DNA of 64,000 bases from Candidatus Hydrogenedentota bacterium (lineage in GTDB: Bacteria; Hydrogenedentota; Hydrogenedentia; Hydrogenedentales; JAEUWI01), in assembly GCA_016791475.1 (NCBI GenBank), contig JAEUWI010000020.1, forward strand, positions 1 through 64,000, read 5' to 3'. Numbering within the stretch: the first letter of the stretch is position 1; each line of letters opens with the position of its first letter. A program made the translations under genes and the position numbers. The notes beneath the pieces were generated by a model. The model saw nothing but the letters and a program-made list of their open reading frames with translations. It searched no databases and was not told where the DNA came from. Shown one piece after another: positions 1-64,000 of the stretch.

Positions 1-149
1 CATCTAAGCACGAAGCCCCACCCAAGATAAGATTTCCCTGGGAGCAATCCCCTTAAGAGCCCTGGTAGACCACCAGGTTGATAGGCTGGAAGTGTAAGCA
101 CGGCGACGTGTTCAGCGGACCAGTACTAATCGCTCGTGAGGCTTGGTCT
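1..149 (+). rRNA. rrl: 23S ribosomal RNA, 3' end (5' part outside window)
   Basis: The window opens inside the 3' domain of a large-subunit rRNA. The conserved segment with GTGTTCAGCGGACCAGTACT followed by AATCG and GAGGCTTGGTCTT is the usual 3'-terminal helix region. The 3' end is set near 149 by the end of this conserved run, so a few bases of error are possible. No tRNA is visible in the spacer before the 5S gene. Confidence 0.95.
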
Positions 150-271
150 TTAGCACTCATAGAGTTGCTAATCATCAACTCCCTTTAGCCGTCTGATTTT
201 GTAATCCAGTAAATTACCCAACATTCTCTGTCAAAACTATCTTTGTCAGACACAGTCCTGACTACAAAGTT

Positions 272-391
<120 letters not shown>

Positions 392-396
392 TACAT

Positions 397-434
397 TAAA
401 AAGGCCCCTCGGGTTATACCGAGGGGCCTTTTCT
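397..434 (+). terminator. Rho-independent terminator of the rRNA operon
   Basis: AAGGCCCCTCGG and CCGAGGGGCCTT form a perfect 12-bp stem around a short TTATA loop, followed by TTTCT, six bases after the 5S gene. It ends the rRNA transcript. Confidence 0.9.
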
Positions 435-490
435 CGTCTCTACACAAAATTACGCCCACACCGATCACCCACCAGAACATAGCAACCACG

Positions 491-527
491 GGGCTAATGG
501 GTCTCATGGGTCTAATGGGTCTTGCGG
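491..527 (+). repeat. Period-9 G-rich array (ATGGGTCTN, about 4 units)
   Basis: Units ATGGGTCTC, ATGGGTCTA and ATGGGTCTT sit between GGG runs, giving GGG every 9 nt with 6-nt loops. This meets the usual G3-N(1-7) quadruplex pattern. It lies between the rRNA terminator and the next gene. Related arrays lie at 3851, 7765 and 14676. Confidence 0.7.
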
Positions 528-546
528 GCCGTGTGGATTTGGATGG

Positions 547-606
547 CAACTGTCAACTGTCAACTGTCAACTATCAACTATCAACTATCAACTATCAACT
601 ATCAAC
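547..606 (+). repeat. Heptamer tandem array (TGTCAAC x3, TATCAAC x5)
   Basis: Eight consecutive 7-bp units run from 551 to 606: three TGTCAAC then five TATCAAC, preceded by a partial CAAC. The array ends about 80 bp before the glycosyltransferase start. It resembles the heptameric STRR-type repeats known from cyanobacteria in period only. Confidence 0.85.
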
Positions 607-686
607 TTTGTGTTCTCTGCGTCCTTTGAGGTTAAATACTGCCTTCGAACCCGGCAACGTACCGCTCTGGAAGGAAAAACGCCCAA

Positions 687-2204
687 GTGACCAAGGATCC
701 CAATGTGTCTCCACGCACCTCACATGGCGCGCTCCTGATCCTTCTGGCCATCATCACACTTGGCGCCGCCCTGCGCCTCGCCTCCATCACCCGAGAATCC
801 GCCTGGGGCGACGAAGCCCTCACCACCGCCTGTTATCCCGCGGAATCCTTCGCTGACTGCATGGACTGCGTCTTCGCCGAAGACGCTAGACTGCGGATCG
901 CGCCCGTTTACTATTGGGTGCAGTATGCCTGGACATTGGTCGCAGGCGGCTCACTCACTTCCCTTCGCCTCCTCTCCGTGTTCCTCTCAATCGTCACCAC
1001 GGTCCAGCTTTTCAATTTAGGTCGCCTCATTGCCGGAAACACCGCCGGACTTTGGGGCACGGCCCTTTTCAACCTGTCTCTCTTTCAAATCTACTACGGA
1101 CAGGAAGTTCGCTTCTATGCCCTCATGAATGTCTTCGCCCTCGCCGCACTCCACGGCCTCGCATTGTACCTGCGAGAGTCCAAACTGCGTTACCTGGCGC
1201 TGTGTGTGGCCGGGAACGCGCTCCTCATTTGGACCCACACCTTCTCCGTCGTATTTGTCTTTGCCCAGGGCTTCCTACTCCTCGGCTGGTGGAAGCATCT
1301 CCGCACCATCCTGCCCTGGTTCACCGCCCACGGCCTCATGGCCCTGGCGCTTTTCGCCTGGCTCGCTTTCCTCGACTACGACTTCGCCGGACAGAGCGCC
1401 GCCTACCGCGACATGCCCGCCGGCCCCCGCGAGCTCGCCAACACCTTTCTCCAATTTGCCGGCGGACGCTTCTCCAACATCAACCCCGCGCCCTGGATGC
1501 CCCTTGGCTTCAGCGCCGACCTTCTGATCGCCGCGAGCACGGCCGCCCTGGCCGCATACGCCCTTTTCAAGTCCTGGAGTAAAAAAGTGGAGGCCGCGCC
1601 ATCACCGGGGCTCTCGCGAGGTGAAGCCGCGCTCCTGCTCGTCGCCTTTCTTGGCCCCATACTGGGGCTCTACCTCCTTAACTGGTATTGGCGACCATGC
1701 TTCTTCAGCCGCTACGTGGTTTACGCGGCCTTGCCCCTCCAGCTCCTTGCGGCCAGCGGTCTGAGCGCCCTTCCGCGCACGGGGCTGGTCCCGCGCAGGG
1801 TGGCCATCTTTATCCTCCTCCTTTTCACCTGGCAACACCTCGCCCTGCCCCGGCCTTTCCGCGCCGACTACGGCGAGCTCGCCCGCGCCGTCGCGAACGA
1901 CCCATCCCACCACCGCGCCGTCATCGCCCTCAAACCTTTCAATTTCGACGCGGCCGAATACGCCCTGCGAGACCAGTACGTGCCCGTCGAGCTCCTCCAC
2001 GGCCTCAAGGAAATGGTGGCCGTCGCGCAACGTCGCTGTGCCGCCGGGGAATCCGTCTGGGCCGTCTTCTATCGGTGGGACGACACCGCCGCTTTCGAGC
2101 GGGCCCTCAAGGACGGCGGCGCAATGATCACACACCACAGGACCGCGGGCATGCCTCCCCTCGACTTGTTTCACGTGAGTCGTGGCGCGGGGAATACCGA
2201 GTAA
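687..2204 (+). CDS. GT39/ArnT-like membrane glycosyltransferase (GT-C fold)
   Basis: A 505-aa polytopic membrane protein with about nine hydrophobic segments. The first cytoplasmic-to-periplasmic loop carries WGDEA at residues 40-44, with the acidic pair typical of GT39/PMT_2-family polyprenyl-phosphate-sugar transferases, which glycosylate proteins or lipids on the outer face of the inner membrane. The start is a GTG preceded by AAGGA (671-675). The gene stands alone downstream of two tandem repeat arrays. Acceptor and donor cannot be told from sequence. The family call is fairly secure. Confidence 0.75.
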   Translation: MTKDPNVSPRTSHGALLILLAIITLGAALRLASITRESAWGDEALTTACYPAESFADCMDCVFAEDARLRIAPVYYWVQYAWTLVAGGSLTSLRLLSVFLSIVTTVQLFNLGRLIAGNTAGLWGTALFNLSLFQIYYGQEVRFYALMNVFALAALHGLALYLRESKLRYLALCVAGNALLIWTHTFSVVFVFAQGFLLLGWWKHLRTILPWFTAHGLMALALFAWLAFLDYDFAGQSAAYRDMPAGPRELANTFLQFAGGRFSNINPAPWMPLGFSADLLIAASTAALAAYALFKSWSKKVEAAPSPGLSRGEAALLLVAFLGPILGLYLLNWYWRPCFFSRYVVYAALPLQLLAASGLSALPRTGLVPRRVAIFILLLFTWQHLALPRPFRADYGELARAVANDPSHHRAVIALKPFNFDAAEYALRDQYVPVELLHGLKEMVAVAQRRCAAGESVWAVFYRWDDTAAFERALKDGGAMITHHRTAGMPPLDLFHVSRGAGNTE

Positions 2205-2389
2205 AGAAGCCGACGCGTTCGGGGTCGTGTCGCCTGTCCTGCGCTCGCACTAACGGGGGGGCACCGAACACAACTACCCCGGTATCCTTCCCTGAATTAA
2301 GATCAGCAGTCATCTAATGGCCCCTAGCCCCCAACACTAGTTCTTACAAGAAGGGTGTCTCAAATATTCTGGCACATAGAGCCTTTTCT

Positions 2390-2486
2390 ATGCCGCCCTT
2401 TCAGGGCTCAACCCTGGGTGTGCCGGACCCCAGGGCTCGCTACACTCGCGCCTGGGCTACGATATGCCGTCCCTTCGGGACTAAGA
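2390..2486. repeat. Structured intergenic repeat-like sequence with three small hairpins
   Basis: In the 427-bp gap after the glycosyltransferase, GCCCTTTCAGGGC, a CCCTGGG...CCCAGGG pair and GTCCCTTCGGGAC can each fold. This text resembles dispersed intergenic sequences I recall from planctomycete-type genomes. No second copy was found in this window, so the repeat status is from memory. The rest of the gap shows nothing recognisable. Confidence 0.4.
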
Positions 2487-2560
2487 AGATACATCTACAC
2501 GATGATTTTCGATATGCGATGGGCATTTCACTAAGCAGTATGGCGGAGTAGAGGACCCAA

Positions 2561-2592
2561 AAGAAAAACGGCCCCGACAATTGCCGGGGCCG
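2561..2592 (-). terminator. Rho-independent terminator of the oxidoreductase gene
   Basis: Read on the minus strand, GGCCCCGGCAATTGTCGGGGCC forms a stem of about 7 bp and is followed by GTTTTTCTTTT. It lies about 40 bp beyond the stop of the leftward oxidoreductase gene. Confidence 0.85.
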
Positions 2593-2631
2593 CCTCTTAA
2601 AGTTCACGATCTATCGCCCCCGCGTTTTTCT

Positions 2632-3777
2632 TCAGGCCTTGCAGCTTTCCCACTGGCCGGTCTTGCCGGACTTCAGGACGGCGTCGCAGACGTATTGGGT
2701 TTCGAGTGCGTCGCGGAAGTTGGGGCGTACGGGTGCCTGGCCGGCTTCGAGGCTCTTGAGGAAGTCGGCGATGGCGTTGACGAAGGTGTGTTCGTAGCCG
2801 ATCGTCGTGCCCGGGACCCAGTATTTGTCCATGTAGGGGTGCTCGAAGTCGGTGACGAGGATGGTCTGCCAGCCGTGGATGTGGCTTTCGTGTTTGTTGT
2901 CGAAGAACTGGAGCTGGTGGGGATCTTCGAGGTCGAAGTAGATCGAACCATGTTCGCCGTTGACTTCGAAGGTGTTCTGGTTTTTGCGGCCGCGGGCGTA
3001 GCGGGTGGATTCGAAGGTGGCGAGGGCGCCATTGTCGAATTTGGCGAGAAAGGCGCAGGCGTCGTCGATGGTGACTTCCTGTTTCTGTCCCGTGAGGTTG
3101 TGCTGACGCTCTTTGATGAAGGTTTCGGTGATGGCGGTGACTTTCTCCATGCCGCCAATGAGCCAGATGGCGGAATCGATGGAGTGGGCGAGGAGGTCGC
3201 CGGTGACGCCGCTGCCAGCCACGGAGGCGTCCAGGCGCCAGAGGCCCGCGCCGCCCTGGGGCAGCTCGGGGGAGATGGTCCAGTCCTGGAGGTACTTGGC
3301 GCGGTAGTGGAAAATGCGTCCGAGGCGGCCTTCGTCGATGAGGCGCTTCGCGAGGGTGATCGCGGGGACGCGGCGGTAGTTGTACCAGACCATGTTGGGC
3401 ACGCCGGCTTTTTCCACGGCGGCGGTCATGCGCTCGCCTTCTTCGGCGTTCATGGCGAGGGGTTTCTCGCAGAGAATCATCTTGCCTTTGGCGGCGGCGG
3501 CGAGGACGATTTCTTCGTGGGTGTTGTTGGGGCTGCCGATGTCGATGCAGTCGATGTCGTCGCGTTCGACGAGCTTGCGCCAGTCGGTCTCGATGCTTTC
3601 ATAACCCCAGTTGTCGGCGAAGGCCTGGGCCTTTTCGGCGTTGCGCGCGCAGGCGGCCTTGAGGACAGGCTGGTATTCGAGGTCGAAGAAGTTGTTGACC
3701 TTGCGGAAGGCGTTCGAGTGGGCGCGGCCCATGAAGCCGTAGCCGATCATGCCGATGTTGAGCTTTTTCTTTGCCAT
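2632..3777 (-). CDS. Gfo/Idh/MocA family NAD(P)-dependent oxidoreductase
   Basis: A 381-aa cytoplasmic sugar or inositol dehydrogenase-type enzyme. The N-terminal Rossmann motif GYGFMG is at residues 12-17 and the family signature CEKPLA is at 103-108; its lysine is the catalytic residue of the family. The C-terminal half fits the substrate-binding sheet domain. The ATG at 3777 has AAGGAGA eight bases upstream. An open frame continues upstream through a repeat array but has no ribosome site. It lies downstream of a sugar isomerase and a cupin protein, separated by a terminator, so shared sugar metabolism is inferred. Confidence 0.88.
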
Positions 3778-3850
3778 GGTGTCTCTCCTTGGTGTGGGCC
3801 CCGGTCGGGGGCCGATGATTTCGCCGCGGGGTGTCGCGGGGGTCTTAGGA

Positions 3851-3930
3851 ATGGGTCTTATGGGTCTTATGGGTCTTATGGGACCAATGGGTCTTATGGG
3901 CAATGGCGCATAGGACCCATCGGACCCTTA
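3851..3930 (+). repeat. Period-9 G-rich array (ATGGGTCTT) with inverted end
   Basis: About 5.5 units of ATGGGTCTT (one varied to ATGGGACCA) run from 3851 to 3900, followed by inverted units around ATAGGACCCATCGGACCC (3910-3927). The array can therefore fold back on itself. It has at least five GGG runs with 6-nt loops. It lies in the leader of the oxidoreductase gene, which is read from the other strand. Confidence 0.75.
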
Positions 3931-4020
3931 CAACTTATTCGGAGCGGAGCTCCGGGGACTGCATTCTCCGCCCAGGCGCATCTGCGACCAAGCGGAGCTT
4001 GGGAACGAGTGGGCTATTCA

Positions 4021-4049
4021 CAAAAAAGCCCCCCGTTGCCGGGGGGCTT
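4021..4049 (-). terminator. Rho-independent terminator of the sugar isomerase operon
   Basis: On the minus strand GCCCCCCGGCAACGGGGGGC is a perfect 8-bp-plus stem followed by TTTTTTG, 13 bp after the isomerase stop. It separates the cupin/isomerase pair from the oxidoreductase. Confidence 0.9.
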
Positions 4050-4061
4050 GGCATTCGGGTC

Positions 4062-4961
4062 TTAGCCGCAGAACTTCTTGTTCAACTCGTCGATGCTCTT
4101 CTTGCAGCGCTCGGTCACCTTCCAGGCGTCGGGCCAGAAGCAGAGGTCGATGGTCCACCAGTCGTGGGGCACGCCGGCGTCGAGGAGCGCGGGCACGATC
4201 TCGTCGAAGTTCAGGTAGCCGTCGCCGAAGGGCGGGTGGCTGCTGGTCTCGTCGTGGTGCAGCGTGCCGTCGGAGTCGATAAGGTGGATGTGGTTAATCT
4301 TGCCCTTAAGCTTCTGGGCCATTTCGAGGCAGCCGCCGGGGAGCACTTCTTTGGCGCCGTGCTGACGGGCGCCTTTACCGGCGACCATTTCCGCGTGGCA
4401 GGTGTCGAATTCGATGCCGAAGTTTTCTTCGTTCACTTCATCGACAATGCGCAGCACGTCGGAGGGCTTGTTGAAGGCGAAGCCGGGTTCGAACTCCCAG
4501 GTGACGTAGCAGCCGAGGTCGGCGGCGATCTTGGAGCATTCCTTCCAGGTGCTGACGACGCGCTTCTTGGCCACGTCGTAGTCGATCTCCGCGTGGATCG
4601 TGGGGGGCTGGACGCAGTCAACGCGCACGCCCTTGATGCCGAGGTCGTGGGCAAACTGGGCGCCCTGCTTGAAGGCGGCGATGTAGCCGGAGGGGTCTTC
4701 GGCGTTGACGAGCTTTTCGCCCCAGAGATTCGGCACGAAGCCGGAGAACCCGATGCCGATTTCCTTCGCCTGGGCCACGATCTTGTCGCGGTCTTCCTTG
4801 TTCGGGGCGTTTTCGGGGCTGGGGTGGATCGAGAAACCGCCCACTTCCACGCCGTCAAAATTCAAGCTCTTGAGGGTCTTCAGCACTTCTTCCCAGGGGA
4901 TGGGGCTGTTTTCGTAAGGGCCAATGCTGTAGGCCCAGCTTCCGATGGAGATCTTTTTCAT
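4062..4961 (-). CDS. Sugar phosphate isomerase/epimerase (AP endonuclease 2-type TIM barrel)
   Basis: A 299-aa cytoplasmic TIM-barrel protein of the xylose isomerase-like family. Candidate metal ligands are the glutamates in WEFEP (about 155-159), Asp186 and His189 in FDTCH, and the histidines of HIH at 224-226. No signal peptide. The ATG at 4961 has AAGGA about ten bases upstream. It follows the cupin gene by 67 bp in the same direction and is closed by a terminator. Members isomerise keto/aldo sugars or inositol derivatives; the substrate is unknown. Confidence 0.85.
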   Translation of the reverse strand: MKKISIGSWAYSIGPYENSPIPWEEVLKTLKSLNFDGVEVGGFSIHPSPENAPNKEDRDKIVAQAKEIGIGFSGFVPNLWGEKLVNAEDPSGYIAAFKQGAQFAHDLGIKGVRVDCVQPPTIHAEIDYDVAKKRVVSTWKECSKIAADLGCYVTWEFEPGFAFNKPSDVLRIVDEVNEENFGIEFDTCHAEMVAGKGARQHGAKEVLPGGCLEMAQKLKGKINHIHLIDSDGTLHHDETSSHPPFGDGYLNFDEIVPALLDAGVPHDWWTIDLCFWPDAWKVTERCKKSIDELNKKFCG

Positions 4962-5028
4962 GGTGACGTTGTTCCTTCTGGTTTCGGTGGTCGCAGGGCC
5001 ACCGGCTCTCGCTTCCTGCAGATATTTA

Positions 5029-6264
5029 TTACCGCGCGTAGCTTCCGATGGCCGGAGCCTGGGGGTTCACATCCGGGCCGAAGTAGCGGAGGATGACCAG
5101 GGGGCATTCCTTGGCCAGATTCTCGACTTCGTAGCCTTCGCCGGCGCGTTTTGCGGTGATGAACACTTCGTCCTCGGTCATCTCGCCGAAGCGGATCATG
5201 TCGGGGCTTTCGAGGGCGAGATTGCCGACGCGACCGCGACCCTGAACGGTGATCAGGCTGGTGGCGCCACGATCTTTGATCGTGACCTTCTTGCCGGGAT
5301 TCACCGTCAGTTCCTTGGCGGAGAAGTAGTCCTTGCCCTTCACGCCGCCGTAGACGATCCAGCGATCGGTGTGGGCGTCGTCCTGGGTGTCGATGATGGG
5401 TTCGAGGTAGTGGTTTTCCTTGAAGTTCGGATCCACGTTCGATTCCCAGTCGAGCTGATCGACGATGAAGTCGATGTCCTGATGCTTGTCGGCGGGCATG
5501 TCCTTTACCAGCAGCGCCCAGGGCACGTCGCGGCCTTCCACGAGGCTCTGGTACATGCCGAAGACGTCGCTGCCCCACTGGGGTTCATAGGTTACCAGGG
5601 AGCCGGGGGCGTGAAGTATGCACGGCCCGATCATCCAGCCCGTGCCGGGCTTCAGGCGGTAGGCCTTGGAGAGATCGAGGATGCCGTTGTCGCCCTTGTT
5701 CCAGTTCTCGATGCAGCGGCGCACCTGCTCGCGGGTGGTGCCGGGTTCGAGGCCCATGAAGGTGTAGGGGAAGTTGTTGCCGATGGCGTTCATCTGGGGC
5801 GGGAAGTAGTAGGACTCGGGCTTGCCTTCCTGGCCCACCAGCGCGGCCTGTTCGGCGTTCTGGTGCATGTGGTGGGGGATGGGGCCCATGTTGTCGAAGA
5901 ATTTGGAGTACACCGGCCACTTCTTGTACGTGTTCCAAATGGCGTCGCCGATGATCTCGCCACCGAGAGCGTCCACGGCGTCCTTCAGGGTGAAGCGGGC
6001 GCCGTCATGGACGACGTAGCTCAGGCCTTCGTCTTCATTGCGGTTGTCGTTGGCCGCCGGGGTGGTGGAGCCAAACCAGCGCTCGTCGATGCCGCCGCGG
6101 TGCTTGCCCAGCGCGTAGTAGTCCTGGGGGTGCAGCTTGAGGCGGCGTCCCGGCTGCAGGAACGAGCGGGGCACCCAGGTGGGGGCCAGGCGCAGGATGC
6201 CTTCGCCGGCTTCCAGCGCGCCCTTGGCGGCCAGTCCCGCCTTGTCTCCGGAAATGGTATTCAT
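5029..6264 (-). CDS. Cupin-type protein related to class I phosphomannose isomerases
   Basis: A 411-aa protein without signal peptide. HHMHQ at residues 131-135 and GKPESYY near 147-153 recall the metal-binding histidines and KPE motif of mannose-6-phosphate isomerase-like cupins. A second half with HAPGS and later acidic stretches suggests a second cupin fold. The strong sugar-isomerase neighbour supports carbohydrate conversion. The match is at motif level only, so isomerase activity is an inference. Confidence 0.5.
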   Translation of the reverse strand: MNTISGDKAGLAAKGALEAGEGILRLAPTWVPRSFLQPGRRLKLHPQDYYALGKHRGGIDERWFGSTTPAANDNRNEDEGLSYVVHDGARFTLKDAVDALGGEIIGDAIWNTYKKWPVYSKFFDNMGPIPHHMHQNAEQAALVGQEGKPESYYFPPQMNAIGNNFPYTFMGLEPGTTREQVRRCIENWNKGDNGILDLSKAYRLKPGTGWMIGPCILHAPGSLVTYEPQWGSDVFGMYQSLVEGRDVPWALLVKDMPADKHQDIDFIVDQLDWESNVDPNFKENHYLEPIIDTQDDAHTDRWIVYGGVKGKDYFSAKELTVNPGKKVTIKDRGATSLITVQGRGRVGNLALESPDMIRFGEMTEDEVFITAKRAGEGYEVENLAKECPLVILRYFGPDVNPQAPAIGSYAR

Positions 6265-6470
6265 GGTCGACTCCTTCGAAAAAATAACACTACCTTGGTC
6301 GTACAGGGACAGAGTTCACCCCTTCGGGGCGTCTGTCCGCGGAAAATGATTGCGGGGGCGGGCCGTTCCACAGCTTTCGTGGCCCGCGGGTGCGCGAGAA
6401 CGCGGCCTCCTTTATACCACTGGAGCGCCCCGCACGCAAACGGGTATCGCATCCCCGAAACGCGATGGCG

Positions 6471-6476
6471 TATAAT
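6471..6476 (+). promoter_or_regulatory. Possible -10 box (TATAAT)
   Basis: A perfect TATAAT lies 56 bp before the Nudix GTG start. No good -35 hexamer is found 16-18 bp upstream, so this is only a possible promoter. Confidence 0.3.
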
Positions 6477-6531
6477 ACACAATATTCCACCGTCATTGTC
6501 ATCTGGAAATCCCGCCCTCAAGGAGTCCCCT

Positions 6532-7167
6532 GTGCACACCACCCCGCCCCGCCGGCCCATGGAGCACCACAGCCTCGCGGAAATACGGGCGCGCCTGGCG
6601 GATTTCACCCCGGAGACGGCGGCTTCCCGCAGCGCGAAACGTGTGGCTGCGGTGGCGATGGTGCTGCGTCACGGGGAAGACGGCGCCCTGGAGGTGCTCT
6701 TCATGCAGCGCGCCACCCGTGAGGACGACCCCTGGTCCGGCCAGATGGCCTTCCCGGGCGGGCATGTGGATGCGGACGATCCCAGCGTCGAGGCGGCGGC
6801 GCGTCGGGAGACCCTGGAAGAGGTGGGGCTGGCCCTGACGCCGGACATGCTTCTGGGGCGGCTGAGCGATGTGGTTGGTGGACGCCTTCGGACCTTTGAG
6901 CTGGCGGTGTGCCCGCTGGTGTATTATTGCCCGGATCCGGGCGAACTGGTCCACAACCACGAGGTCTCCGCCACCGTGTGGGTACCCCTGGCCTATCTGG
7001 GCGATGGGCGCAATATCAGCAGCTATTACTACGAACAGCAGGCATTCTCAGGTTTTAGCTATGGTCCCTACACGATCTGGGGGCTGACCTACCGGATTCT
7101 GGCGCAGTTCATGGGAATATTCGGAATTGCCCTGCCCACCGCGTGGCCCATGACGCAAGGGGAGTAA
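6532..7167 (+). CDS. Nudix hydrolase, CoA pyrophosphatase-like
   Basis: A 211-aa enzyme with FPGG at residues 74-77 and RETLEEVGL at 92-100. The preceding FMQRAT...WSGQMAFPGGHVD pattern matches the extended signature of the CoA-diphosphatase (NudL-like) branch, which cleaves CoA and related nucleotides. The start is the GTG at 6532 with AAGGAG six bases upstream. An in-frame open stretch further upstream lies antisense to the cupin gene and is not coding. The C-terminal 60 residues are Tyr-rich and longer than in compact Nudix proteins. Confidence 0.85.
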   Translation: MHTTPPRRPMEHHSLAEIRARLADFTPETAASRSAKRVAAVAMVLRHGEDGALEVLFMQRATREDDPWSGQMAFPGGHVDADDPSVEAAARRETLEEVGLALTPDMLLGRLSDVVGGRLRTFELAVCPLVYYCPDPGELVHNHEVSATVWVPLAYLGDGRNISSYYYEQQAFSGFSYGPYTIWGLTYRILAQFMGIFGIALPTAWPMTQGE

Positions 7168-7235
7168 GGGAGAACCCTTGCGGAGACGGCGAAAGATAGG
7201 TTTCCGTGTCCCCGTGAGTCTTGTACTCGATACCG

Positions 7236-7244
7236 TGCTATACT
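7236..7244 (+). promoter_or_regulatory. Possible extended -10 promoter element
   Basis: TGCTATACT fits an extended -10 (TGnTATACT) 50 bp upstream of the TMEM220-like gene. No clear -35 box is present, which is tolerated by extended -10 promoters. Confidence 0.35.
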
Positions 7245-7293
7245 GACTTAGCTGTCGTTTCCAACGTGTCGGCCCCAACCCCGCGAGGTATCC

Positions 7294-7749
7294 ATGGAAA
7301 AGTCGAAAAAGCTCATCACGCCCTTCCGCGTCGCCAATGTGGTCATGCTGCCCCTGCTGATCCTGTCGATCCTTGTGCAATACAATGATCCCGATGGCAT
7401 CGTGTGGATGTTGATCTACGGGTATAGCGTGGTTGTTACCGTGCCCGCCATCTTCGGCGTTTACACGGCCTGGGCCATTCCCGGTACCCTGGGCTATCTC
7501 GGTGGCTTCGCGGCGCTGGTGCCCACCTTTGAGCACCCCTATCTCAAGAGTGAACTTACGCGCGAGGGTGGCGGGCTGTTCATCGCCGGCGTGTGGATGC
7601 TGTGCCTGGCGATCGCGTGGTATCGCAGCCCGGCGCGGATCGTGGCGGCTGATCCAATGCCCACGGGGACCCTGCAGTTGGTGCGGCCCAAAACGGGCGG
7701 CGGCGGCGGTGGGTGCGGGAGTGGGAGTTGCGGGTGTGGGAAGAAGTAG
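7294..7749 (+). CDS. TMEM220-like membrane protein with Gly/Cys-rich tail
   Basis: A 151-aa protein with about four hydrophobic segments. The QYNDPDG...IYGY motif (residues 29-44) is the hallmark of the transmembrane 220 family, whose function is unknown. The last 17 residues (GGGGGGCGSGSCGCGKK) add four closely spaced cysteines on a glycine linker, a possible metal-binding tail not usual for the family. The ATG at 7294 is preceded by GAGGT. Confidence 0.75.
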   Translation: MEKSKKLITPFRVANVVMLPLLILSILVQYNDPDGIVWMLIYGYSVVVTVPAIFGVYTAWAIPGTLGYLGGFAALVPTFEHPYLKSELTREGGGLFIAGVWMLCLAIAWYRSPARIVAADPMPTGTLQLVRPKTGGGGGGCGSGSCGCGKK

Positions 7750-7764
7750 GGTTGTTGGGGTACG

Positions 7765-7836
7765 TATGGGTCGTATGGGTCGTATGGGTCGTATGGGTCG
7801 TATGGGTCACTGGACCTATAAGATCCATAAGACCCA
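7765..7836 (+). repeat. Period-9 G-rich array (TATGGGTCG x5) with inverted end
   Basis: Five perfect or near-perfect TATGGGTCG units (7765-7809) are followed by inverted units GGACCTATAAGATCCATAAG (7812-7831) and ACCCA, so the transcript could form a hairpin. It lies between the TMEM220 stop and the next start, on the coding strand, and would be in the mRNA leader. Five GGG runs with 6-nt spacers fit the quadruplex rule. Confidence 0.8.
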
Positions 7837-7858
7837 TTTTTCTACTTGGAGTTTATGG

Positions 7859-8920
7859 TTGAGTCGCTTGTGCTGGCTGCTGCTTTTCATTAGCGTTCCA
7901 GCTTTCGCCGATGATCGTCCCTGGCCCGCGCTGCCTTCGGAGAACGCTTCAGCCGAGCTGCCCGCGCAGGAATGGGCGTTCCAGCCCGGTCCCCGCACGA
8001 TCACGGCCTATGTCTATTACTCCGGCGGAGCACTGGCAAACGTCAACACCGAGACGGGGCTCTTTCTGAGCCTCCACAACTGGGGCGGCACGAACGCCAT
8101 CGGCGCGCCCGATCCGCTGGTGCTGGCCGAGCGCTACAATGTCGTGGCGATCTGTGTGGACTATCTCCAGAGCGGGAAATACGACGAAGCCACCCAGCCG
8201 CCCTACGATTTTGGCTATCTTCAAGCGCTGGATGCGCTGCGCGCACTCTACTGGGTGCGCAAGGGGTTGATCGACGGCGGCCATGCCTATCACGATGGTC
8301 GGACCTATGCCGCGGGCGGCTCGGGAGGCGGCAACGTTAGTCACATGGCCAACAAGCTGGCGCCCCGTACCTTCGCGGCGATTGTGGATTGCTCGGGCAT
8401 GGCGAAGTTGAGTTATGACATCGCCTTTGGTCGTCCGGGGGGCTCCTATCTCGACGCGGGCTACAGCCGCAACCGGAAGAGTCCGGACTATCTCTCGAAG
8501 GATGCGCGCGACCTTCGCGACATTGGCTTTCCTTCACACCTCACGCAGATGGTGGCGCTGGGCAACGAGGCGCGGGTCTTTGTCGTCCACGGTGCGCGGG
8601 ACAAGGTGTGTCCCACGGCGGACAAGCAGCGGCTGGTGCGGAACATGACGCGGGCGGGCTTGAAGATCGACGCACGCTTCATTGGCGAAAAGGATCTCGA
8701 CGGCGAGGTGTTCAAGGACACGGGCCACAGCGTGGGGGACCGCACCCGGATCTTGCAGCACGTAGCGGATGCCGCGTTGCTGCCGGGAAGTCCCGATGCC
8801 GCCGTGCGAAAGGGAGCCAGCGATTTCGAGCGGCGCGAGGTGATTCGCTACGCAACGAAGAACGGCGCGTGGGAAATAGATTTCGCGGCGGGGTATCCCG
8901 TGGGACGCTTTGTTCCGTAG
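7859..8920 (+). CDS. Secreted alpha/beta hydrolase (DUF2920-type)
   Basis: A 353-aa protein with an N-terminal signal peptide (LLLFISVPAFA, cleavage near residue 17). It has a nucleophile elbow GGSGGG (Ser155), acid Asp248 in HGARDKV and His290 in DTGHS, giving a complete hydrolase triad in the order and spacing of DUF2920-like proteins. TTG at 7859 is chosen because GGAG lies seven bases upstream and it begins the signal peptide. No in-frame ATG is better placed, and the frame upstream runs through the repeat array. The TAG stop lies inside the outer inverted repeat of a palindromic element. Confidence 0.72.
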   Translation: MSRLCWLLLFISVPAFADDRPWPALPSENASAELPAQEWAFQPGPRTITAYVYYSGGALANVNTETGLFLSLHNWGGTNAIGAPDPLVLAERYNVVAICVDYLQSGKYDEATQPPYDFGYLQALDALRALYWVRKGLIDGGHAYHDGRTYAAGGSGGGNVSHMANKLAPRTFAAIVDCSGMAKLSYDIAFGRPGGSYLDAGYSRNRKSPDYLSKDARDLRDIGFPSHLTQMVALGNEARVFVVHGARDKVCPTADKQRLVRNMTRAGLKIDARFIGEKDLDGEVFKDTGHSVGDRTRILQHVADAALLPGSPDAAVRKGASDFERREVIRYATKNGAWEIDFAAGYPVGRFVP

Positions 8921-9150
8921 GGACAGCGTCGCCCCGAGTCTGAATGTAGCGAATCGTACCGCTGGTGCACAATTTCGCCCGCGTAGGGCGAAAATCACTT
9001 CCACTGGCGAGGCTGTCCTGTCGTCAGCGAGGGGGACGGGGATTTTCAGCGCTGACATTGCGTCGCGAAAGATTCTGATTTCTAAGAGTAGCTTACGCGA
9101 GGCTGAGAGGTGCGTTGGCAGTGCCAAGCCACGACGTCATACGACAGGAC
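8915..9150. repeat. Palindromic intergenic element, copy 1, left part (interrupted by the IS)
   Basis: The outer arm (8915-8936) is a perfect 22-nt inverted match to 10826-10847. The inner arm GGCGAGGCTGTCCTGTCGT (9006-9024) is inverted at 9141-9150, where the match breaks off; the missing half of that arm reappears at 10748 beyond the IS. The rejoined element would be about 336 bp. Copies at 38909 and 53045 share the inner-arm consensus. No gene was seen in it. Confidence 0.8.
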
Positions 9151-9305
9151 ATCCATGATAGGTTTTTGTCAAGCGACGAATGGGAGATTCGTCTCCGCTG
9201 GGCTTCATACCTGGGTTTGTATGCTATTCTAGACTTGCCTGCCCGGAGGATACGGCAACGCTGGCGAGCGACCGGAGCGCCGCAGCAGGCGGGTTATACG
9301 GATGA

Positions 9306-9340
9306 GGGCGGTTCGGCGTTGTCGTTCCGCCCTATTTTTT
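9306..9340 (+). terminator. Terminator-like hairpin in the long end of the IS
   Basis: GGGCGG...CCGCCC around a 14-nt loop is followed by TATTTTTT on the plus strand. It would stop transcription entering the element from the left, or end an unrecognised plus-strand RNA beginning around 9230. The GC-rich stretch 9238-9290 just before it also has pairing potential. Confidence 0.5.
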
Positions 9341-9439
9341 CAATGTCATCTGGCAACCCTCTAAAGCGTTAAACGCACAGTATGGTCGAGCGCACCTTGC
9401 TTGTTACCTCATTGGGCCAACGGGGATCGATGGGATCAA

Positions 9440-9600
9440 CGTGACCAGACATCCATTTGCAGCATCCGAGCGCCGGAGCGCCTTCGCCGAAGTTTGAGTT
9501 TGGGTAAACCCGCCGGCCTCCAAACAGCCCCAAGGGGTATCGTGGAAGCTCCACTTGCCCAGTCCTGTCGACGGGAGGACCGGCGGAAAAAAAGTGCGCG
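9440..9600 (-). ncRNA. Candidate bridge RNA of the IS110-family element
   Basis: On the recombinase strand, just after its stop, CCGCCGGTCCTCC (9586-9574) pairs with GGAGGCCGGCGG (9521-9510), a 12-bp stem with one bulge. It closes an internal loop with an inner hairpin GTGGAGCTTCCAC (9554-9542). The 5' loop strand holds CGACAGGAC (9570-9562), complementary to one insertion flank. The 3' strand holds GGGGCTGT (9531-9524), identical to the other flank plus core. A second loop around hairpin 9486-9467 has TCAAAC (9497-9492), complementary to the element's left end, and ATGGATGT (9456-9449), identical to its right end plus core. This two-loop guide layout is that described for IS621 bridge RNAs. 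Ends of the RNA are estimates. Confidence 0.65.
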
Positions 9601-9610
9601 GATAGGCGGT

Positions 9611-10648
9611 TCAGGCCCTGGTAAACATTGTGAATTCCTTTTGGGTCTTGTCGACGCACATCAGATAAGCCACCAGTTTTCGCGCGACAGCCAGCGTGGC
9701 CTGGTTGCTGTTCGCGCCCTCGGCCAGCGCCTTGTCGTGGGCCTCCTTGAGTTGAGGATTGAAAGTCGGGCCCTTCTTGGCCGCTTCGATGAGCACCCAC
9801 TGAATGTGGGGATTGCGTTGCTTGGACAGGGGGCCGCGTGTACTCTTGCCCGCAGACTCGCGCAGGGCGCTGCACAACCCGCAGTAGCTGACCGCCTTCT
9901 TAACCGAGGAGAAGCGCCAGGGATCCCCGATTTCCAGGGCCCACGTCAGCGCGGTTATCGGGCCAACCCCGCGAATGCTCTGGAGACGAGTCACACGTTC
10001 GGAAAGCAGTGTGTGCTTCTCCAGCTCTCGCACAATCATCCGCTGGTTCTGTTCGAAGGCTTCCACGCTGCCCCGCGCCAGCATTAGCAGGTTCTTCACC
10101 GACGCCGGTGTGTCTTGCAAGTTGTCCATCAGGTGTGTAAAGTAACGCTTCTGGTGCAGTTTGTCGCTGTCATACTCCTCGCCCACTTCCATGAGAAAGC
10201 CGCCCAGCCGGTTCTTGAAGCGCGTGGACTCGCACTTGAGCAGGTTGCGGTACCGCAACGCACGGCGCAGTTCGCGCAGCGCGCGGGGGAGCATAAAACA
10301 CTCCGGGAAGAAATTGGCCTGCAGCAGGCTGGCCAGAGCACGCGCATCCATCCGGTCGTTCTTCTTCTTGCCCGCCCCAATCGCCTTCAGCTTATGTGGA
10401 GAGCCAACTTTAACCGCGCACCCCAGTGACTCCAGGTAATCATAAATCCAGGCAGTGAACATCGTGGCCTCCATCCCAAACTCCCGCTGGCCGCGGAAGC
10501 TGCTGCGAAGACCTTTGACCCAATCGCCAATCTCTGTCCGGTTGGCATTTATACGGCCTTCAGCGACTCTTTCGCCACACGCATTTATAACACAGTAAGA
10601 GATGGTTTTCTTGTGGACATCCATACCCACGGCGTAGTACTTTCGCAT
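9611..10648 (-). CDS. IS110-family recombinase (transposase)
   Basis: A complete 345-aa DEDD recombinase. The N-terminal RuvC-like part has Asp10 (GMDVHK), Glu60 (GMEAT), and Asp98 and Asp101 (NDRMDA). The C-terminal Tnp_20 domain starts near residue 222 (SIRGVGPITA) and carries the candidate catalytic serine Ser264 in ESAGKSTRG. Length and residue spacing match active IS110 members such as IS621. The ATG at 10648 has AAGGAG seven bases upstream, and no frameshift is seen, so the element looks functional. It acts on DNA guided by a bridge RNA. Confidence 0.92.
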   Translation of the reverse strand: MRKYYAVGMDVHKKTISYCVINACGERVAEGRINANRTEIGDWVKGLRSSFRGQREFGMEATMFTAWIYDYLESLGCAVKVGSPHKLKAIGAGKKKNDRMDARALASLLQANFFPECFMLPRALRELRRALRYRNLLKCESTRFKNRLGGFLMEVGEEYDSDKLHQKRYFTHLMDNLQDTPASVKNLLMLARGSVEAFEQNQRMIVRELEKHTLLSERVTRLQSIRGVGPITALTWALEIGDPWRFSSVKKAVSYCGLCSALRESAGKSTRGPLSKQRNPHIQWVLIEAAKKGPTFNPQLKEAHDKALAEGANSNQATLAVARKLVAYLMCVDKTQKEFTMFTRA

Positions 10649-10664
10649 GAGAGGTCTCCTTATA

Positions 10665-10709
10665 TGGGTTTAGAGTGAAGCGACTGTTGACCCGTTTATT
10701 CTAAACCCA
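10665..10709 (-). other. Hairpin in the upstream end of the IS, before the recombinase ribosome site
   Basis: TGGGTTTAGA (10665-10674) and TCTAAACCCA (10700-10709) are perfect 10-nt inverted repeats in the recombinase leader, three bases upstream of its AAGGAG. It may insulate the gene from outside transcription by trapping the ribosome site, a feature known for other IS leaders. This role is inferred. Confidence 0.5.
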
Positions 10710-10747
10710 GGGAGGCTTCTTCCAACAAGCCCCCTATACATTCAAAC

Positions 10748-10847
10748 AGCCCCGCCGGTTAACGCAAACTTTGCCCGACCAGAGAGTACCTTCGGGTACA
10801 GAGCCCGTTTCGCTTTTTGCTATCGCGGGGCGACGCTGTCCCTACGG
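10748..10847. repeat. Palindromic intergenic element, copy 1, right part
   Basis: It begins with the rest of the inner arm (AGCCCCGCC) and ends with the outer arm at 10826-10847, the perfect 22-nt inverse of 8915-8936. The small hairpin GTACCTTCGGGTAC (10787-10800) lies between. It lies about 36 bp beyond the stop of the leftward ArsR gene. Confidence 0.8.
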
Positions 10848-10883
10848 CTTCCGCACGTTTCTCGCTTCTTAGCACCAGTCCGT

Positions 10884-11207
10884 TTAGTCCTTCCCTTCCA
10901 GCCTATTTTTCAATCGCACCAGCGGCCCGGCCCAGAGATCTTCAAATGGGCTCACCCAGCGCTCGTAAATCATGCGGATGGGAATCACGTTGAGCGAGTT
11001 GATTCGCCTGCGCCCTTCCGCCTTCGTCAGTATCAGTCCCGCTTCGCGGAGCACATCCATGTGCTTCATCACCGCGAAGCGGGACAAATCGGGAAAGAGC
11101 GCCACGAGGTCCGTGGTGGTGCGGGGGCCCAGTCGCAATTCATCAAGAATCGCGCGGCGCGTCGGGTCGGCCAGGGCCTTCCAAATGGCGTCGAGGCTGT
11201 CGTCCAT
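10884..11207 (-). CDS. ArsR-family winged-helix transcriptional regulator
   Basis: A 107-aa DNA-binding protein. The helix-turn-helix begins with IWKALADPTRRAILDEL and continues through the recognition region LSRFAVMKHMDVLREAGL and the wing LTKAEGRRR, the standard ArsR/HTH_20 layout. No metal-binding cysteines are seen. The ATG at 11207 is chosen; a GTG at 11225 would add six residues. It follows an SRPBCC-domain gene by 30 bp, a very common pairing in which the regulator controls its partner. The ligand is unknown. Confidence 0.88.
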   Translation of the reverse strand: MDDSLDAIWKALADPTRRAILDELRLGPRTTTDLVALFPDLSRFAVMKHMDVLREAGLILTKAEGRRRINSLNVIPIRMIYERWVSPFEDLWAGPLVRLKNRLEGKD

Positions 11208-11237
11208 GGGGCGGGAGTGTAACACGGGCGCGCCGCG

Positions 11238-11666
11238 TCAGCCCTCCGCCGTGGCCTTCGCCTTCGCCAGCATTTCGCCCCAGCCCTTGGTCATGCCTTC
11301 ACGCATTTCATCGGGGATGACGCCCAGGCACTGGTGGCGGAACTTCATTTTCGCCCCGCTCGCCGTTTCCTCGATGCGAACGATGATGTTGTTCGCCACG
11401 GGCGCGGACATGAAGAGGGGACCGCAGAATTCAATCAGGTGCGGCGGCTTGATCGATTGCACGTGCGCCCACAGGTGGCCCGTGTTGTTGCCGAAATCCC
11501 GGAACCAGCGGCCCCCGGGCCACAATTCCATCTTCATCGGCGTATTCCCGCCGGGTCCATTGATCATTTCCTCCACATAACCATCAAAGACGGCCTGGGG
11601 CGTTGCGGCGATGTCGAGTTCCAGTTCGATGTTCATGATGGAGGGGGTTTCGGGTGTGGTGGACAT
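11238..11666 (-). CDS. SRPBCC / AHSA1-like ligand-binding protein
   Basis: A 142-aa protein of the START-like helix-grip fold (activator of Hsp90 ATPase homolog 1-like). The family pattern is visible: an N-terminal strand with IAATPQAVFDGYV, a central WPGGRWFRDFG segment and the C-terminal helix GMTKGWGEMLAKA. The ATG at 11666 follows CAAGGAG by about ten bases. It is the first gene of a two-gene unit with the ArsR regulator. Such proteins bind small hydrophobic ligands; the specific one cannot be told. Confidence 0.85.
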   Translation of the reverse strand: MSTTPETPSIMNIELELDIAATPQAVFDGYVEEMINGPGGNTPMKMELWPGGRWFRDFGNNTGHLWAHVQSIKPPHLIEFCGPLFMSAPVANNIIVRIEETASGAKMKFRHQCLGVIPDEMREGMTKGWGEMLAKAKATAEG

Positions 11667-11804
11667 GGTCTTGAAAACTCCTTGGGGTTCGTTGCTGCCA
11701 ATACGTGACTAAATGGTAACGTATTGGGCCGGGCTTGTCAAGGGGGTTGTGGACGGAGTGGATTCGCCGCGGCGAATGGACGAGGTGGCGGGGACGGCGA
11801 TTTT

Positions 11805-12803
11805 TCAGTGTGCGTCGGCCCACGCGCTATAGCGCGCCAGCACGTCTTCCCGGCTCGTAAAGAGCGTTACCACAACCCGCATTTTGTACCCATACGTCTG
11901 GCCGACCTTCGGCTCGCGGATCACATATTGCCAGTCCCACGCAGGACTGTGGGGATCGGGCTTGCCCGATTCGTCCTTGATGAAGTTCCACAGGGCAAAG
12001 CGCATCGGCTCGATCTGGTTGAACATGAGGATATAGGCGAGGGTGTCGTCCTTCGTGGCGAGATCGTGGTCGCCATCGATGAGGCCGAAGTAGAAGGGCA
12101 GTACGAAATGCTTTGCAGGGTGCTCAATGATGTTGAGCGACTTCGATTCCGCTTCATAGGGCAGAGGCGCGACACCCTTCGCGGCCACGGTGCCGGTCTC
12201 GAAGCCCTGGGCGTCGCTGGTGGCCTCGCCGAATTGAAGCCAGCTCTCCTCGCCACCGGTGGTTCCCCAGAAGTGAATAGGCCGCTCGACGGTGCGCGCC
12301 ATATAGCTCGCCCACATGAACGCGAGGTAACCTTGAGGCCAGGATTCCCGCGTGGGCGTTGCGGAGAACGTCATATCAATGGCGTCGGGCTCCACGAAGG
12401 TGTAGGTCATGGTGCAGTCCACGCCCCACGAGGACGATGCGGCGGGCCAGTGAAGCGACGCCTGTTTTCCGTCTTGTTTGAGGAGCACATTCGGCTCCAC
12501 GCGCGGGGTGAACATGGAGATGGCGGCATCGGTCGCCGCACCGTTGAAGATGTGCTCGAAGTTGAGCCCCACCTGTTTGGCGCGGTAGATGCTCATGTCC
12601 GGGCAGAGGCGGTGACTCAGCAAATTGAAGCCGCCGCCGTCGCGCTTCGCGTTGCCTTCATTGTCGAGGAGCCAGCCGGATAGATCGGCGTTGCTCAGGA
12701 AGACTTCATTGGCGGGATTGCCGTTTACGGCGCGGCCGGGTTCGGTGGTGTCGGCACAGGTGACGGCGGCGAACAGAAACGAGCAGAAAAGCGAGCGAAT
12801 CAT
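11805..12803 (-). CDS. Secreted protein of unknown function
   Basis: A 332-aa protein with a short signal peptide (MIRSLFCSFLFAAVTCA). The ATG at 12803 has GGGAG eight bases upstream; the open frame continues upstream only as a shadow of the helicase gene. The mature part is rich in aromatic residues and strand-like segments (for example VDCTMTYTFVEPDAIDMTFS), which suggests a beta-sandwich of the kind seen in carbohydrate-active or galactose mutarotase-like folds. I do not recognise the family. It ends 140 bp from the SRPBCC start. Confidence 0.65.
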   Translation of the reverse strand: MIRSLFCSFLFAAVTCADTTEPGRAVNGNPANEVFLSNADLSGWLLDNEGNAKRDGGGFNLLSHRLCPDMSIYRAKQVGLNFEHIFNGAATDAAISMFTPRVEPNVLLKQDGKQASLHWPAASSSWGVDCTMTYTFVEPDAIDMTFSATPTRESWPQGYLAFMWASYMARTVERPIHFWGTTGGEESWLQFGEATSDAQGFETGTVAAKGVAPLPYEAESKSLNIIEHPAKHFVLPFYFGLIDGDHDLATKDDTLAYILMFNQIEPMRFALWNFIKDESGKPDPHSPAWDWQYVIREPKVGQTYGYKMRVVVTLFTSREDVLARYSAWADAH

Positions 12804-12856
12804 GGCGTGGATCTCCCGGAGGCACAGAATAACACGTCCGGGGCGCGATGGCGACG

Positions 12857-14569
12857 TTAACCGGGGAGCTGCGAGGCCTCTTCCGCCGCCAGCACCTGAT
12901 CCTCGGTCAGGATCTCGTAGCGATAGCCTTGCTCCGTCAGAAACAACTGCCGCTTCACCGAGTAGTCTTGATCGCAGGTGTCGCGGGAGACCAGCGAGTA
13001 AAACCGCGCCACCACGTTCTCCTCGCTCTTGGGCCGCAGGATTCGCCCGAGGCGCTGGGCCTCCTCCTGGCGGCTGCCGAAGGTGCCGGAAACCTGAATG
13101 GCGATGTTGGCGTCGGGCAGGTCGATGGCGAAGTTGGCCACCTTGGACACGATGAGCAGCTTGATTTCGCCGGTGCGGAAGGCCGCATAAAGCTTTTCGC
13201 GCTCGCCGTTGGGCGTGCGCCCGGTAATGATGGGCGCACCGAACTTCTTTGAAAGCTCCTTGAGCTGATCGAGGAACTGGCCGATGATGAGGACATTGTC
13301 GTCCTTGTGCCGGTTGATGAGAAACTCGCACATTCTGGCCTTGGACGGATTGCACGAGGCGATGCGAAACTTCAGGCGCTTGGGCGACACGGCGTAGTTG
13401 TAGCGCTCGCTCTCGGGCAGGCGGATGCGGATTTCGGAGCAGATGGCCGTGGCGATCCAGCCCTGCTTTTCCAGCACCTTCCAGGGCACGTCGTATTTCT
13501 TTGGGCCGATGAGGCTGAAGACGTCGTCCTCCCGGGCGTCTTCGCGCACGAGGGTGGCGGTGAGCCCGAGACGCCGGCGCGCCTGGAGGGAGGCCGTGGC
13601 GCGGAACACGGGCGCGGGCAGGAGATGGACCTCGTCGTAGATCACCAGGCCCCACTGCCCCTCGTCGAAAAGGCCAAAGTGCAAAAAGGGGCCGTCTTTC
13701 GTCTTGCGGTAGGTCAGCACCTGATAGGTGGCCAGGGTCACCGGGCGGATAGTCTTGGTCTCGCCGCTGTACTCGCCGATCTGATCTTCCGTCAGGTCGG
13801 TCTTGTCGAGAATCTCATTCTTCCATTGGCGCAGGGCCACGGTATTGGTCGTAAGAATCAAGGTATGGGTCTTCACGGTCGCCAGGGCCCCGATAGCGAC
13901 CACCGTCTTCCCCGCGCCGCAGGGCAGCACCACGACGCCGCTGCCACCCCGGTTGGTGCCGTTGGCGTGGAAGGCCTCCACCGATTCTTTCTGGTACTTG
14001 CGCAGGCCAAACTCCCGCCCCGAAAGGCAGGTTTCCCGCAGGTTCACCGTCAGCGGTGCGCCCTCGGCATAGCCCGCAAGGTCTTCCACGGGGAAACCCA
14101 GCTTGATCAGGGCGCATTTGACGTTGCCCCGATCCGCCGGCTTCACCAGAATCCGCTTCATGTCCGGCGTGCCCGTCACATATGGCTGGACCGATTTCTG
14201 GTTGAGAATTTCCATGATCAGCATGGAATCGTCGGATTCGATGACCAGTTGGCCGTCTTCGGGCTGCTTGTACAGCTTGAGGCGGCCATAACGCCCGATT
14301 TGCTCTTCCACTTCCGCCGTTATGTTCTGGGGAATCTCATACTTGCTGTAGAGCAGCAGTCCATCCAGCACCTCCTTCACCGTCATGCCCGCCGCCGCCG
14401 CATTCCAGAGCGAGAGGGGCGTGATGCGGTAGGTGTGGATGTGTTCCGGTGATTTTACCAGCTCCGCAAAACCCGCAAGGCAGTCCCGCGCCTCGGCGTA
14501 AGCGGGCCCATCGGTTTCGAGCAGGATCGAGCGATCAGATTGGACGATTACAGGTTTATCGGTTGCCAT
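12857..14569 (-). CDS. XPB/Ssl2-like superfamily 2 DNA helicase
   Basis: A 570-aa bacterial XPB. The N-terminal third is the helicase-associated domain; Walker A PCGAGKT is at 216-222, the DEVH box at 312-315, and GLTATLVRED at 335-344 includes the RED motif specific to XPB. The C-terminal helicase lobe holds QRLGRILRPK. It is an ATP-dependent 3'-5' DNA translocase of the kind linked to repair. The ATG at 14569 has no clear ribosome site; a GTG at 14587 is the alternative. Its promoter region is divergent from the NfeD operon and contains two tandem arrays. Confidence 0.9.
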   Translation of the reverse strand: MATDKPVIVQSDRSILLETDGPAYAEARDCLAGFAELVKSPEHIHTYRITPLSLWNAAAAGMTVKEVLDGLLLYSKYEIPQNITAEVEEQIGRYGRLKLYKQPEDGQLVIESDDSMLIMEILNQKSVQPYVTGTPDMKRILVKPADRGNVKCALIKLGFPVEDLAGYAEGAPLTVNLRETCLSGREFGLRKYQKESVEAFHANGTNRGGSGVVVLPCGAGKTVVAIGALATVKTHTLILTTNTVALRQWKNEILDKTDLTEDQIGEYSGETKTIRPVTLATYQVLTYRKTKDGPFLHFGLFDEGQWGLVIYDEVHLLPAPVFRATASLQARRRLGLTATLVREDAREDDVFSLIGPKKYDVPWKVLEKQGWIATAICSEIRIRLPESERYNYAVSPKRLKFRIASCNPSKARMCEFLINRHKDDNVLIIGQFLDQLKELSKKFGAPIITGRTPNGEREKLYAAFRTGEIKLLIVSKVANFAIDLPDANIAIQVSGTFGSRQEEAQRLGRILRPKSEENVVARFYSLVSRDTCDQDYSVKRQLFLTEQGYRYEILTEDQVLAAEEASQLPG

Positions 14570-14614
14570 AGCGCGGAAGTCTAACACAATCCGGGGAAAG
14601 TTGCACGCAGGTTT

Positions 14615-14664
14615 CAGGCTGTAGGCTGTAGGCTGTAGGCTGTAGGCTTCAGGCTTCAGGCTGT
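14615..14664 (+). repeat. Heptamer tandem array (GGCTGTA / GGCTTCA)
   Basis: About seven 7-bp units: GGCTGTA repeated, then GGCTTCA twice, then GGCTGTA again. It lies upstream of the XPB gene and directly beside the period-9 array. Confidence 0.8.
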
Positions 14665-14675
14665 AACGGGTTTTG

Positions 14676-14783
14676 TACGACCCATACGACCCATACGACC
14701 CATACGACCCATACGACCCATACGACCCATACGACCCATACGACCCATACGACCCATAAGACCCATAAGACCCATAAGACCCA
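14676..14783 (-). repeat. Period-9 array of 12 units (TACGACCCA x9, TAAGACCCA x3)
   Basis: The longest array in the window: nine exact TACGACCCA units followed by three TAAGACCCA units, without a break. The minus strand reads TGGGTCGTA, so GGG recurs every 9 nt twelve times, enough for three independent quadruplexes. It lies between the divergent XPB and NfeD genes, just upstream of a good promoter. The switch of unit type halfway suggests recent expansion. Confidence 0.9.
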
Positions 14784-14794
14784 TAAGGCTCCGA

Positions 14795-14824
14795 TTGACG
14801 ACCTGTTGACCCAGCACGTAGAAT
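14795..14824 (+). promoter_or_regulatory. Sigma70-type promoter of the NfeD-FloA operon
   Basis: TTGACG (14795-14800), an 18-bp spacer and TAGAAT (14819-14824) lie 76 bp before the NfeD start codon and directly after the 12-unit array. Confidence 0.5.
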
Positions 14825-14899
14825 AAAACTCCGGGTCCAGTGGTATAGGCGACGTGGCCCTGGTTCCGTAGGGCCGTTTTGAAGAGAGGACGTTTCCCC

Positions 14900-16672
14900 A
14901 TGCTACGGGTTTTAGGCTTCCTATCCCTGATGATCCTGGCGCTGAACGGCGCCGTTGCCCAGGAGCCTGCGGTGGAGTCCTCTCCCGTGCCCGCGGAAAA
15001 CGCCCCTGCGGGCGAGACCGCCCCCACGATTCCCTCCTGGGCTGCCGATTCCACCGCCACATCCGTGGATGCCGCCCCTCCGGCTCCCGTTCACGAAGCA
15101 ACCGGCGAACCCTTTGTGGTCATCTGCCGTATCGAAGAAGAAATCGACGAGGGTGTGGCTGTCATCGTTGAGCGGGCGGTGCGCGAAGCCGAAAACGCAT
15201 CCGCGCTGCTGTTCGTCATCAACACCCCCGGCGGCCGCGTGGATTCCGCCATCGAAATAACCTCCAGCATCATGTCCGTGAAGTGCCCCACCATCGCCTT
15301 TATTGAAGGCATGGGCGCCATCTCGGCGGGTGCGCTGATCAGCTATTCCTGCGACTATATCTACATGGCCGAAGGATCCAACATCGGCGCGTCCACCCCC
15401 ATCATGCCCGGCGTGGAGACCACCGCGGAGATGGACGAGAAGTCCAATTCCTTCGTTCGCGGCAAGTACCGCGCCCTGGGCGAGGCCAACGGCCACGACC
15501 CTATCCTGGGTGAGGCCATGGTGGACCGTAACATGGAAGTGCGGGCCTACCGCAATCCCGACGGCACCTATCGCATCTTTGAAGTGGACGCCGGAAAATC
15601 CGAAATCGCCCGCGAACAGAACAAGGACGCCCTCGACGTAATACTTGATTCCATTACCGAAGGCAACGGTGAAGGCGCCGAGGATATTAAGAAGGTACTC
15701 CGCGATGTACTGGACGTTCCCGCGCCTGAGGGGACGCCGGAAACAGCGCCCGAGCCCGGCTCGCCGGATGAGGACTACCGCGCCCTGCTCAACGCCAACA
15801 CGGAGCTGGTGAGCGCCCGGGGCGAACTGCTCACCATGACTTCGAATGAGGCCGTGCACTTTGGCCTGGCAAAAAGCATTACGACCGATATCGATGACAC
15901 CCTGCGCGAGCACCTGCTGGGCAGCGTGGATCGCCTCGAAATCATTCCCACGTGGGAAGAGGCGCTCTTCGCTTTCCTGACCAGCCCCACCATTGCCGGG
16001 TTACTGCTGATGGCCGGACTGGGCAGTATCTATGTGGAAGTCCGCACGCCCGGTTTCGGCGGCGCGGGCATCCTCGGCGCGGCGTGTCTGGCGTTGTTCT
16101 TCGGGTCCCACATGGTTATCGGCATGGCCGACTGGATCGATCTCGCCCTGATTGTCGCGGGATTCCTGCTCATCCTTGCCGAGGTGTTTCTGTTGCCCGG
16201 ATTCGGCCTCGCCGGCGTGGCCGGATTCGCCTGTCTGCTGGGCGGTTGTTACCTGGCCCTCGTCAAGGCGCCCATGCCCGAGTTTTCCTGGGAGTTCGCC
16301 GCCACGCATCAGGCCCTGTACACCCTGTGCGTGGGCATGTTCAGCTTCATCGGGTTCGTCCTGGTCTCGGGCTTTATCCTGCCCTACACTCCGCTGGGCA
16401 ACGCCATGATTCTGGGTACCGCCCTCGATTCGGAAGCGGGCTATACCTCCCAGTCCGACGAGGCCACCCAGGCCATTGCCGGTTTGCGCGGCGTGGCGGC
16501 CACCAAATTGCGCCCGGCGGGCAAGGGGCGCTTCGGCGATCAAAAGCTCGACGTGGTCACCCGGGGCGAATTCCTGGACGAAGGCACCCCTATTGTCATC
16601 CTCTCCTCCGACGGAAACCGCATCGTGGTCTCCCAGGCGGAGGAGCCCCTGAACGGCTGGCGGACCGACTGA
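14900..16672 (+). CDS. Long-form NfeD: membrane-bound ClpP-class serine protease
   Basis: A 590-aa protein: signal peptide (1-20), a Pro/Ala-rich linker, a ClpP/SppA-like protease domain (about 72-330), four to five membrane segments (about 355-515) and a C-terminal NfeD OB-fold (about 525-590). The likely nucleophile is Ser142 in GAISAGALIS; the partner lysine is in the region of Lys189. INTPGGRVDSA at 107-117 is the oxyanion-loop motif. Homologues cleave the C-terminal tail of stomatins or flotillins. ATG at 14900 follows GAGAGGA. It heads an operon with a short NfeD and FloA. Confidence 0.88.
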   Translation: MLRVLGFLSLMILALNGAVAQEPAVESSPVPAENAPAGETAPTIPSWAADSTATSVDAAPPAPVHEATGEPFVVICRIEEEIDEGVAVIVERAVREAENASALLFVINTPGGRVDSAIEITSSIMSVKCPTIAFIEGMGAISAGALISYSCDYIYMAEGSNIGASTPIMPGVETTAEMDEKSNSFVRGKYRALGEANGHDPILGEAMVDRNMEVRAYRNPDGTYRIFEVDAGKSEIAREQNKDALDVILDSITEGNGEGAEDIKKVLRDVLDVPAPEGTPETAPEPGSPDEDYRALLNANTELVSARGELLTMTSNEAVHFGLAKSITTDIDDTLREHLLGSVDRLEIIPTWEEALFAFLTSPTIAGLLLMAGLGSIYVEVRTPGFGGAGILGAACLALFFGSHMVIGMADWIDLALIVAGFLLILAEVFLLPGFGLAGVAGFACLLGGCYLALVKAPMPEFSWEFAATHQALYTLCVGMFSFIGFVLVSGFILPYTPLGNAMILGTALDSEAGYTSQSDEATQAIAGLRGVAATKLRPAGKGRFGDQKLDVVTRGEFLDEGTPIVILSSDGNRIVVSQAEEPLNGWRTD

Positions 16673-16705
16673 CGGCCGCGCCCGCAAGGAAAGCTGGTTT
16701 ATCAC

Positions 16706-17011
16706 ATGCACGACTCACTGCTTCATATGCTGCGCGCCCTCTTGAAGGAAATGGACTATGTGCAATCCCAGGGCGCGGGATACTACAGTTGCTCACCCTT
16801 CGCAAAGCGCTTCAACAAGCTCGCCGCGGAGGCCGCGCGCAGTCTCGGCGAGGACAATTCGCTGATGCGCAGCTTCGAGCCCCTGGATGAAACCGACCCG
16901 AAAGACACGGCGGACAAAAGCAAGCGCCTGTTGGGAATCCGTATTGAAATTGGCCAATTGATCGCGCTGCTGGAATCGACCACGCCGCAAACCCGGGAGT
17001 CTGGAATCTGA
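16706..17011 (+). CDS. Small conserved-looking protein of unknown function
   Basis: A 101-aa soluble protein, predominantly helical, with no signal peptide or membrane segment. It starts with MHDSLLHMLRALLKEMDYV and ends in a TGA that overlaps the ATG of the next NfeD gene, so translation of the two is coupled. Placement inside the NfeD-FloA unit is the only clue to function; no family is recognised. Confidence 0.6.
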   Translation: MHDSLLHMLRALLKEMDYVQSQGAGYYSCSPFAKRFNKLAAEAARSLGEDNSLMRSFEPLDETDPKDTADKSKRLLGIRIEIGQLIALLESTTPQTRESGI

Positions 17012-17505
17012 TGTTCTGGCCGCTTTTCCTTTTCTTTCTGGGCATATCCCTGATCGTGCTCGAGTTTGTCCTTCCCGGCGTCGTCTGCGGCATCGGGGGT
17101 GTGGTGCTCCTCTGCATTTCCGCAGTTATGGGCATCGCCGCCTACCCCGACTATACCTTCATGATCATCATGGGCGAGTTCATGGGCGTGGCCATCGGCA
17201 TAGGGATTGGCCTGGTCCTCCTCTCCAAGACCAGCAGCGCCACCGGTCTTGCCCTGGGCACCAGCCTCTCGGAAGAGTCCGGCTACGTCAACCTGCCGTC
17301 CAACACCGGCCTCGTAGGGCGGCGCGGCCTCGTCATGACCGCCCTGCGGCCCTCCGGCACCATTGTGGTGGACGGCGAGCGTCACGACGCCGTGTCCGAT
17401 GGCGACTTCATCAATGAGGGTGAAACGGTCCGGGTTACGGAAGTGCACGGCAACCGTGTGGTCGTCGAGCGATGCGATGGTATCGGCGCCGAATTGAATG
17501 CATAA
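17011..17505 (+). CDS. Short-form NfeD family membrane protein
   Basis: A 164-aa protein with three hydrophobic segments in the first 75 residues and a C-terminal OB-fold (about 90-160) carrying GLVGRRGLVMTALRPSGTI and the closing NRVVVE strand. It lacks the protease domain. Short NfeD proteins bind flotillin-type SPFH proteins, and floA follows 166 bp downstream. The start codon overlaps the previous stop. Confidence 0.88.
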   Translation: MFWPLFLFFLGISLIVLEFVLPGVVCGIGGVVLLCISAVMGIAAYPDYTFMIIMGEFMGVAIGIGIGLVLLSKTSSATGLALGTSLSEESGYVNLPSNTGLVGRRGLVMTALRPSGTIVVDGERHDAVSDGDFINEGETVRVTEVHGNRVVVERCDGIGAELNA

Positions 17506-17671
17506 CACGTCCGGGTGCGGGTTTGGGCCCGCGTCCGGTTTGTCCACGCCCCGGAGCGCGCTCGGCGCCCACTCTGAAGTGTGGATTTGAGCAGATAGAA
17601 CGGCGTGCCGCCGCGCAGGGAGAACGTGGGTTTTCCGGCGTATGGCGGCGCCAAGGGAAAGGAAGAATACC

Positions 17672-18670
17672 GTGGGTGACTATCTCTGGATTGTGTTTAT
17701 TGTCGGAGGCATCGTGTGCCTCATTCTGGCGGGCGTGCTGTTCAGCTTCCTGTCGCTCTGGATCCAGGCGCTCGCCTCGGGCGCCAAGGTCAGTATGCCG
17801 AGTCTGGTCTTCATGAAGCTGCGGAAAATCCGGCCCCAGACCATCGTCTACAGTCGAATCAACGCCGTGAAGGCCGGTATCAACCTCGGGGTAAACGAGC
17901 TTGAAGCCCACTACCTCGCCGGCGGCAACGTCCAGCGCGTGGTGGCCGCCCTTATCGCCGCGAACAAGGCCAACATTCCCCTCTCCTTCCAGCAGGCGAC
18001 GGCCATCGACCTGGCGGGTCGCGACGTGCTTGACGCAGTGAAGACCTCCGTAAACCCGAAGGTCATCGACTGCCCCGATCCCACCCGGGGCACGGACACC
18101 GTGGCCGCCGTGGCCATGGACGGTATCCAGCTCAAGGCCAAGGCCCGCGTGACCGTGCGCACGAACATCAACCGCCTGGTGGGCGGCGCCACGGAAGCCA
18201 CCATCATCGCCCGCGTGGGTGAAGGTATCGTGACGACCATCGGCTCCTCCGAAACGCACAAGAAGGTGCTCGAAAACCCCGACATGATCTCCAAGACCGT
18301 GCTCGCGCGCGGCCTGGACGCCGGTACCGCCTTCGAAATTCTCTCCATCGACATCGCCGATATCGACGTGGGCGAGAACATCGGCGCCCACCTGCAGATC
18401 AAGCAGGCCGAAGCCGACAAGCAGATCGCCCAGGCCCGCGCCGAAGAGCGCCGCGCCATGGCGAAGGCCCGCGAAGCGGAAATGCAGGCCCAGGTAATCG
18501 AGATGCAGGCGAAAGTGGTCGAGGCCGAATCCGAAGTGCCCCGCGCCATGGCGGAAGCCTTCCGCAGCGGCAATCTCGGCATCATGGACTATTACAAGAT
18601 GAAAAACGTGATGGCCGATACCGACATGCGCGCTTCCATCGCCAAGACGGACGACGACACGAAGAAATAG
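17672..18670 (+). CDS. floA: Flotillin-like protein FloA
   Basis: A 332-aa SPFH-domain scaffold protein, the usual FloA length (about 331). It has an N-terminal membrane hairpin (about 5-28), the FloA-specific segment [20 protein letters not shown], the PHB/SPFH core, and a long Ala/Glu-rich coiled coil (about 245-300) with repeated [15 protein letters not shown]-type heptads. It organises membrane microdomains. The GTG at 17672 with GGAAAGGA upstream gives the family-typical N-terminus; an in-frame ATG 30 bp earlier lacks a ribosome site. Confidence 0.92.
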
Positions 18671-18732
18671 GAGCCGCTCGGCGCACACGCCCCAGGGCGA
18701 ATGCGCCACCGTACCCAGGGCCAGAGGTAAGA

Positions 18733-18808
18733 CCTGCAGGGACGGTAGAGACAATAGCGACAACAGGATTTGAATCCCCTGCCGTCTCTGAAGTCCCTGC
18801 CGTCCCTG
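18733..18808. repeat. Inverted pair of degenerate period-9 arrays (AGGGACRRC)
   Basis: The left arm 18733-18767 reads as 9-mers AGGGACGGT, AGAGACAAT, AGCGACAAC. The right arm 18778-18808 carries the complementary series CTGCCGTCT, CTGAAGTCC, CTGCCGTCC. The pair could form a long imperfect hairpin in the floA 3' region. A related pair lies at 25154-25226. Confidence 0.6.
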
Positions 18809-18858
18809 AAAACGGGGCAAGGGTCTCAGGCATTGTTCAGAATTCCCCAACCCAAGGG

Positions 18859-19566
18859 ATGGTAATTCCAGTGGAAGAATTCATCGGGTTAATCATATTC
18901 GGCATCATCGCCGCCATCAGCGGCCTGGCCAAGCTCCAGGAGCAGCGCAAGGAAGAAGAAGCGCGCAAGCAGCGGGCCAATCGACCGAGTGTGGACGAAC
19001 TCCCGGAGGCTACTCGCCGCATGCTCTATGGCGACGGCGGCCCCCCCGTGGCCCGTCGCCGGGGCGAGGGTCCGCCGCCGCCGCCCGTAGCCGTACCCCG
19101 CGCCGAAGCGCCTCGCCCGGCACCCCAGCGTCGCCCCGTGCCCCCGCGCCAGCAGACTGCCCCCGCGGGTCCACCCTGGCAACAACCGCCTCAGCAGCCC
19201 GCGCCCCAGCGCCAGGCCCCCCCGCGGCAGCAGGCTCCTTCCGCACCGCGCCCTGTCGCCCAGCCCCTGCCCCAGCGGCAAGACTGGCGGGAAGCGTCGC
19301 CAATGCCCCAGGCTCGCGAGCGCCGACCGGACTACCGCGAGTCTTCGGTCGTTTCGAGCGAGCATTCCCGGGAGCAAGCCCGGTCCGCCGAGGAAATCAT
19401 TCGCGAAGAAGAACGCGCTCGCGGCGGCAGCGCGCCGAAGCCCGCCAAGTCGTCCACGCGCATGAGCCAGGCCCAATTGTTCCGTAGTCTGGCGCGCAAT
19501 AAGAACGCATTGCGTGCCAGCATGATCACCATGGAAGTCATGGGACCGCCCAAGGGCCTCCGTTAG
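18859..19566 (+). CDS. Membrane-anchored Pro/Gln-rich protein
   Basis: A 235-aa protein with one N-terminal membrane segment (about 4-22), a charged stretch, and a low-complexity Pro/Gln/Arg region (about 62-150). A more ordered basic C-terminus contains SQAQLFRSLARNKNALRASMI. The layout suggests a single-pass protein facing the cytoplasm or a flotillin-associated factor; this is inferred only from its place downstream of floA. The ATG at 18859 lies after AAGGG. Family not recognised. Confidence 0.65.
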   Translation: MVIPVEEFIGLIIFGIIAAISGLAKLQEQRKEEEARKQRANRPSVDELPEATRRMLYGDGGPPVARRRGEGPPPPPVAVPRAEAPRPAPQRRPVPPRQQTAPAGPPWQQPPQQPAPQRQAPPRQQAPSAPRPVAQPLPQRQDWREASPMPQARERRPDYRESSVVSSEHSREQARSAEEIIREEERARGGSAPKPAKSSTRMSQAQLFRSLARNKNALRASMITMEVMGPPKGLR

Positions 19567-19595
19567 GCCCGGTCGCCCTCCAACCAACGACGTAC

Positions 19596-19635
19596 ACACC
19601 GCGAGTCCCGCCCGAGCGGATGGGATTCGCGGTGT
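19596..19635 (+). terminator. Strong hairpin after the floA gene cluster
   Basis: ACACCGCGAGTCCC and GGGATTCGCGGTGT form a 14-bp stem with one G-T pair and a 12-nt loop, 30 bp after the stop. Only TTTC follows, so termination may be weak or Rho-assisted. Confidence 0.6.
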
Positions 19636-20021
19636 TTCGCTGAAGGGCAAGGTCAACGCCCCTTTTGAGGGGCGTCGGCCGACATCAGCCTCCACGGTGC
19701 GTGCCCGCGTCCCTCGACCGCGCCGGTCCGCCACGGTGATGGGTTTGCGTAAAGGCATCGTTGCTTAAATACAACTTTACGAGATTAGAAGTCGCCATTT
19801 CTCCTCAGTTAACAGGGTATTGCGTTTTTGTGCGATTCGATCTATGCTTGACCCCAGATTGACCTGAAAACAGGCGATGGCAGCAGACCAGGGTCGTTGG
19901 GGAATGACCAGATCGGAGAGGAGGTGTGACGCGCTGGCCTAACCAACTTTCAGGGCAACCTCGAAGTGCTCTATCTCATCAGCCGAATTCATACTTACCG
20001 ATAATTAAGGATCGTAACCTC
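19636..20021. other. Gene-free stretch upstream of the pseudopilin
   Basis: In these 386 bp I see no convincing gene, RNA or repeat. The second half is relatively AT-rich and probably carries the pseudopilin promoter, but no well-spaced -35/-10 pair stands out. Confidence 0.5.
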
Positions 20022-20999
20022 ATGAAAAGAAAAGGCTTTACCCTGATCGAGCTGCTGGTGGTCATCGCCATCATCGGCATCCTCGCCGCCATCCTGCTGC
20101 CGGCGCTCGCCCGCGCGCGGGAAGCGGCGCGTCGCGCCAGTTGCCAGAACAACCTCAAGCAGTGGGGCCTGGTGTACAAAATGTTCGCCAATGAATCCAA
20201 AGGACAGGTCTGGCCCTCGCGCGGTCCGGATTATCGCGATCCCGCGTCCGGCACCTATGACGGTCCCAACGGCTGGGAAATTGCTCCGGAATACCTCACG
20301 GACGCCAACATCTACTGGTGCCCCTCCGATGCGGAATCTGATGGCACCGGTGATCGCCAGGGTCAGTCGCTGGACCGCTATATGAGCACCTGCACGCACC
20401 AGGAGCCTGGAATTCCCGGCCCCGCGGTTGGTCAGAAGTTCGTCCGTCTGCCCGTTTTCAGCTACGTCTATTACGGGTATTCTCTCACCTGGAATCAGGC
20501 CGATCCCGGGCTGACGGCCGGCACCGGCACCATCTGGGGCGCGTTCCCCGGATCGCTCAATGGTTTCTGGCTGACCACCGTGCAGTTCAACGCCTCCCAG
20601 CCCGCCTGGGCCAACTGGACCAAGGGCGGTCACCTGAGCGACATCAGCAACATCAAGTTTGAAGACGGCACCACGGGCACGGTCAATCGCCTCCGCGAGG
20701 GTGTTGAGCGCTTCTCCATCACGGACATCAACAATCCGGGCGCCTCGGCTACGGCCCAGTCGACCATGCCGGTCATGTGGGATACAACGATCGCCTACAG
20801 TCCCGCCTACAAAGTCGTGCTTGACGCCGTGGGCGCGGGCGCGGATTACAACCCCAGCGTGGTCGTGGACAATTTCAGCCACGTTCCCGGCGGCGCGAAC
20901 ATTCTCTTCATGGATGGTCACGCGGAATTCGTGAAGTATCCTTCCGATAAGATGTGGCCCGTCAGCAAGAAAGCCAAGGACGCTGGCGCCTACACCTGA
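20022..20999 (+). CDS. DUF1559-type pseudopilin with N-terminal methylation motif and H-X9-DG domain
   Basis: A 325-aa type II secretion-like pseudopilin. The prepilin peptidase site is G5/F6 in [15 protein letters not shown], with Glu10 as the conserved Glu5 of the mature protein, followed by a hydrophobic helix (6-27). The body is strand-rich and ends with [11 protein letters not shown] (about 300-310), the processing-associated H-X9-DG region typical of the large paralogous families in planctomycete-like bacteria. The ATG at 20022 has AAGGA ten bases upstream. It is monocistronic, with a strong terminator following. Confidence 0.92.
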
Positions 21000-21017
21000 T
21001 AGTTGTCCCGTCATCCC

Positions 21018-21051
21018 GGCCAGCGCCCCACCGCGGGGCGCTGGCCTTTTT
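21018..21051 (+). terminator. Rho-independent terminator of the pseudopilin gene
   Basis: GGCCAGCGCCCC and GGGGCGCTGGCC form a perfect 12-bp stem with a 5-nt loop, followed by TTTTT, 18 bp after the stop codon. Confidence 0.95.
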
Positions 21052-21157
21052 GCTGTGCGTCGACAACTTGCCGCGCAAGTCTTTGAAATGGTAGGCTTTG
21101 TGTCCTGTGGGCCGCATTCCGCGTCGCCCTGATTCGGCTTGAAGTGAGGTAGTCCCC

Positions 21158-21880
21158 GTGTCCCAGGAGAAGTCCGAGGCCCATGTGCTTCGTGCGGTCG
21201 ACTTCAGCGAAACGAGCCGGATCGTGACCTTTCTGACACCGGAGCGCGGCCAGTTGGCCTGCATTGCAAAAGGCGTGCGACGAAAGAACAGTCCCCTCGC
21301 CTCGGTGCTGGGCACCATGAATCGGGTGGAGCTGGTGTATTACTGGAAAGAGGGGCGTTCCGTGCAGACCTTGGGGGAGGCCAGCCTGCTGGAGCCCTTT
21401 GCGCGGATCAAGTCCGATCTGGAGCGGGGGGCCTACGCGGCCTTCCCCCTGGAAATCGCCCTCAAGGTTGCCCATGAGAATGAACCCTGCCGGACCTTCT
21501 ACGACGCCCTTTCCCATGGTCTTTACAGCCTGAACGCCTGGGATGGCCCCGCCCGCGACCACTGCTGCTGGCAGGCCGCCCGACTCCTGGCGGCGGCGGG
21601 ATTCACGCCCGAGCTCTTCGAATGTGTGCAATGCGGGCGTGAAATAGGCGATAATTGCGGCTTCGACTTCGGCGCGGGTGTCGTCTGCGGCGCGTGTACG
21701 CCGGATCGCCGCATCGACCGGGACATCCTGGGCGATCTGCGATCGGTCTTTGCGATGGAGTCGTCCTGTCCGCCCCTGGCCTCGGCGGCGATTTCCTTCC
21801 GGATCATTCGCACCTTCGCGATACGCCAGACGGAAACCGACTACCGGAGCCTGCGCGTGCTGGACGACATGTTCGTCTAG
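21158..21880 (+). CDS. recO: DNA repair protein RecO
   Basis: A 240-aa RecFOR-pathway mediator that helps load RecA on SSB-coated DNA. An N-terminal OB-fold (about 8-80) contains SETSRIVTFLTPERGQL. The C-terminal helical domain includes a zinc site with Cys156, Cys159, Cys177 and Cys180. Length fits the family. The start is a GTG with GAGGT eight bases upstream. It leads a probable operon with the GNAT and lepA genes. Confidence 0.92.
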   Translation: MSQEKSEAHVLRAVDFSETSRIVTFLTPERGQLACIAKGVRRKNSPLASVLGTMNRVELVYYWKEGRSVQTLGEASLLEPFARIKSDLERGAYAAFPLEIALKVAHENEPCRTFYDALSHGLYSLNAWDGPARDHCCWQAARLLAAAGFTPELFECVQCGREIGDNCGFDFGAGVVCGACTPDRRIDRDILGDLRSVFAMESSCPPLASAAISFRIIRTFAIRQTETDYRSLRVLDDMFV

Positions 21881-21936
21881 CGCCCGGACGGTCCATGGCA
21901 GCGCATATGAAAGGCAGCCGCCCGTCGGGGCGTTCG

Positions 21937-22407
21937 ATGATAACACTGGAGCCCTTGTCCGAGAAGAATTTTGTGGCGGCGACGAAGCTGGAGGTGTCCT
22001 TCGATCAGGCGGGCTTCGTGGCGCCGAACGTGTTCACCATCGCGGAGTCGAAGGTGTTTAACTACCTCATGCCCCGGGTGCTTCGCCGCGGAAGGAAAGC
22101 CATCGGCTTCGCCCTCTACGGGCAGGATCCGGAGACGGAGCGCTACCACATACTCCGGCTGATGATAGGCGCGTCCTATCAGGGCCGGGGATTTGGCCGC
22201 GAGGCCGTGCGCCTGCTGGTGTCGGAAATCCAGGCGAGAAACGGCGGGTCCTGTCCCGTGTACCTCGGCGTGGCGCCCGGCAACGGGCGCGCGATCCGGC
22301 TCTACGAGGGCATGGGCTTTGAGGCGACGGGCGAAGTGGACGGGGGCGAAGTAGTTTATCGACTGAATGAAACGAAGGCCGCGCGGATGAGCGGCCGCGA
22401 AGCTTAA
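21937..22407 (+). CDS. GNAT N-acetyltransferase, polyamine acetyltransferase-like
   Basis: A 156-aa enzyme. The acetyl-CoA loop YQGRGFGREA (about 75-84) is the GNAT R/Q-x-x-G-x-G/A motif. The N-terminal LEPLSEKNFVAATKLEVS...FVAPN pattern resembles the BltD/spermidine-acetyltransferase branch. It transfers acetyl from acetyl-CoA to an amine; the exact substrate is not determined. Start choice is uncertain: ATG codons at 21895 and 21907 would add 14 or 10 residues. Confidence 0.82.
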   Translation: MITLEPLSEKNFVAATKLEVSFDQAGFVAPNVFTIAESKVFNYLMPRVLRRGRKAIGFALYGQDPETERYHILRLMIGASYQGRGFGREAVRLLVSEIQARNGGSCPVYLGVAPGNGRAIRLYEGMGFEATGEVDGGEVVYRLNETKAARMSGREA

Positions 22408-22458
22408 CCGCGCCGGGCATTGGCCCGCGCTTGCCAGTTTTAACCGAAGGCCCCTTTG

Positions 22459-24270
22459 ATGGCTCAATCGCACATTCGTAATTTCTGCATTATCGCCCAC
22501 ATCGACCACGGCAAGTCGACGCTCGCCGATCGCCTGCTCCAGTTTACGCACACCATCGAAGATCGCAAGCTCAAAGAGCAGACCCTCGACACGATGGATA
22601 TCGAGCGGGAGCGCGGCATCACGATCAAGTCGGTGGCGGTGCGCATGGAGTACACCGCCAAGAACGGCGAGACCTACATGCTCCACCTGATCGATACGCC
22701 GGGTCACGTGGACTTCGCGTACGAGGTCTCGCGCAGCCTGGCCGCCTGCGAGGGCGCGCTCCTCCTGGTGGACGCCGCCCAGGGCGTGGAGGCCCAGACC
22801 CTGGCCAACGCCTACAAGGCCGTGGACCAGAATCTGGAGATCATCCCCGTCATCAACAAAATCGACCTGCCCAGCGCCGATATCGAAAACGCGCGCCGCC
22901 AGATCGAGGACCTGATCGGCCTCGACTCCGACGAGGCCGTGCTGGCCAGCGCCAAGTCGGGCATTGGAACGCAAGACGTGCTCGAAGCGGTCGTCAACAA
23001 GATGCCCGCCCCCAAAGGCAACCCGGACGCGCCCCTGCGCGCGCTGATCTTCGACGCCTCCTACGACAGCTATCGCGGCGTGATCGTGTACATGCGCGTG
23101 GTGGACGGCAGCATCCGCAAGGGCCAGAAGGTGCAGTTGATGTCCACGGGCATCAAGTATGACGTGGCCGAGGTGGGCTGTTTCACGCCGGCCATACGCG
23201 CCCTCCCGACCCTCGAAGCCGGCGAAGTGGGCTATATGATCTGCAACATCAAGACGTTGCAGGACACCAAAGTGGGCGATACCGTCACCGATGGTCACAA
23301 GCCCGCCGCGGAAGCGCTGCCGGGCTACGAGGAAGTGAAGCCCGTCGTGTTCTGCGGCATGTACCCCGCCATCGCCACGGACTACAACGAGCTCCGGGAC
23401 GCCCTGGACAAGCTGAGCCTCAATGACGCTTCGTTCGACTATGTCGCGGACAGCTCCGACGCCCTCGGCCTGGGCTTTCGCCTGGGCTTCCTGGGCCTGC
23501 TCCACATGGAGATTATCCAGGAGCGCCTGGAACGCGAGTTCAATCTCACCCTCGTTTGCACCATGCCCAACGTGGCCTACCGCATTACCAAGACGGACGG
23601 CAGCGAGACGATCCTGGAGAAGGCCTCGCAGATGCCGCCCGCGGGCGAGATTCAATTGTGCGAGGAACCCTATATCGAAGCGGACATCATGTGTCCCACG
23701 GAATACCTCAGCACCGTCATCGACCTCTGCAAGAAAAAACGCGGCATCCATGTGCGCGTGGACTACATCGACGGCAACCGCTGCATGGCGGTCTATCAAA
23801 TGCCCCTTTCGGAAATCGTGGTGGACTTCTACGACAAACTCAAGTCCTACACCCGCGGCTATGGATCGCTGGATTACCGGATCATCGGCTATCGCCCCGG
23901 AAACCTCGTCAAACTCGACATTCTCTTGAACTCCGAATCGGTCGACGCCCTTTCGGTTATCGTCCACCGGGACAACGCGGTGACGGTGGGCAAGGCGCTG
24001 GCCTCCAAACTGCGCACCTTGATCCCGCGTCAGCAATACGAAGTGGCCATTCAGGCCGCCATCGGCGGCAAGATCATCGTGCGCGAGACCGTCAAGGCCA
24101 TGCGCAAGAACGTGACGGCCAAGTGCTACGGCGGCGATATCACCCGCAAGCGAAAACTGCTCGAAAAGCAGAAGGAAGGTAAGAAGCGCATGAAGCAAGT
24201 TGGAACCGTGGAAGTGCCCCAGGAGGCCTTCATGGCCCTCTTGCGCGTCAGCGAAGATTCGGACCGGTAA
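22459..24270 (+). CDS. lepA: Elongation factor 4 (LepA), ribosome-associated GTPase
   Basis: A 603-aa translational GTPase of normal LepA length. G1 AHIDHGKST (14-22), the switch motif RGITIKS, DTPGH and NKID are all intact. Domains II-V and the LepA-specific C-terminal domain (ending in [16 protein letters not shown]) are present. It acts on stalled ribosomes. The ATG at 22459 has GAAGG eight bases upstream. The next gene, a signal peptidase, begins 2 bp after its stop, repeating the widespread lepA-lepB order. Confidence 0.97.
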
Positions 24271-24272
24271 CC

Positions 24273-25121
24273 ATGGCAGAAAAGACCGAGAATCCCGCTG
24301 CGGCTCCCGCCGAAGAAGCCCCGCGCCCCGGATGGTTGCGACAGATTCGCGAAATCGCCATTCTGCTCCTGGTCATCTTCACGATCAAGGCCTGCATCGT
24401 CGATCAATACAGCATTCCCTCCGGTTCCATGGAGCCCACGCTCCACGGCAACGAGAACATGTTTCTGGGCGATCGCGTGCTGACGAACAAGCTGCTGTTT
24501 GGGCCGCGCATCCCCTTCACCACCATCCGCCTCATGGACTGGTGGGAGCCGCAACGCTGGGACATCGTGGTGTTCAAACCCCCGGCGGGCGGGAGCGAGC
24601 ATCCGCGCCTGATCAAGCGCGTCGTGGGCCTGCCGGGCGAGCGCGTTCAGTTGAAGGATGGCAAATTGCTCATCAACGGCGAGGTGGTGCCCTTTGGCAA
24701 GACCATGCCGAAGGACTTCGAGGGGTACTGGGGCTATGCCGAGATTGAGCGGGCCTCCCGCCTGGCCCCCGAGCCCGAGGCGCGAGCCGCTTTTACGCAG
24801 ATGCTCCAGAAATATCCGCCCAAGTACGGCTGCCTGCCGGGCGATGAGTACCAGGTCGTGCCCGAGGGCCACTACTTCATGCTGGGCGACAACAGTCTCA
24901 ACAGCGTGGATGGCCGCATGTATGGATGGGTGCCCCGGGACCACCTCTATGGCCGCGCTTCGGCCGTGTTCTGGCCCATCGGCCACGCACGGGATTTCAC
25001 CGGCTTTTCCCACACCTGGTGGGGCAAGCTGCTCCTCTTCGGCATTCCCACGCTGATCGTCGGCTTTGAAGTCCGCCAGTGGCGAAAAGAGCGCGCGGAG
25101 AAGTTGGCGCGGGCGAAGTAG
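24273..25121 (+). CDS. lepB: Signal peptidase I
   Basis: A 282-aa S26-family membrane peptidase that removes signal peptides on the outer face of the inner membrane. One N-terminal membrane segment (about 27-43) is followed by SIPSGSMEPTL with nucleophile Ser52. The general base Lys115 lies in HPRLIKRVVGLPGE, and the box GDNSLNSVDGRMYG is intact. A C-terminal hydrophobic stretch follows (about 255-270). It is coupled to lepA and followed by a second signal peptidase gene. Confidence 0.95.
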   Translation: MAEKTENPAAAPAEEAPRPGWLRQIREIAILLLVIFTIKACIVDQYSIPSGSMEPTLHGNENMFLGDRVLTNKLLFGPRIPFTTIRLMDWWEPQRWDIVVFKPPAGGSEHPRLIKRVVGLPGERVQLKDGKLLINGEVVPFGKTMPKDFEGYWGYAEIERASRLAPEPEARAAFTQMLQKYPPKYGCLPGDEYQVVPEGHYFMLGDNSLNSVDGRMYGWVPRDHLYGRASAVFWPIGHARDFTGFSHTWWGKLLLFGIPTLIVGFEVRQWRKERAEKLARAK

Positions 25122-25153
25122 GGAAAAAGAATGGCGCGGGCACGGAGCTTACC

Positions 25154-25226
25154 GGACGGCAGCGACTGCGGGGGCGGCCGTAGTCATCGTTCCTGGTGTC
25201 GCTGCTGTCCCTGTTGTCCCTGCAGG
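25154..25226. repeat. Inverted short-period repeat between the two signal peptidase genes
   Basis: GGACGGCAGCGAC (25154-25166) pairs with GTCGCTGCTGTCC (25198-25210) at 12 of 13 positions. The right side continues as period-9 units GTCCCTGTT, GTCCCTGCA. It shares the AGGGAC motif with the array pair at 18733. Confidence 0.55.
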
Positions 25227-25288
25227 CACGGCGAGGCAGACTTCCGCATGCAACGCCAGCGGGTTTTCAATCAGTTTACGGAGCCATC

Positions 25289-26662
25289 ATGGGCAATTCG
25301 CAGGAAACACCAGAGACGCCGAAGCGAGACCGCGGCCTGAGCCTCTACACGATTGGCGGCGGCGCGCTCGCACTGTTCGGCGCGGCGATGCTGCTCGCGC
25401 ACCGATTTACCAGCGTGGAGCTGCCGGACTGGGCGTACTACTGCGCGGTGGGCGCGCTGGTGCTGGGCATCGTGGAGTGGGCGCTGGGCCGCATGACGCC
25501 CGAAGCCGCCTGGGAGTGGAACAAAAGTCTGATCTTCGCCCTGGGGCTCGCCACACTCATACGCTGGCCCATCGCGGAGCCCTATCGCATCCCTTCGGGC
25601 TCCATGGAGACTACGCTCCACGGCGATCCGGCCTTCGGCAAGGGCGACCGCGTCTTCGTGAACAAGTGGATCTACGGCGTACGTTACCCTTTCATGAACA
25701 AGCGCATCTGGCAGGGCAAGGCGCCGGAGCGCTGGGACATTGTAGTATTCAAATCGGTGGAGCCCGACGCCGAGCACCCGACGCTGGTGAAGCGAATCGT
25801 GGGGATGCCGGGCGAGCGCATCCAAATCCGCGGCGGCCACATATACGTGAACAATCAGGAACTGCCCATTCCGGATTTCATGCCCGAGGGACAGTTCTAC
25901 ACGGCGGGTTTTGGCATGACCTACGGTGTGCGGCCCGAGCCTGAGTATTCCGTGGTGCCGGAGGGGCACTACCTCGTGCTGGGGGACAACAGCGCGAACA
26001 GCCGCGACGGCCGCTACTTTGGCTGGCTGCCCAATGAAAACATCGTGGGCCGGGTGGCCTCTATCTGGTGGCCGCCGCCCCGGTGGCGCGACTTTACGGG
26101 GTTCTCTCAAACGTATTGGTGGAACGGGTTGCTCTTCATGCTCACACTGCTTTGCATCGTACGCCTCTTTTTCGGGTGCTCCTGGCCGGTCATGAACGAA
26201 GCCGGCGACGGGGTGGACCACCTCTTCATCAGCTTCATCGCCTTCGGCCTCCGCGTCCCCATGACCACCCTGCGCATCGCGCGCTGGGGACAAGCCTCGC
26301 GGGGCGACTGGGTACTCTATCGGCCCGTGGGCGAAGTGGCCCGGGATTATGACCACCTTCTCGGCCGCGTCGTGGGGTTGCCGGGCGACGAGGTCCATAT
26401 TGAAGAAGGCCAGTTGATCGTGGGCGGCGTCGCCGTGAAGGCCGACTGGCTGGATCGGCCCATCGCAACTTTGAAGGGGTTGGAGCCGACGGACAACGGC
26501 AAGGTCCATGTGGCGGAAGGCCAGTTATTTATTTTGACCGACAGCCCCGAAGATGAATCCGCCATCGACAGCCGCGTGATGGGTACCGTACCCGCCTCAA
26601 ATCTAGTCGGGCGAGCCACGGGTATCTGGTGGCCGCTGAAGCGGGCAAGGTCCGTTAAGTAA
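25289..26662 (+). CDS. Signal peptidase I with fused degenerate second S26 domain
   Basis: A 457-aa protein, much longer than normal signal peptidases. It has three N-terminal membrane segments, then a complete S26 domain: Ser105 in IPSGSMETTL, Lys168 in HPTLVKRIVGMPGE and GDNSANSRDGRYFG. A fourth membrane segment (about 278-296) is followed by a second S26-like domain (about 300-457). In that domain the Lys position is Gly359 (HLLGRVVGLPGD), the serine box reads CSWPVM, and the GDNS box reads TDSPEDESAIDSR. The repeat is therefore probably inactive. The ATG at 25289 follows CGGAG. Confidence 0.88.
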   Translation: MGNSQETPETPKRDRGLSLYTIGGGALALFGAAMLLAHRFTSVELPDWAYYCAVGALVLGIVEWALGRMTPEAAWEWNKSLIFALGLATLIRWPIAEPYRIPSGSMETTLHGDPAFGKGDRVFVNKWIYGVRYPFMNKRIWQGKAPERWDIVVFKSVEPDAEHPTLVKRIVGMPGERIQIRGGHIYVNNQELPIPDFMPEGQFYTAGFGMTYGVRPEPEYSVVPEGHYLVLGDNSANSRDGRYFGWLPNENIVGRVASIWWPPPRWRDFTGFSQTYWWNGLLFMLTLLCIVRLFFGCSWPVMNEAGDGVDHLFISFIAFGLRVPMTTLRIARWGQASRGDWVLYRPVGEVARDYDHLLGRVVGLPGDEVHIEEGQLIVGGVAVKADWLDRPIATLKGLEPTDNGKVHVAEGQLFILTDSPEDESAIDSRVMGTVPASNLVGRATGIWWPLKRARSVK

Positions 26663-26797
26663 GCCTATCGAGATTCCGCGCCATCGGCAATCGGGACGCG
26701 GCGTTCCTTCCCTTGAAAGTAACGTTGAAGCCTTCGGTAGGGGCCGTTACAATCGTGGTCGCTGCCACTTTTGTTCCCGTCGGAGGACTTTCTCGTC

Positions 26798-28840
26798 ATG
26801 CATCGCTTCGCACTCGCTTTTCTTCTCGCCGCCGCCATCGCGCCGGCTCAGGCTCCCCTGCCCAATTCTCCCACCCACACCAACAGCCTGGAGATGACCT
26901 TCGTCCGAATCGAGCCCGGCACCTTCACCATGGGCGCGGACACCACGCCCCTGCCGGAATACCTTTCGGAGGGCCAGTCCAACATGGTCAATGGCGATTT
27001 CGACGAGTTGCCAAGTCATTCGGTGACTATCAGCCAGCCCTTTTACCTCGGCGCGACGGAAGTGACCAACGCCCAGTACGAGCAATTCGATCCGGATCAT
27101 GTGGGCCTGCGCGGAAAGCTTGGATTCTCAAAGGAAGACGACGAAGCCGTCATATTTGTGTCGTGGGAGGAGGCCCAGGGCTATTGTGCCTGGCTCAGCG
27201 AAAAGGAGGGCCTGCCCTACAGGCTGCCCACGGAAGCCGAATGGGAGTACGCGTGTCGCGCTGGAACCGAAACCCACTTCAACACTGGCGCAGCGCTGCC
27301 GACCTTGTATTACAAGAATCAAGTCCGGACCTGGTACCCCGATCCCTTTCGGGTTGAACACTATCCCCGCGACTATGAGGCCGATCTGGTTTCCCTGGCG
27401 GTCGGAAAGACCCCGGCGAACGCCTGGGGCCTGCGCGATCTCCATGGGAATGTGGAGGAATGGTGCCTGGATTGGTATGGCCCCTACGAATCGGGCGCCC
27501 AGACCGATCCCGTGGGCCGGGCTTCCGGCCAGTTTCGCGTCACCCGCGGCGGGAGCCACGGCACCCTGCCCTACTATCTGCGCTCGGCCAATCGCAGCGG
27601 CAACCTGCCCCAGGACAAGCACTGGCTGATCGGTTTTCGCGTGGCCCTCGGCGCATTGCCAAAGACGGCCCCATTGGCGCCGACACCGCCGCCGATTCAC
27701 CAGCAGAACGTGCGCAAGGAAATTCCGGGGAATCTCGCCGATGGCCCCGACCCCGCCGTCCCCTGGTTTCAGGCGCCGAAACGCTATGTAAATATCCCCG
27801 AAAACTCCCAGGGGCCGCTCTATTCCGAGCACAACCATGACCCCGCGCTGGTGGAATGCCCCAATGGCGATCTGCTGGCCATCTGGTATTCGACCGTCCG
27901 GGAGCAGTCCCGCGAGCTCGGCCTGGCCGCCGCCCGCCTGCGCCATGGCGCCGATCACTGGGAAGACGCCGCGCCCTTCTGGGATGCGCCCGATCGCAAC
28001 GACCACGGCCCCGCCGCCTGGAACGATGGCGAGGGTAACATTCACCTGTTTGTGGGCCTCTCCGCCGCCGCCACGTGGGGCAATCTGGCCGTGGTCACGA
28101 TGAGCTCGGCCGACAGCGGCGCGACCTGGACGGAGGCCCGGATCATCATGCCGGAGCACACCACCCGCCACCTGCCGGTCGAGTCCGTGTTTCGCATGGC
28201 CGACGGCACGTGGCTCCTGCCCTGCGACGCCCGCTCACAGGGCCAGGGCGGCACCTCGGTCCACCTGAGTACGGATAAGGGCCAAACCTGGAACGACGCG
28301 GGCGGAAAGCTCGCCGGGATCCACGCGGGTGTGACGCAGTTGCGGGACGGCCGCCTCTTTGGTTTCGGGCGGGGAGACAACGTGGCCGGGACCGACGGCG
28401 TGATGCGCATGCCCCAGAGCGTCTCCGACGACCGTGGAAAAACCTGGACGGTCGCCGCCAGCCCCTTTCAACCGATTGAAAGCAGCCAACGCCTGGTGCT
28501 CATGCGCCTTCACGACGGCGCCCTGCTCATGGTGTCCTTCGCGAACGAACCCGAAAGCATGACCGATGCGACGGGCGGCACGAGCCAGTGCAAGGGACTC
28601 TTTGCGGCCCTGTCGGTGGACGATGGCGCGACATGGCCCGTAAAGCGCCTCGTCAGCGATGGATCGGGAAAGACCCTGGAGTGGATGGATGGACATCCCT
28701 TCTTGATGACCAACACGGAAGGCGAACCCAAAGGCTATATGAGCGCCTGCCAGACGCCCGACGGGGTGATCCAGTTGATCAGCAGCCGTCAGCACTACGC
28801 CTTCAACCGCGCCTGGATTGAAGCGGGGACGAAACCATGA
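26798..28840 (+). CDS. Secreted fusion of a formylglycine-enzyme-like domain and a sialidase-like domain
   Basis: A 680-aa protein with signal peptide (about 1-20). Residues about 25-290 form an FGE-sulfatase/SUMF1-like domain: MTFVRIEPGTFTMG, ATEVTNAQYE, RLPTEAEWEYACRAG and DLHGNVEEWCLDW are intact. The active-site region reads RGGSHGTLPYYLRSANRSG and lacks the catalytic cysteines of true FGE. Residues about 325-680 form a sialidase-like six-blade propeller with Asp-box text such as SADSGATW, STDKGQTW and SVDDGATW. Its role is likely sugar binding or hydrolysis at the cell surface. The stop overlaps the next ATG. Confidence 0.85.
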   Translation: MHRFALAFLLAAAIAPAQAPLPNSPTHTNSLEMTFVRIEPGTFTMGADTTPLPEYLSEGQSNMVNGDFDELPSHSVTISQPFYLGATEVTNAQYEQFDPDHVGLRGKLGFSKEDDEAVIFVSWEEAQGYCAWLSEKEGLPYRLPTEAEWEYACRAGTETHFNTGAALPTLYYKNQVRTWYPDPFRVEHYPRDYEADLVSLAVGKTPANAWGLRDLHGNVEEWCLDWYGPYESGAQTDPVGRASGQFRVTRGGSHGTLPYYLRSANRSGNLPQDKHWLIGFRVALGALPKTAPLAPTPPPIHQQNVRKEIPGNLADGPDPAVPWFQAPKRYVNIPENSQGPLYSEHNHDPALVECPNGDLLAIWYSTVREQSRELGLAAARLRHGADHWEDAAPFWDAPDRNDHGPAAWNDGEGNIHLFVGLSAAATWGNLAVVTMSSADSGATWTEARIIMPEHTTRHLPVESVFRMADGTWLLPCDARSQGQGGTSVHLSTDKGQTWNDAGGKLAGIHAGVTQLRDGRLFGFGRGDNVAGTDGVMRMPQSVSDDRGKTWTVAASPFQPIESSQRLVLMRLHDGALLMVSFANEPESMTDATGGTSQCKGLFAALSVDDGATWPVKRLVSDGSGKTLEWMDGHPFLMTNTEGEPKGYMSACQTPDGVIQLISSRQHYAFNRAWIEAGTKP

Positions 28841-29841
28841 AAGCGATCTATTTCAACGGACCGGGCGCTCCGTTCGACCTGCGCGATGCGGCCATACCCG
28901 AGCCGGGTCCCGGCGAAGTGCGTATCCGCACCATGGCCAGCGGAATATGCGGCACCGATGTCCACTACTGGCGGGGCGATCTCGAAGTTGCATCGCCCTG
29001 GGTATTTGGCCATGAACCCGTGGGCACGATCGACGCACTGGGACCCGGTGTGACCCGCCTATGTACGGGAGACCGCGTGGGGGTGTCGTGGGTTCAGGAA
29101 GGCTGCGGGCGCTGCCACACCTGCCAGAGCGGCAAGCCGGACTACTGCGCCGGTGTGCAGACCTGGATGGAGCTGGGCGGCGGCCACCGCGACTTCATGA
29201 TCGCCAGAGCCGCGGGCTGCACGCTGCTGCCCGACGGGCTGGACTGGCCACTCGCCGCGCCCCTCTTCTGTGCGGGCTATACCGTCATGAGCGGCTACCG
29301 CAATGCGCGCATGCGACCCGGTGACCGCGTGGCGGTCGCGGGTGTGGGTGGACTCGGCCACATCGCCATTCAAATCGCGAAAGCCCACGGCCACGAAGTC
29401 ATCGGCGTCACCGCAAACGAGAGCAAGCGCTCCGAGATTCTGGCCCTGGGCGCGGACGATGTGCTGGTGATCAAGGAACACGCGGGCCGTGAACTCACAG
29501 CCATGGGCGGGGCCGATATCGTGCTCTCCACGACCAATAACATGCGCCACAACAGCGAGCTGCTCTTCGGCATCCGCGACGAGGGAAAACTCGTTTCCAT
29601 GGCCATCAGCCCCGAGCCCATCACCGTGGACCCGCTCCACCTGCTCAGCCACCAGATCTCACTCGTCGGGTCTCAGCAGTCCAGCCGCGCCGATCTCGTG
29701 GAAATTCTGGAGCTCGCGGCAAGCGGCAACGTGAAGCCCGCAGTCGAGATTTACGCGCCAGAAGAAATAAACGACATCATGACACGCCTGGAAGCGGGCA
29801 AGGTGCGTTATCGCGCCGTGTTGGATTTTGCTGGGCGGTAA
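28837..29841 (+). CDS. Zinc-dependent alcohol dehydrogenase (MDR family)
   Basis: A 334-aa cytoplasmic enzyme. Catalytic zinc ligands are Cys38 (SGICGTD) and His59-Glu60 (FGHEPVG). The structural zinc site is Cys90, Cys93, Cys96 and Cys104. The NAD(P)-binding GVGGLGHIAIQIAKAHG (about 170-186) resembles the YahK/cinnamyl-alcohol branch, which usually prefers NADPH. It overlaps the upstream fusion gene by 4 bp (ATGA), so the two are co-translated; a sugar or aldehyde substrate is inferred from that. Confidence 0.9.
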   Translation: MKAIYFNGPGAPFDLRDAAIPEPGPGEVRIRTMASGICGTDVHYWRGDLEVASPWVFGHEPVGTIDALGPGVTRLCTGDRVGVSWVQEGCGRCHTCQSGKPDYCAGVQTWMELGGGHRDFMIARAAGCTLLPDGLDWPLAAPLFCAGYTVMSGYRNARMRPGDRVAVAGVGGLGHIAIQIAKAHGHEVIGVTANESKRSEILALGADDVLVIKEHAGRELTAMGGADIVLSTTNNMRHNSELLFGIRDEGKLVSMAISPEPITVDPLHLLSHQISLVGSQQSSRADLVEILELAASGNVKPAVEIYAPEEINDIMTRLEAGKVRYRAVLDFAGR

Positions 29842-29917
29842 GTAGGTCGCGGATTCCTTTCACTGTGATACCATGAAGGAAGACTTTGCGCCGTTTCCTT
29901 TTCCGAAAGCAATAGCT

Positions 29918-31093
29918 ATGCAGATTGAATCGCTGAGAATTAAGAACTACCGCCTCTTTCGCGATGCCAGCTTCGATGATCTCGAGAAACTTGCGATTGT
30001 GGTCGGTGCCAACGGCACCGGCAAGTCCACTTTGTTTGATGTCTTCGCATTTCTTCAGGAAGCACTGAATCGGAATGTCGCTGAGGCCATTTCCAAGCGT
30101 GGAGGATTGCGAGAGCTGGTGAGTCGCGGGTGTGCCGGACCGATAGAATTCACCATCAAGTTCCGTGAAACGGCTGGCTGCCAGACCATCTATCAACTTG
30201 CGATTTCGGACGAACACGGCCAGGCTGCCATCGTTCGAGAACGCGTCTACCTATGTAGCCGGGCTAACGAAAAAACTTGGCATCTGCTCGATTTTGCGAT
30301 GGGAAAAGGAACAGCGATTACAAACGAGCAGGAGTTCAGCGAGTCCCATTCGGTCGAGGAGACCATGCAATTTGCACTAAAGGACCTCTCCGCCCTCGCC
30401 ATTAAAGGTCTTGGCCAGTTCATGGGGTTTCGAATTGTTTCGGAGCTACGCAGCCTCATAGAGAATTGGCATGTCTCTGATATTCGCATTGACGATTTCG
30501 GGCCCAGCCATGAGGCCAGTCACGCAGAGCATTTGTCAGTTCGTGGAGACAACCTCGCACAAGTTGCCAGGCACTTGTATGAGCACCATCCCGACCTGTT
30601 CAACGAGGTACTGACTCGAATGCGCGAGCGAATCCCTGGCGTGAATCGCGTGGAGCCACGCACCACAGAGGACGGTCGCCTCGTGTTGCGATTTCAAGAC
30701 GGGAGTTTCAAAGATCCTTTCAGCTCCCGCTACGTCTCCGATGGCACGCTCAAGTTATTCGCCTATCTCGTACTGCTCTACGATCCCGCTCCGCACCCGA
30801 TGCTCGCCGTAGAGGAGCCCGAGAACCAACTATATCCGGAGCTATTGTACGAGCTCCTCGAAGAGTTTCGTGACTATGCCCGACGGGGCGGCCAGGTGTT
30901 TGTCTCCACCCATTCTCCCGACTTCTTGAACGGCGCAAAGCTCGATGAAATCTACTGGCTGGTGAAAGAAAATGGGTTCACCACGGTGAGGCGCGCCTCG
31001 GACAGCGAGCTTCTACGCAACTTGATACAGGAGGGCGATATCCCCGGCACCCTATGGAAACAGGGACTCTTTGAGGGAGCCGGGCTTCGATGA
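29918..31093 (+). CDS. AAA family ATPase (AAA_21/OLD-like), putative defence protein
   Basis: A 391-aa cytoplasmic SMC/RecF-like ATPase. Walker A GANGTGKST is at 30-38, the ABC-type Walker B region LAVEEPENQLYPELL is near 295-309, and a D-loop/H-motif VSTHSPDFLN is near 335. It starts with IESLRIKNYRLFRDAS, the common N-terminus of this family. Its TGA overlaps the ATG of a DUF4276 gene. AAA_21-DUF4276 pairs, like OLD-TOPRIM and PARIS-type pairs, are typical of phage-defence modules. The ATG at 29918 is chosen; an in-frame ATG at 29873 adds 15 residues. Confidence 0.82.
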   Translation: MQIESLRIKNYRLFRDASFDDLEKLAIVVGANGTGKSTLFDVFAFLQEALNRNVAEAISKRGGLRELVSRGCAGPIEFTIKFRETAGCQTIYQLAISDEHGQAAIVRERVYLCSRANEKTWHLLDFAMGKGTAITNEQEFSESHSVEETMQFALKDLSALAIKGLGQFMGFRIVSELRSLIENWHVSDIRIDDFGPSHEASHAEHLSVRGDNLAQVARHLYEHHPDLFNEVLTRMRERIPGVNRVEPRTTEDGRLVLRFQDGSFKDPFSSRYVSDGTLKLFAYLVLLYDPAPHPMLAVEEPENQLYPELLYELLEEFRDYARRGGQVFVSTHSPDFLNGAKLDEIYWLVKENGFTTVRRASDSELLRNLIQEGDIPGTLWKQGLFEGAGLR

Positions 31094-31662
31094 GCCGGAT
31101 CGTCGTTCTCCTGGAAGAGCGCTCCATGAAGACGTTCCTCGATCAGTTGCTGCCGAGGCATTTTCCCGACTTGTCCTTCCTTTGCTTGAAGCATGAAGGA
31201 AAGCAAGACTTGGAGCGGAGTATCCCGATCAAGCTTCGAGCCTGGAATGTGCCCGGCGATTGTTTCATCGTCTTGCGCGACAACGATGGTGGTGATTGCA
31301 AGTGTCTAAAGTCGCGGCTTTCTTCGCTCTGCCGGGAAGCCGGGCGGCCAGACACCGTCGTCCGGATCGCATGCCAGGAGTTGGAGGCGTGGTACCTCGG
31401 CGAGCCGGACGCGCTTGCTATGGCGTTCGAAAACGACTCTTTACGCCATATTGGCGGCAAATCGAAATATCGCGATCCAGACAGCGTTCCAAGTCCGTCC
31501 GAAGAGTTGCAAAGTCTTGTGCCCGAATTCCAAAAGGGTTCTGGCGCTCGAAAGATGGGGGCCTGCATGTCGATGGGGCGAAATACGACGGGAAGTTTCC
31601 AGGCACTTATATACAGCGTTCAAGTGCTCCAGCAAAGCCCAGATCGCTCGCAGCCTCTGTAA
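31090..31662 (+). CDS. DUF4276 family protein, partner of the AAA ATPase
   Basis: A 190-aa protein with the N-terminal RIVVLLEERSMKTFLDQLLP, the acidic VLRDNDGGDC (about 61-70), CQELEAWYLGEPDAL (about 97-111) and the closing QKGSGARKMGACM...RNTTGSF segment. This is the conserved DUF4276 layout, often regarded as a TOPRIM-like nuclease module, with acidic residues in EE and DND positions. It overlaps the ATPase gene by 4 bp. Its length is close to complete. Nuclease activity is inferred from family discussion, not shown here. Confidence 0.8.
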   Translation: MSRIVVLLEERSMKTFLDQLLPRHFPDLSFLCLKHEGKQDLERSIPIKLRAWNVPGDCFIVLRDNDGGDCKCLKSRLSSLCREAGRPDTVVRIACQELEAWYLGEPDALAMAFENDSLRHIGGKSKYRDPDSVPSPSEELQSLVPEFQKGSGARKMGACMSMGRNTTGSFQALIYSVQVLQQSPDRSQPL

Positions 31663-32126
31663 AGTTCAACAATCGCCATCGCCTTCGGCGTGTTATCCTG
31701 TTGTCCAAGGAGATTCACGACATGCTGCAATGCCTTATGCCTTTGCCAGTCGTTGAAACTCGTAGTCCCGCCATCGCTCGCAGTCTCATGCCGGGATCAG
31801 AGCACGCCATACGTTGCCACCTGTGGAACTTGATTGCGGACGAATCGTGCGGGCCTCGTCTCCACAGTCCCACATGAGGCTGGCAGTGCGTGATTCACGA
31901 TCCGCAAACCCGCCAGCACCACCGATGCGCAATGCGGCGTTGAGGTGGAGCCGTCTACGAGTCGGCAGGACGCAATGGCGCGCTACCGCGTCTGGGTCGC
32001 TGCGCTCCGATTGTTTCCGAGTAGCGCCCACTCTGATCATTTCGTCAGCATGGCCGCATCGTCCGATTGACTCCCCGCCACCAGCCCGCTACCATAGCGC
32101 AACCAACACGGCAGGGAGACAACACG
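31663..32126. other. Gene-free stretch between the AAA/DUF4276 pair and addB
   Basis: In these 464 bp short open frames exist on both strands, but none has a ribosome site, family-like sequence or steady codon bias. No repeat family of this window is present. It may be decayed sequence left by the arrival of the AAA/DUF4276 module. Confidence 0.45.
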
Positions 32127-35100
32127 GTGGCCGACAAGCGAATCAAGATACTCTGCGGGCCCAGCGGCAGCGCCCGGACCCCGCGTATCGATGCCCTCCT
32201 GCGCGAGTTCACGGGCACAGCCCGGCTCCTGGTGCCTTCGCGGAGTCATGCCCGGATTCGGCGAGATACACTCCTCGCCACCCAAGGCTGCCCCGGTATC
32301 TGGGGCGCGCCGGTCGTCTCGCTGACGGATTTTGCTGAACAACTCTTGAGTCGCGAGGGGATCGCGGTCAACCGCATGGATTCGTCCTTCCAGCAGCGCC
32401 TGATTATGGAGCATTGCCTGGCCGAGGTGGCGGTGGAGTTTCCCGACACACCGCTGGTGCGCATCGCGAGGACCCCGGGACTCGTCCGCCATCTGGTGAT
32501 GGTGATCAACGACCTTAAACAGGCCGCCATCGAGCCGGAGGCCTTTGCGGACCGCGTCAAGACCACCGAGCATCCGTCACTCTTCGATGACGGCGTCGCG
32601 GCGGTCTACGCGTTCTATCAGGAGATGCTCCTCGGCCAGGGGCTTTACGATGTGCCCGGCCTCTACTGGCATGCCGATTATTTCGCGTCGCAGGACCGAC
32701 CCAGGATTCTCGACGGTGTCACCACGCTGCTGTGGGACGGCTTCGACGACTTTACACCCTCGGAATTTCGCCTGCTCCGCTCGCTGGTCAATCATGTGGA
32801 CGACGTGGTTGTCGGGCTCAACCTGGACCAGTCGCCCGATCGCCAGGACCGCTATGCCCTGCCGCGCACGACGCTGCAAGAACTGCGGGAGCACTTCGAT
32901 TGCCAGGTGATCGAATGCGAAGCCCCGGAAGTGCGCAGCCACGCCGAGTATGCCGCTCGCCACATTTTCTGGCGCGAAGAGCCGACGCTACCGGAGGGAA
33001 TCGACGCGAATCTCACCCTGATGCCGTGCAGCGATTCGACCCATGAACTCGAGAGCATTGCGCGGCGGGTGAAGAAGTTGATCGTGGACGAGGGCGTACG
33101 CCCCGCCGATATCGCCGTAATTTTTTGGAATCTCAGGAATACAGGCGGTGCCCTGCGCGGTGTGTTTGATTCCTTCGGCATACCGTGTCAGCTTGCGGAG
33201 CAGCGTGCCCTGGCGGAAACCGTGCTCGGACGTACGTTGATCAACTTGTTCGCGGCGACCGACTGGGAGCGCGAATCTATCGTCGATCTGCTCCATGCCC
33301 CGCACCTGGGCACGAAACTGGGACATGCACCCGAAGCCACCGCGTACTATGCGCGCCGCGCGCAGATACTCGATGGTTATAAGAACTGGGTCTATCGTCT
33401 GGATCGCCTGAAACGTCAACTGGAACGGGACGAACGGGATGATGCCCGCGCGATGCTGACGCGTCGTCCCGATGCGGTTTCCGATCTCGAGGCGCTGCTC
33501 AATGCCATCGAGCAACTCCAGACGCTGCAGCAACAACTGCCCGCGAAATCGACTCAGCACGATTATGCGCTCCAGCTCGACAAACTGCTCGGCGCGCTGG
33601 TGCTCTCTGACGACAATCCCTTGCTCGTGGCGGAAGACGATCCCGCCCGCGAGGGCATTTACGGCCTGCTGGAGATGCTGGCGGATGCCCCCGGCAGCGA
33701 TGTAGTGGAGATGACACGCGATGATTTTCTCGCGCGCCTCACCCAGGGCATGGAGGAGCTTTCCTGCACCCTGCCGGGAACCATGGGCGGCGTGGTTTGT
33801 CTCGATGCGAATCAGGCGCGCAACCAGTGCTTCGCCCATGTTTTCGTGGGTGGCATGAACGAGGGCCAGGCCCCGGCCACCCCCTCGGGCAATGCGGTCT
33901 ACCCCGAGCGCGATCGAGAACGCCTCCAGGAAGCGGGCATCCCTATCGAGAGCAATCAGGCGCACCACGCGCGGCAGCGCATGCTCTTCGGCCATGTGCT
34001 GGAATGCGCGGGCGAATCCCTCACGCTGTCGTGGCAGCTCATGCAGGACTCCGGTCGCGAGGCGAGCGCCAGCCCCTTTCTCACCGACGTGCGCGAGCTT
34101 TTCCCCGAGTCGGCGGGCGTGGTGGCGCCTTACCCAAAGGCCGATAGCTTCCTGCCCGCACCCGGATGGATAGCCTCTTCCCGCGATCTGGTCAACCGCT
34201 CGTTCTACGATGCGCCCGATCTCGCCGTGCCCTTCCCGGAGCTTTGCACGCCCTGTATCGCCGGCGTGTCCGCCGAGGCGGAGCGCCATTCCGACGCCCC
34301 CTTTGGGACCTTCGATGGCGTCCTCAGCGATCCGGCGCTGGTGAAGGCTATCGCGGCCGACTATGGCGAGGAGCATGAATTCAGCGTGAATCAGTTGGAG
34401 ACCTGGCTCTCCTGTCCCTTCAACTTCTACGTAAATCGCATTCTGAAGCTAGAGGAGAGCGAGGCCCCGGACACGGCGGTGGGTCCCCTGATTCGCGGTG
34501 GGATTATGCACCGTGTTCTTCAGGATTTTCATCAGAATTTCCTCGGGCTGCATATTCGCGACATCGGCCTGGAGAAGGCGCTTGACTTGATGGAGTCGCT
34601 GGTGGAGTCCGCCTTTGAGCATCAGGACTGGAGCGACTGCGCCGCGCCGCGCGGGGCCGTGCTGGCGGAAAAGCTTCACATGCAAAGCCGCATGAAGCGC
34701 TACCTCCGCATTGAGCACGCGCAGGAAAAAGAGCAGGGCTGGAAGCCCCTCCATTTCGAAGTGGGCTTTGGCCGTGCCGCAAAAGCGGACGAGGTCGGGC
34801 CTTCCAAACCTGAACCCTTCATCATGCAGCGGGAGAGTGGCCCCGTGCGCTTCACAGGCCGCATCGACCGTATTGATCGCGATGGAAACGCGGCGCGGCT
34901 CATCGACTACAAGTCTGGCGGCGTGCCCGGGTCGGGAGACATCACGCGGGGCGACAATATTCAGCTCTCGGTCTACGCCGAGGCCGTGGAACAGCATCTT
35001 ATGCCGGGTAGCCAATGCACCGAGGCCCGCTACCTGAGCGTGGGCAAGACGGATCGCCGCGAGGCTCTGGGGATAGGCGAGAAACGCTACAACTGGCCCA

Positions 35101-35294
35101 ATCGCGTTGAGAACACGCACGCGGCTATTGATCGTGCGGTGGCGGGCATTCGCGGCGCGTACTTTCCGCCCGAGCGCGCGGGCAGCAGTTGCTTCGGCTG
35201 CGGGCACGCCCGGGCGTGTCGGCATGAGGACGCGCGGATTGCGCGGAAATTAGGGTTGCCGGAGAGCGAGGGGGAGACCGAGAGGGATGAATGA
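32127..35294 (+). CDS. addB: AddB-like subunit of the AddAB helicase-nuclease
   Basis: A 1055-aa protein. The N-terminal part is an inactivated UvrD-like helicase fold (KILCGPSGSART where a Walker A would be). The C-terminal part is a RecB-type PD-(D/E)XK nuclease with DRIDR, then LIDYKSGG near 924-931. A cysteine in LSCPFNF (about 762) plus CFGCGHARAC (about 1021-1030) give the four ligands of the AddB iron-sulfur staple. It processes double-strand breaks with AddA. The GTG at 32127 has AGGGAGA upstream. The helicase-nuclease partner follows after 186 bp. Confidence 0.88.
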   Translation: MADKRIKILCGPSGSARTPRIDALLREFTGTARLLVPSRSHARIRRDTLLATQGCPGIWGAPVVSLTDFAEQLLSREGIAVNRMDSSFQQRLIMEHCLAEVAVEFPDTPLVRIARTPGLVRHLVMVINDLKQAAIEPEAFADRVKTTEHPSLFDDGVAAVYAFYQEMLLGQGLYDVPGLYWHADYFASQDRPRILDGVTTLLWDGFDDFTPSEFRLLRSLVNHVDDVVVGLNLDQSPDRQDRYALPRTTLQELREHFDCQVIECEAPEVRSHAEYAARHIFWREEPTLPEGIDANLTLMPCSDSTHELESIARRVKKLIVDEGVRPADIAVIFWNLRNTGGALRGVFDSFGIPCQLAEQRALAETVLGRTLINLFAATDWERESIVDLLHAPHLGTKLGHAPEATAYYARRAQILDGYKNWVYRLDRLKRQLERDERDDARAMLTRRPDAVSDLEALLNAIEQLQTLQQQLPAKSTQHDYALQLDKLLGALVLSDDNPLLVAEDDPAREGIYGLLEMLADAPGSDVVEMTRDDFLARLTQGMEELSCTLPGTMGGVVCLDANQARNQCFAHVFVGGMNEGQAPATPSGNAVYPERDRERLQEAGIPIESNQAHHARQRMLFGHVLECAGESLTLSWQLMQDSGREASASPFLTDVRELFPESAGVVAPYPKADSFLPAPGWIASSRDLVNRSFYDAPDLAVPFPELCTPCIAGVSAEAERHSDAPFGTFDGVLSDPALVKAIAADYGEEHEFSVNQLETWLSCPFNFYVNRILKLEESEAPDTAVGPLIRGGIMHRVLQDFHQNFLGLHIRDIGLEKALDLMESLVESAFEHQDWSDCAAPRGAVLAEKLHMQSRMKRYLRIEHAQEKEQGWKPLHFEVGFGRAAKADEVGPSKPEPFIMQRESGPVRFTGRIDRIDRDGNAARLIDYKSGGVPGSGDITRGDNIQLSVYAEAVEQHLMPGSQCTEARYLSVGKTDRREALGIGEKRYNWPNRVENTHAAIDRAVAGIRGAYFPPERAGSSCFGCGHARACRHEDARIARKLGLPESEGETERDE

Positions 35295-35450
35295 ATTGAC
35301 AATGGACAATGGACAATTGACAACGAAGTTTCGATCGCGCGGGAAGGCCTGCTATCTCGGAGGTACTCTGGCGCGAACCAACAAGGAACGGCTACGACGT
35401 CTCTTGCGGCTATTCTTCGTTGTCCATTGTCAATTGTCCATTGTCAATTC
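35293..35450. repeat. 36-nt inverted repeat made of TTGTC/CATTG units between addB and addA
   Basis: The left arm 35293-35328 and right arm 35415-35450 are inverse copies of each other over 36 nt with only two mismatched pairs, separated by 86 nt. Each arm is itself a mix of direct GACAATG and GACAATT units. The left arm begins within the addB stop codon. The resulting hairpin lies in the leader of addA. Confidence 0.85.
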
Positions 35451-35480
35451 CGATTCGTTCATTGTCGATTGCGAAGCGCC

Positions 35481-38400
35481 ATGAATTACACCCCCCAACA
35501 ACAGCAGGCCATCGAATCTCTCGCGCGCTATATCTGCGTGGACGCGGGGGCCGGCTCGGGTAAGACCCGCGTGCTGGTGGATCGCATCGTCCATCTGATT
35601 GCGACGGAACAGGCGCGCCTCGAAGAGATCGTGGCCATCACGTTTACGGAAAAGGCCGCGCTGGAGATGAAAGAGCGCCTGCGCAAGGCCTTCCGGCGCA
35701 ACGCCCCCAAGGACGACCCCATCGCCTTCAGCCAATGGCGCGATCTCGAACGACGAGTCGACACCGCCCACATCACCACCATCCATGCCTTCTGCTCGCG
35801 GCTCCTTCGGGAGAACGCCCTGTATCTCGATCTCGATCCTGATTTCGGTTTGATTTCGGATGCCGAGACCGCACTGATGCTCCAGGAGGCTGTCGAGTCC
35901 GTCATGATCAGTCTCCTGGAGAAGAACGACCCCGCCATGCTGCGCCTGGCGTCGAGCCACACACTCACAGAACTGCAGGGCCTGTGCAAGGGCCTGTTGC
36001 TTCAGCGCGGCGTGGTCGATCGGATTCGGCGTCGCGGCGGGATGGAAACGCCCGAGTCCGTGCTGGCCACCTGGCGAGCCCAGTGCGATATTGAGCAGGC
36101 GCGCTACCTGAGCGATTTGGGACGGAATTCCCGCGTCAACGCGCTGCTTCTGGCGCTACGCGGTTTTGCCCGCCTCTGCGACGATCCCGAGGAAGGCCGC
36201 GAAGCGTGGCGCGCGTCCATGGTCGACGGCCTTGAAGCGCTGCAGGCCGGCGTGTCAATTGACGCGGCGGGGGATATTCTCCGTGGTTTCCTTAAGAATC
36301 CCTTCGGCAATGGCAAGAAGAAACTCTGGCCCAGCGAGGAAATCTACGATGCCCTCGCCGATCTTCAAAAGAAGGTGACCGAGTTCGCCCAGGCCAGCCT
36401 GATGGAAGGCAAGAACTACACTTTTGATGATGCTCTCACGGCTGAATCGGCCCAGCTCGTCAGCGATCTCCTGCAACTTGACGACAAAGTTAATGCGGCG
36501 TATGAAAAGGCCAAGCGCGATGCCAGCCTGCTCGATTTCGATGATCTGGTGCTCTTCGCGCTGAAGGTCTTGCGCGACAAGAAAAATCTGCGTCAGCAAA
36601 CCGCGAAGCGCATCAAGTTTCTGCTCCTCGATGAGTTTCAGGATACCGACGGCCAACAGCTTGAGTTGGCGCGACTGCTCCACGACGAGCCCGAGGGCCC
36701 GGCCCTCTTCATAGTGGGCGATCCGAAGCAGTCCATCTACTACTTTCGCGGTGCCGAGGTCGAGATCTTTCATCAGGAGCGCGACGCGTCCAGCGAGATC
36801 GTGCGCCTGGACCGGAACTTCCGCTCCCTGCCTGATGTGCTGGGCTTTGTGAACGATTTCTTCCAGCACTCCAATCTATTGTGCGCGGTGGAGCGCTACC
36901 AGCCCATGGGCGTGCAGCGGACATCCGCGGGCGGCGCGCGCGTTGGCTTTATCGTCAGCGATCAGCCCCAAGACTTCGTCGGCACGTGGAACGTGGCGGA
37001 TTACCGTTCCCTCGAAGCCGCCCAGATTGCCGCTCAGATCCAGCGGCTATGCGCGCCCGATTCCAAGGCCACTATTGAAGACGAGCACAGCGGAGCGAGG
37101 CGTCGTCCAGACTACGGCGACATTGCCCTGCTCTTCCGCGCCACCAGCAATGTGGGGCTCTACGAAGAGGCCCTGCGCAAGGCGGGCATCCCTTACACCG
37201 TCGTGGCGGGCGCGGGCTTCTATGAGCGCCAGGAAGTGGTGGATGTGATCAACATCCTCAAGGTCCTGTCAGATCCCTGGGACGAACACGCGCTCCTCGC
37301 TTACCTGCGCGGTCCTGTCGTGGCCCTGTCCGACGACGATGTCGTGCGCCTACGTAATCAGGGGACGCTCACGGAGGTGGCCCTGGGAGAAAGGATTCCC
37401 GAGGGGCTCACCCATCCCGAGCGGTTGCTGCGTGCAAGGGCGATAGTTCGATCGCTCCGCGAGCAGCTTGCGGGTCCTCTGCCCGCTTTGGTCGATCATC
37501 TGCTGGAGATCACAGGGATCGAAGCGGTCCTGCTGAGCCAGTTTCTCGGCCTGCAGAAGGCCTCCAACGTGCGCAAGCTCGCCAACCTCGCGCGGGAACA
37601 GGCGGGGCGCGGCAATTTGAGTCTGCGTCAGTTCGTGAACTACCTCGACGAGGTCCACGCCTATCAGATCCGCGAGGGCGAAGCGGGGCTCCAGCCCGAT
37701 GGCGAAGGCGCGGTCACGCTGATGACGATCCACAAGTCCAAGGGCCTCGAATTTCCCGTGGTTTTCCTGCCCGACATGGCCCAGGTGGCGAAGGGCCCGA
37801 AGGAGCATACGCTCCAGATTCACCGGCAACTCGGCATCACCCTGCGTGTGGCGCGGGGCGATGGGGATCGGGCCGACACGCGCCTGGGCGCGCTCATAAA
37901 GCGCCGTATCAAAGAGGAAGAAGGCGCTGAATCCGCCCGCGTGCTCTATGTGGCCCTTACGCGCGCGCGCGACATGCTCTACCTCTGCGGACAGGCGGAC
38001 GCGAGTCTCGGCACCTGGTTTCAAGCCTTTGATCTCCTCCACGACGTCAGCGGCGCGACCCATGGGCAGATAATCGCGGGCAGCGGCTGGGAGGCCGAAG
38101 TTATTCGCAACCTGCCCGAAGCGCGGGGCGTGGCGGCGGTGAAGTCGATCAAGTCCGACGAGGATATCGAGGCCATGCGCCGCCGCATCGTGCCGGCTGC
38201 CCTTCCATCGCGTGTTGTAGAATCTATTTCCGTGTCGAAGTTGCTGACACTTATGGCGGCGGGCGCGGAAGATCCCGAGGAAGAGCATTACGAGCGTTCG
38301 AAGAGAGAAGAAGAGTTTCGCCAGTTCGCCATGGATCGCGGCACGCTGGTGCACCGCATGTTCGAGGTATGGGACTTTGCGGGACCGGCGCCCGATGTGC

Positions 38401-38831
38401 GGAGTCTCGTCCGCGCGGCAGGCCTTGGCCTCGGTCGACGCGGCGCGCTTGAGGAGGAGCTGGCGGCGATTCACGGCTGGTTCAGCGCGTCCTCGCTGGG
38501 TGCGCGACTCGCGGGTGAGAAGGGGCTCCTGCGCGAAGCGCCTTTCAGCCTCCGCATCGGCGATACCATCGTAAACGGCACCATCGACCTGGCCCTCAGC
38601 GACGGGACCATCATTGACTACAAAACGGGCAAGATAAAAGACGAGTCCAGCGCACGTTATGAGAAGCAATTGCTGCTCTACGCCGCGGCGTTGCGCGATC
38701 TCGCGGGTGTCGCGCCGAAGGAAGGCTTTCTGGTTTATGTCGATGCCCACGAAGTGAAGCGGGTGGAGTTCAGTGGGGACCGCATCGCAGCCACATTGAA
38801 GGAAGCGGGGGAGGCGCTGCCGAGGGACTGA
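35481..38831 (+). CDS. addA: AddA-like UvrD helicase/PD-(D/E)XK nuclease
   Basis: A 1116-aa SF1A helicase-nuclease. Walker A DAGAGSGKT is at 21-29, ITFTEKAALEMKER follows as motif Ia, LLLDEFQDTD (about 392-401) as motif II, DPKQSIYYFRGA as motif III, and TIHKSKGLEFPVV as motif V. The C-terminal nuclease has IDLALSDGTIIDYKTGK near 1034-1050. Together with AddB it resects DNA ends to load RecA and degrades foreign DNA. The ATG at 35481 follows the inverted repeat; an open frame through the repeat is not taken as coding. Confidence 0.93.
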   Translation: MNYTPQQQQAIESLARYICVDAGAGSGKTRVLVDRIVHLIATEQARLEEIVAITFTEKAALEMKERLRKAFRRNAPKDDPIAFSQWRDLERRVDTAHITTIHAFCSRLLRENALYLDLDPDFGLISDAETALMLQEAVESVMISLLEKNDPAMLRLASSHTLTELQGLCKGLLLQRGVVDRIRRRGGMETPESVLATWRAQCDIEQARYLSDLGRNSRVNALLLALRGFARLCDDPEEGREAWRASMVDGLEALQAGVSIDAAGDILRGFLKNPFGNGKKKLWPSEEIYDALADLQKKVTEFAQASLMEGKNYTFDDALTAESAQLVSDLLQLDDKVNAAYEKAKRDASLLDFDDLVLFALKVLRDKKNLRQQTAKRIKFLLLDEFQDTDGQQLELARLLHDEPEGPALFIVGDPKQSIYYFRGAEVEIFHQERDASSEIVRLDRNFRSLPDVLGFVNDFFQHSNLLCAVERYQPMGVQRTSAGGARVGFIVSDQPQDFVGTWNVADYRSLEAAQIAAQIQRLCAPDSKATIEDEHSGARRRPDYGDIALLFRATSNVGLYEEALRKAGIPYTVVAGAGFYERQEVVDVINILKVLSDPWDEHALLAYLRGPVVALSDDDVVRLRNQGTLTEVALGERIPEGLTHPERLLRARAIVRSLREQLAGPLPALVDHLLEITGIEAVLLSQFLGLQKASNVRKLANLAREQAGRGNLSLRQFVNYLDEVHAYQIREGEAGLQPDGEGAVTLMTIHKSKGLEFPVVFLPDMAQVAKGPKEHTLQIHRQLGITLRVARGDGDRADTRLGALIKRRIKEEEGAESARVLYVALTRARDMLYLCGQADASLGTWFQAFDLLHDVSGATHGQIIAGSGWEAEVIRNLPEARGVAAVKSIKSDEDIEAMRRRIVPAALPSRVVESISVSKLLTLMAAGAEDPEEEHYERSKREEEFRQFAMDRGTLVHRMFEVWDFAGPAPDVRSLVRAAGLGLGRRGALEEELAAIHGWFSASSLGARLAGEKGLLREAPFSLRIGDTIVNGTIDLALSDGTIIDYKTGKIKDESSARYEKQLLLYAAALRDLAGVAPKEGFLVYVDAHEVKRVEFSGDRIAATLKEAGEALPRD

Positions 38832-38908
38832 CGCGCCCACGAACGCGACGAATTGCGAAGCGTTTTCCAGTCAAAAGTACTCCGAGAATAGACGACGTGA
38901 AGTCTCCG

Positions 38909-39037
38909 GGCGTGGCTGTCCCGTCGCGAGCGGAGGAGACGGAATCTATTATTTTCATTGGGGAAAACGACATATCGCCTGTCGGGATGTCGATGAAGAC
39001 GCAGGGTCTACCTCGCAAGCGACGGGACAGCCACGCC
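38909..39037. repeat. Palindromic intergenic element, copy 3
   Basis: GGCGTGGCTGTCCCGTCGC (38909-38927) and its perfect 19-nt inverse (39019-39037) flank about 90 bp. The arm matches the inner-arm consensus GGCGNGGCTGTCCNGTCG of copies at 8915 and 53045. No outer arm is evident here. It sits 78 bp after the addA stop within a 346-bp gap that holds no gene. Confidence 0.75.
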
Positions 39038-39177
39038 CTGCTGCGATGTGCGCCCTTGTCGAAATGCGCGCCGGGTGGGGGGCGCTTTGGCGGAGTGAGT
39101 CGCGGTGGGCGCGTCAGTTCCTGAGTTACATCGGCCGTGGTGCCCGTGTTAAGGTGTTGTGTAAGATTGATAGACCC

Positions 39178-40653
39178 ATGACACCCCATCGACTCACCGA
39201 AAACTGGACACTCCGGCTCACCGCGATTTTCGCCGTGGTCCACGCGCTCTATTATCTCGCGGGCATTCGTTTCATCGACACGACCCTGATCGAAGTGATG
39301 CATTTCATCGATGTGGAGTTGCTGAAAACGCGCCTGCTCGAAAGTGTCCTTTACCTCCACATCCAGCCGCCGCTCTTCAATCTATTCGTCGGTCTGGTGT
39401 TCAAGGTATCGTCGGACCCGACGTGGCTCTTTCAAGGTATTTTTCTAACCTGCGGGCTTGTGCTGTACCTCAATATCTTCTCCCTGCAGTTGAAGTTCGG
39501 CGTCAACGCGAGGCTGGCCGCATTCCTGGCCACCATTTTCATGGCGAGCCCCTCTTTCATTCTGTGGGAGCATTTTCTGCTCTATACGCTGCCCATTGCC
39601 ACGCTGCTCAGCATCGCGGCGCTGTGTCTGTTGAGTTATCTGGAATCCAGACGCACCCGCCCGCTCGTGGGCTTTTTTCTCGCCATCTTTGTCCTGTGCG
39701 GCATCGCCAGCATGTTTCATCTGGGCTATTTCGTGCTGCTCTTCGGCGCGCTGCTTGTTATGAGTCGGGGATACCGTCGCCAGATCCTCGCGGTGGGCCT
39801 TGTGCCGCTACTCGTGCTCTTCGGCTTCTATTTCAAGAATTACCTCCTCTTCGGCGAGTTCAATGTGTGCAGCTTCGCCGAGAAGAACCTCTGGATTATG
39901 ACGGCGGGCAATATGCCCTGGGACGAGAAAACGAAGCTGGTGGAGGAGGGCAAGCTCAGCGAATTGTCCCTTATCAATCGTTGGGATGCGCTCGACAATT
40001 ATCCGCCCAAGTACAGCGAAGTCCCCGAGCGCTTTCGCGACATCCCGGTCCTCGCCACGACGCATAAGACGAATGGCAAGGTGAATTACAACCACTTCGG
40101 CTATATCGAGAACTGCGAGGTCTACGGTGCGGACGCGAAGTACGTGCTGCTGCACGAGCCGCGCCACTTCATCGTCTCCACGATGCAATCCTGGTACCGC
40201 TACTTCAAGTCCAGCAGCGATCTGCCCGTGGCCCCGGAGAATCAGCAGCGGATCCGGCCGGCGCTCGCCTTTTACGATCACGTCATCTACGGGAAGTTCC
40301 CTTTCGACCTCTCGCCCTGGAGCCGATTGGTCGAAAAGACCCAATCCACCCCCTGCGTCTTTCTGCTGGCCGGTCTTCCGTTGGTTTTCATGTACGGCCT
40401 GTATCGCGCCGCGCGCCCCGGCCTGAGTGACGCGCAGCGGTCAACCCTCGCCTTCATAGTCCTCACCATCTTCATGGTGGCGTTTCTGGGTTGTTCGCTG
40501 GACTATCTGGAGACCGCCCGTTACCGCTTTACTACCGACGGACTGTCGGTTGTGCTTCTGGGCGTACTCGTACAGTCAACGTGGAGAGGGTGGCGCGGCG
40601 GTGGATCGGATGTTGTACAAGCGCTCGGGCATGGGGCACGCCCTTTGCAATGA
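39178..40653 (+). CDS. Polytopic membrane protein, possibly a GT-C glycosyltransferase
   Basis: A 491-aa protein with about nine membrane segments in the first 230 residues and again at 390-480, separated by a soluble loop (about 235-385). An early loop carries HFIDVELLKT and LHIQPPLFN, loosely like the acidic first loop and PP motif of GT39-type enzymes, but no clear DE motif is found. I place it as a possible glycosyltransferase only. The ATG at 39178 has a weak ribosome site. Its stop directly abuts that of the convergent histidine kinase. Confidence 0.6.
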   Translation: MTPHRLTENWTLRLTAIFAVVHALYYLAGIRFIDTTLIEVMHFIDVELLKTRLLESVLYLHIQPPLFNLFVGLVFKVSSDPTWLFQGIFLTCGLVLYLNIFSLQLKFGVNARLAAFLATIFMASPSFILWEHFLLYTLPIATLLSIAALCLLSYLESRRTRPLVGFFLAIFVLCGIASMFHLGYFVLLFGALLVMSRGYRRQILAVGLVPLLVLFGFYFKNYLLFGEFNVCSFAEKNLWIMTAGNMPWDEKTKLVEEGKLSELSLINRWDALDNYPPKYSEVPERFRDIPVLATTHKTNGKVNYNHFGYIENCEVYGADAKYVLLHEPRHFIVSTMQSWYRYFKSSSDLPVAPENQQRIRPALAFYDHVIYGKFPFDLSPWSRLVEKTQSTPCVFLLAGLPLVFMYGLYRAARPGLSDAQRSTLAFIVLTIFMVAFLGCSLDYLETARYRFTTDGLSVVLLGVLVQSTWRGWRGGGSDVVQALGHGARPLQ

Positions 40654-43266
40654 TCAGGGGCCGGTCGCCCGCTGAACCCAGCGGTCGAGCAATTCGCCCA
40701 GTTTCTTTGCGTCAATCGGCTTTGTGAGATAGTCGTTCATGCCCGCCCGGAGGCAGTGCTGGTGATCGTCGGTCAGGGCGCTGGCGGTCAGAGCGATAAT
40801 GGGAATCGCGCCACGGTCGCCATCCAGTTTTCGGATGGCTTCGGTGGCCCCGAAACCGTCCAACTCGGGCATCTGGCAATCCATCAGCACCACATCGAAA
40901 TGGGAAGATTCCAGCGCCTGGACAGCTTCCAGCCCGTTTCCCGCCATTTCAACTTCGTATCCGAGTTTCTCCACGAGACGCCGCGCGAGCCGTTGGTTGA
41001 CCGGGTTGTCCTCCGCGATGAGAATCCGTGGGCGTGCCGTTTCCTGGTGTAGACTTCGCGCGGAGTGGGGGAAGTGATGGCGGGTGAGTAGCACCCGATC
41101 ACGGTCCTCCCGGCCGGGGGTTAATGCCATTTCCAGGCACTGTTTCAGAAGTTGGGGATCCAGCGGCTTTACCAGGTAGGCCGCGAATCCGAGTTCGCGC
41201 AGCGGTTTCGCCTCGCCCGGTTGCCCCAGAGAGCTGAGCATGATCAGGGGAAACACGCTGAAGCCCGGTTCGGACAAGATGAGCCGGCCCAGTTCCGCAC
41301 CGTCCATATCCGGCAGCGCGTTGTCTATGAGGGCGGCGTCAAAGGGCATTCCCTCCTCGACCGCCTTTCGAAGGGCCGCCAGGGCGGCGCTTCCGCTTCC
41401 GGCGCGGGTGCATACGCAGCCCCATTTTTCCAGCGCTCCCGCGGCGACCTGCTGATTGGTGGCATTGTCGTCGACCACCAGTATCCGTCGGCCCGCCAGG
41501 TCGTCGGGGGCAATTTCGGGTCCGGTTTCAATATGGGCCTTTTGAAAGGGTATACGGCAGGTGAAGGTGGTTCCGACGCCTGCTTCGCTCTCCACATCCA
41601 CCCGGCCCCCCATGAGTTCCGTCAGTTGCCGAGCGATGGCGAGTCCCAGGCCGGTGCCGCCGAAACGGCGAGTGGTTGAAGCGTCCACCTGGGAGAAGGA
41701 TTGGAAGAGCTTGCCCATGGATTCGCTGGGGATGCCGATCCCCGTGTCGCGAACATCGAAGCGGAGCTCGAAGGTTTCTTCGGTCTGTCGCTCCACCGTC
41801 GTGTGGATGCTCACCCTGCCTTGCTGGGTGAACTTTATGGCGTTGTTAACGAGGTTCAGGAGGACCTGGCGGAGCCGCCCCGGGTCACCGATGACGCCCG
41901 AAGGGACCGCCGCGTCGATGGAAACGCCGAGTTCCAGTCCTTTCTTGTGGGCGGTGGGTCCCAGCAGGGCGACCACGCCGTCCAGCACCTGAGCGAGTTC
42001 GAAGGCGATTCGTTCTACTTCCAGTCGGCCCGCTTCCATCTTGGAGAAGTCCAGAACATCATTGACGATCTTCAACAGCGCGTTCGCCGAGCTGCGAATC
42101 GTCTCGGTGTAATCGCGTTGTTCCGGGTTCAGCGGCGTATCGAGGAGGAGCTCGGCCATGCCGATGACGCCGTTCATGGGCGTCCGGATCTCATGGCTTA
42201 TATTGGCGACAAATTCGCTCTTGGCCTGATTGGCCTGGCCGGCTTTAGTCGCTTGAAACTCGGCCTCGCCGATGGCGCACTCGAGGCGCGCGTTGGTTTC
42301 CGCGAGCTGGGCGGTCCGCTCCAGGACGAGGGCCTCGGCCTGCGCCGCGTGGAGCCGGGTTTCCCGGGCGCCAATCGATGCGATGACGATCAGCGCGCCC
42401 GCCACCACCAGTACCGTCATCAAGAGCAGGATGGACGCCAGACGTGCGGTCTGGCGGCCCAGTCCGGCGACGTCCCGGGGCCCTTCCGCCCGCAGGATCC
42501 ACGAGTCGTTGCCCGCCAGATCCCGTATCGGACAAAAGGAAACCCAGCGTGTATCGGAGGGCGTTGTGATCTGTATCCCGTTCAGGTCCGGGTCGATTGC
42601 CCGCACCCGCGCCACGTCCTCGGGCGAGGCGTTCCCGGCCTCGATGAGTTCAAATTGCACATTCACCTGCTCCACCAGGGCGCCCTGCCGTTCCGCGTTC
42701 AGATAGCGCCCCATGATCAATACCCCGCGCGCGGGGCCCGCACCTTCGCTCGGCAAGATGGGATTGGCCGCGATCAGCAGGATTTTTCCGTCGCTCGGCA
42801 TCAACCCGAACTGCGCATCCGAGTTTGCGGCCTTGAACGCGGGGTGGCTGGTGGGTATCGCCGTACCGTCGAATCCCTCTGGGTGAAACGGGGTTCCCGT
42901 CGACCTGTCGAAGGCGCTGCCGGTCAATATCCCGCCATCATTATTGCAGATGTAGATCAGATCGATACCGGTTTCCCTGAGGGAAGCCCAGACCAGATTG
43001 GAATCGATGAAATCCTGATTCCGATCCGCGACAAAGGCGTAGGTGTCGTCCCAGAGCGCCCAGTCGCGGACCAGCGCAAGCACGTGCTCCGCCTCCCGGT
43101 AGATGGCGTCCACGCAGCGGTTCGTGTCCTTCCGGGCGTCCGCATCTTCCACGGCCTGGAAGCGGGGCAGAATGATCCAGTCGGTTATGAGCGTGTAGGC
43201 GATGAGCGAGGCCAGGACCGTGATCAACAGCGGACTGAGTAAGAAGTACTTGGACTGTGATTTCAT
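40654..43266 (-). CDS. Hybrid sensor histidine kinase with CHASE4 domain and two receiver domains
   Basis: An 870-aa protein: membrane segment (about 10-32), an extracytoplasmic CHASE4 sensor (about 50-265, with [10 protein letters not shown]), a second membrane segment (about 275-300), a coiled coil, HisKA with phospho-His near 358 ([12 protein letters not shown]), and HATPase with DTGIGI and GGTGLGLAI. Receiver 1 (about 595-715) has Asp near 645, and receiver 2 (about 735-860) has Asp near 793. No HPt domain or response regulator gene lies nearby, so the output partner is elsewhere. Confidence 0.93.
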
Positions 43267-43524
43267 TGCTCGCTCTCATGGAGGTGTCGGCACAGCCTGC
43301 GAAATCCAGATCCAAGCCCCCCGGTCGACATGGGCAGGACAACGCTCTTACTGCGCTATCTTACCCCAGAAGACGCACCGGATCCCATTCTCGCCATGCG
43401 GTACCCGGGCGGCCCGCCGCAGCCCGGCGGATGCCATCCATTGATGCGGATGTTTTCTGGTATACTGACCCCGGTTGGAAACTGGCCGGGCCCGACGGCC
43501 CGCCGCGGAAGGAGAGATCTGATT

Positions 43525-43737
43525 ATGCCCCTCTTTGCCTTTGCCTGTGCCGATTGCGGCGCCTCCTCGGAGATTCTGGTCCGGGGCGGCGAATCCCCCG
43601 CATGCCCGGCGTGCGCGTCCACACGACTGGAGAAGCAGATGAGCCGCTTTGCCCCCATGCAGGCCACGGCCCCCGAACCCGTCGGCTGCGGCGCCTCCCA
43701 GTGCTGCAGAATGCGCGGCGGCGGCTGCATGAACTGA
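43525..43737 (+). CDS. FmdB family zinc-ribbon protein
   Basis: A 70-aa protein with the FmdB/CxxC_CxxC_SSSS pattern: Cys8, Cys11, Cys27 and Cys30 form one zinc ribbon (FACADCG...ACPACAS). The Cys/Gly-rich tail (GCGASQCCRMRGGGCMN) is common in the family. The ATG at 43525 has AAGGAGA nine bases upstream. Function is poorly defined and regulatory roles were proposed from the original FmdB. A small membrane protein follows 13 bp downstream. Confidence 0.85.
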   Translation: MPLFAFACADCGASSEILVRGGESPACPACASTRLEKQMSRFAPMQATAPEPVGCGASQCCRMRGGGCMN

Positions 43738-43750
43738 CGCCGCGGGGCCC

Positions 43751-44107
43751 ATGCGCGAACCCTCGAGCGATATCCGGCCCGTCCGGACCCTTCGCCAGCA
43801 CCTCTGGCAGGGGATGGCCGCCGCCCACCGGAGGCGGCCGGCGAGCTTTTACCTGCTCCTGACCATCCCCGTCGTGCTGCTTCTCGCCCTGCATCTTTTT
43901 CAGTCCGCCGCCGATCCCCGCCGTCTGGCGCTGGGGCTATCGCTTCTTTTTCTGTTCCTGGGGGTATTGCTGATTCGCGCACTCCTCGATATTCTCGCCC
44001 TCGTCCGCCGGCTGGTCTCCGAGCACCATCGCTCCTATCAGGAAACCCTGGGTGATGAGGCCTTTCTTGAATCACTCCGCGCACGGCGGGGAGATTCCAA
44101 AGAATAG
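43751..44107 (+). CDS. Small membrane protein of unknown function
   Basis: A 118-aa protein with a basic N-terminus and two adjacent hydrophobic segments (about 33-52 and 58-82) forming a hairpin, then a helical, charged C-terminus. It follows the fmdB-like gene by 13 bp. No family recognised. Confidence 0.6.
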   Translation: MREPSSDIRPVRTLRQHLWQGMAAAHRRRPASFYLLLTIPVVLLLALHLFQSAADPRRLALGLSLLFLFLGVLLIRALLDILALVRRLVSEHHRSYQETLGDEAFLESLRARRGDSKE

Positions 44108-44282
44108 GTCGGCGACAGCACCCCGAACCGAGGCGACTTTGTCCCGTTGAACTTCTCACGCGGGTCGCTGTACCCCTTCGGAATCGCAATCAGCCGTGTC
44201 GACATTTCTCGCAGGTGGGCCGTCGTGCTAAACTTCGCCATTCCAATTAGCAGTTGCCCCAACCCAGAACCTCAATGCAGCC

Positions 44283-45335
44283 ATGTCCCTTCCCGCCACC
44301 CAATCGCCCAGCGCCATCCTCGTTTTCCTCCCCAATTGGCTGGGCGACGTCGTGATGTGCACCCCGGCGCTTCGGGCGCTGAAGAAGCGCTATCCCGAAG
44401 CCACGATTACCGCCGCGGGTAAGGGGGCCTGCTGCGCCGTGCTTGAAGGCCTCCCATGGGTCGATCGGTTCTTGCCCCTGCCTGAGCGGCCGGGTTTGAT
44501 CAAGTCACTGGAGTTGCGCCCATCGTTGCGCGCGGGTGGCGCGGAAATGGCCGTCGTCTTCCCCCACGCCTTCCGGGCCGCCTGGCTCGCCTGGCTTTCC
44601 GGGGCATCCACACGCATCGGCCTCAATCGGGGCGGTCGCCGCCTGCTGCTGACCCACGCGCACCCGCGTCACCGGGTTGACGGAAAACCCGTCCCGCGCT
44701 ATACGGCGCTGGAATACTTGGAAATCGCGGCGTTGGCGGGCGCGGTGGACGACGGGCTTGGTCTCGAACTGGCCGCCGATCCCGCCGAAATGGCGGCGGT
44801 GAAGGCGCTCATAGAACCCGGGCGTCCGCTGGTGGGCATAGCGCCCGGCGCCGCTTTCGGGCCCAGCAAGCGCTGGCTACCCGAGCGCTTCGCGGCCCTC
44901 GCGGATCGGCTCTACCAGGAGCACGGGGCACAATGCCTCGTCATGACCGGTCCGGGTGAGGAGGAGACCCGCGATGCCGTCCTGGGCGCGGCGACGGCGC
45001 CCCTGCTCGAATACCACGGCGGCAAGCCTTCCATCGCGCGCCTGAAGGCGGCCATCGCCAGCGTCGATCTCCTGATTGGGAACGACAGCGGTCCCCGTCA
45101 CATCGCGATTGCATTTGGCAAGCCGGTTGTCTGTATTATGGGTTCCACATCACCCGCTTATACCGAAAGCCCCTGGGAGCGCGGCGAAGTTCTGCGAATC
45201 GATGTGGAATGCGGACCTTGCCAGAAACCTCACTGCGTGACGGACCACCGCTGCATGACCGGGATCTCCGTGGAGCGCGCGGCGGCGGCGGCGTCCCGAT
45301 GGCTGGCTCCCAGCAGCCGAACAACGTCCATTTAA
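44283..45335 (+). CDS. waaF: Lipopolysaccharide heptosyltransferase II-like (GT9)
   Basis: A 350-aa GT-B glycosyltransferase adding heptose to the LPS inner core in the cytoplasm. FLPNWLGDVVMCTPALRALK (14-33) is the GT9 N-terminal motif. IAPGAAFGPSKRWLPERFA (about 182-200) and LIGNDSGPRHIAIAFGKPVV (about 261-280) form the ADP-heptose pocket. The late cysteine cluster ECGPCQKPHC...CM is typical of the WaaF/RfaF branch. The presence of this gene implies an LPS-bearing outer membrane. Confidence 0.9.
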   Translation: MSLPATQSPSAILVFLPNWLGDVVMCTPALRALKKRYPEATITAAGKGACCAVLEGLPWVDRFLPLPERPGLIKSLELRPSLRAGGAEMAVVFPHAFRAAWLAWLSGASTRIGLNRGGRRLLLTHAHPRHRVDGKPVPRYTALEYLEIAALAGAVDDGLGLELAADPAEMAAVKALIEPGRPLVGIAPGAAFGPSKRWLPERFAALADRLYQEHGAQCLVMTGPGEEETRDAVLGAATAPLLEYHGGKPSIARLKAAIASVDLLIGNDSGPRHIAIAFGKPVVCIMGSTSPAYTESPWERGEVLRIDVECGPCQKPHCVTDHRCMTGISVERAAAAASRWLAPSSRTTSI

Positions 45336-45386
45336 CCCGATACCCTGCGCCTGCGGGCGCATTTCCCCCTAGAGGAGTCCTCAAGA

Positions 45387-45866
45387 GTGTTAGAAGACCG
45401 CAGGAAATTTGTACGTCGCGCTTCAGACCGTCAGTTGCTGAGCCAGGTCCAGAATTTTCAAGGACAGGTGGACGGCGAGGTCAACCGAGAACTCCGCCAG
45501 AAGCGCCGCCGCGCCATCCGGCATACCTGCACGGTGAAAATCAGTGTTCAGGTGGGCCACCGCAGCGGGGCGTCCGATACGTGGAACATGACGGATCATC
45601 CCGTCGCCGGTCGTTTGCTGGACCTCAGCACCGACGGCTGCCAACTCTACACCCGGGACCTCCTCGATATAGGCGCACAACTGAATCTACTGATTACGCT
45701 GCAGAGCGGCGAGGAAATACGCGCGGTTGGCGTCGTCCGATGGAACAAGGCCGTGCCGGAAAAGAACGGCTACGGCCTCGGGGTGCAGTTCACCCGGGCG
45801 GATCACGATGCCCAGACGCGAATTCAGAACTTCATCCATTTCCTGGACCAGACCGGCGGCCTTTGA
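45387..45866 (+). CDS. PilZ-domain protein, probable c-di-GMP binder
   Basis: A 159-aa protein: a helical N-terminus (1-38), then a PilZ domain with the arginine motif RRAIR (41-45) and DLSTDG (79-84), the two c-di-GMP contact motifs, followed by the beta-barrel (LNLLITL...GVVRW). The GTG at 45387 has AGAGGAG ten bases upstream. It probably senses c-di-GMP and acts on the envelope or motility; the partner is unknown. Confidence 0.85.
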   Translation: MLEDRRKFVRRASDRQLLSQVQNFQGQVDGEVNRELRQKRRRAIRHTCTVKISVQVGHRSGASDTWNMTDHPVAGRLLDLSTDGCQLYTRDLLDIGAQLNLLITLQSGEEIRAVGVVRWNKAVPEKNGYGLGVQFTRADHDAQTRIQNFIHFLDQTGGL

Positions 45867-45890
45867 GGTCCCGGTGCGCGAGACGAAGCC

Positions 45891-46166
45891 ATGAAAAAGA
45901 TTTATGCGATTACCATGTGGTCCGGCGGACAGGCCGCCAAGAAGTGGCAGACCTTCGAGAAGCCCGAACTGCTCCCCAGCGGGACGGGCATCCGGTTTGT
46001 CTGCCGCAACACCAAGCTCACGGTGGAACTTATCGGCGCGATTTCGGTCGAAGAGTATGAATCCGGCAAGGACGATATTGAGGCCATCCGGGATCGATTC
46101 GAAGATGATACGCCGGATCTTCCCGAACGCGGCGGGAATGGCGGCGGCATAGACCGGCTGTTTTGA
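45891..46166 (+). CDS. Small protein of unknown function
   Basis: A 91-aa soluble protein starting MKKIYAITMWSGGQAAKKW. A probable mixed alpha/beta core is followed by an acidic, Gly-rich tail. It lies 24 bp after the PilZ gene on the same strand, so co-expression is likely. No known family recognised. Confidence 0.6.
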   Translation: MKKIYAITMWSGGQAAKKWQTFEKPELLPSGTGIRFVCRNTKLTVELIGAISVEEYESGKDDIEAIRDRFEDDTPDLPERGGNGGGIDRLF

Positions 46167-46275
46167 ACGGGAAAGGCACCTCGAAGTCGAAAAAGAGAGT
46201 GAGATGCCAAATTAGCGTTTTATTTTTTTGCCGCGCGCTATTCCGTGGCCGACGTTCTGAGGCTCCCTGTAAACA

Positions 46276-46301
46276 GAAAAAGCCCCCTTAAAAGGAGGGT
46301 G
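46276..46301 (-). terminator. Terminator-like hairpin after the small leftward gene
   Basis: Read leftward, CCCTCCTTTTAAGGGGGC forms a 6-7-bp stem (one G-T pair) with a tight loop, followed by TTTTTC. It lies about 70 bp beyond the stop of the 80-aa gene. Confidence 0.5.
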
Positions 46302-46372
46302 CCGCCGGGACCAGGGGGGGGATCGTGCTTGAGGTCGCCGGCGGCATGCAGGGGTTGAGGAAGATTTTTATA

Positions 46373-46615
46373 TTAGTTCGGGCTGAACCACCCGTTCTGG
46401 TTAAAAGGTATGTTTCTATACTCTCGCTTATACTGGCGGGCCGCTGCTGCGAGCCGAAGTCCCAGGAACCACAGATTCCGGTTCTTCACGAGCCACCGTT
46501 CCAGTGCTTCAGTGTCCACCGTGTTCCGGTCATCCGGTTGACTCCATCCCTGGCCCTTTTTGGGGTCGGTCTGGTCGTCATCGCCTCCTGCGAAACCGAA
46601 GTTTTCGTCGACCAT
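46373..46615 (-). CDS. Small hypothetical protein
   Basis: An 80-aa soluble protein starting MVDENFGFAGGDDDQTDPKK, with a central ERWLVKNRNLWFLGLRLAAA helix. The ATG at 46615 has AAGGA eight bases upstream, and a hairpin with a T-run follows the gene. The local DNA is more AT-rich than its neighbours, which may indicate acquired sequence. No family recognised. Confidence 0.5.
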   Translation of the reverse strand: MVDENFGFAGGDDDQTDPKKGQGWSQPDDRNTVDTEALERWLVKNRNLWFLGLRLAAAARQYKREYRNIPFNQNGWFSPN

Positions 46616-46800
46616 CGTTAACATCCTTGTTTTGGTTGTCGGCTCAGGTTGCCCTGTCGACAACCGAATTATGCACTGAAAAGCATGTAGAAAGAGTAAC
46701 AAAACGAGAACATTTCCTTAAAACCTGCATGGAGTGGCTTTTAAAACCAGAATTTCAATAATAATGTGGTCCAGCGGGGCGACTCAGGCGTGCGAGGTGC

Positions 46801-47787
46801 TCAAAGCATCCGGCAGGCGCGGGCCGAGGCGTAGAGGGGCAGCAGTCCGACGGGACCGGGAGCTGCGGTAAATACCGGGAGCTCCCTGGCGCGATAGCGA
46901 CTCTTGTGAAAGGAAAGACCCCGAAAATGGTAGATGGGGTCGCCCCAGCGCCGCAAAAGCCGGTAAAGCGCGAAAATGGCCGGACTTCCGACGCCGTGCC
47001 GGGCCCCCAGGGCTTCGAGTTGGTGGAAGGGGCTCACGCCCAGACTGAGCAGCGGGATTCCCTCCGCCGCGAGCGCCTCGATGGCCGCCAGTACGATATA
47101 GTCCAAAGTACCCTCGGGGGTCTCGCGAAAATGTCGTAAGATCGTGACGGTGAATCCAATGACGCTTCCTTCGCGGTAGAGCGGGTCCAGTACCACGAAG
47201 GCGACCAGTCGGTCGTCTATGGTCCCTGTGAAAATGCGGACCCCCGGCTCGGGGTTGGGTGTGAAGGGGCGCGCCAGGAATTCCAATTCCCGGCCCAGCC
47301 AGGACTTGTGCGGCAGCCAGGCGTCCGACACGGGCCGCAGTGCCCTGCGCAGCGCTACCGAATCGGGCAATTCTTCCACCGTGACCCTTCCGGCCCGGGC
47401 CTTGTTGCGGTAGTGCCGCAAATCGGCCATGCGTCGGCCCCGAAGGGTGAAGGTGGCGGTGTCGATATCATTCTCAACGCCCACCGGGGTAATGTGGTGT
47501 CCCAGGTTCCGGAGTGAGGCGGCGGTACGCTCATGAATCTGCATGAACAGCGCCCGTGGGAATTCGGTAAGCAGTGCGGCGAGAAAGGAATCAAGTGATT
47601 CGGGGGGACACGCGGGGTCGCCGAGGAAGGTGTACTGGCCGAGGTTCTTTCGGTAGGCGGCCAGGCCTGTTTCTGACGAGCCCCAATAGCCCATTCCGGG
47701 TTGGAGCATGGAGTAAGCGAGGGAGTGACTCCCGTAGCGCTGGACGATGCGAAGGCGTATCGCCGGATCCTGGAGGTCATCCGTCAA
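46801..47787 (-). CDS. DUF2156 / lysylphosphatidylglycerol synthase C-terminal-like acyltransferase
   Basis: A 328-aa protein of the GNAT-like fold found in the C-terminal half of MprF. Recognised features are YRKNLGQYTFLGDP, FALYRLLRRWGDPIYHFRGLSFHKSRYR and the central MADLRHYRNKARAG segment. There are no membrane segments, so it lacks the flippase part of MprF. The start is TTG at 47787 with GGAGG seven bases upstream, 2 bp after the metallophosphoesterase stop. A role in aminoacyl-lipid or related envelope chemistry is inferred. Confidence 0.78.
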   Translation of the reverse strand: MTDDLQDPAIRLRIVQRYGSHSLAYSMLQPGMGYWGSSETGLAAYRKNLGQYTFLGDPACPPESLDSFLAALLTEFPRALFMQIHERTAASLRNLGHHITPVGVENDIDTATFTLRGRRMADLRHYRNKARAGRVTVEELPDSVALRRALRPVSDAWLPHKSWLGRELEFLARPFTPNPEPGVRIFTGTIDDRLVAFVVLDPLYREGSVIGFTVTILRHFRETPEGTLDYIVLAAIEALAAEGIPLLSLGVSPFHQLEALGARHGVGSPAIFALYRLLRRWGDPIYHFRGLSFHKSRYRARELPVFTAAPGPVGLLPLYASARACRML

Positions 47788-47789
47788 GG

Positions 47790-48782
47790 TCAGGCCTCCG
47801 CGCTGCGCTCCAGGATATGGATGGTGACTTCCGGGGGACAGAAAAAGCGCACCGGGGCCATGCTGCACCCGGCACCGGCCGAGGTATAGCCCTGGAGTTC
47901 GTGGTAGGACCAGGGGCCGCTGTCCATTTCGCGGGGGTGCTGGGCATTGCGCAGGGGGGCGATGCCACCCGGCAGGCAGATCTGGCCGGCGTGGGTGTGG
48001 CCGCTGAGCACATAGTCGATGCCGCAGGCCAGGGCCCGGCGGTATGTTTCGGCCGTGTGGGAGAGGAGGAGGGTGGTCGCTTCCGGGGGGATCCCGAGGA
48101 GGGCCTTCTCGAAGTCCTCGGTTTCGTAGTAGTGGGGGTCGTCAATACCCGCCACATAGATCGCGATGCCGTCCCGCTTTATGGGGGCGTGCTCATTCAT
48201 GAGCATGTGTACGCCCATGGCTTCCAGGCGGGGGACCATGGCAAGGAAATCGTGGTTGCCGAGAATGCCGTGGCACGGCGTTTTCAGTGCGGCCACGACC
48301 CGTCTGGTTTCGGCCATGGCGGCATCGATGGGTCCAAAGGTCTCGGCCCGATAGTCTCCCGTGAGGACGCAGTGGTCGTATTCCAGAGGTGCGATGGTTT
48401 CGAGGAGCGCTTCGGTAATGCGGGGGTCAATGTCGAGATGGAGATCGCTCAACTGGAGTATACGGAACCCCTCAAAGCAGGGTGGAAGCCTGCGGAGGCG
48501 GATTCTGTTTTCGCGCACCTGGATCTGGCGCGCATTCCAGTTGCCCCACCACCAGGTCAGTGTCCCTTTCAACAGGATGTGCAGGGCGATCCGAAGCACC
48601 GGAAAGTTTTCGGGGTGGAAACGGGTACGTCCCCCCCCGAAAACTTCCGAGGCATGGCAATGTTCCACGTTCATCCGCTGGCGATAGTGGTGGGCGCCCA
48701 GGCGCTCCCGGAGCGCCAGGTGGGCCAGAGAATCTTCATCCTCTTCGGCGACCGCGCAGGATGGATGGCTGGGATAGATCAC
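47790..48782 (-). CDS. Calcineurin-like metallophosphoesterase (YkuE-like)
   Basis: A 330-aa enzyme with all di-metal motifs: LSDLHLD, LTGDY, GNHD, LSHTAE and SGHTHAGQI. This order matches the YkuE/membrane-associated branch acting on phospholipid-linked or nucleotide substrates. GTG at 48782 overlaps the TGA of the upstream gene (GTGA), pointing to coupled translation. An ATG at 48674 would give 294 residues. The DUF2156 gene follows within 2 bp, so a shared role in lipid head-group chemistry is possible. Confidence 0.8.
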   Translation of the reverse strand: MIYPSHPSCAVAEEDEDSLAHLALRERLGAHHYRQRMNVEHCHASEVFGGGRTRFHPENFPVLRIALHILLKGTLTWWWGNWNARQIQVRENRIRLRRLPPCFEGFRILQLSDLHLDIDPRITEALLETIAPLEYDHCVLTGDYRAETFGPIDAAMAETRRVVAALKTPCHGILGNHDFLAMVPRLEAMGVHMLMNEHAPIKRDGIAIYVAGIDDPHYYETEDFEKALLGIPPEATTLLLSHTAETYRRALACGIDYVLSGHTHAGQICLPGGIAPLRNAQHPREMDSGPWSYHELQGYTSAGAGCSMAPVRFFCPPEVTIHILERSAEA

Positions 48783-49684
48783 GCGGTGGCTGCGCCTTCG
48801 CCTATGAGGGTAAGGCGGCGGGACAACTCGCGCAGCCAGGCTTCGTCGGTTCCCTTGGGGACTTCTTCCGTGCACCAGCCGGTATAGCCGATCTCGTCCA
48901 GCGCCTTGCGGACTTCCGCCCAGTTGACGTCGCCCTCGTAGGGGAGCTTGGTCCACTCGTAACCTTCGCGTTTGAAGTCTTTGAAGTGAAGTTTGCAAAT
49001 ACGCTTGCCCAGGGTGCGGATCCAGTCTTCCGGATAGCCGAAGATAACGGTGTTGGCCACATCGAAGTAGGCGCGTACAAGGGGGTGCTCGAACTCGTCC
49101 ACGTATTGGGCGAATTCCAGCGGGCTAAGCAGGAATTTGTTCCATACGTTTTCAATGCCGATGACGATATTGAGTTCTTCCGCCACGGGAATGAGGGGGC
49201 GGATGTTCTTCTGGGAATTTACCCAGGCATCCTGATAGCGAACCGTGTCGGTGACGACGGCGGGCACCAGCAGCATCGTATCCGCGCCCATGGCCTTGGC
49301 CGTGCGGATGGCGTTGTCGATTTCAGCCTGGCCGTTCTTGATCACCTCCGGGTCCGGGCTCGACATGGGGTTCTTCCAGCCGCCGTAGGTGACCGAGTGA
49401 ATCGGCACGCCCGCCTCGCGCGCTTCTTCGCCCATGCGCTTGGCGGCGTCGAGATCGGCCATGGGATAGCCCTCGATGCCGTCAAAGCCACATTCCTTCA
49501 GGAGCTTGAACTTCTCCTTGTCGGAGGGCAGGTCGAGGAGCTTGCCGTACTGAATCGCCTTCGGGAAGGGCTTGTAAGCTGGTGCGGCGGCGGCGGTGCC
49601 CGCCGTGGCGGCCAGCGCGAGTCCGGCTCCCGCGGCGGCGCTCTGTCGCATGAAGGCGCGCCGGCTGATGGCGTGTGAAGACAT
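48779..49684 (-). CDS. Tat-exported sugar phosphate isomerase/epimerase
   Basis: A 301-aa TIM-barrel protein with a twin-arginine signal (SRRAFMRQSAAAGAGLALAA, residues 7-26) directing folded export to the periplasm. Barrel metal-ligand regions are IGIENVWNKF, AYFDVANTV, LHFKD and the late TEEV. It belongs to the hydroxypyruvate isomerase-like group often seen in secreted form in planctomycete-type genomes. The ATG at 49684 follows GGAA. It heads the coupled three-gene leftward unit. Confidence 0.85.
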   Translation of the reverse strand: MSSHAISRRAFMRQSAAAGAGLALAATAGTAAAAPAYKPFPKAIQYGKLLDLPSDKEKFKLLKECGFDGIEGYPMADLDAAKRMGEEAREAGVPIHSVTYGGWKNPMSSPDPEVIKNGQAEIDNAIRTAKAMGADTMLLVPAVVTDTVRYQDAWVNSQKNIRPLIPVAEELNIVIGIENVWNKFLLSPLEFAQYVDEFEHPLVRAYFDVANTVIFGYPEDWIRTLGKRICKLHFKDFKREGYEWTKLPYEGDVNWAEVRKALDEIGYTGWCTEEVPKGTDEAWLRELSRRLTLIGEGAATA

Positions 49685-49964
49685 GGGGGTCGTTCCTTTC
49701 CTTTTCTGTTCCATGTTCGGGTGCGGGGTCGCGCGTGTCCGCACCCGTCACCGCGCTACAGTCTGCGTTGGATGGGCCTCAAATTGCAAGACCCCGCGGT
49801 ATTCCGGTGCATGGGGCCGGTCTCGGCGGAATTTGTTTCACGATCATCGGTTCAGGTGAAACGCTTCGGGGCTGGATTGGCCGCGGTGTACAAACGGGGC
49901 TTGACTTTTTTGCGCGCCGGACCGTAGGGTGTTGGGTGTGCAATATCATCGCGAGGTTATGGTC

Positions 49965-51755
49965 ATGGCTTGTAAGTTGTCTCCGTGCTGCTTCCGTCGC
50001 GATGGGTCCGGCCTGCGGGCCTCGCTGGCACTCGCCGCCCTCCTCTTTTCTCCCTTGTCCATAGCCAGCGAATTCCCCGCGCCCGGCTCCCCCCCCGCAC
50101 CTTTGGAAGGGGCGGCGGCAGTACAGAAGGATTCAGATTTCTTGCCACAGGATGAAGCTTATTTCGCCCCCGTGCTGGGAGATATCGCCCATGCACTCGC
50201 TCCCTGCGCGGATGTGTCCGCGATGACCCACGCCATTCTCGAAGGAGGCTCACCCCATCTGGTGCTCTTCCTGGAGGGGCATGGGCCGATTGACGGGCGG
50301 GAGCACCCGGCGGTCCGGGCGATGCGGACGCTGGCGGAAAACTATCAGCTCGGATTGGAATACCAGTGCACCGCGCTGCACGATGGCGCGCCTCTCTTTG
50401 GCTTCCTGCTCTATCAGCGCTTTCCCACGCTGGAGATGGCCTGGGAGACCCACCCGTATGAGAGTGCGGAGACTGTGGAGGGCGCCTGGCGCCAGCCCTT
50501 TGCCGATCTCTCGGATGTGGAGTCCGTGCATGTGGTGGACGATCGCGCAACGCTGGTGCTGTCGGAGGCCGCGTCGCGCCGTGTCGATTTGCTCTCCGAA
50601 GTTCATGGACACCGGACCTATCGCGTTCGGGGCGTCGAAATGGCCGATGGGTCGGATCTGGGAACATACACCTGGGTTCCGGGGCTGCGCACCATACCCG
50701 GTGTGCCCGCCGTATTCAACTGCCGGCTGCCGCGGCGCAATGGCCAGTGGAAAGAAGGGCTGACCCTCGATTATCTGCGCCAGCGCTTCACCGTGCATGC
50801 GGCGGCGCGCGAACGCATTCGGCGCGAGTTGGACATCGCCGATGATGTCTGCTGGACGATATCCGCCATTCCCCCGCGTTATACCGAGCCCTTTTTCGCG
50901 TGGGTGGTGCATGCGCCGGAAGCCGGCGGCCGGGTCGTCCAACTGCCCTGGTATCGTTCCACGGGGGACAGCGAACGGCGCTGGCTCCATGTTCAAGCGC
51001 CCACGAACCCCACGGCGAGCGCGGTGATTCCCTATAACTGGGAATTCGTTCGCCGGGGAGACGATGCGGAGCTCGTCGCCCGCCCCGCCACGAGGGCGGA
51101 TGACCTCGCGCGGGAGGAGGCCTTTGCCGGATTCCTGCGCCAAAACATGGGCCAGGAAATGGCCATCGTCATGCAGGGGCAGGTTGCCGGCGTGGTGGCC
51201 ATTTCAGCGGCCCGGCCGGAGCTACTCGCCCTCGGGAGCATGCCCCCGGCAGCGTCGGAGGCGATGGAAAAGCTCTGGAATGCGGCAAACTCGGGGCCTA
51301 TTGGCGCGCCGAGGGTTGCGGCCGCAACGCCGGTGGTGGAAACTCCCGCGCCGGATCCGCCGGATACCTTTCAGGTGCGCCTCATGGCGGAGCCACAGGA
51401 TCGCGAGTTTGTCGAGGTCACTCACTTCGCGGCGCCGGGCTATGCGCCGGGCACGGTGGTGGCCGTGCTGGAGGACATCATCGTGGACGGGCGCGCGGTG
51501 ACGGGCGCTTTTCTGGAAACGCGGGACGACAAGCTGTTCCTGCGGCTCACCTTCACGCCCGAAGCCCAGGAGGTGCTCGGCGGCGCCTGCTTCGGTAATA
51601 TGGGAAAGCAGCTTGCCATTCTTTACAACGACAAGCTGCTTTGTGCGCCGACCATCGATGATTGGGAAATCGAAGACCTGAGTTTCAGGGGCATGAACAG
51701 CGACTGGCCGGAGGTCGCGCGCGACCTGGCCGATCACCTCAATCCGAAGGGCTGA
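49965..51755 (+). CDS. Secreted protein with SecD P1 head-like repeats
   Basis: A 596-aa protein with a signal peptide (about 20-38). Two segments resemble the SecD/SecDF P1-head pattern: FLRQNMGQEMAIVMQGQVAG (about 389-408) and, near the C-terminus, VTGAFLET...LRLTFTPEAQEVL...MGKQLAILYNDKLLCAPTI (about 515-565). It has no SecD membrane region. It is therefore a free-standing exported relative of the SecD periplasmic part, of unknown function. The start is the ATG at 49965 with GCGAGGT seven bases upstream. Confidence 0.6.
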   Translation: MACKLSPCCFRRDGSGLRASLALAALLFSPLSIASEFPAPGSPPAPLEGAAAVQKDSDFLPQDEAYFAPVLGDIAHALAPCADVSAMTHAILEGGSPHLVLFLEGHGPIDGREHPAVRAMRTLAENYQLGLEYQCTALHDGAPLFGFLLYQRFPTLEMAWETHPYESAETVEGAWRQPFADLSDVESVHVVDDRATLVLSEAASRRVDLLSEVHGHRTYRVRGVEMADGSDLGTYTWVPGLRTIPGVPAVFNCRLPRRNGQWKEGLTLDYLRQRFTVHAAARERIRRELDIADDVCWTISAIPPRYTEPFFAWVVHAPEAGGRVVQLPWYRSTGDSERRWLHVQAPTNPTASAVIPYNWEFVRRGDDAELVARPATRADDLAREEAFAGFLRQNMGQEMAIVMQGQVAGVVAISAARPELLALGSMPPAASEAMEKLWNAANSGPIGAPRVAAATPVVETPAPDPPDTFQVRLMAEPQDREFVEVTHFAAPGYAPGTVVAVLEDIIVDGRAVTGAFLETRDDKLFLRLTFTPEAQEVLGGACFGNMGKQLAILYNDKLLCAPTIDDWEIEDLSFRGMNSDWPEVARDLADHLNPKG

Positions 51756-51790
51756 TGGGCCTTATGGTCGCAGGTTTTCCGTAAGGCCCA
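51756..51790. terminator. Bidirectional hairpin between convergent genes
   Basis: TGGGCCTTA and TAAGGCCCA form a perfect 9-bp stem with a 17-nt loop, beginning right after the rightward stop codon and 12 bp from the leftward sialidase stop. There is no strong T-run on either side. Confidence 0.5.
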
Positions 51791-51802
51791 CAGGTTACGT
51801 TC

Positions 51803-52966
51803 TCATTCCAAGCGTAGAATAGTGCCTGCGATGTGCTTGGTGCCGCCTTCGATGTTGAAGTAATAGCTCACCAGCACCTTGCCGTTCGCCATGACGGTGG
51901 CCCAGGGATAGCCCAGATCGCCGTTGCCGCCGTCGTCGCGAAGGACGATTTCGGTGGACTCCTTGTAGTCTGTGCATTCGGGATTCAGGATGCGCGCCCG
52001 GATGCCCATGGGGGCGTGGCGGTAGCCGTAGACCAGCAGCACGCGGCCGTCGGGTAGTTGAACGGGATAGTGGGGGTGGCCCTGAAATCCGGCATCCTCC
52101 CAGATGAAGGATTTACCGCCGTCCGTCGAGCGCGCGACCACCGTGTGATCATCGAATTCGTCGGTGCGAATGAAGACCACGAGATCGCCTTTGGGCGTTT
52201 CATAAATCGAGGCCTCGTTGAAGACCACCTTGGGGTCCTGGGCAATGGGCGCGCCGTAGGTCCACGTGAGGCCGCCGTCATCGGAGTACATCAGGTGATT
52301 TTCCGTACGCCCGGTCGTATCACCCTGCACGGGCGAGGCCACGGCCCAGAAGAGACGTCCGCTCTTGCCCTGATAGAGGCCGCCGCGATTGTAGGCGGGC
52401 AGGGGCTGGTTGAAGGCGGTCTTGGTGTCTTCACCGGGGATCGGCGGCGGCACGATAAGGTCGGACCAGGTGTGGCCGCCGTCCATGGAGCGGACCAGAT
52501 ACCCGCCGAAGAAATTAAACTCGCCCGCCCGCGCCACCTTGCCGAAGGACTTCCAGGCGTCGTCCCGGGGCAGGGCCCAGCCGTAGCTCGTGCAAACGAT
52601 GGAGTCGTCGGCCAACTGGATCATGCAGGGGTCCTGGGAGCCGCCGAAAGGATGGGCCAGAATGAGGGCGGGATTCTTTGTCCAGGTCTCGCCGTTGTCC
52701 TTTGAGCGTACTTGAACCAGATAGCTGTTCGGGTCGGTGTGACTGGTGCCCTTTTCGCCGAAGATCCGGCGATCGGGGGCGCGGCGAAAAGCGAGGATAA
52801 GCTCGCCATCGGGGCGGCGCACCACGGAGGGAAAGGCGCTGTGGAACTGGTCATCGGAGTAGATGACCACGTCCTTTTCCTTCACCAGTTGCGCAGGTTC
52901 AGCGGAAGCGAGGGGTGCCAGCAGGGCCATTGTCGCGAGAGACAAAAGAGGCGTGAGTTTCTTCAA
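51803..52966 (-). CDS. Secreted sialidase-family protein
   Basis: A 387-aa exported protein (signal peptide about 1-22) with the sialidase propeller. Asp-box type SKDNGETW, SMDGGHTW, SDDGGLTW and STDGGKSF repeats are visible, with FPSVVRRPDGELILAFRR as the first blade. Members hydrolyse or bind sialic acid or related sugars. Catalytic residues cannot be assigned by eye. The ATG at 52966 has AAGGAG upstream. Length fits a single catalytic domain. Confidence 0.85.
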   Translation of the reverse strand: MKKLTPLLSLATMALLAPLASAEPAQLVKEKDVVIYSDDQFHSAFPSVVRRPDGELILAFRRAPDRRIFGEKGTSHTDPNSYLVQVRSKDNGETWTKNPALILAHPFGGSQDPCMIQLADDSIVCTSYGWALPRDDAWKSFGKVARAGEFNFFGGYLVRSMDGGHTWSDLIVPPPIPGEDTKTAFNQPLPAYNRGGLYQGKSGRLFWAVASPVQGDTTGRTENHLMYSDDGGLTWTYGAPIAQDPKVVFNEASIYETPKGDLVVFIRTDEFDDHTVVARSTDGGKSFIWEDAGFQGHPHYPVQLPDGRVLLVYGYRHAPMGIRARILNPECTDYKESTEIVLRDDGGNGDLGYPWATVMANGKVLVSYYFNIEGGTKHIAGTILRLE

Positions 52967-53044
52967 GGGGCTGCTCCTTTGGGTTGGTTGTTATAACCAA
53001 TTATAGGGGCGGCGCCAGGGAATTGCAATCGGGGGTGGAGACGC

Positions 53045-53339
53045 AGGGACAGCGTCGCCTCGTGACCGGAACACGCAAGAATCATTTCGCGCCCGTGGTG
53101 TGTCTTGATGGAGCAGAAAATGCTTCAACCGGCGGGGCTGTCCTGTTGTGAGCGAGGCGTGCCCGCACCTTAAAGGAGTTCTTGATATCCCGAGTCCGAT
53201 GGGGAAGTACTTCTGATTGCGACGCAGGCGCGACGCCACAGGACAGCCCCGCCAGTTCTGGTGCGTTTCGCCTGGTTTGAGGCAACGTACGAGCACTATG
53301 TATTTCTGCCATATCGAATCATGGGGCGACGCTGTCCCT
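53045..53339. repeat. Palindromic intergenic element, copy 2 (intact)
   Basis: The outer arm AGGGACAGCGTCGCCTCG (53045-53062) is inverted at 53322-53339 (16 of 18). The inner arm GGCGGGGCTGTCCTG (53131-53145) is perfectly inverted at 53239-53253. It fills the gap between the sialidase gene and the permease stop codon, which it abuts. Both inner arms match the target of the IS at 9151 and are unoccupied. No gene is seen in this gap. Confidence 0.82.
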
Positions 53340-53340
53340 T

Positions 53341-54381
53341 CTACATCTGCCAGTCGGAAAATTTCCGCTTTACAAGCAGGTACAAGAAGACGGGGCCGCC
53401 GATCATGGTGGTAATGATGCCGATGGGGGTTTCGCCCGGCAGTATTCTTCGCGCCACGATGTCGCAGGCGCAGAGGAAGGCCCCGCCTGCCACGATGCTG
53501 ACGGGCATAACGATGCGGTGCTGGGGACCGGTGGCGAGGCGCACGGCGTGGGGGATGATGAGGCCGACAAAGCCGATGGGGCCCACTTCAGAGACGATGA
53601 TGGCGGTGATCAACGAACCCACGAGAAAGGTGGTGATCTGGAGTCGCGCGATATTGACCCCGCGCCCGGCGGCCATGGTGGTTCCGAAGGCAAACTGGTC
53701 GTACCGCGCGGCCTGCAGCAGAAGCACAATGGCGCAGGGGATGACGCCTGCGGCGAGGACCAACACGGGCCGGTACCCGAGGACATCCACGCCGCCCATG
53801 AGCCAGCGATCCATGTTGACCAGGCGGTCGGGCCGTGCGATGTAGCGGCTGAACATGATGCCGGCGTTGGCCAGCATGCCGAGGGTGACGCCGGCAAGGA
53901 GGAGCACGGCGGGGGAGGTGTGGATGCGCCGCGCAGCGAGGAGGTAGACGATATACACATCGGCGCTGGCGAAGAGGAAGGCCATGACCTGCTTGCTGGT
54001 GAGGAGGTTCAGCAGGGGGATGGTCGCGGTGATGTCGGCGAGGAGAAAGGCGACCCAGGCGCCCAGAGCCCCGGCGCTGGCGACACCGAGGGTGTAGGGC
54101 GTGGCGAGGGGATTGCGCAGGAGGGCCTGAAAGGCGCAGCCCGCCAGGGCAAGTCCCGCACCGGCGATGAAGGCCGCCAGGGTGCGGGGGATGCGGTGGC
54201 GAAGCAGTACGGAGAGGGTGGGGGCCTCGTTTAGTGGGGTGCCGCTGGAAAGCTCGTGCCAGGCCTTGCCCAGATCGAGGGTTTCGGTGCCGATGAAGAT
54301 GCTGGACACGAATATGACGGCGCACGCGGCCGCACCGAGCAGGAGCGTGTGGCGGAGTTGGAACTTGTCGGCGATGCTCAT
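53341..54381 (-). CDS. FecCD-family ABC transporter permease
   Basis: A 346-aa inner-membrane permease with about ten hydrophobic segments. Family text includes HRIPRTLAAFIAGAGLALAGCAFQALLRNPLATPYTLG in its N-terminal third and GPIGFVGLIIPHAVRL late in the protein. It imports vitamin B12, heme or iron-siderophores with the ATPase and binding protein encoded just upstream. The ATG at 54381 overlaps the ATPase stop by 4 bp. The gene ends right at a palindromic element. Confidence 0.92.
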   Translation of the reverse strand: MSIADKFQLRHTLLLGAAACAVIFVSSIFIGTETLDLGKAWHELSSGTPLNEAPTLSVLLRHRIPRTLAAFIAGAGLALAGCAFQALLRNPLATPYTLGVASAGALGAWVAFLLADITATIPLLNLLTSKQVMAFLFASADVYIVYLLAARRIHTSPAVLLLAGVTLGMLANAGIMFSRYIARPDRLVNMDRWLMGGVDVLGYRPVLVLAAGVIPCAIVLLLQAARYDQFAFGTTMAAGRGVNIARLQITTFLVGSLITAIIVSEVGPIGFVGLIIPHAVRLATGPQHRIVMPVSIVAGGAFLCACDIVARRILPGETPIGIITTMIGGPVFLYLLVKRKFSDWQM

Positions 54382-55178
54382 GGCCGTGCTCCGGAATCCA
54401 GGGGCACCGTGACAAAGGGCGTTCCCGTGATGGGATGGGCGCATACGGCGAGGGGGCTTCCGTAGGCCGCCGAAAGGTTCGCCGCGGTCAGTACCTCCTC
54501 GGGGGCGCCTTGTTTCACGAGCGTGTGTTCCTGGCCCAGCAGGAGCAGGCGGTCACAGAATTGGGCCGCCATGTTGATATCATGCGTCACCACGATCACC
54601 CCGAGATCTTGCGCGGCCAGCTTCCGCAACTGTTGGAAGAAGGCGGTTTCGTGGGGCAGGTCCAGGGCGGAGGTGGGCTCGTCCAGCAACAGGATTCTCG
54701 GCTCCTGAGCCAGGACACTGGCGAGAATGACCCGCTGGCGCTCGCCGCCGGAGAGGGAGAGAAAGTCCCGTTCCGCGAAGGTCTCGGTTTCGGTCTGTGC
54801 GAGGCACGCCGCCACGATGGCGTGATCCGGTTCTCCCAGCGCGCCAAAAGGGCCTAAGTGCGGGTAACGTCCCAGGGCCACCACCTCGCGAACGGAAAGG
54901 CTGAAGGTGGGCTGGACGCTCTGGGGCATGTAGGCGATGATGCGGGCCCGCTCCCGGGGGTTGAAGGTGGCGAGGGGTCTTCCGTCGAGCGACACGCTGC
55001 CACCCGCGGGCACAAGAAGGCCGCAGAGCACCTGGAGCAAGGTGCTCTTACCCGCGCCATTCGGGCCGATGATCCCGGCAACGGTACCCGATTCCAGCAC
55101 GGCGGAAACGTCGGCCAGCACCGGCGCGGCGGGCGCATAGGAAAAATAGAGGCGATCAGCCGCCAGGGAATGCTTCAT
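54378..55178 (-). CDS. FecE/BtuD-type ABC transporter ATPase
   Basis: A 266-aa ATPase: Walker A GPNGAGKST (about 37-45), signature LSGGERQRV, Walker B ILLLDEPTSALD, and an H-loop in VVTHDINM. It powers the metal-chelate importer. It overlaps the binding-protein gene upstream and the permease gene downstream by 4 bp each, so all three are translationally coupled. Confidence 0.94.
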   Translation of the reverse strand: MKHSLAADRLYFSYAPAAPVLADVSAVLESGTVAGIIGPNGAGKSTLLQVLCGLLVPAGGSVSLDGRPLATFNPRERARIIAYMPQSVQPTFSLSVREVVALGRYPHLGPFGALGEPDHAIVAACLAQTETETFAERDFLSLSGGERQRVILASVLAQEPRILLLDEPTSALDLPHETAFFQQLRKLAAQDLGVIVVTHDINMAAQFCDRLLLLGQEHTLVKQGAPEEVLTAANLSAAYGSPLAVCAHPITGTPFVTVPLDSGARP

Positions 55179-56062
55179 TCCGGTAATTCTGCCTCGAAAT
55201 AAAGCTTGCGCGCAATAATCTTGGCCACATCGGCGATGCGGGGACCGGGTCGCATGGCGTGGGACTCGGTGACGTAGTAGATCGCGCCGTTCTTCACGGC
55301 GGGCACCGTGTCCATGAAGCGCCAGTCGTTGTAGAGCGCCTGAGTCTGGTTCGTGGTGAGACTTTTTCCCGCCTGAATCTCCAGGATCGCATCCGGTGCT
55401 TCGAGGAGGATGGTCTCCTTGGAGGCCTCCAGATAAGGCTGAGCGGCACTCTTATAGATGTTGTCGCCGCCCGCTGCCTCGACCAACTCGGAGATGAACG
55501 AACTGCCCCCCACCGTCTGGAGGTTGGTCAGGTCGCCCCGTTCGCGGCCGAGGACGATGAGTACTTTCTTCCGGGGATGGGGCTTCAGGGCCCCTCGAAG
55601 CGCGTCGAGGTCCGCGTCGATTCTGGCCCGGAGCTCCGCCGCCTTCGCCGGTACGCCCAGGGTGGCGCCGATGGTGTCGATGCCGGCGTGGATGGTCTCC
55701 AGATTGTCCATGTGTACGTTGAGTACCGGGATCTGGTTCATTTCGCCGAAAGAAGTCACCTGTTCGTGCTGTCCCGGAACGATGATAAGAGCGGGCGACA
55801 GAAGTGAGAGCTGCTCCAGATCGGGGTCGATATAGCCACCGACTCTGGGGAGGTTTTTCACGGCGACGGGGTAGTCGTCAAAATCACTGACGCCGACGAG
55901 GCGGTCACCCTCACCGAGGGCAAATATGGTTTCCGTGAGGTTGGGCGCCAGGGAGACGATGCCCTTTCCGCCCGACGCGCCGCCACAGGCGGACAAGATG
56001 GCGGCAAGCAGCGGTACCAGGCAGACACAGGGGCATACGGTGCGCAATAAGGGTTTAAACAT
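55175..56062 (-). CDS. Lipoprotein substrate-binding protein of the FecBCD/BtuFCD-type importer
   Basis: A 295-aa protein with a lipobox (LSAC, Cys26), so it is tethered outside the inner membrane. The fold has IVSLAPNLTETIFALG and VGVSDFDDYP in lobe 1 and a long linker helix, typical of type III (BtuF/FhuD-like) binding proteins. The substrate could be cobalamin or an iron chelate: SLAPNLTETIFALG is the common BtuF-like start. No cobalamin riboswitch is visible in the 130-bp leader, so B12 is not established. Confidence 0.88.
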   Translation of the reverse strand: MFKPLLRTVCPCVCLVPLLAAILSACGGASGGKGIVSLAPNLTETIFALGEGDRLVGVSDFDDYPVAVKNLPRVGGYIDPDLEQLSLLSPALIIVPGQHEQVTSFGEMNQIPVLNVHMDNLETIHAGIDTIGATLGVPAKAAELRARIDADLDALRGALKPHPRKKVLIVLGRERGDLTNLQTVGGSSFISELVEAAGGDNIYKSAAQPYLEASKETILLEAPDAILEIQAGKSLTTNQTQALYNDWRFMDTVPAVKNGAIYYVTESHAMRPGPRIADVAKIIARKLYFEAELPE

Positions 56063-56191
56063 GATTTAAGAATCCAGAGGGTCGCTGCGCTGACGATGCC
56101 AGCATCTTCGAACGTTTGGGATGATTTATAAAATCCGCCATGCGTATGCGGAGACTTTCTGCTGTGTGCACTTCGCCGGCGCGCGCCAACA

Positions 56192-56374
56192 TCAAAGCGC
56201 CAGCAAGATGCCGATGACATCGGCCACCAGGTCCAGCGCATCGGCCACTCCTCCGCCGAAAAAATCGAAGATCTCCTTGCCCAGCCCCGCGGCCACCGCG
56301 AGCGCGGGATCGAAGAGGGCCAGGAAATAGCTCACGGCGATGTGGAGGACCTTGTCCAGTCCCGTGATTTCCAT
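56192..56374 (-). CDS. Small membrane protein, DUF2279/YfiM-like
   Basis: A 60-aa protein with hydrophobic stretches. DKVLHIAVSYFLAL, then GLGKEIFD and the closing DLVADVIGILL resemble the core of the YfiM/DUF2279 and VanZ-like group (His in the first helix, G-KE-D motif). The ATG at 56374 has AAAGGAG nine bases upstream. It lies between the Nudix gene and the importer genes. Confidence 0.6.
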   Translation of the reverse strand: MEITGLDKVLHIAVSYFLALFDPALAVAAGLGKEIFDFFGGGVADALDLVADVIGILLAL

Positions 56375-56415
56375 GTCGAGTCTCCTTTGTCCTCTGGCCC
56401 GGTCCGCACCGAGGT

Positions 56416-56949
56416 TCAGGACTTTGCTGCGTCGAGGTATTGAAAGAGCGCATACAGCCCGACGACGGTCTTGGCGTCGTCGAAGCGGTGCTCCCGCAGA
56501 GCGGTGCGAACTTCTTCGATGGGCATTTCGACGAGTTCGATGCGCTCTTCGTGGTCGAGGTCCTGGCCGACATGTTCGAGGTCCAGGGCCAAAAAAACAT
56601 GGATGAGTTCCGAGCAGTAGCCCACGCTGGCGTAGACCGCACCCGCGGGGATCAACCGGCCCGCGCGCAATCCGGTCTCTTCGATGAGCTCGCGCATGCC
56701 GCAATCCGCCGGGGGCTCGTCGCCCTCGCGTTTACCCGCGGGCATCTCCAGAATGGTCTTGCCGATGGCGATGCGGTACTGGCGCACAAAAATAACGGAG
56801 TTTCCGGTGAACGGGATAATCCCCACGCCGCCTCCGTGCTCCACAATTTCACGCTGGGCGACGGTTCCGTCTTCCAGGGAGACCTCACCCACGCGCACGC
56901 GAAAGATTTTGCCGTCATAAATGGTTTGCTGTTGGGTCCAGGTTTCCAA
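56416..56949 (-). CDS. Nudix hydrolase, ADP-ribose pyrophosphatase-like
   Basis: A 177-aa enzyme with a complete Nudix box GX5EX7REUXEEXGU at residues 72-94 (GKREGD-E...RELIEETGL). The preceding VRQYRIAIGKTILEMPAG is the NudF/ADPRase signature, and a conserved acidic helix follows. It hydrolyses ADP-ribose or a similar nucleotide sugar. Length is standard. Confidence 0.9.
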   Translation of the reverse strand: METWTQQQTIYDGKIFRVRVGEVSLEDGTVAQREIVEHGGGVGIIPFTGNSVIFVRQYRIAIGKTILEMPAGKREGDEPPADCGMRELIEETGLRAGRLIPAGAVYASVGYCSELIHVFLALDLEHVGQDLDHEERIELVEMPIEEVRTALREHRFDDAKTVVGLYALFQYLDAAKS

Positions 56950-57049
56950 AGGTCGTGTCCTGCCGGTTTAGGTTTGAAGTCGTGGCAGTATACGCCATGG
57001 GGAGTGTCCGGGGCGAGGTTGGTCGCGTTTACGCTATCCGGCGGCGCCG

Positions 57050-58114
57050 TCATTCCGCCAGGAGCACGGTTCGATCGATATTGCACTCGGGCAGGGCGGC
57101 TTCGAGTTCCCGCTGCCCCGCGTCGGTTATGGAGGTTTCGATGAGGGCGAGGTCGCGGAGTTGGGTCAGTTGCTTGAGCACGGCCACGGACGCGTTTGTA
57201 ATACCCACGCCCGAGAGCCACAGTTGCTCGAGATTCGGGCATCTAGCGAGGTGGGCGACGCCCTGATCGCCGGGGTCGAAGGAGCGCGTGATCAGCGTGC
57301 GCAGTTTTGGGAAGGTTGCCACCGTTTCGAAGGCGGCGCCGGTCAGAGACTCGCAGTCCATGGCGAGCGCCTCAATGGCCGGCAGGCCGGCGAGGGCGCC
57401 GAACTCCTGATCCGTCATATCATTGCCCAGCAGGTTCACCATGCGAAGCCAGGGACAGGCCTGGATATGGGGAATGAAGTCGCCGGTATATCGGGCATCC
57501 GCCAGCGACAAGTCCCGGAGTCCGCGGATATTCTTCAGTGCGGCCAGAGCGGCAGGCGGGACGTTGGTATCGCCCAGGGTGAGGTACTGGATTGCGCCGG
57601 GGGCGAGATTGGTCAAGAAGACAAGATCGGCCTCGCCGAATTCCTTGTTCGCTTCCAGGCCCGTCATCATGTTCGCGCTGACGGCGATATCCCCCCGCGC
57701 CTGGGCGGCGAATCGCCAGTGGTTCTCTCCCCAGGGGGAGAAGGAGATCTTCCCCAGGCTTCGATCCGCCGGAAAGGCAATCGTATGCTCGCGGGACTTT
57801 ATATCCGCCACGCTTTCCGCATCGCGCAGGCACTGGTCTCCGGCGGCCAGCAGCTCCCGATTTTTTTCGTCCTCGGTAGTCTGTTTTGCGCGCTGGAGGT
57901 ACATTTCCGCCGCCGCCAGCAATCCGGGCGCGAAGTCTTTGGCGCTGCTGGAACTTTGACCCGCGCGCGACTCGGCCCGGGCCTGCAGATCGCTGCGATT
58001 CAGCGTCGGATCGGCCGTGTCGAGGGGCTGGTCGAGCGGCGCGGAGCATCCCGCCAGAAACGCCATGGCGATGAAAAGGCCGGTTCTGTTAAGGTCTCTT
58101 GAGCAAATAGGCAT
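57050..58114 (-). CDS. Leucine-rich-repeat lipoprotein
   Basis: A 354-aa protein with a lipoprotein signal (FLAGCSAP, Cys about 20). An N-terminal helical region (to about 100) is followed by six to seven RI-type leucine-rich repeats (for example LRDLSLADARYTGDFI, LEQLWLSGVGITNASV, LRDLALIETSITDAG) of about 24 residues. Surface attachment and protein binding are the usual roles. The ATG at 58114 overlaps the upstream gene by 26 bp; a GTG at 58144 would add ten residues. Confidence 0.75.
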   Translation of the reverse strand: MPICSRDLNRTGLFIAMAFLAGCSAPLDQPLDTADPTLNRSDLQARAESRAGQSSSSAKDFAPGLLAAAEMYLQRAKQTTEDEKNRELLAAGDQCLRDAESVADIKSREHTIAFPADRSLGKISFSPWGENHWRFAAQARGDIAVSANMMTGLEANKEFGEADLVFLTNLAPGAIQYLTLGDTNVPPAALAALKNIRGLRDLSLADARYTGDFIPHIQACPWLRMVNLLGNDMTDQEFGALAGLPAIEALAMDCESLTGAAFETVATFPKLRTLITRSFDPGDQGVAHLARCPNLEQLWLSGVGITNASVAVLKQLTQLRDLALIETSITDAGQRELEAALPECNIDRTVLLAE

Positions 58115-58565
58115 TTTCGTCCACCTCAAGTCCCGCTTCCTCAAAGGTAGTATAGGCTTCCAGAATATGTTCGGGCGTCACGATGCTGGCCGAGTCTGTT
58201 TGCGTCCAGGCGCCGTCCTCAAGTCGATAGAAAAACTCAAAGCCCCGGAAGCTGGCCATGGCGCGATCATCCTTTTCACGGATGTATACGCGCACCGTGC
58301 CCCAGAACTTGCCAAACCAGCCGTACTCCCGACCAGAGCGGACTTCGGTCAGGCAATCAAAATCCGCCTTTGAATCGGGCGGCAGCAGTTCGGATTCGTG
58401 CCGGACGCCTTCGGGAACCAGGAGGGCGTCCTTCCGGGCAAGGTCCCATCGCGAGTAGAGGGTCGCCACCGCCGTGATCAACAGGATCGCCACAAGCTGC
58501 TTCACGTCCCGCCTGCGAAACGTGTCCGCCAGGAGGGCTCGCCAGCCCGGCACGCCGGTACTCAC
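58089..58565 (-). CDS. Single-pass membrane protein of unknown function
   Basis: A 158-aa protein with one hydrophobic segment (about 22-38) and a soluble extracytoplasmic C-terminal domain containing [21 protein letters not shown] and [11 protein letters not shown]. The GTG start at 58565 overlaps the rpmG stop (GTGA), so translation is coupled to rpmG. It overlaps the LRR gene downstream. No family recognised. Confidence 0.65.
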
Positions 58566-58723
58566 CGGTGCTCCTTGAAGAGAACATGCTTCCGCACCAC
58601 CGGGTCGTACTTTTTCAGTTGGAGCCGCTGCGTCTTCGTTCGCGTGTTTTTCGTGGTGGTGTAGCGGAAAGCGCTCTCGGTACTTTGAAGAATCACCAGT
58701 TCACGCCCGATCTTTTTTGCCAT
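58562..58723 (-). CDS. rpmG: 50S ribosomal protein bL33, zinc-independent form
   Basis: A 53-aa protein: [15 protein letters not shown], then [12 protein letters not shown] and [18 protein letters not shown], the typical bL33 C-terminus. The CxxC pairs of the zinc form are absent, so this is the C-minus version. It lies 15 bp downstream of a COG0523 zinc-GTPase gene and probably shares its promoter, the arrangement seen in Zur regulons that spare zinc. Too short for usual gene cut-offs but clearly real. Confidence 0.95.
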
Positions 58724-58738
58724 GTGCGTAGTGCTCCG

Positions 58739-59980
58739 TCAGTTGTTTCGCGCCGCGGCGTCGTGTTGAAGCGCCGCTTCCTCTTCGGTCTCGTTGGGGA
58801 TGGGATCGGGCAGTAAGGCCCAGGATTCCGGGCCGGCCGCCCATTCAACATCGGTGAGCAGACACTCGGATAGCTGGCGCCTTGCCCGTGCTTCGTTCAA
58901 GCCTTGGCCGATAAGTACGAGCGTTTGGCCCCGCTCGCCGAAGGCTTCCCGAAGCGAGGTCCGGGCATCCTCCAGATCTTCCTCGGCCACTTCCCACTCG
59001 GGCAGGGGGAGGGCATCCCACCAGTAGCCCGCCGGGGTCAGGTGCACTGCGACACCCGCCTGAGACCACTCATACACCTGGTCCGGCCGTGTGGCCAGCC
59101 AGGCGAAGCCCTTGGAGCGCAGAATCGGCCCGAAAAAGGTCTCGCTGTCATTCAGGAGAAACCACAACCGCACCGGGTGAAAGGGACGATCCGCCTTGAA
59201 AACCATGGAGCGTATGCCGTACTCCTCCGTTTCCGGGGACTCGGAGCCCCGGGGCACCGCCAGCCAGTCCTGGTGCTGGGAGGCTTCGTCGACGCGGAAG
59301 AGGCCCGTGTTGAGGATATCCCCGGCGGGCACCGCACCCTTCACGGCGCGCAACAGTCGCGCCGAGGGATTCAGATGGCGTAGAAAGGCCTCAAGCCGAT
59401 TCAGCCGGTCGGCCTCAACGAGATCGCACTTGTTCAGAATGATCACGTTGGCGAATTCGACCTGGTCGGTCAGGAGGTCGACGATGCTGCGGTCGTCCGA
59501 TTCATCTAGGCCCATGTCCCGATCCGGAAGTTCGTCCCAGGATTCGTAGTCCGCCATGAAGTTTGCCGCATCAACCACGGTGACCAGGGTGTCGAGCGTG
59601 GCATGGTCGGAAAGAGAAACGCCCTCGTCGTCTTCGAATGAAAAAGTCTCGGCGACGGGCAGGGGTTCGGCGATGCCGGTGGACTCGATCAGGAGATAGT
59701 CGAAGCGCTGCTCCCGGGCCAGCTTCGCCACCGCCACCAGCAGGTCTTCGCGCAGGGTACAGCAGATGCAGCCGTTGGACATCTCCACGAGACGCTCTTC
59801 TTCACGGTGGAGCGCCGCTTCGCCACCGCGCACCAGGGCGGCATCGATATTGATCTCGCTCATGTCGTTGACGATGACGGCGACCCGCATTCCCTGTCGG
59901 TTGTTGAGGACATGGTTCAGCAGCGTGGTCTTTCCCGCGCCGAGGAATCCCGAGAGTACCGTTACCGGGAGCTTTTTCAT
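58739..59980 (-). CDS. COG0523 (CobW/ZNG1) family GTP-dependent metallochaperone
   Basis: A 413-aa P-loop GTPase: Walker [10 protein letters not shown] (11-19), the metal-binding CICC motif with Cys71, Cys73 and Cys74, and NKCDL for guanine recognition. The C-terminal CobW_C domain (about 290-400) contains FHPVRLW. COG0523 proteins deliver zinc to client enzymes under zinc starvation. Gene order with C-minus rpmG and a Fur/Zur-like box in its promoter supports a zinc role. The ATG at 59980 is chosen; the longer frame upstream lacks a ribosome site. Confidence 0.92.
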
Positions 59981-60036
59981 GAGCGTTCTTCTCCAATCAG
60001 AGGCGCGGCGGTCGTCGCCGCAGCCGACGAAAGGGA

Positions 60037-60082
60037 ATTGTATCGAAATCAAAATGTAAATGCAAACGCATTATCATTATCA
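60037..60082 (-). promoter_or_regulatory. Promoter with Fur/Zur-like operator for the COG0523-rpmG genes
   Basis: On the minus strand TTGCAT (60065-60060), a 17-bp spacer and TACAAT (60042-60037) form a good sigma70 promoter, 57 bp from the GTPase start. Upstream and overlapping the -35 is GATAATGATAATGCG (60081-60067) and the inverted AATGC-AAAC-GCATT, an AT-rich pattern like Fur-superfamily operators. Zur is the expected regulator given the genes. Confidence 0.5.
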
Positions 60083-60176
60083 GGGTGCGGTCAGGGCCCG
60101 GTGGTTTGGAGGGCGGGATGTCGCATAGAATGGCCGGACCCTTTGAGAGAAGCACCAATCCACGCGAGGACCTTCG

Positions 60177-61076
60177 ATGAAATTCTGCGCCCTTTTCACC
60201 CTTGTTGGTATTGCCCTTTTTGCGCTTCTGCCGATTCAGGCGGAAGATATCCCCTATGTGCAGCACGAGAACATCGTGTATGCCGAAGTGCACGGCACCG
60301 GGTTGCTGGCGGATGTGTTTACGCCCACGAATACCTCGGCCGATCTGCCGGGCCACGGCCTGGGCATTGTGGACGTGGCCAGTGGGGCCTTCTACTCGGA
60401 TCGGGGCAAGATCAACGACCACAAGAAGGCGAAGATGTACGACATCTATTGCGCCCAGGGCTACACGGTGTTCGCCATCCGGCCGGGCTCCATCACAAAG
60501 TATACCGGCATGGAGATGAACGAGAACGTGAAGACCGGAATCCGCTGGGTGAAGAGTCAGGCGGAGAAGTATGGCGTCGATCCCGAGCGCCTCGGTCTGA
60601 CAGGGGCCTCCGCGGGTGGTTACCTGGCCACCTTTGCCGCCGTGACCGCCGAAGGCGCCACCGGCGAGGGCGAGCTGGGCAAGTACGGCACAGAAGTCGC
60701 CGCCGCCGCCGTCTTTTTCCCGCCCACCGACTTCACGCTGGTCGATTGGTCCCAGGGGCCCCTGCGCCGACTGGAGCGCTTCTTCTTCGAGGACGGTTTC
60801 GACGGGAAGACGCCGGAGGAAATTGCAGCCCGCTCGAAAGAGCTTTCACCAGCGCAACAGGTGGATGAGACCGCGCCGCCCATGTTGTTTATCCACGGCG
60901 ACGCCGACGAAGTAGTGAAACTGGAGCAGTCCGAGATCATGGTAAAGGCGTTGAAGGACAAAGGCCACAGCGCGGAGCTGATTGTGAAAGCCGGTGGCGG
61001 CCACCCCTGGCCCACCATCCCCGAAGAAGTCGCCGTCATGTGCGAATGGTTCAACACGCAATTGAATAAGGGCTGA
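60177..61076 (+). CDS. Secreted alpha/beta hydrolase (esterase/lipase-like)
   Basis: A 299-aa exported protein (signal peptide about 1-22). Ser145 lies in LTGASAGGYLA, the acid is in HGDADEVV and His in GGGHPWP, an intact triad. The pattern matches the BD-FAE/esterase branch that deacylates carbohydrate esters. It is divergent from the COG0523 gene, so it may share the intergenic control region. Substrate unknown. Confidence 0.88.
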   Translation: MKFCALFTLVGIALFALLPIQAEDIPYVQHENIVYAEVHGTGLLADVFTPTNTSADLPGHGLGIVDVASGAFYSDRGKINDHKKAKMYDIYCAQGYTVFAIRPGSITKYTGMEMNENVKTGIRWVKSQAEKYGVDPERLGLTGASAGGYLATFAAVTAEGATGEGELGKYGTEVAAAAVFFPPTDFTLVDWSQGPLRRLERFFFEDGFDGKTPEEIAARSKELSPAQQVDETAPPMLFIHGDADEVVKLEQSEIMVKALKDKGHSAELIVKAGGGHPWPTIPEEVAVMCEWFNTQLNKG

Positions 61077-61095
61077 GTCGTTGCACCAAATGTTT

Positions 61096-61185
61096 CACCA
61101 CGAAGGCCACGAAGAGCACGAAGAAGTAAGAGGGAAGAAAGCGCTCTGAACCTCCGCTTGCTTCGTGTTCTTCGTTTCTTCGTGG
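61096..61185. repeat. Inverted pair of period-9 CACGAAG arrays
   Basis: The left arm 61096-61123 reads CACGAAGGC, CACGAAGAG, CACGAAG. The right arm 61161-61185 is the inverse type (CTTCGTGTT, CTTCGTTT, CTTCGTGG). They are separated by about 37 nt. The same double-arm layout occurs at 7765, 18733 and 35293. It lies in the leader of the next small gene. Confidence 0.7.
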
Positions 61186-61238
61186 CGAACAATTTCTTCC
61201 CGTCATGTTTCAAGCATGGGATTCGAGCAGGTGCGGTT

Positions 61239-61496
61239 ATGGATCTCCAGAATCCGAAGTGGATGTACTTGAAGGCGGCACTGCTGGTTGGCATCGGCGT
61301 GATCTGCTTCGCCCTCGTGTGGCTGGAAAATCCCACGATTGCGACGGCGGTGTATCTCACCTTGATGATCTGGGCCTTCGCGCGGGCCTACTACTTCGCC
61401 TTTTACGTGGTGGAGAAGTACATCGACGATTCGTATCGGTTTTCGGGGCTCACTTCGTTTGTCCGACACCTGCTGGCGCGTAAGAGGGTGGAGTAA
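61239..61496 (+). CDS. Small membrane protein
   Basis: An 85-aa protein with two hydrophobic segments (about 11-28 and 32-55) and a short basic C-terminus. The ATG at 61239 has an AGGTG-like site nearby. No family recognised. Confidence 0.55.
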   Translation: MDLQNPKWMYLKAALLVGIGVICFALVWLENPTIATAVYLTLMIWAFARAYYFAFYVVEKYIDDSYRFSGLTSFVRHLLARKRVE

Positions 61497-61508
61497 GCGC
61501 GGCGGGGG

Positions 61509-61760
61509 CTACTCGATGCCCCGCAGTTTCTTATACCAGTCCGGCGCGAGCTTCATGAACAGGCGCTGCTGTTCCTGGAGCCCGCTGGTCAAGCGCGGCG
61601 GTCCATAGTAGCTTTCGCCGAGGGAAAGGAGTGCATCCACTTCCTCCCAATCGTAAGGCTTGCCACGCAATTTCTCATCGCGAAGTTGTTCGAGCATGCG
61701 ACCGGTTTCTTTCCACTGACGGACCAGCGCGCGCTGTTCTTCAATTGTCGGTCGATTCAC
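61509..61760 (-). CDS. Small protein paired with the nucleotidyltransferase
   Basis: An 83-aa charged, helical protein starting MNRPTIEEQRALVRQWKETG. Its ATG overlaps the stop of the upstream nucleotidyltransferase-like gene by 4 bp. It could be the second member of a toxin-antitoxin-like pair, but no DNA-binding motif is seen, so this stays open. Confidence 0.65.
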   Translation of the reverse strand: MNRPTIEEQRALVRQWKETGRMLEQLRDEKLRGKPYDWEEVDALLSLGESYYGPPRLTSGLQEQQRLFMKLAPDWYKKLRGIE

Positions 61761-62317
61761 CCTGCGCCTCCCAATAGACGTTTCACCCGTCCAAACAAAT
61801 CGGGCTCATTGCTCAATTCGTTAAAATCGGAGATATGGTCAAGAACGTAGTCTACATCAAGGCTAGCCTGCCGTTTAATCACGCCCTCCACATCCATCCA
61901 GTCGCGCGAGCGCCCGGCGAAAGCTTTCATGACGACCAGATCTTCCGCAGTGCAGCAGGGCAATGATAAATTGGGCGAAAATTCTTTCGTTACGGCCCGT
62001 TCTATCATGGCTTCTTCGAAGGGCAACGCGCCGAGGGCGATATCAATATCGATGCCGTTAGAAGCGCGAACGAGCAAAATGCGCTGCGCTACGAAGTAGT
62101 CAAAATTGCCTGGAATTCTAGACGCAAAGTGCCCGAGGATTTCTTTGACATAGTACTCCTCGCCGCCCCAGCCAGTCAGCAGTGTAAAATCCGCGTCCAG
62201 TGTGGTCCGCGGTTCGCCCCACTGTTGTACGGCAAGTCCACCGATGATGCAGAACTTCCAGTTGCGTTCCGCCATGAACGCGCAGACTTCGCCCGCCGCT
62301 TCCAGCAGCTTGTTCAT
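61757..62317 (-). CDS. AbiEii/DUF6036-like nucleotidyltransferase
   Basis: A 186-aa protein with a minimal nucleotidyltransferase core: IIGGLAVQQWG (about 24-34) followed by TTLDADFTLLT, giving the GG and the D-x-D pair. Further on, GIDIDIALG supplies the third acidic residue and AEDLVVMKAFAGRSRDWMD the usual C-terminal helix. These features fit AbiEii-type toxins or DUF6036 relatives, which modify tRNA or nucleotides. It is coupled with an 83-aa gene and overlaps the upstream transglutaminase gene by 4 bp. Confidence 0.75.
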   Translation of the reverse strand: MNKLLEAAGEVCAFMAERNWKFCIIGGLAVQQWGEPRTTLDADFTLLTGWGGEEYYVKEILGHFASRIPGNFDYFVAQRILLVRASNGIDIDIALGALPFEEAMIERAVTKEFSPNLSLPCCTAEDLVVMKAFAGRSRDWMDVEGVIKRQASLDVDYVLDHISDFNELSNEPDLFGRVKRLLGGAG

Positions 62318-64000
62318 TTCACTTCCTTTGGCTTATACGGCTCGCGGTAGTGATAGAAGACTTCGATCTGGCTGGGGGCCCCTTCCATGCCGAAGGCGTT
62401 TTTCGTGCGCATTTGGAGGCGGTTCAGACCTGCGGGCTGGAGGGTCCAGGTGAAGTCGGCCGGGCTCGGGCTCCAGCCGGCGCCGTTGAGGTTGATCTCG
62501 TAGGTCTCGAAGTTGGGCGTCTGGCTGGTCATGCGGATATCCACCGTGCCGGGGGTGGCGCCGTGGGTCGCGGTGAAGTGGACGCGGTTGATGGTGGGAT
62601 AGAAATCGGCTTCGCGGTCGCTATGCAGGGCGTATTGCAGTTTGCGCGGGGTGGCGGCGTCGTACCAGCAGAGGTAGCCGCTCCAGGGCCAGTGGGTGGA
62701 GCCCTGTGACACGGGTCGCGGCGTCGGTCGCGTCAGGAAATCGTTGCGGGGAATGAGGCGGAAGAAACCGGCCAGGTTGTGCTGCGGGGGTTTCCGCGCC
62801 GGGTCCGGGTTGTTGATCCAGTCCGTGAAGGTGGAGATCTCGAGGGGCTGGGGTGTCTCGGTACGGCCGCTGTTGCTCCAGTTGTTCCAGGGCTCCGGGC
62901 TGGCCCAGGGGATGGGGTTTTCCGCCGTAAAGCCATAGCGTTTGAGGAAGTACTCGTGCTGTTCCTTGACGCTGATGGGTTCGCCGGTGTCCGTGTTGAA
63001 CTCGTAGGAGTCGAAGACGCTTTCGGGATCGACGACGACCCACTTTTCCAGTTCGTCGATGTAGACTTCGGCGGTTTCGTGGTTGAAAACATTCACGTGG
63101 CGGGCCTGATAGCCCAGGGCCTGAAGGGACTGGATGAAGACGATGGTGAACTGGATGCACATGCCACCATGACCATACTGGAGTTTGCGCTTCAGGATGT
63201 CGACGGCGTTCCACTCGGGATACTCGGGGTGGGGGCTGCCGTGGTACCACAATTGGGAGACGTAGTGCCGGATCTGGTTGATCTCCGCGAACTGGCCCTG
63301 GGTCTTGCGGATCAAGAGCGACTCGGGGAGGTTGTTGCGCAGCTCTGCAAACTGCAGTGCTCCCGTATTCTCAAAGTGCATCGTGTGGGAAGGATAAAGC
63401 AGATTGGGGTTCACCACGTTGCGGGCGTAAAAGGTTTTTTTCAGCGGTGGCGACTGCTGCAACACGCGCTCAATGCGCAGGCCATGAAAGATCGGCGTGG
63501 CCAGGGGCGACGTGCTGTTGAGCGTCACTCGCACCTGCATGAAGCGCTGGGCCGTGTCCGCGAGCCCGGCGTCCGCGTTGGCCCCTTCGGCCACCGTCTG
63601 AAAGTCGCCCCAGGAGGCGTCCGTCGGATCAGGGGTGTCCGCAAAGCGCACCGCCCAGGCGATGCTGGTGCCCTCGGGCGTATCGCCGCTGCCGGAAAGG
63701 TGGAGTTGCGTTGCGGTGCTCCGGCTGGCGATGCCGTGCTCCTCGGTCCAGAGGTCGATGGGCGGTGATACGAGGGAGCCCGTGGGCTGGGTCTGGTTCA
63801 GGTTGAGGCGGATGACATATTCGCCGGGGGTGTCCGCCTGGGGCCCGAGCAGTCCGGGGACCCAGGACTGACCGCCGTCGAGGGAGCGGTCCGAGCTCTC
63901 GCCCACTTCGATGGGCGTGAGTCCTTCCAGGACGCCGCTGTCGGGCCTTTCCACGAAGCCCGAGGTGAGCAGGCCCGTATGCCCTTTCAGGCTGAAGGCC
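62314..64000 (-). CDS. Transglutaminase-like protein, 5' end outside window
   Basis: At least 562 residues are visible; the reading frame runs without stop to the window edge, so the N-terminus is missing. The papain-like transglutaminase core has its Cys in HGGMCIQFTIVFIQSLQALG, His in NHETAEVYID and Asp in VVVDPE. Before it lies a beta-rich region with LNLNQTQPTGSLVSPPIDL, and after it another with TINRVHFTAT, suggesting an extracellular multi-domain protein. Substrate and role are unknown. The stop overlaps the nucleotidyltransferase start. Confidence 0.8.
   Translation of the reverse strand, partial: AFSLKGHTGLLTSGFVERPDSGVLEGLTPIEVGESSDRSLDGGQSWVPGLLGPQADTPGEYVIRLNLNQTQPTGSLVSPPIDLWTEEHGIASRSTATQLHLSGSGDTPEGTSIAWAVRFADTPDPTDASWGDFQTVAEGANADAGLADTAQRFMQVRVTLNSTSPLATPIFHGLRIERVLQQSPPLKKTFYARNVVNPNLLYPSHTMHFENTGALQFAELRNNLPESLLIRKTQGQFAEINQIRHYVSQLWYHGSPHPEYPEWNAVDILKRKLQYGHGGMCIQFTIVFIQSLQALGYQARHVNVFNHETAEVYIDELEKWVVVDPESVFDSYEFNTDTGEPISVKEQHEYFLKRYGFTAENPIPWASPEPWNNWSNSGRTETPQPLEISTFTDWINNPDPARKPPQHNLAGFFRLIPRNDFLTRPTPRPVSQGSTHWPWSGYLCWYDAATPRKLQYALHSDREADFYPTINRVHFTATHGATPGTVDIRMTSQTPNFETYEINLNGAGWSPSPADFTWTLQPAGLNRLQMRTKNAFGMEGAPSQIEVFYHYREPYKPKEVK

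Follow-up and report, generated by a model that had tools for sequence, protein, structure and literature searches.

The locus at 9151-10747 (minus strand) of the window, i.e. the whole stretch of 64,000 nucleotides that was analysed, is almost certainly an IS110-family insertion sequence in an IS1111-type arrangement, whose 3' non-coding end encodes a guiding bridge RNA (seekRNA) used by a DEDD/Ser recombinase at a GT core. The sequence anatomy, a covarying RNA structure, guides that co-vary with flanks and ends, uninterrupted near-targets and a predicted protein fold were observed directly. In the proposed mechanism, the RNA would be expressed from the 3' end of the element and bound by the recombinase. 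The donor loop would pair, by its right then its left donor guide, with the joined element ends ATGGAT-GT-TTGA of a putative circular intermediate, and the recombinase would use the RNA for strand exchange at the common GT core.

The element and its recombinase

The element is 1,597 bp long with one GT core copy counted. Its ends were set by the guide matches, by the termini conserved across relatives (TTGAATG... and ...TATCATGGAT) and by other sites of its own genome that nearly match the joined flanks and are uninterrupted. In element orientation (minus strand, 10753 down to 9142), the locus reads GGGGCT-GT, then the left end TTGAATGTATAGG, the recombinase gene, the RNA, the right end CCTATCATGGAT and GT-CCTGTCG. 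The flanks contain the left target half GGGGCT (10748-10753, minus) and the right target half CCTGTCG (9142-9148, minus), and one GT core copy is found at each junction (left, 10746-10747; right, 9149-9150; both minus). The insertion is thus site-specific, with no target duplication beyond the common core dinucleotide, as is the case for the IS110 family. When joined, the flanks resemble uninterrupted paralogous sites such as L048 AACCGGCGGGGCTGTCCTGTCGT. Sub-terminal repeats are found 8 bp from the left end (ATAGG, 10733-10737, minus) and 7 bp from the right end (CCTAT, 9158-9162, minus). The motif TTGAC, located just inside the right sub-terminal repeat (about 9166-9172), is kept in the right ends of relatives; inspection of this element's ends by eye revealed no joined-end promoter with standard sigma-70 spacing. 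Elsewhere in the window are found the 3' end of a 23S rRNA gene (1-150), a 5S rRNA gene (274-390) and a match to the Acido-Lenti-1 RNA (2429-2482).

The recombinase gene (9611-10648, minus) is an intact frame of 345 aa. Its product has the domains expected of the family, an N-terminal DEDD RuvC-like domain (PF01548, E 3.6e-20) and a C-terminal Transposase_20 domain with the catalytic serine (PF02371, E 1.4e-18). It scores 183.9 bits against NCBIfam NF033542 'IS110 family RNA-guided transposase' (cut-off 140) and 25.6 bits, below cut-off, against NF052498. Residues D10, E60, D98, D101 and S265 are invariant in an alignment of 24 sequences. A PDB search with the profile of this alignment retrieved ISCro4 and IS621 chains at about 1e-34. 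For the predicted structure (pLDDT 91.7), the TM score normalised by query length is 0.72-0.75 against the synaptic complexes of IS621 and ISCro4 (18-19% identity); the match to TIGR-TasR is weaker (9mty, TM 0.57).

The element is single-copy in the host genome, where the only other match is distant (30%); the window's own guides are therefore backed by one insertion and by the relatives. No close copy was found in viral contigs, and the phage records searched yielded only distant recombinases (22-29% identity). The single copy and the 5-bp sub-terminal repeat, among the shortest of the clade, speak for a dead remnant that has kept its anatomy and lost its mobility, a state compatible with the bridge-RNA anatomy proposed here. 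This appears unlikely, though a serious alternative: the 345-aa frame retains all catalytic residues, and the donor and target guides are perfect.

The bridge RNA and its guides

The predicted RNA is structured, has one loop for the target and another for the donor, and starts 24 nt past the recombinase stop codon. Its predicted extent of about 145 nt (9443-9587, minus) is the span of the covariance model. The elements, 5' to 3', are: first stem strand, right target guide (RTG), hairpin, left target guide (LTG), second stem strand, right donor guide (RDG), short helix, left donor guide (LDG). The coordinates of these parts refer to the minus strand. The target loop is closed by a stem whose 5' strand CCGCCGGTCCTCC (9574-9586) pairs, with one bulged base, with the 3' strand GGAGGCCGGCGG (9510-9521). 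Within it lie the RTG with core CGACAGGAC (9562-9570), which is the same as plus-strand 9142-9150 and is complementary at 9/9 positions to GTCCTGTCG, the right target of the flank; the hairpin GTGGAGCTTCCAC (GTGGA-GCT-TCCAC, 9542-9554); and the LTG with core GGGGCTGT (9524-9531), identical at 8/8 positions to the left target (minus 10753-10746). In the donor loop, the RDG with core TCAAAC (9492-9497) is complementary at 6/6 positions to the left end GTTTGA (minus 10747-10742), a short helix is formed by 9486-9489 with 9463-9460 (5' and 3' strands, respectively), and the LDG with core ATGGATGT (9449-9456) is identical at 8/8 positions to the right end (minus 9156-9149). The stretches, stem, hairpin and guides of the first-pass annotation, which had proposed this reading from the letters only, are all correct to the base.

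The guide matches might result from chance, or from patterns selected post hoc in a non-coding tail rich in GC, and the stem might be a terminator or another hairpin. The guide lengths were indeed set after the flanks had been viewed, and the 6-nt RDG by itself turns up in about 5% of shuffles; yet all four guides together were found in 0/100,000 dinucleotide-model shuffles of 9440-9610. The product of the single-guide shuffle frequencies, about 7e-11, is indicative only, because guide lengths were picked after the fact. Chance is also contradicted by the covariation of the structure and by the relatives, in which each guide fits the flanks of its own element much better than the flanks of other elements. 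Chance matching was ruled out by the shuffles, the covariation and the guide-flank permutations described below, and its probability is judged to be negligible.

Relatives were sought in the phylum of the window, in the order of the Bryobacteraceae genome that carries L003, and in plasmids. About twenty relatives' recombinases were found (46-57% identical). Every examined relative with enough downstream sequence has the same RNA scaffold, located a few tens to two hundred bases past the gene. The consensus fold of the RNA alignment (A1, 16 sequences), from which the span and pair counts given here are taken, reproduces the structure proposed in the first-pass annotation. Double-sided compensatory changes affect 21 of the 24 predicted base pairs, and the share of paired cells is 91.4%. 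Covariation scores 0.599, vs 0.205 for shuffles and 0.12-0.19 when partners are slid. In the target-loop closing stem (helix 1), 12/13 pairs are changed on both sides with 97.1% of cells paired. The target-loop hairpin (helix 3) has compensatory changes, and the short helix of the donor loop (helix 4, 90.6% of cells paired) has two pairs with such changes. The RDG gives little independent support, since it is short, nearly invariant in relatives (ACTCAA[A/T]C) and, in most of them, mismatched at one core base. The model R1 gives 132.8 bits to the window RNA, which is one of its training sequences. The RNA matches no Rfam 15 family at the gathering score, nor does any family match at E <= 1 over 9151-9620.

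Guides were extracted by one scaffold rule anchored on both loops, and ends were recognised from the conserved termini; several right-flank values and the entries for L093 and L014 were read by eye from the sequence. For the left six bases, guide and own flank agree at 62/72 positions, vs 37.9 when permuted (12 elements); for the first four right bases, they also agree at 62/72 positions, vs 42.5 (18 elements). The observed agreement was reached by 0/50,000 permutations on either side, and permutations also failed to reach it when one element was kept per near-identical group. The match zone extends from -6 to -1 and from +1 to about +4 (9-10 of 10 elements), with far fewer matches outside, which fits the published guide lengths. 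Exact right guides (8/8) of quite different sequence are found in L068, L070, L079 and L077. The LDG co-varies with the right end: ATAGAT in L046 (an element of a Desulfocapsa plasmid), ATGAAT in L074 and L148. In L128, the core is GC and not GT, in guide and flank alike. Misfits to own flanks are seen for L014 (left 2/6), L093 (left 3/6, right 1/4) and L075 (right 1/4); the core of L093 is altered, and no intact left end was seen for L075 within the stretch that was searched. The first-pass annotation had named target-loop bases kept at different sites, and a stem lacking conservation, as outcomes that would tell against its two-loop RNA with target and donor guides. Instead, in relatives at other sites the target-loop bases differ and match their own flanks, the guide bases follow flanks and ends, and the stem is kept through compensatory changes.

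Many transposons carry regulatory RNAs, and the RNA could be real but act only on the transposase gene (as an antisense or 3'-UTR RNA), the target being picked by the protein or by a DNA structure such as a palindrome; the target is palindromic here. For ISPpu9, regulation of the transposase by two small RNAs is reported (PMC8450116). A purely regulatory RNA would not have guides that follow the flanks on both sides or a donor guide that follows the right end, and the RNAs of IS621 and of IS1111-type elements are proven to guide (PMC11208160, PMC11187229). Regulation as the sole function is accordingly very improbable, and a guiding RNA is retained as the preferred reading.

L093 (1348-1440, 2845-2935) is full-length; its left flank is donor-like (ATGGATGT) and not target-like, and its right core is CT. 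From its sequence, it is probably an off-target or rearranged insertion. Three full copies in G272 (L069, L089, L093) and one element in G276 (L071) are 90-98% identical and lie at different sites. They have a common LTG and differing RTGs, and these differences suggest drift of a loosely read guide.

Some units consist of the RNA and the right end without a recombinase (L125, L145, L146, L129, L142, L135). Their homology to full elements sets in at the RTG or no more than a few bases away from the RNA. In L125, L145 and L146, a target-like left half is found 9-25 nt upstream. L129 and L142 share 96.8% identity over 309 bp and have unrelated flanks. These units either arose by decay or are non-autonomous derivatives. 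Since three of them lack the 5' stem strand, decay through internal deletion is no less likely than mobile solo RNAs.

The target and the host repeat

The target is the conserved arm of a palindromic repeat that occurs throughout the host genome (repeat copy numbers were obtained by pattern searches of the genome). With at most one mismatch, the target GGGGCTGTCCTGTCG is found at 19 other sites of the 7.7-Mb genome, all uninterrupted; with up to two mismatches, it is found at 100 places, vs 32 for a reversed control. Many of these sites are arranged two by two in inverted orientation, with a spacing of roughly 110-130 bp. In L048, the closest full repeat copy, the inverted repeats are nested, with AGGGACAGCGTCGCC as the outer arms and 28-nt inner arms that include the target. 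The element interrupts an inner arm of a repeat of this kind. The interrupted copy retains one outer inverted arm, GGGACAGCGTCGCCC (8920-8934, plus), the outer inverted arm of the other side (10828-10842, minus) and an inner arm, GAGGCTGTCCTGTCG (9009-9023, plus), which is an unused near-target with 1 mismatch; about 120-140 bp separate it from the point of insertion. Conservation of the site extends beyond the 15 guide-matched bases on both sides.

These nested palindromic intergenic repeats (outer GGGACAGCGTCGCCC, inner GGGGCTGTCCTGTCG) form a degenerate family, found in the window at 8920-10842 and 53048-53338. A sister class consists of GTGGCTGTCCCGTCG pairs (e.g. window 38912-39034). Such pairs flank genes of Y1 transposases (RAYT-like) at C8:142465 and C21:35341; since this class lies beside RAYT-like genes, the host repeats look like REP-type repeats. 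That IS110 elements insert into REPs was known before (PMC1525189, PMC8450116, PMC11208160, PMC11187229).

Relationship to known systems

The element is a well-supported new example of a guide mechanism first described in 2024, the mechanism itself being already known. What is new is the clade, whose RNA is absent from Rfam, and the target, a conserved arm of a palindromic repeat. The analysis adds a clade of about twenty natural elements, diverse in sequence, whose target-pairing rules are directly legible (six left bases, about four right bases and the GT core). It provides new candidate programmable recombinases (345 aa, short RNAs), and a case in which this RNA-guided system is directed at a palindromic repeat of its host, in a lineage remote from the model bacteria.

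Assignment to the IS1111-type branch, made in the first-pass annotation, holds for the arrangement of the RNA and fails for two other characters. As in IS1111, a long non-coding region with the RNA lies downstream of tnp, and the top-strand match is located 5' of the bottom-strand match. IS1111 is defined by a sub-terminal inverted repeat of usually 11-13 bp with extensions of 7 bp left and 3 bp right (7-17 bp for the repeat in Durrant et al.), whereas all 11 elements measured here have repeats of 5-9 bp with offsets of 8/7 bp. The IS1111 motif GL-P----S(t)G is replaced by GLCSALRESAG in the window and mostly by GL-S----SA in relatives, i.e. S-A instead of S-G. From the RNA position and the guide order, the clade would work like an IS1111-type system; strict IS1111 membership is not claimed. 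The clade combines a 3'-end RNA and a reversed guide order with sub-terminal repeats that are short and nearly symmetric, and its catalytic-finger motif is changed. It is conceivable, although doubtful, that the clade branches off as an intermediate between IS110 and IS1111 and also spawns the recombinase-less units of RNA and right end (e.g. L125, L145, L129/L142), which would be moved in trans as non-autonomous, self-addressed elements.

The IS1111-type seekRNA elements (ISEc11, ISPa11, ISKpn4, ISPst6; PMC11187229) share with the present one an RNA downstream of tnp with the top-strand target match first, a DEDD recombinase of 330-350 aa, a sub-terminal inverted repeat and guides matching the flanks. 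They differ from it in the repeat geometry and the motif given above; a further difference is that the ends and the RNA of the present element reveal a donor loop that carries both donor guides. With the bridge RNAs of IS621 and the IS110 group (PMC11208160), the RNA shares the two loops, the four guides, every one of which includes the core dinucleotide, and the division between top and bottom strands, and the recombinase shares the IS621 fold. In contrast, the RNA lies here in the 3' end and theirs in the 5' end, the guide order is reversed, the core is GT vs CT for IS621, and protein identity with IS621 is about 19%. The REP-targeting elements IS621, ISPpu9 and ISPpu10 also use a multicopy intergenic host palindrome as their site (PMC1525189, PMC8450116 and references of PMC11187229); here that palindrome is related to sequences beside RAYT genes. 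Host lineage and repeat are different, and one insertion was seen here vs many uninterrupted sites. TIGR-Tas RNA-guided nucleases (PMC12045711) have a related C-terminal RNA-binding part, as seen in the NF052498 and 9mty matches given above; unlike them, the present protein has IS110 recombinases as its best matches and lies in an element with complete ends and a bridge RNA.
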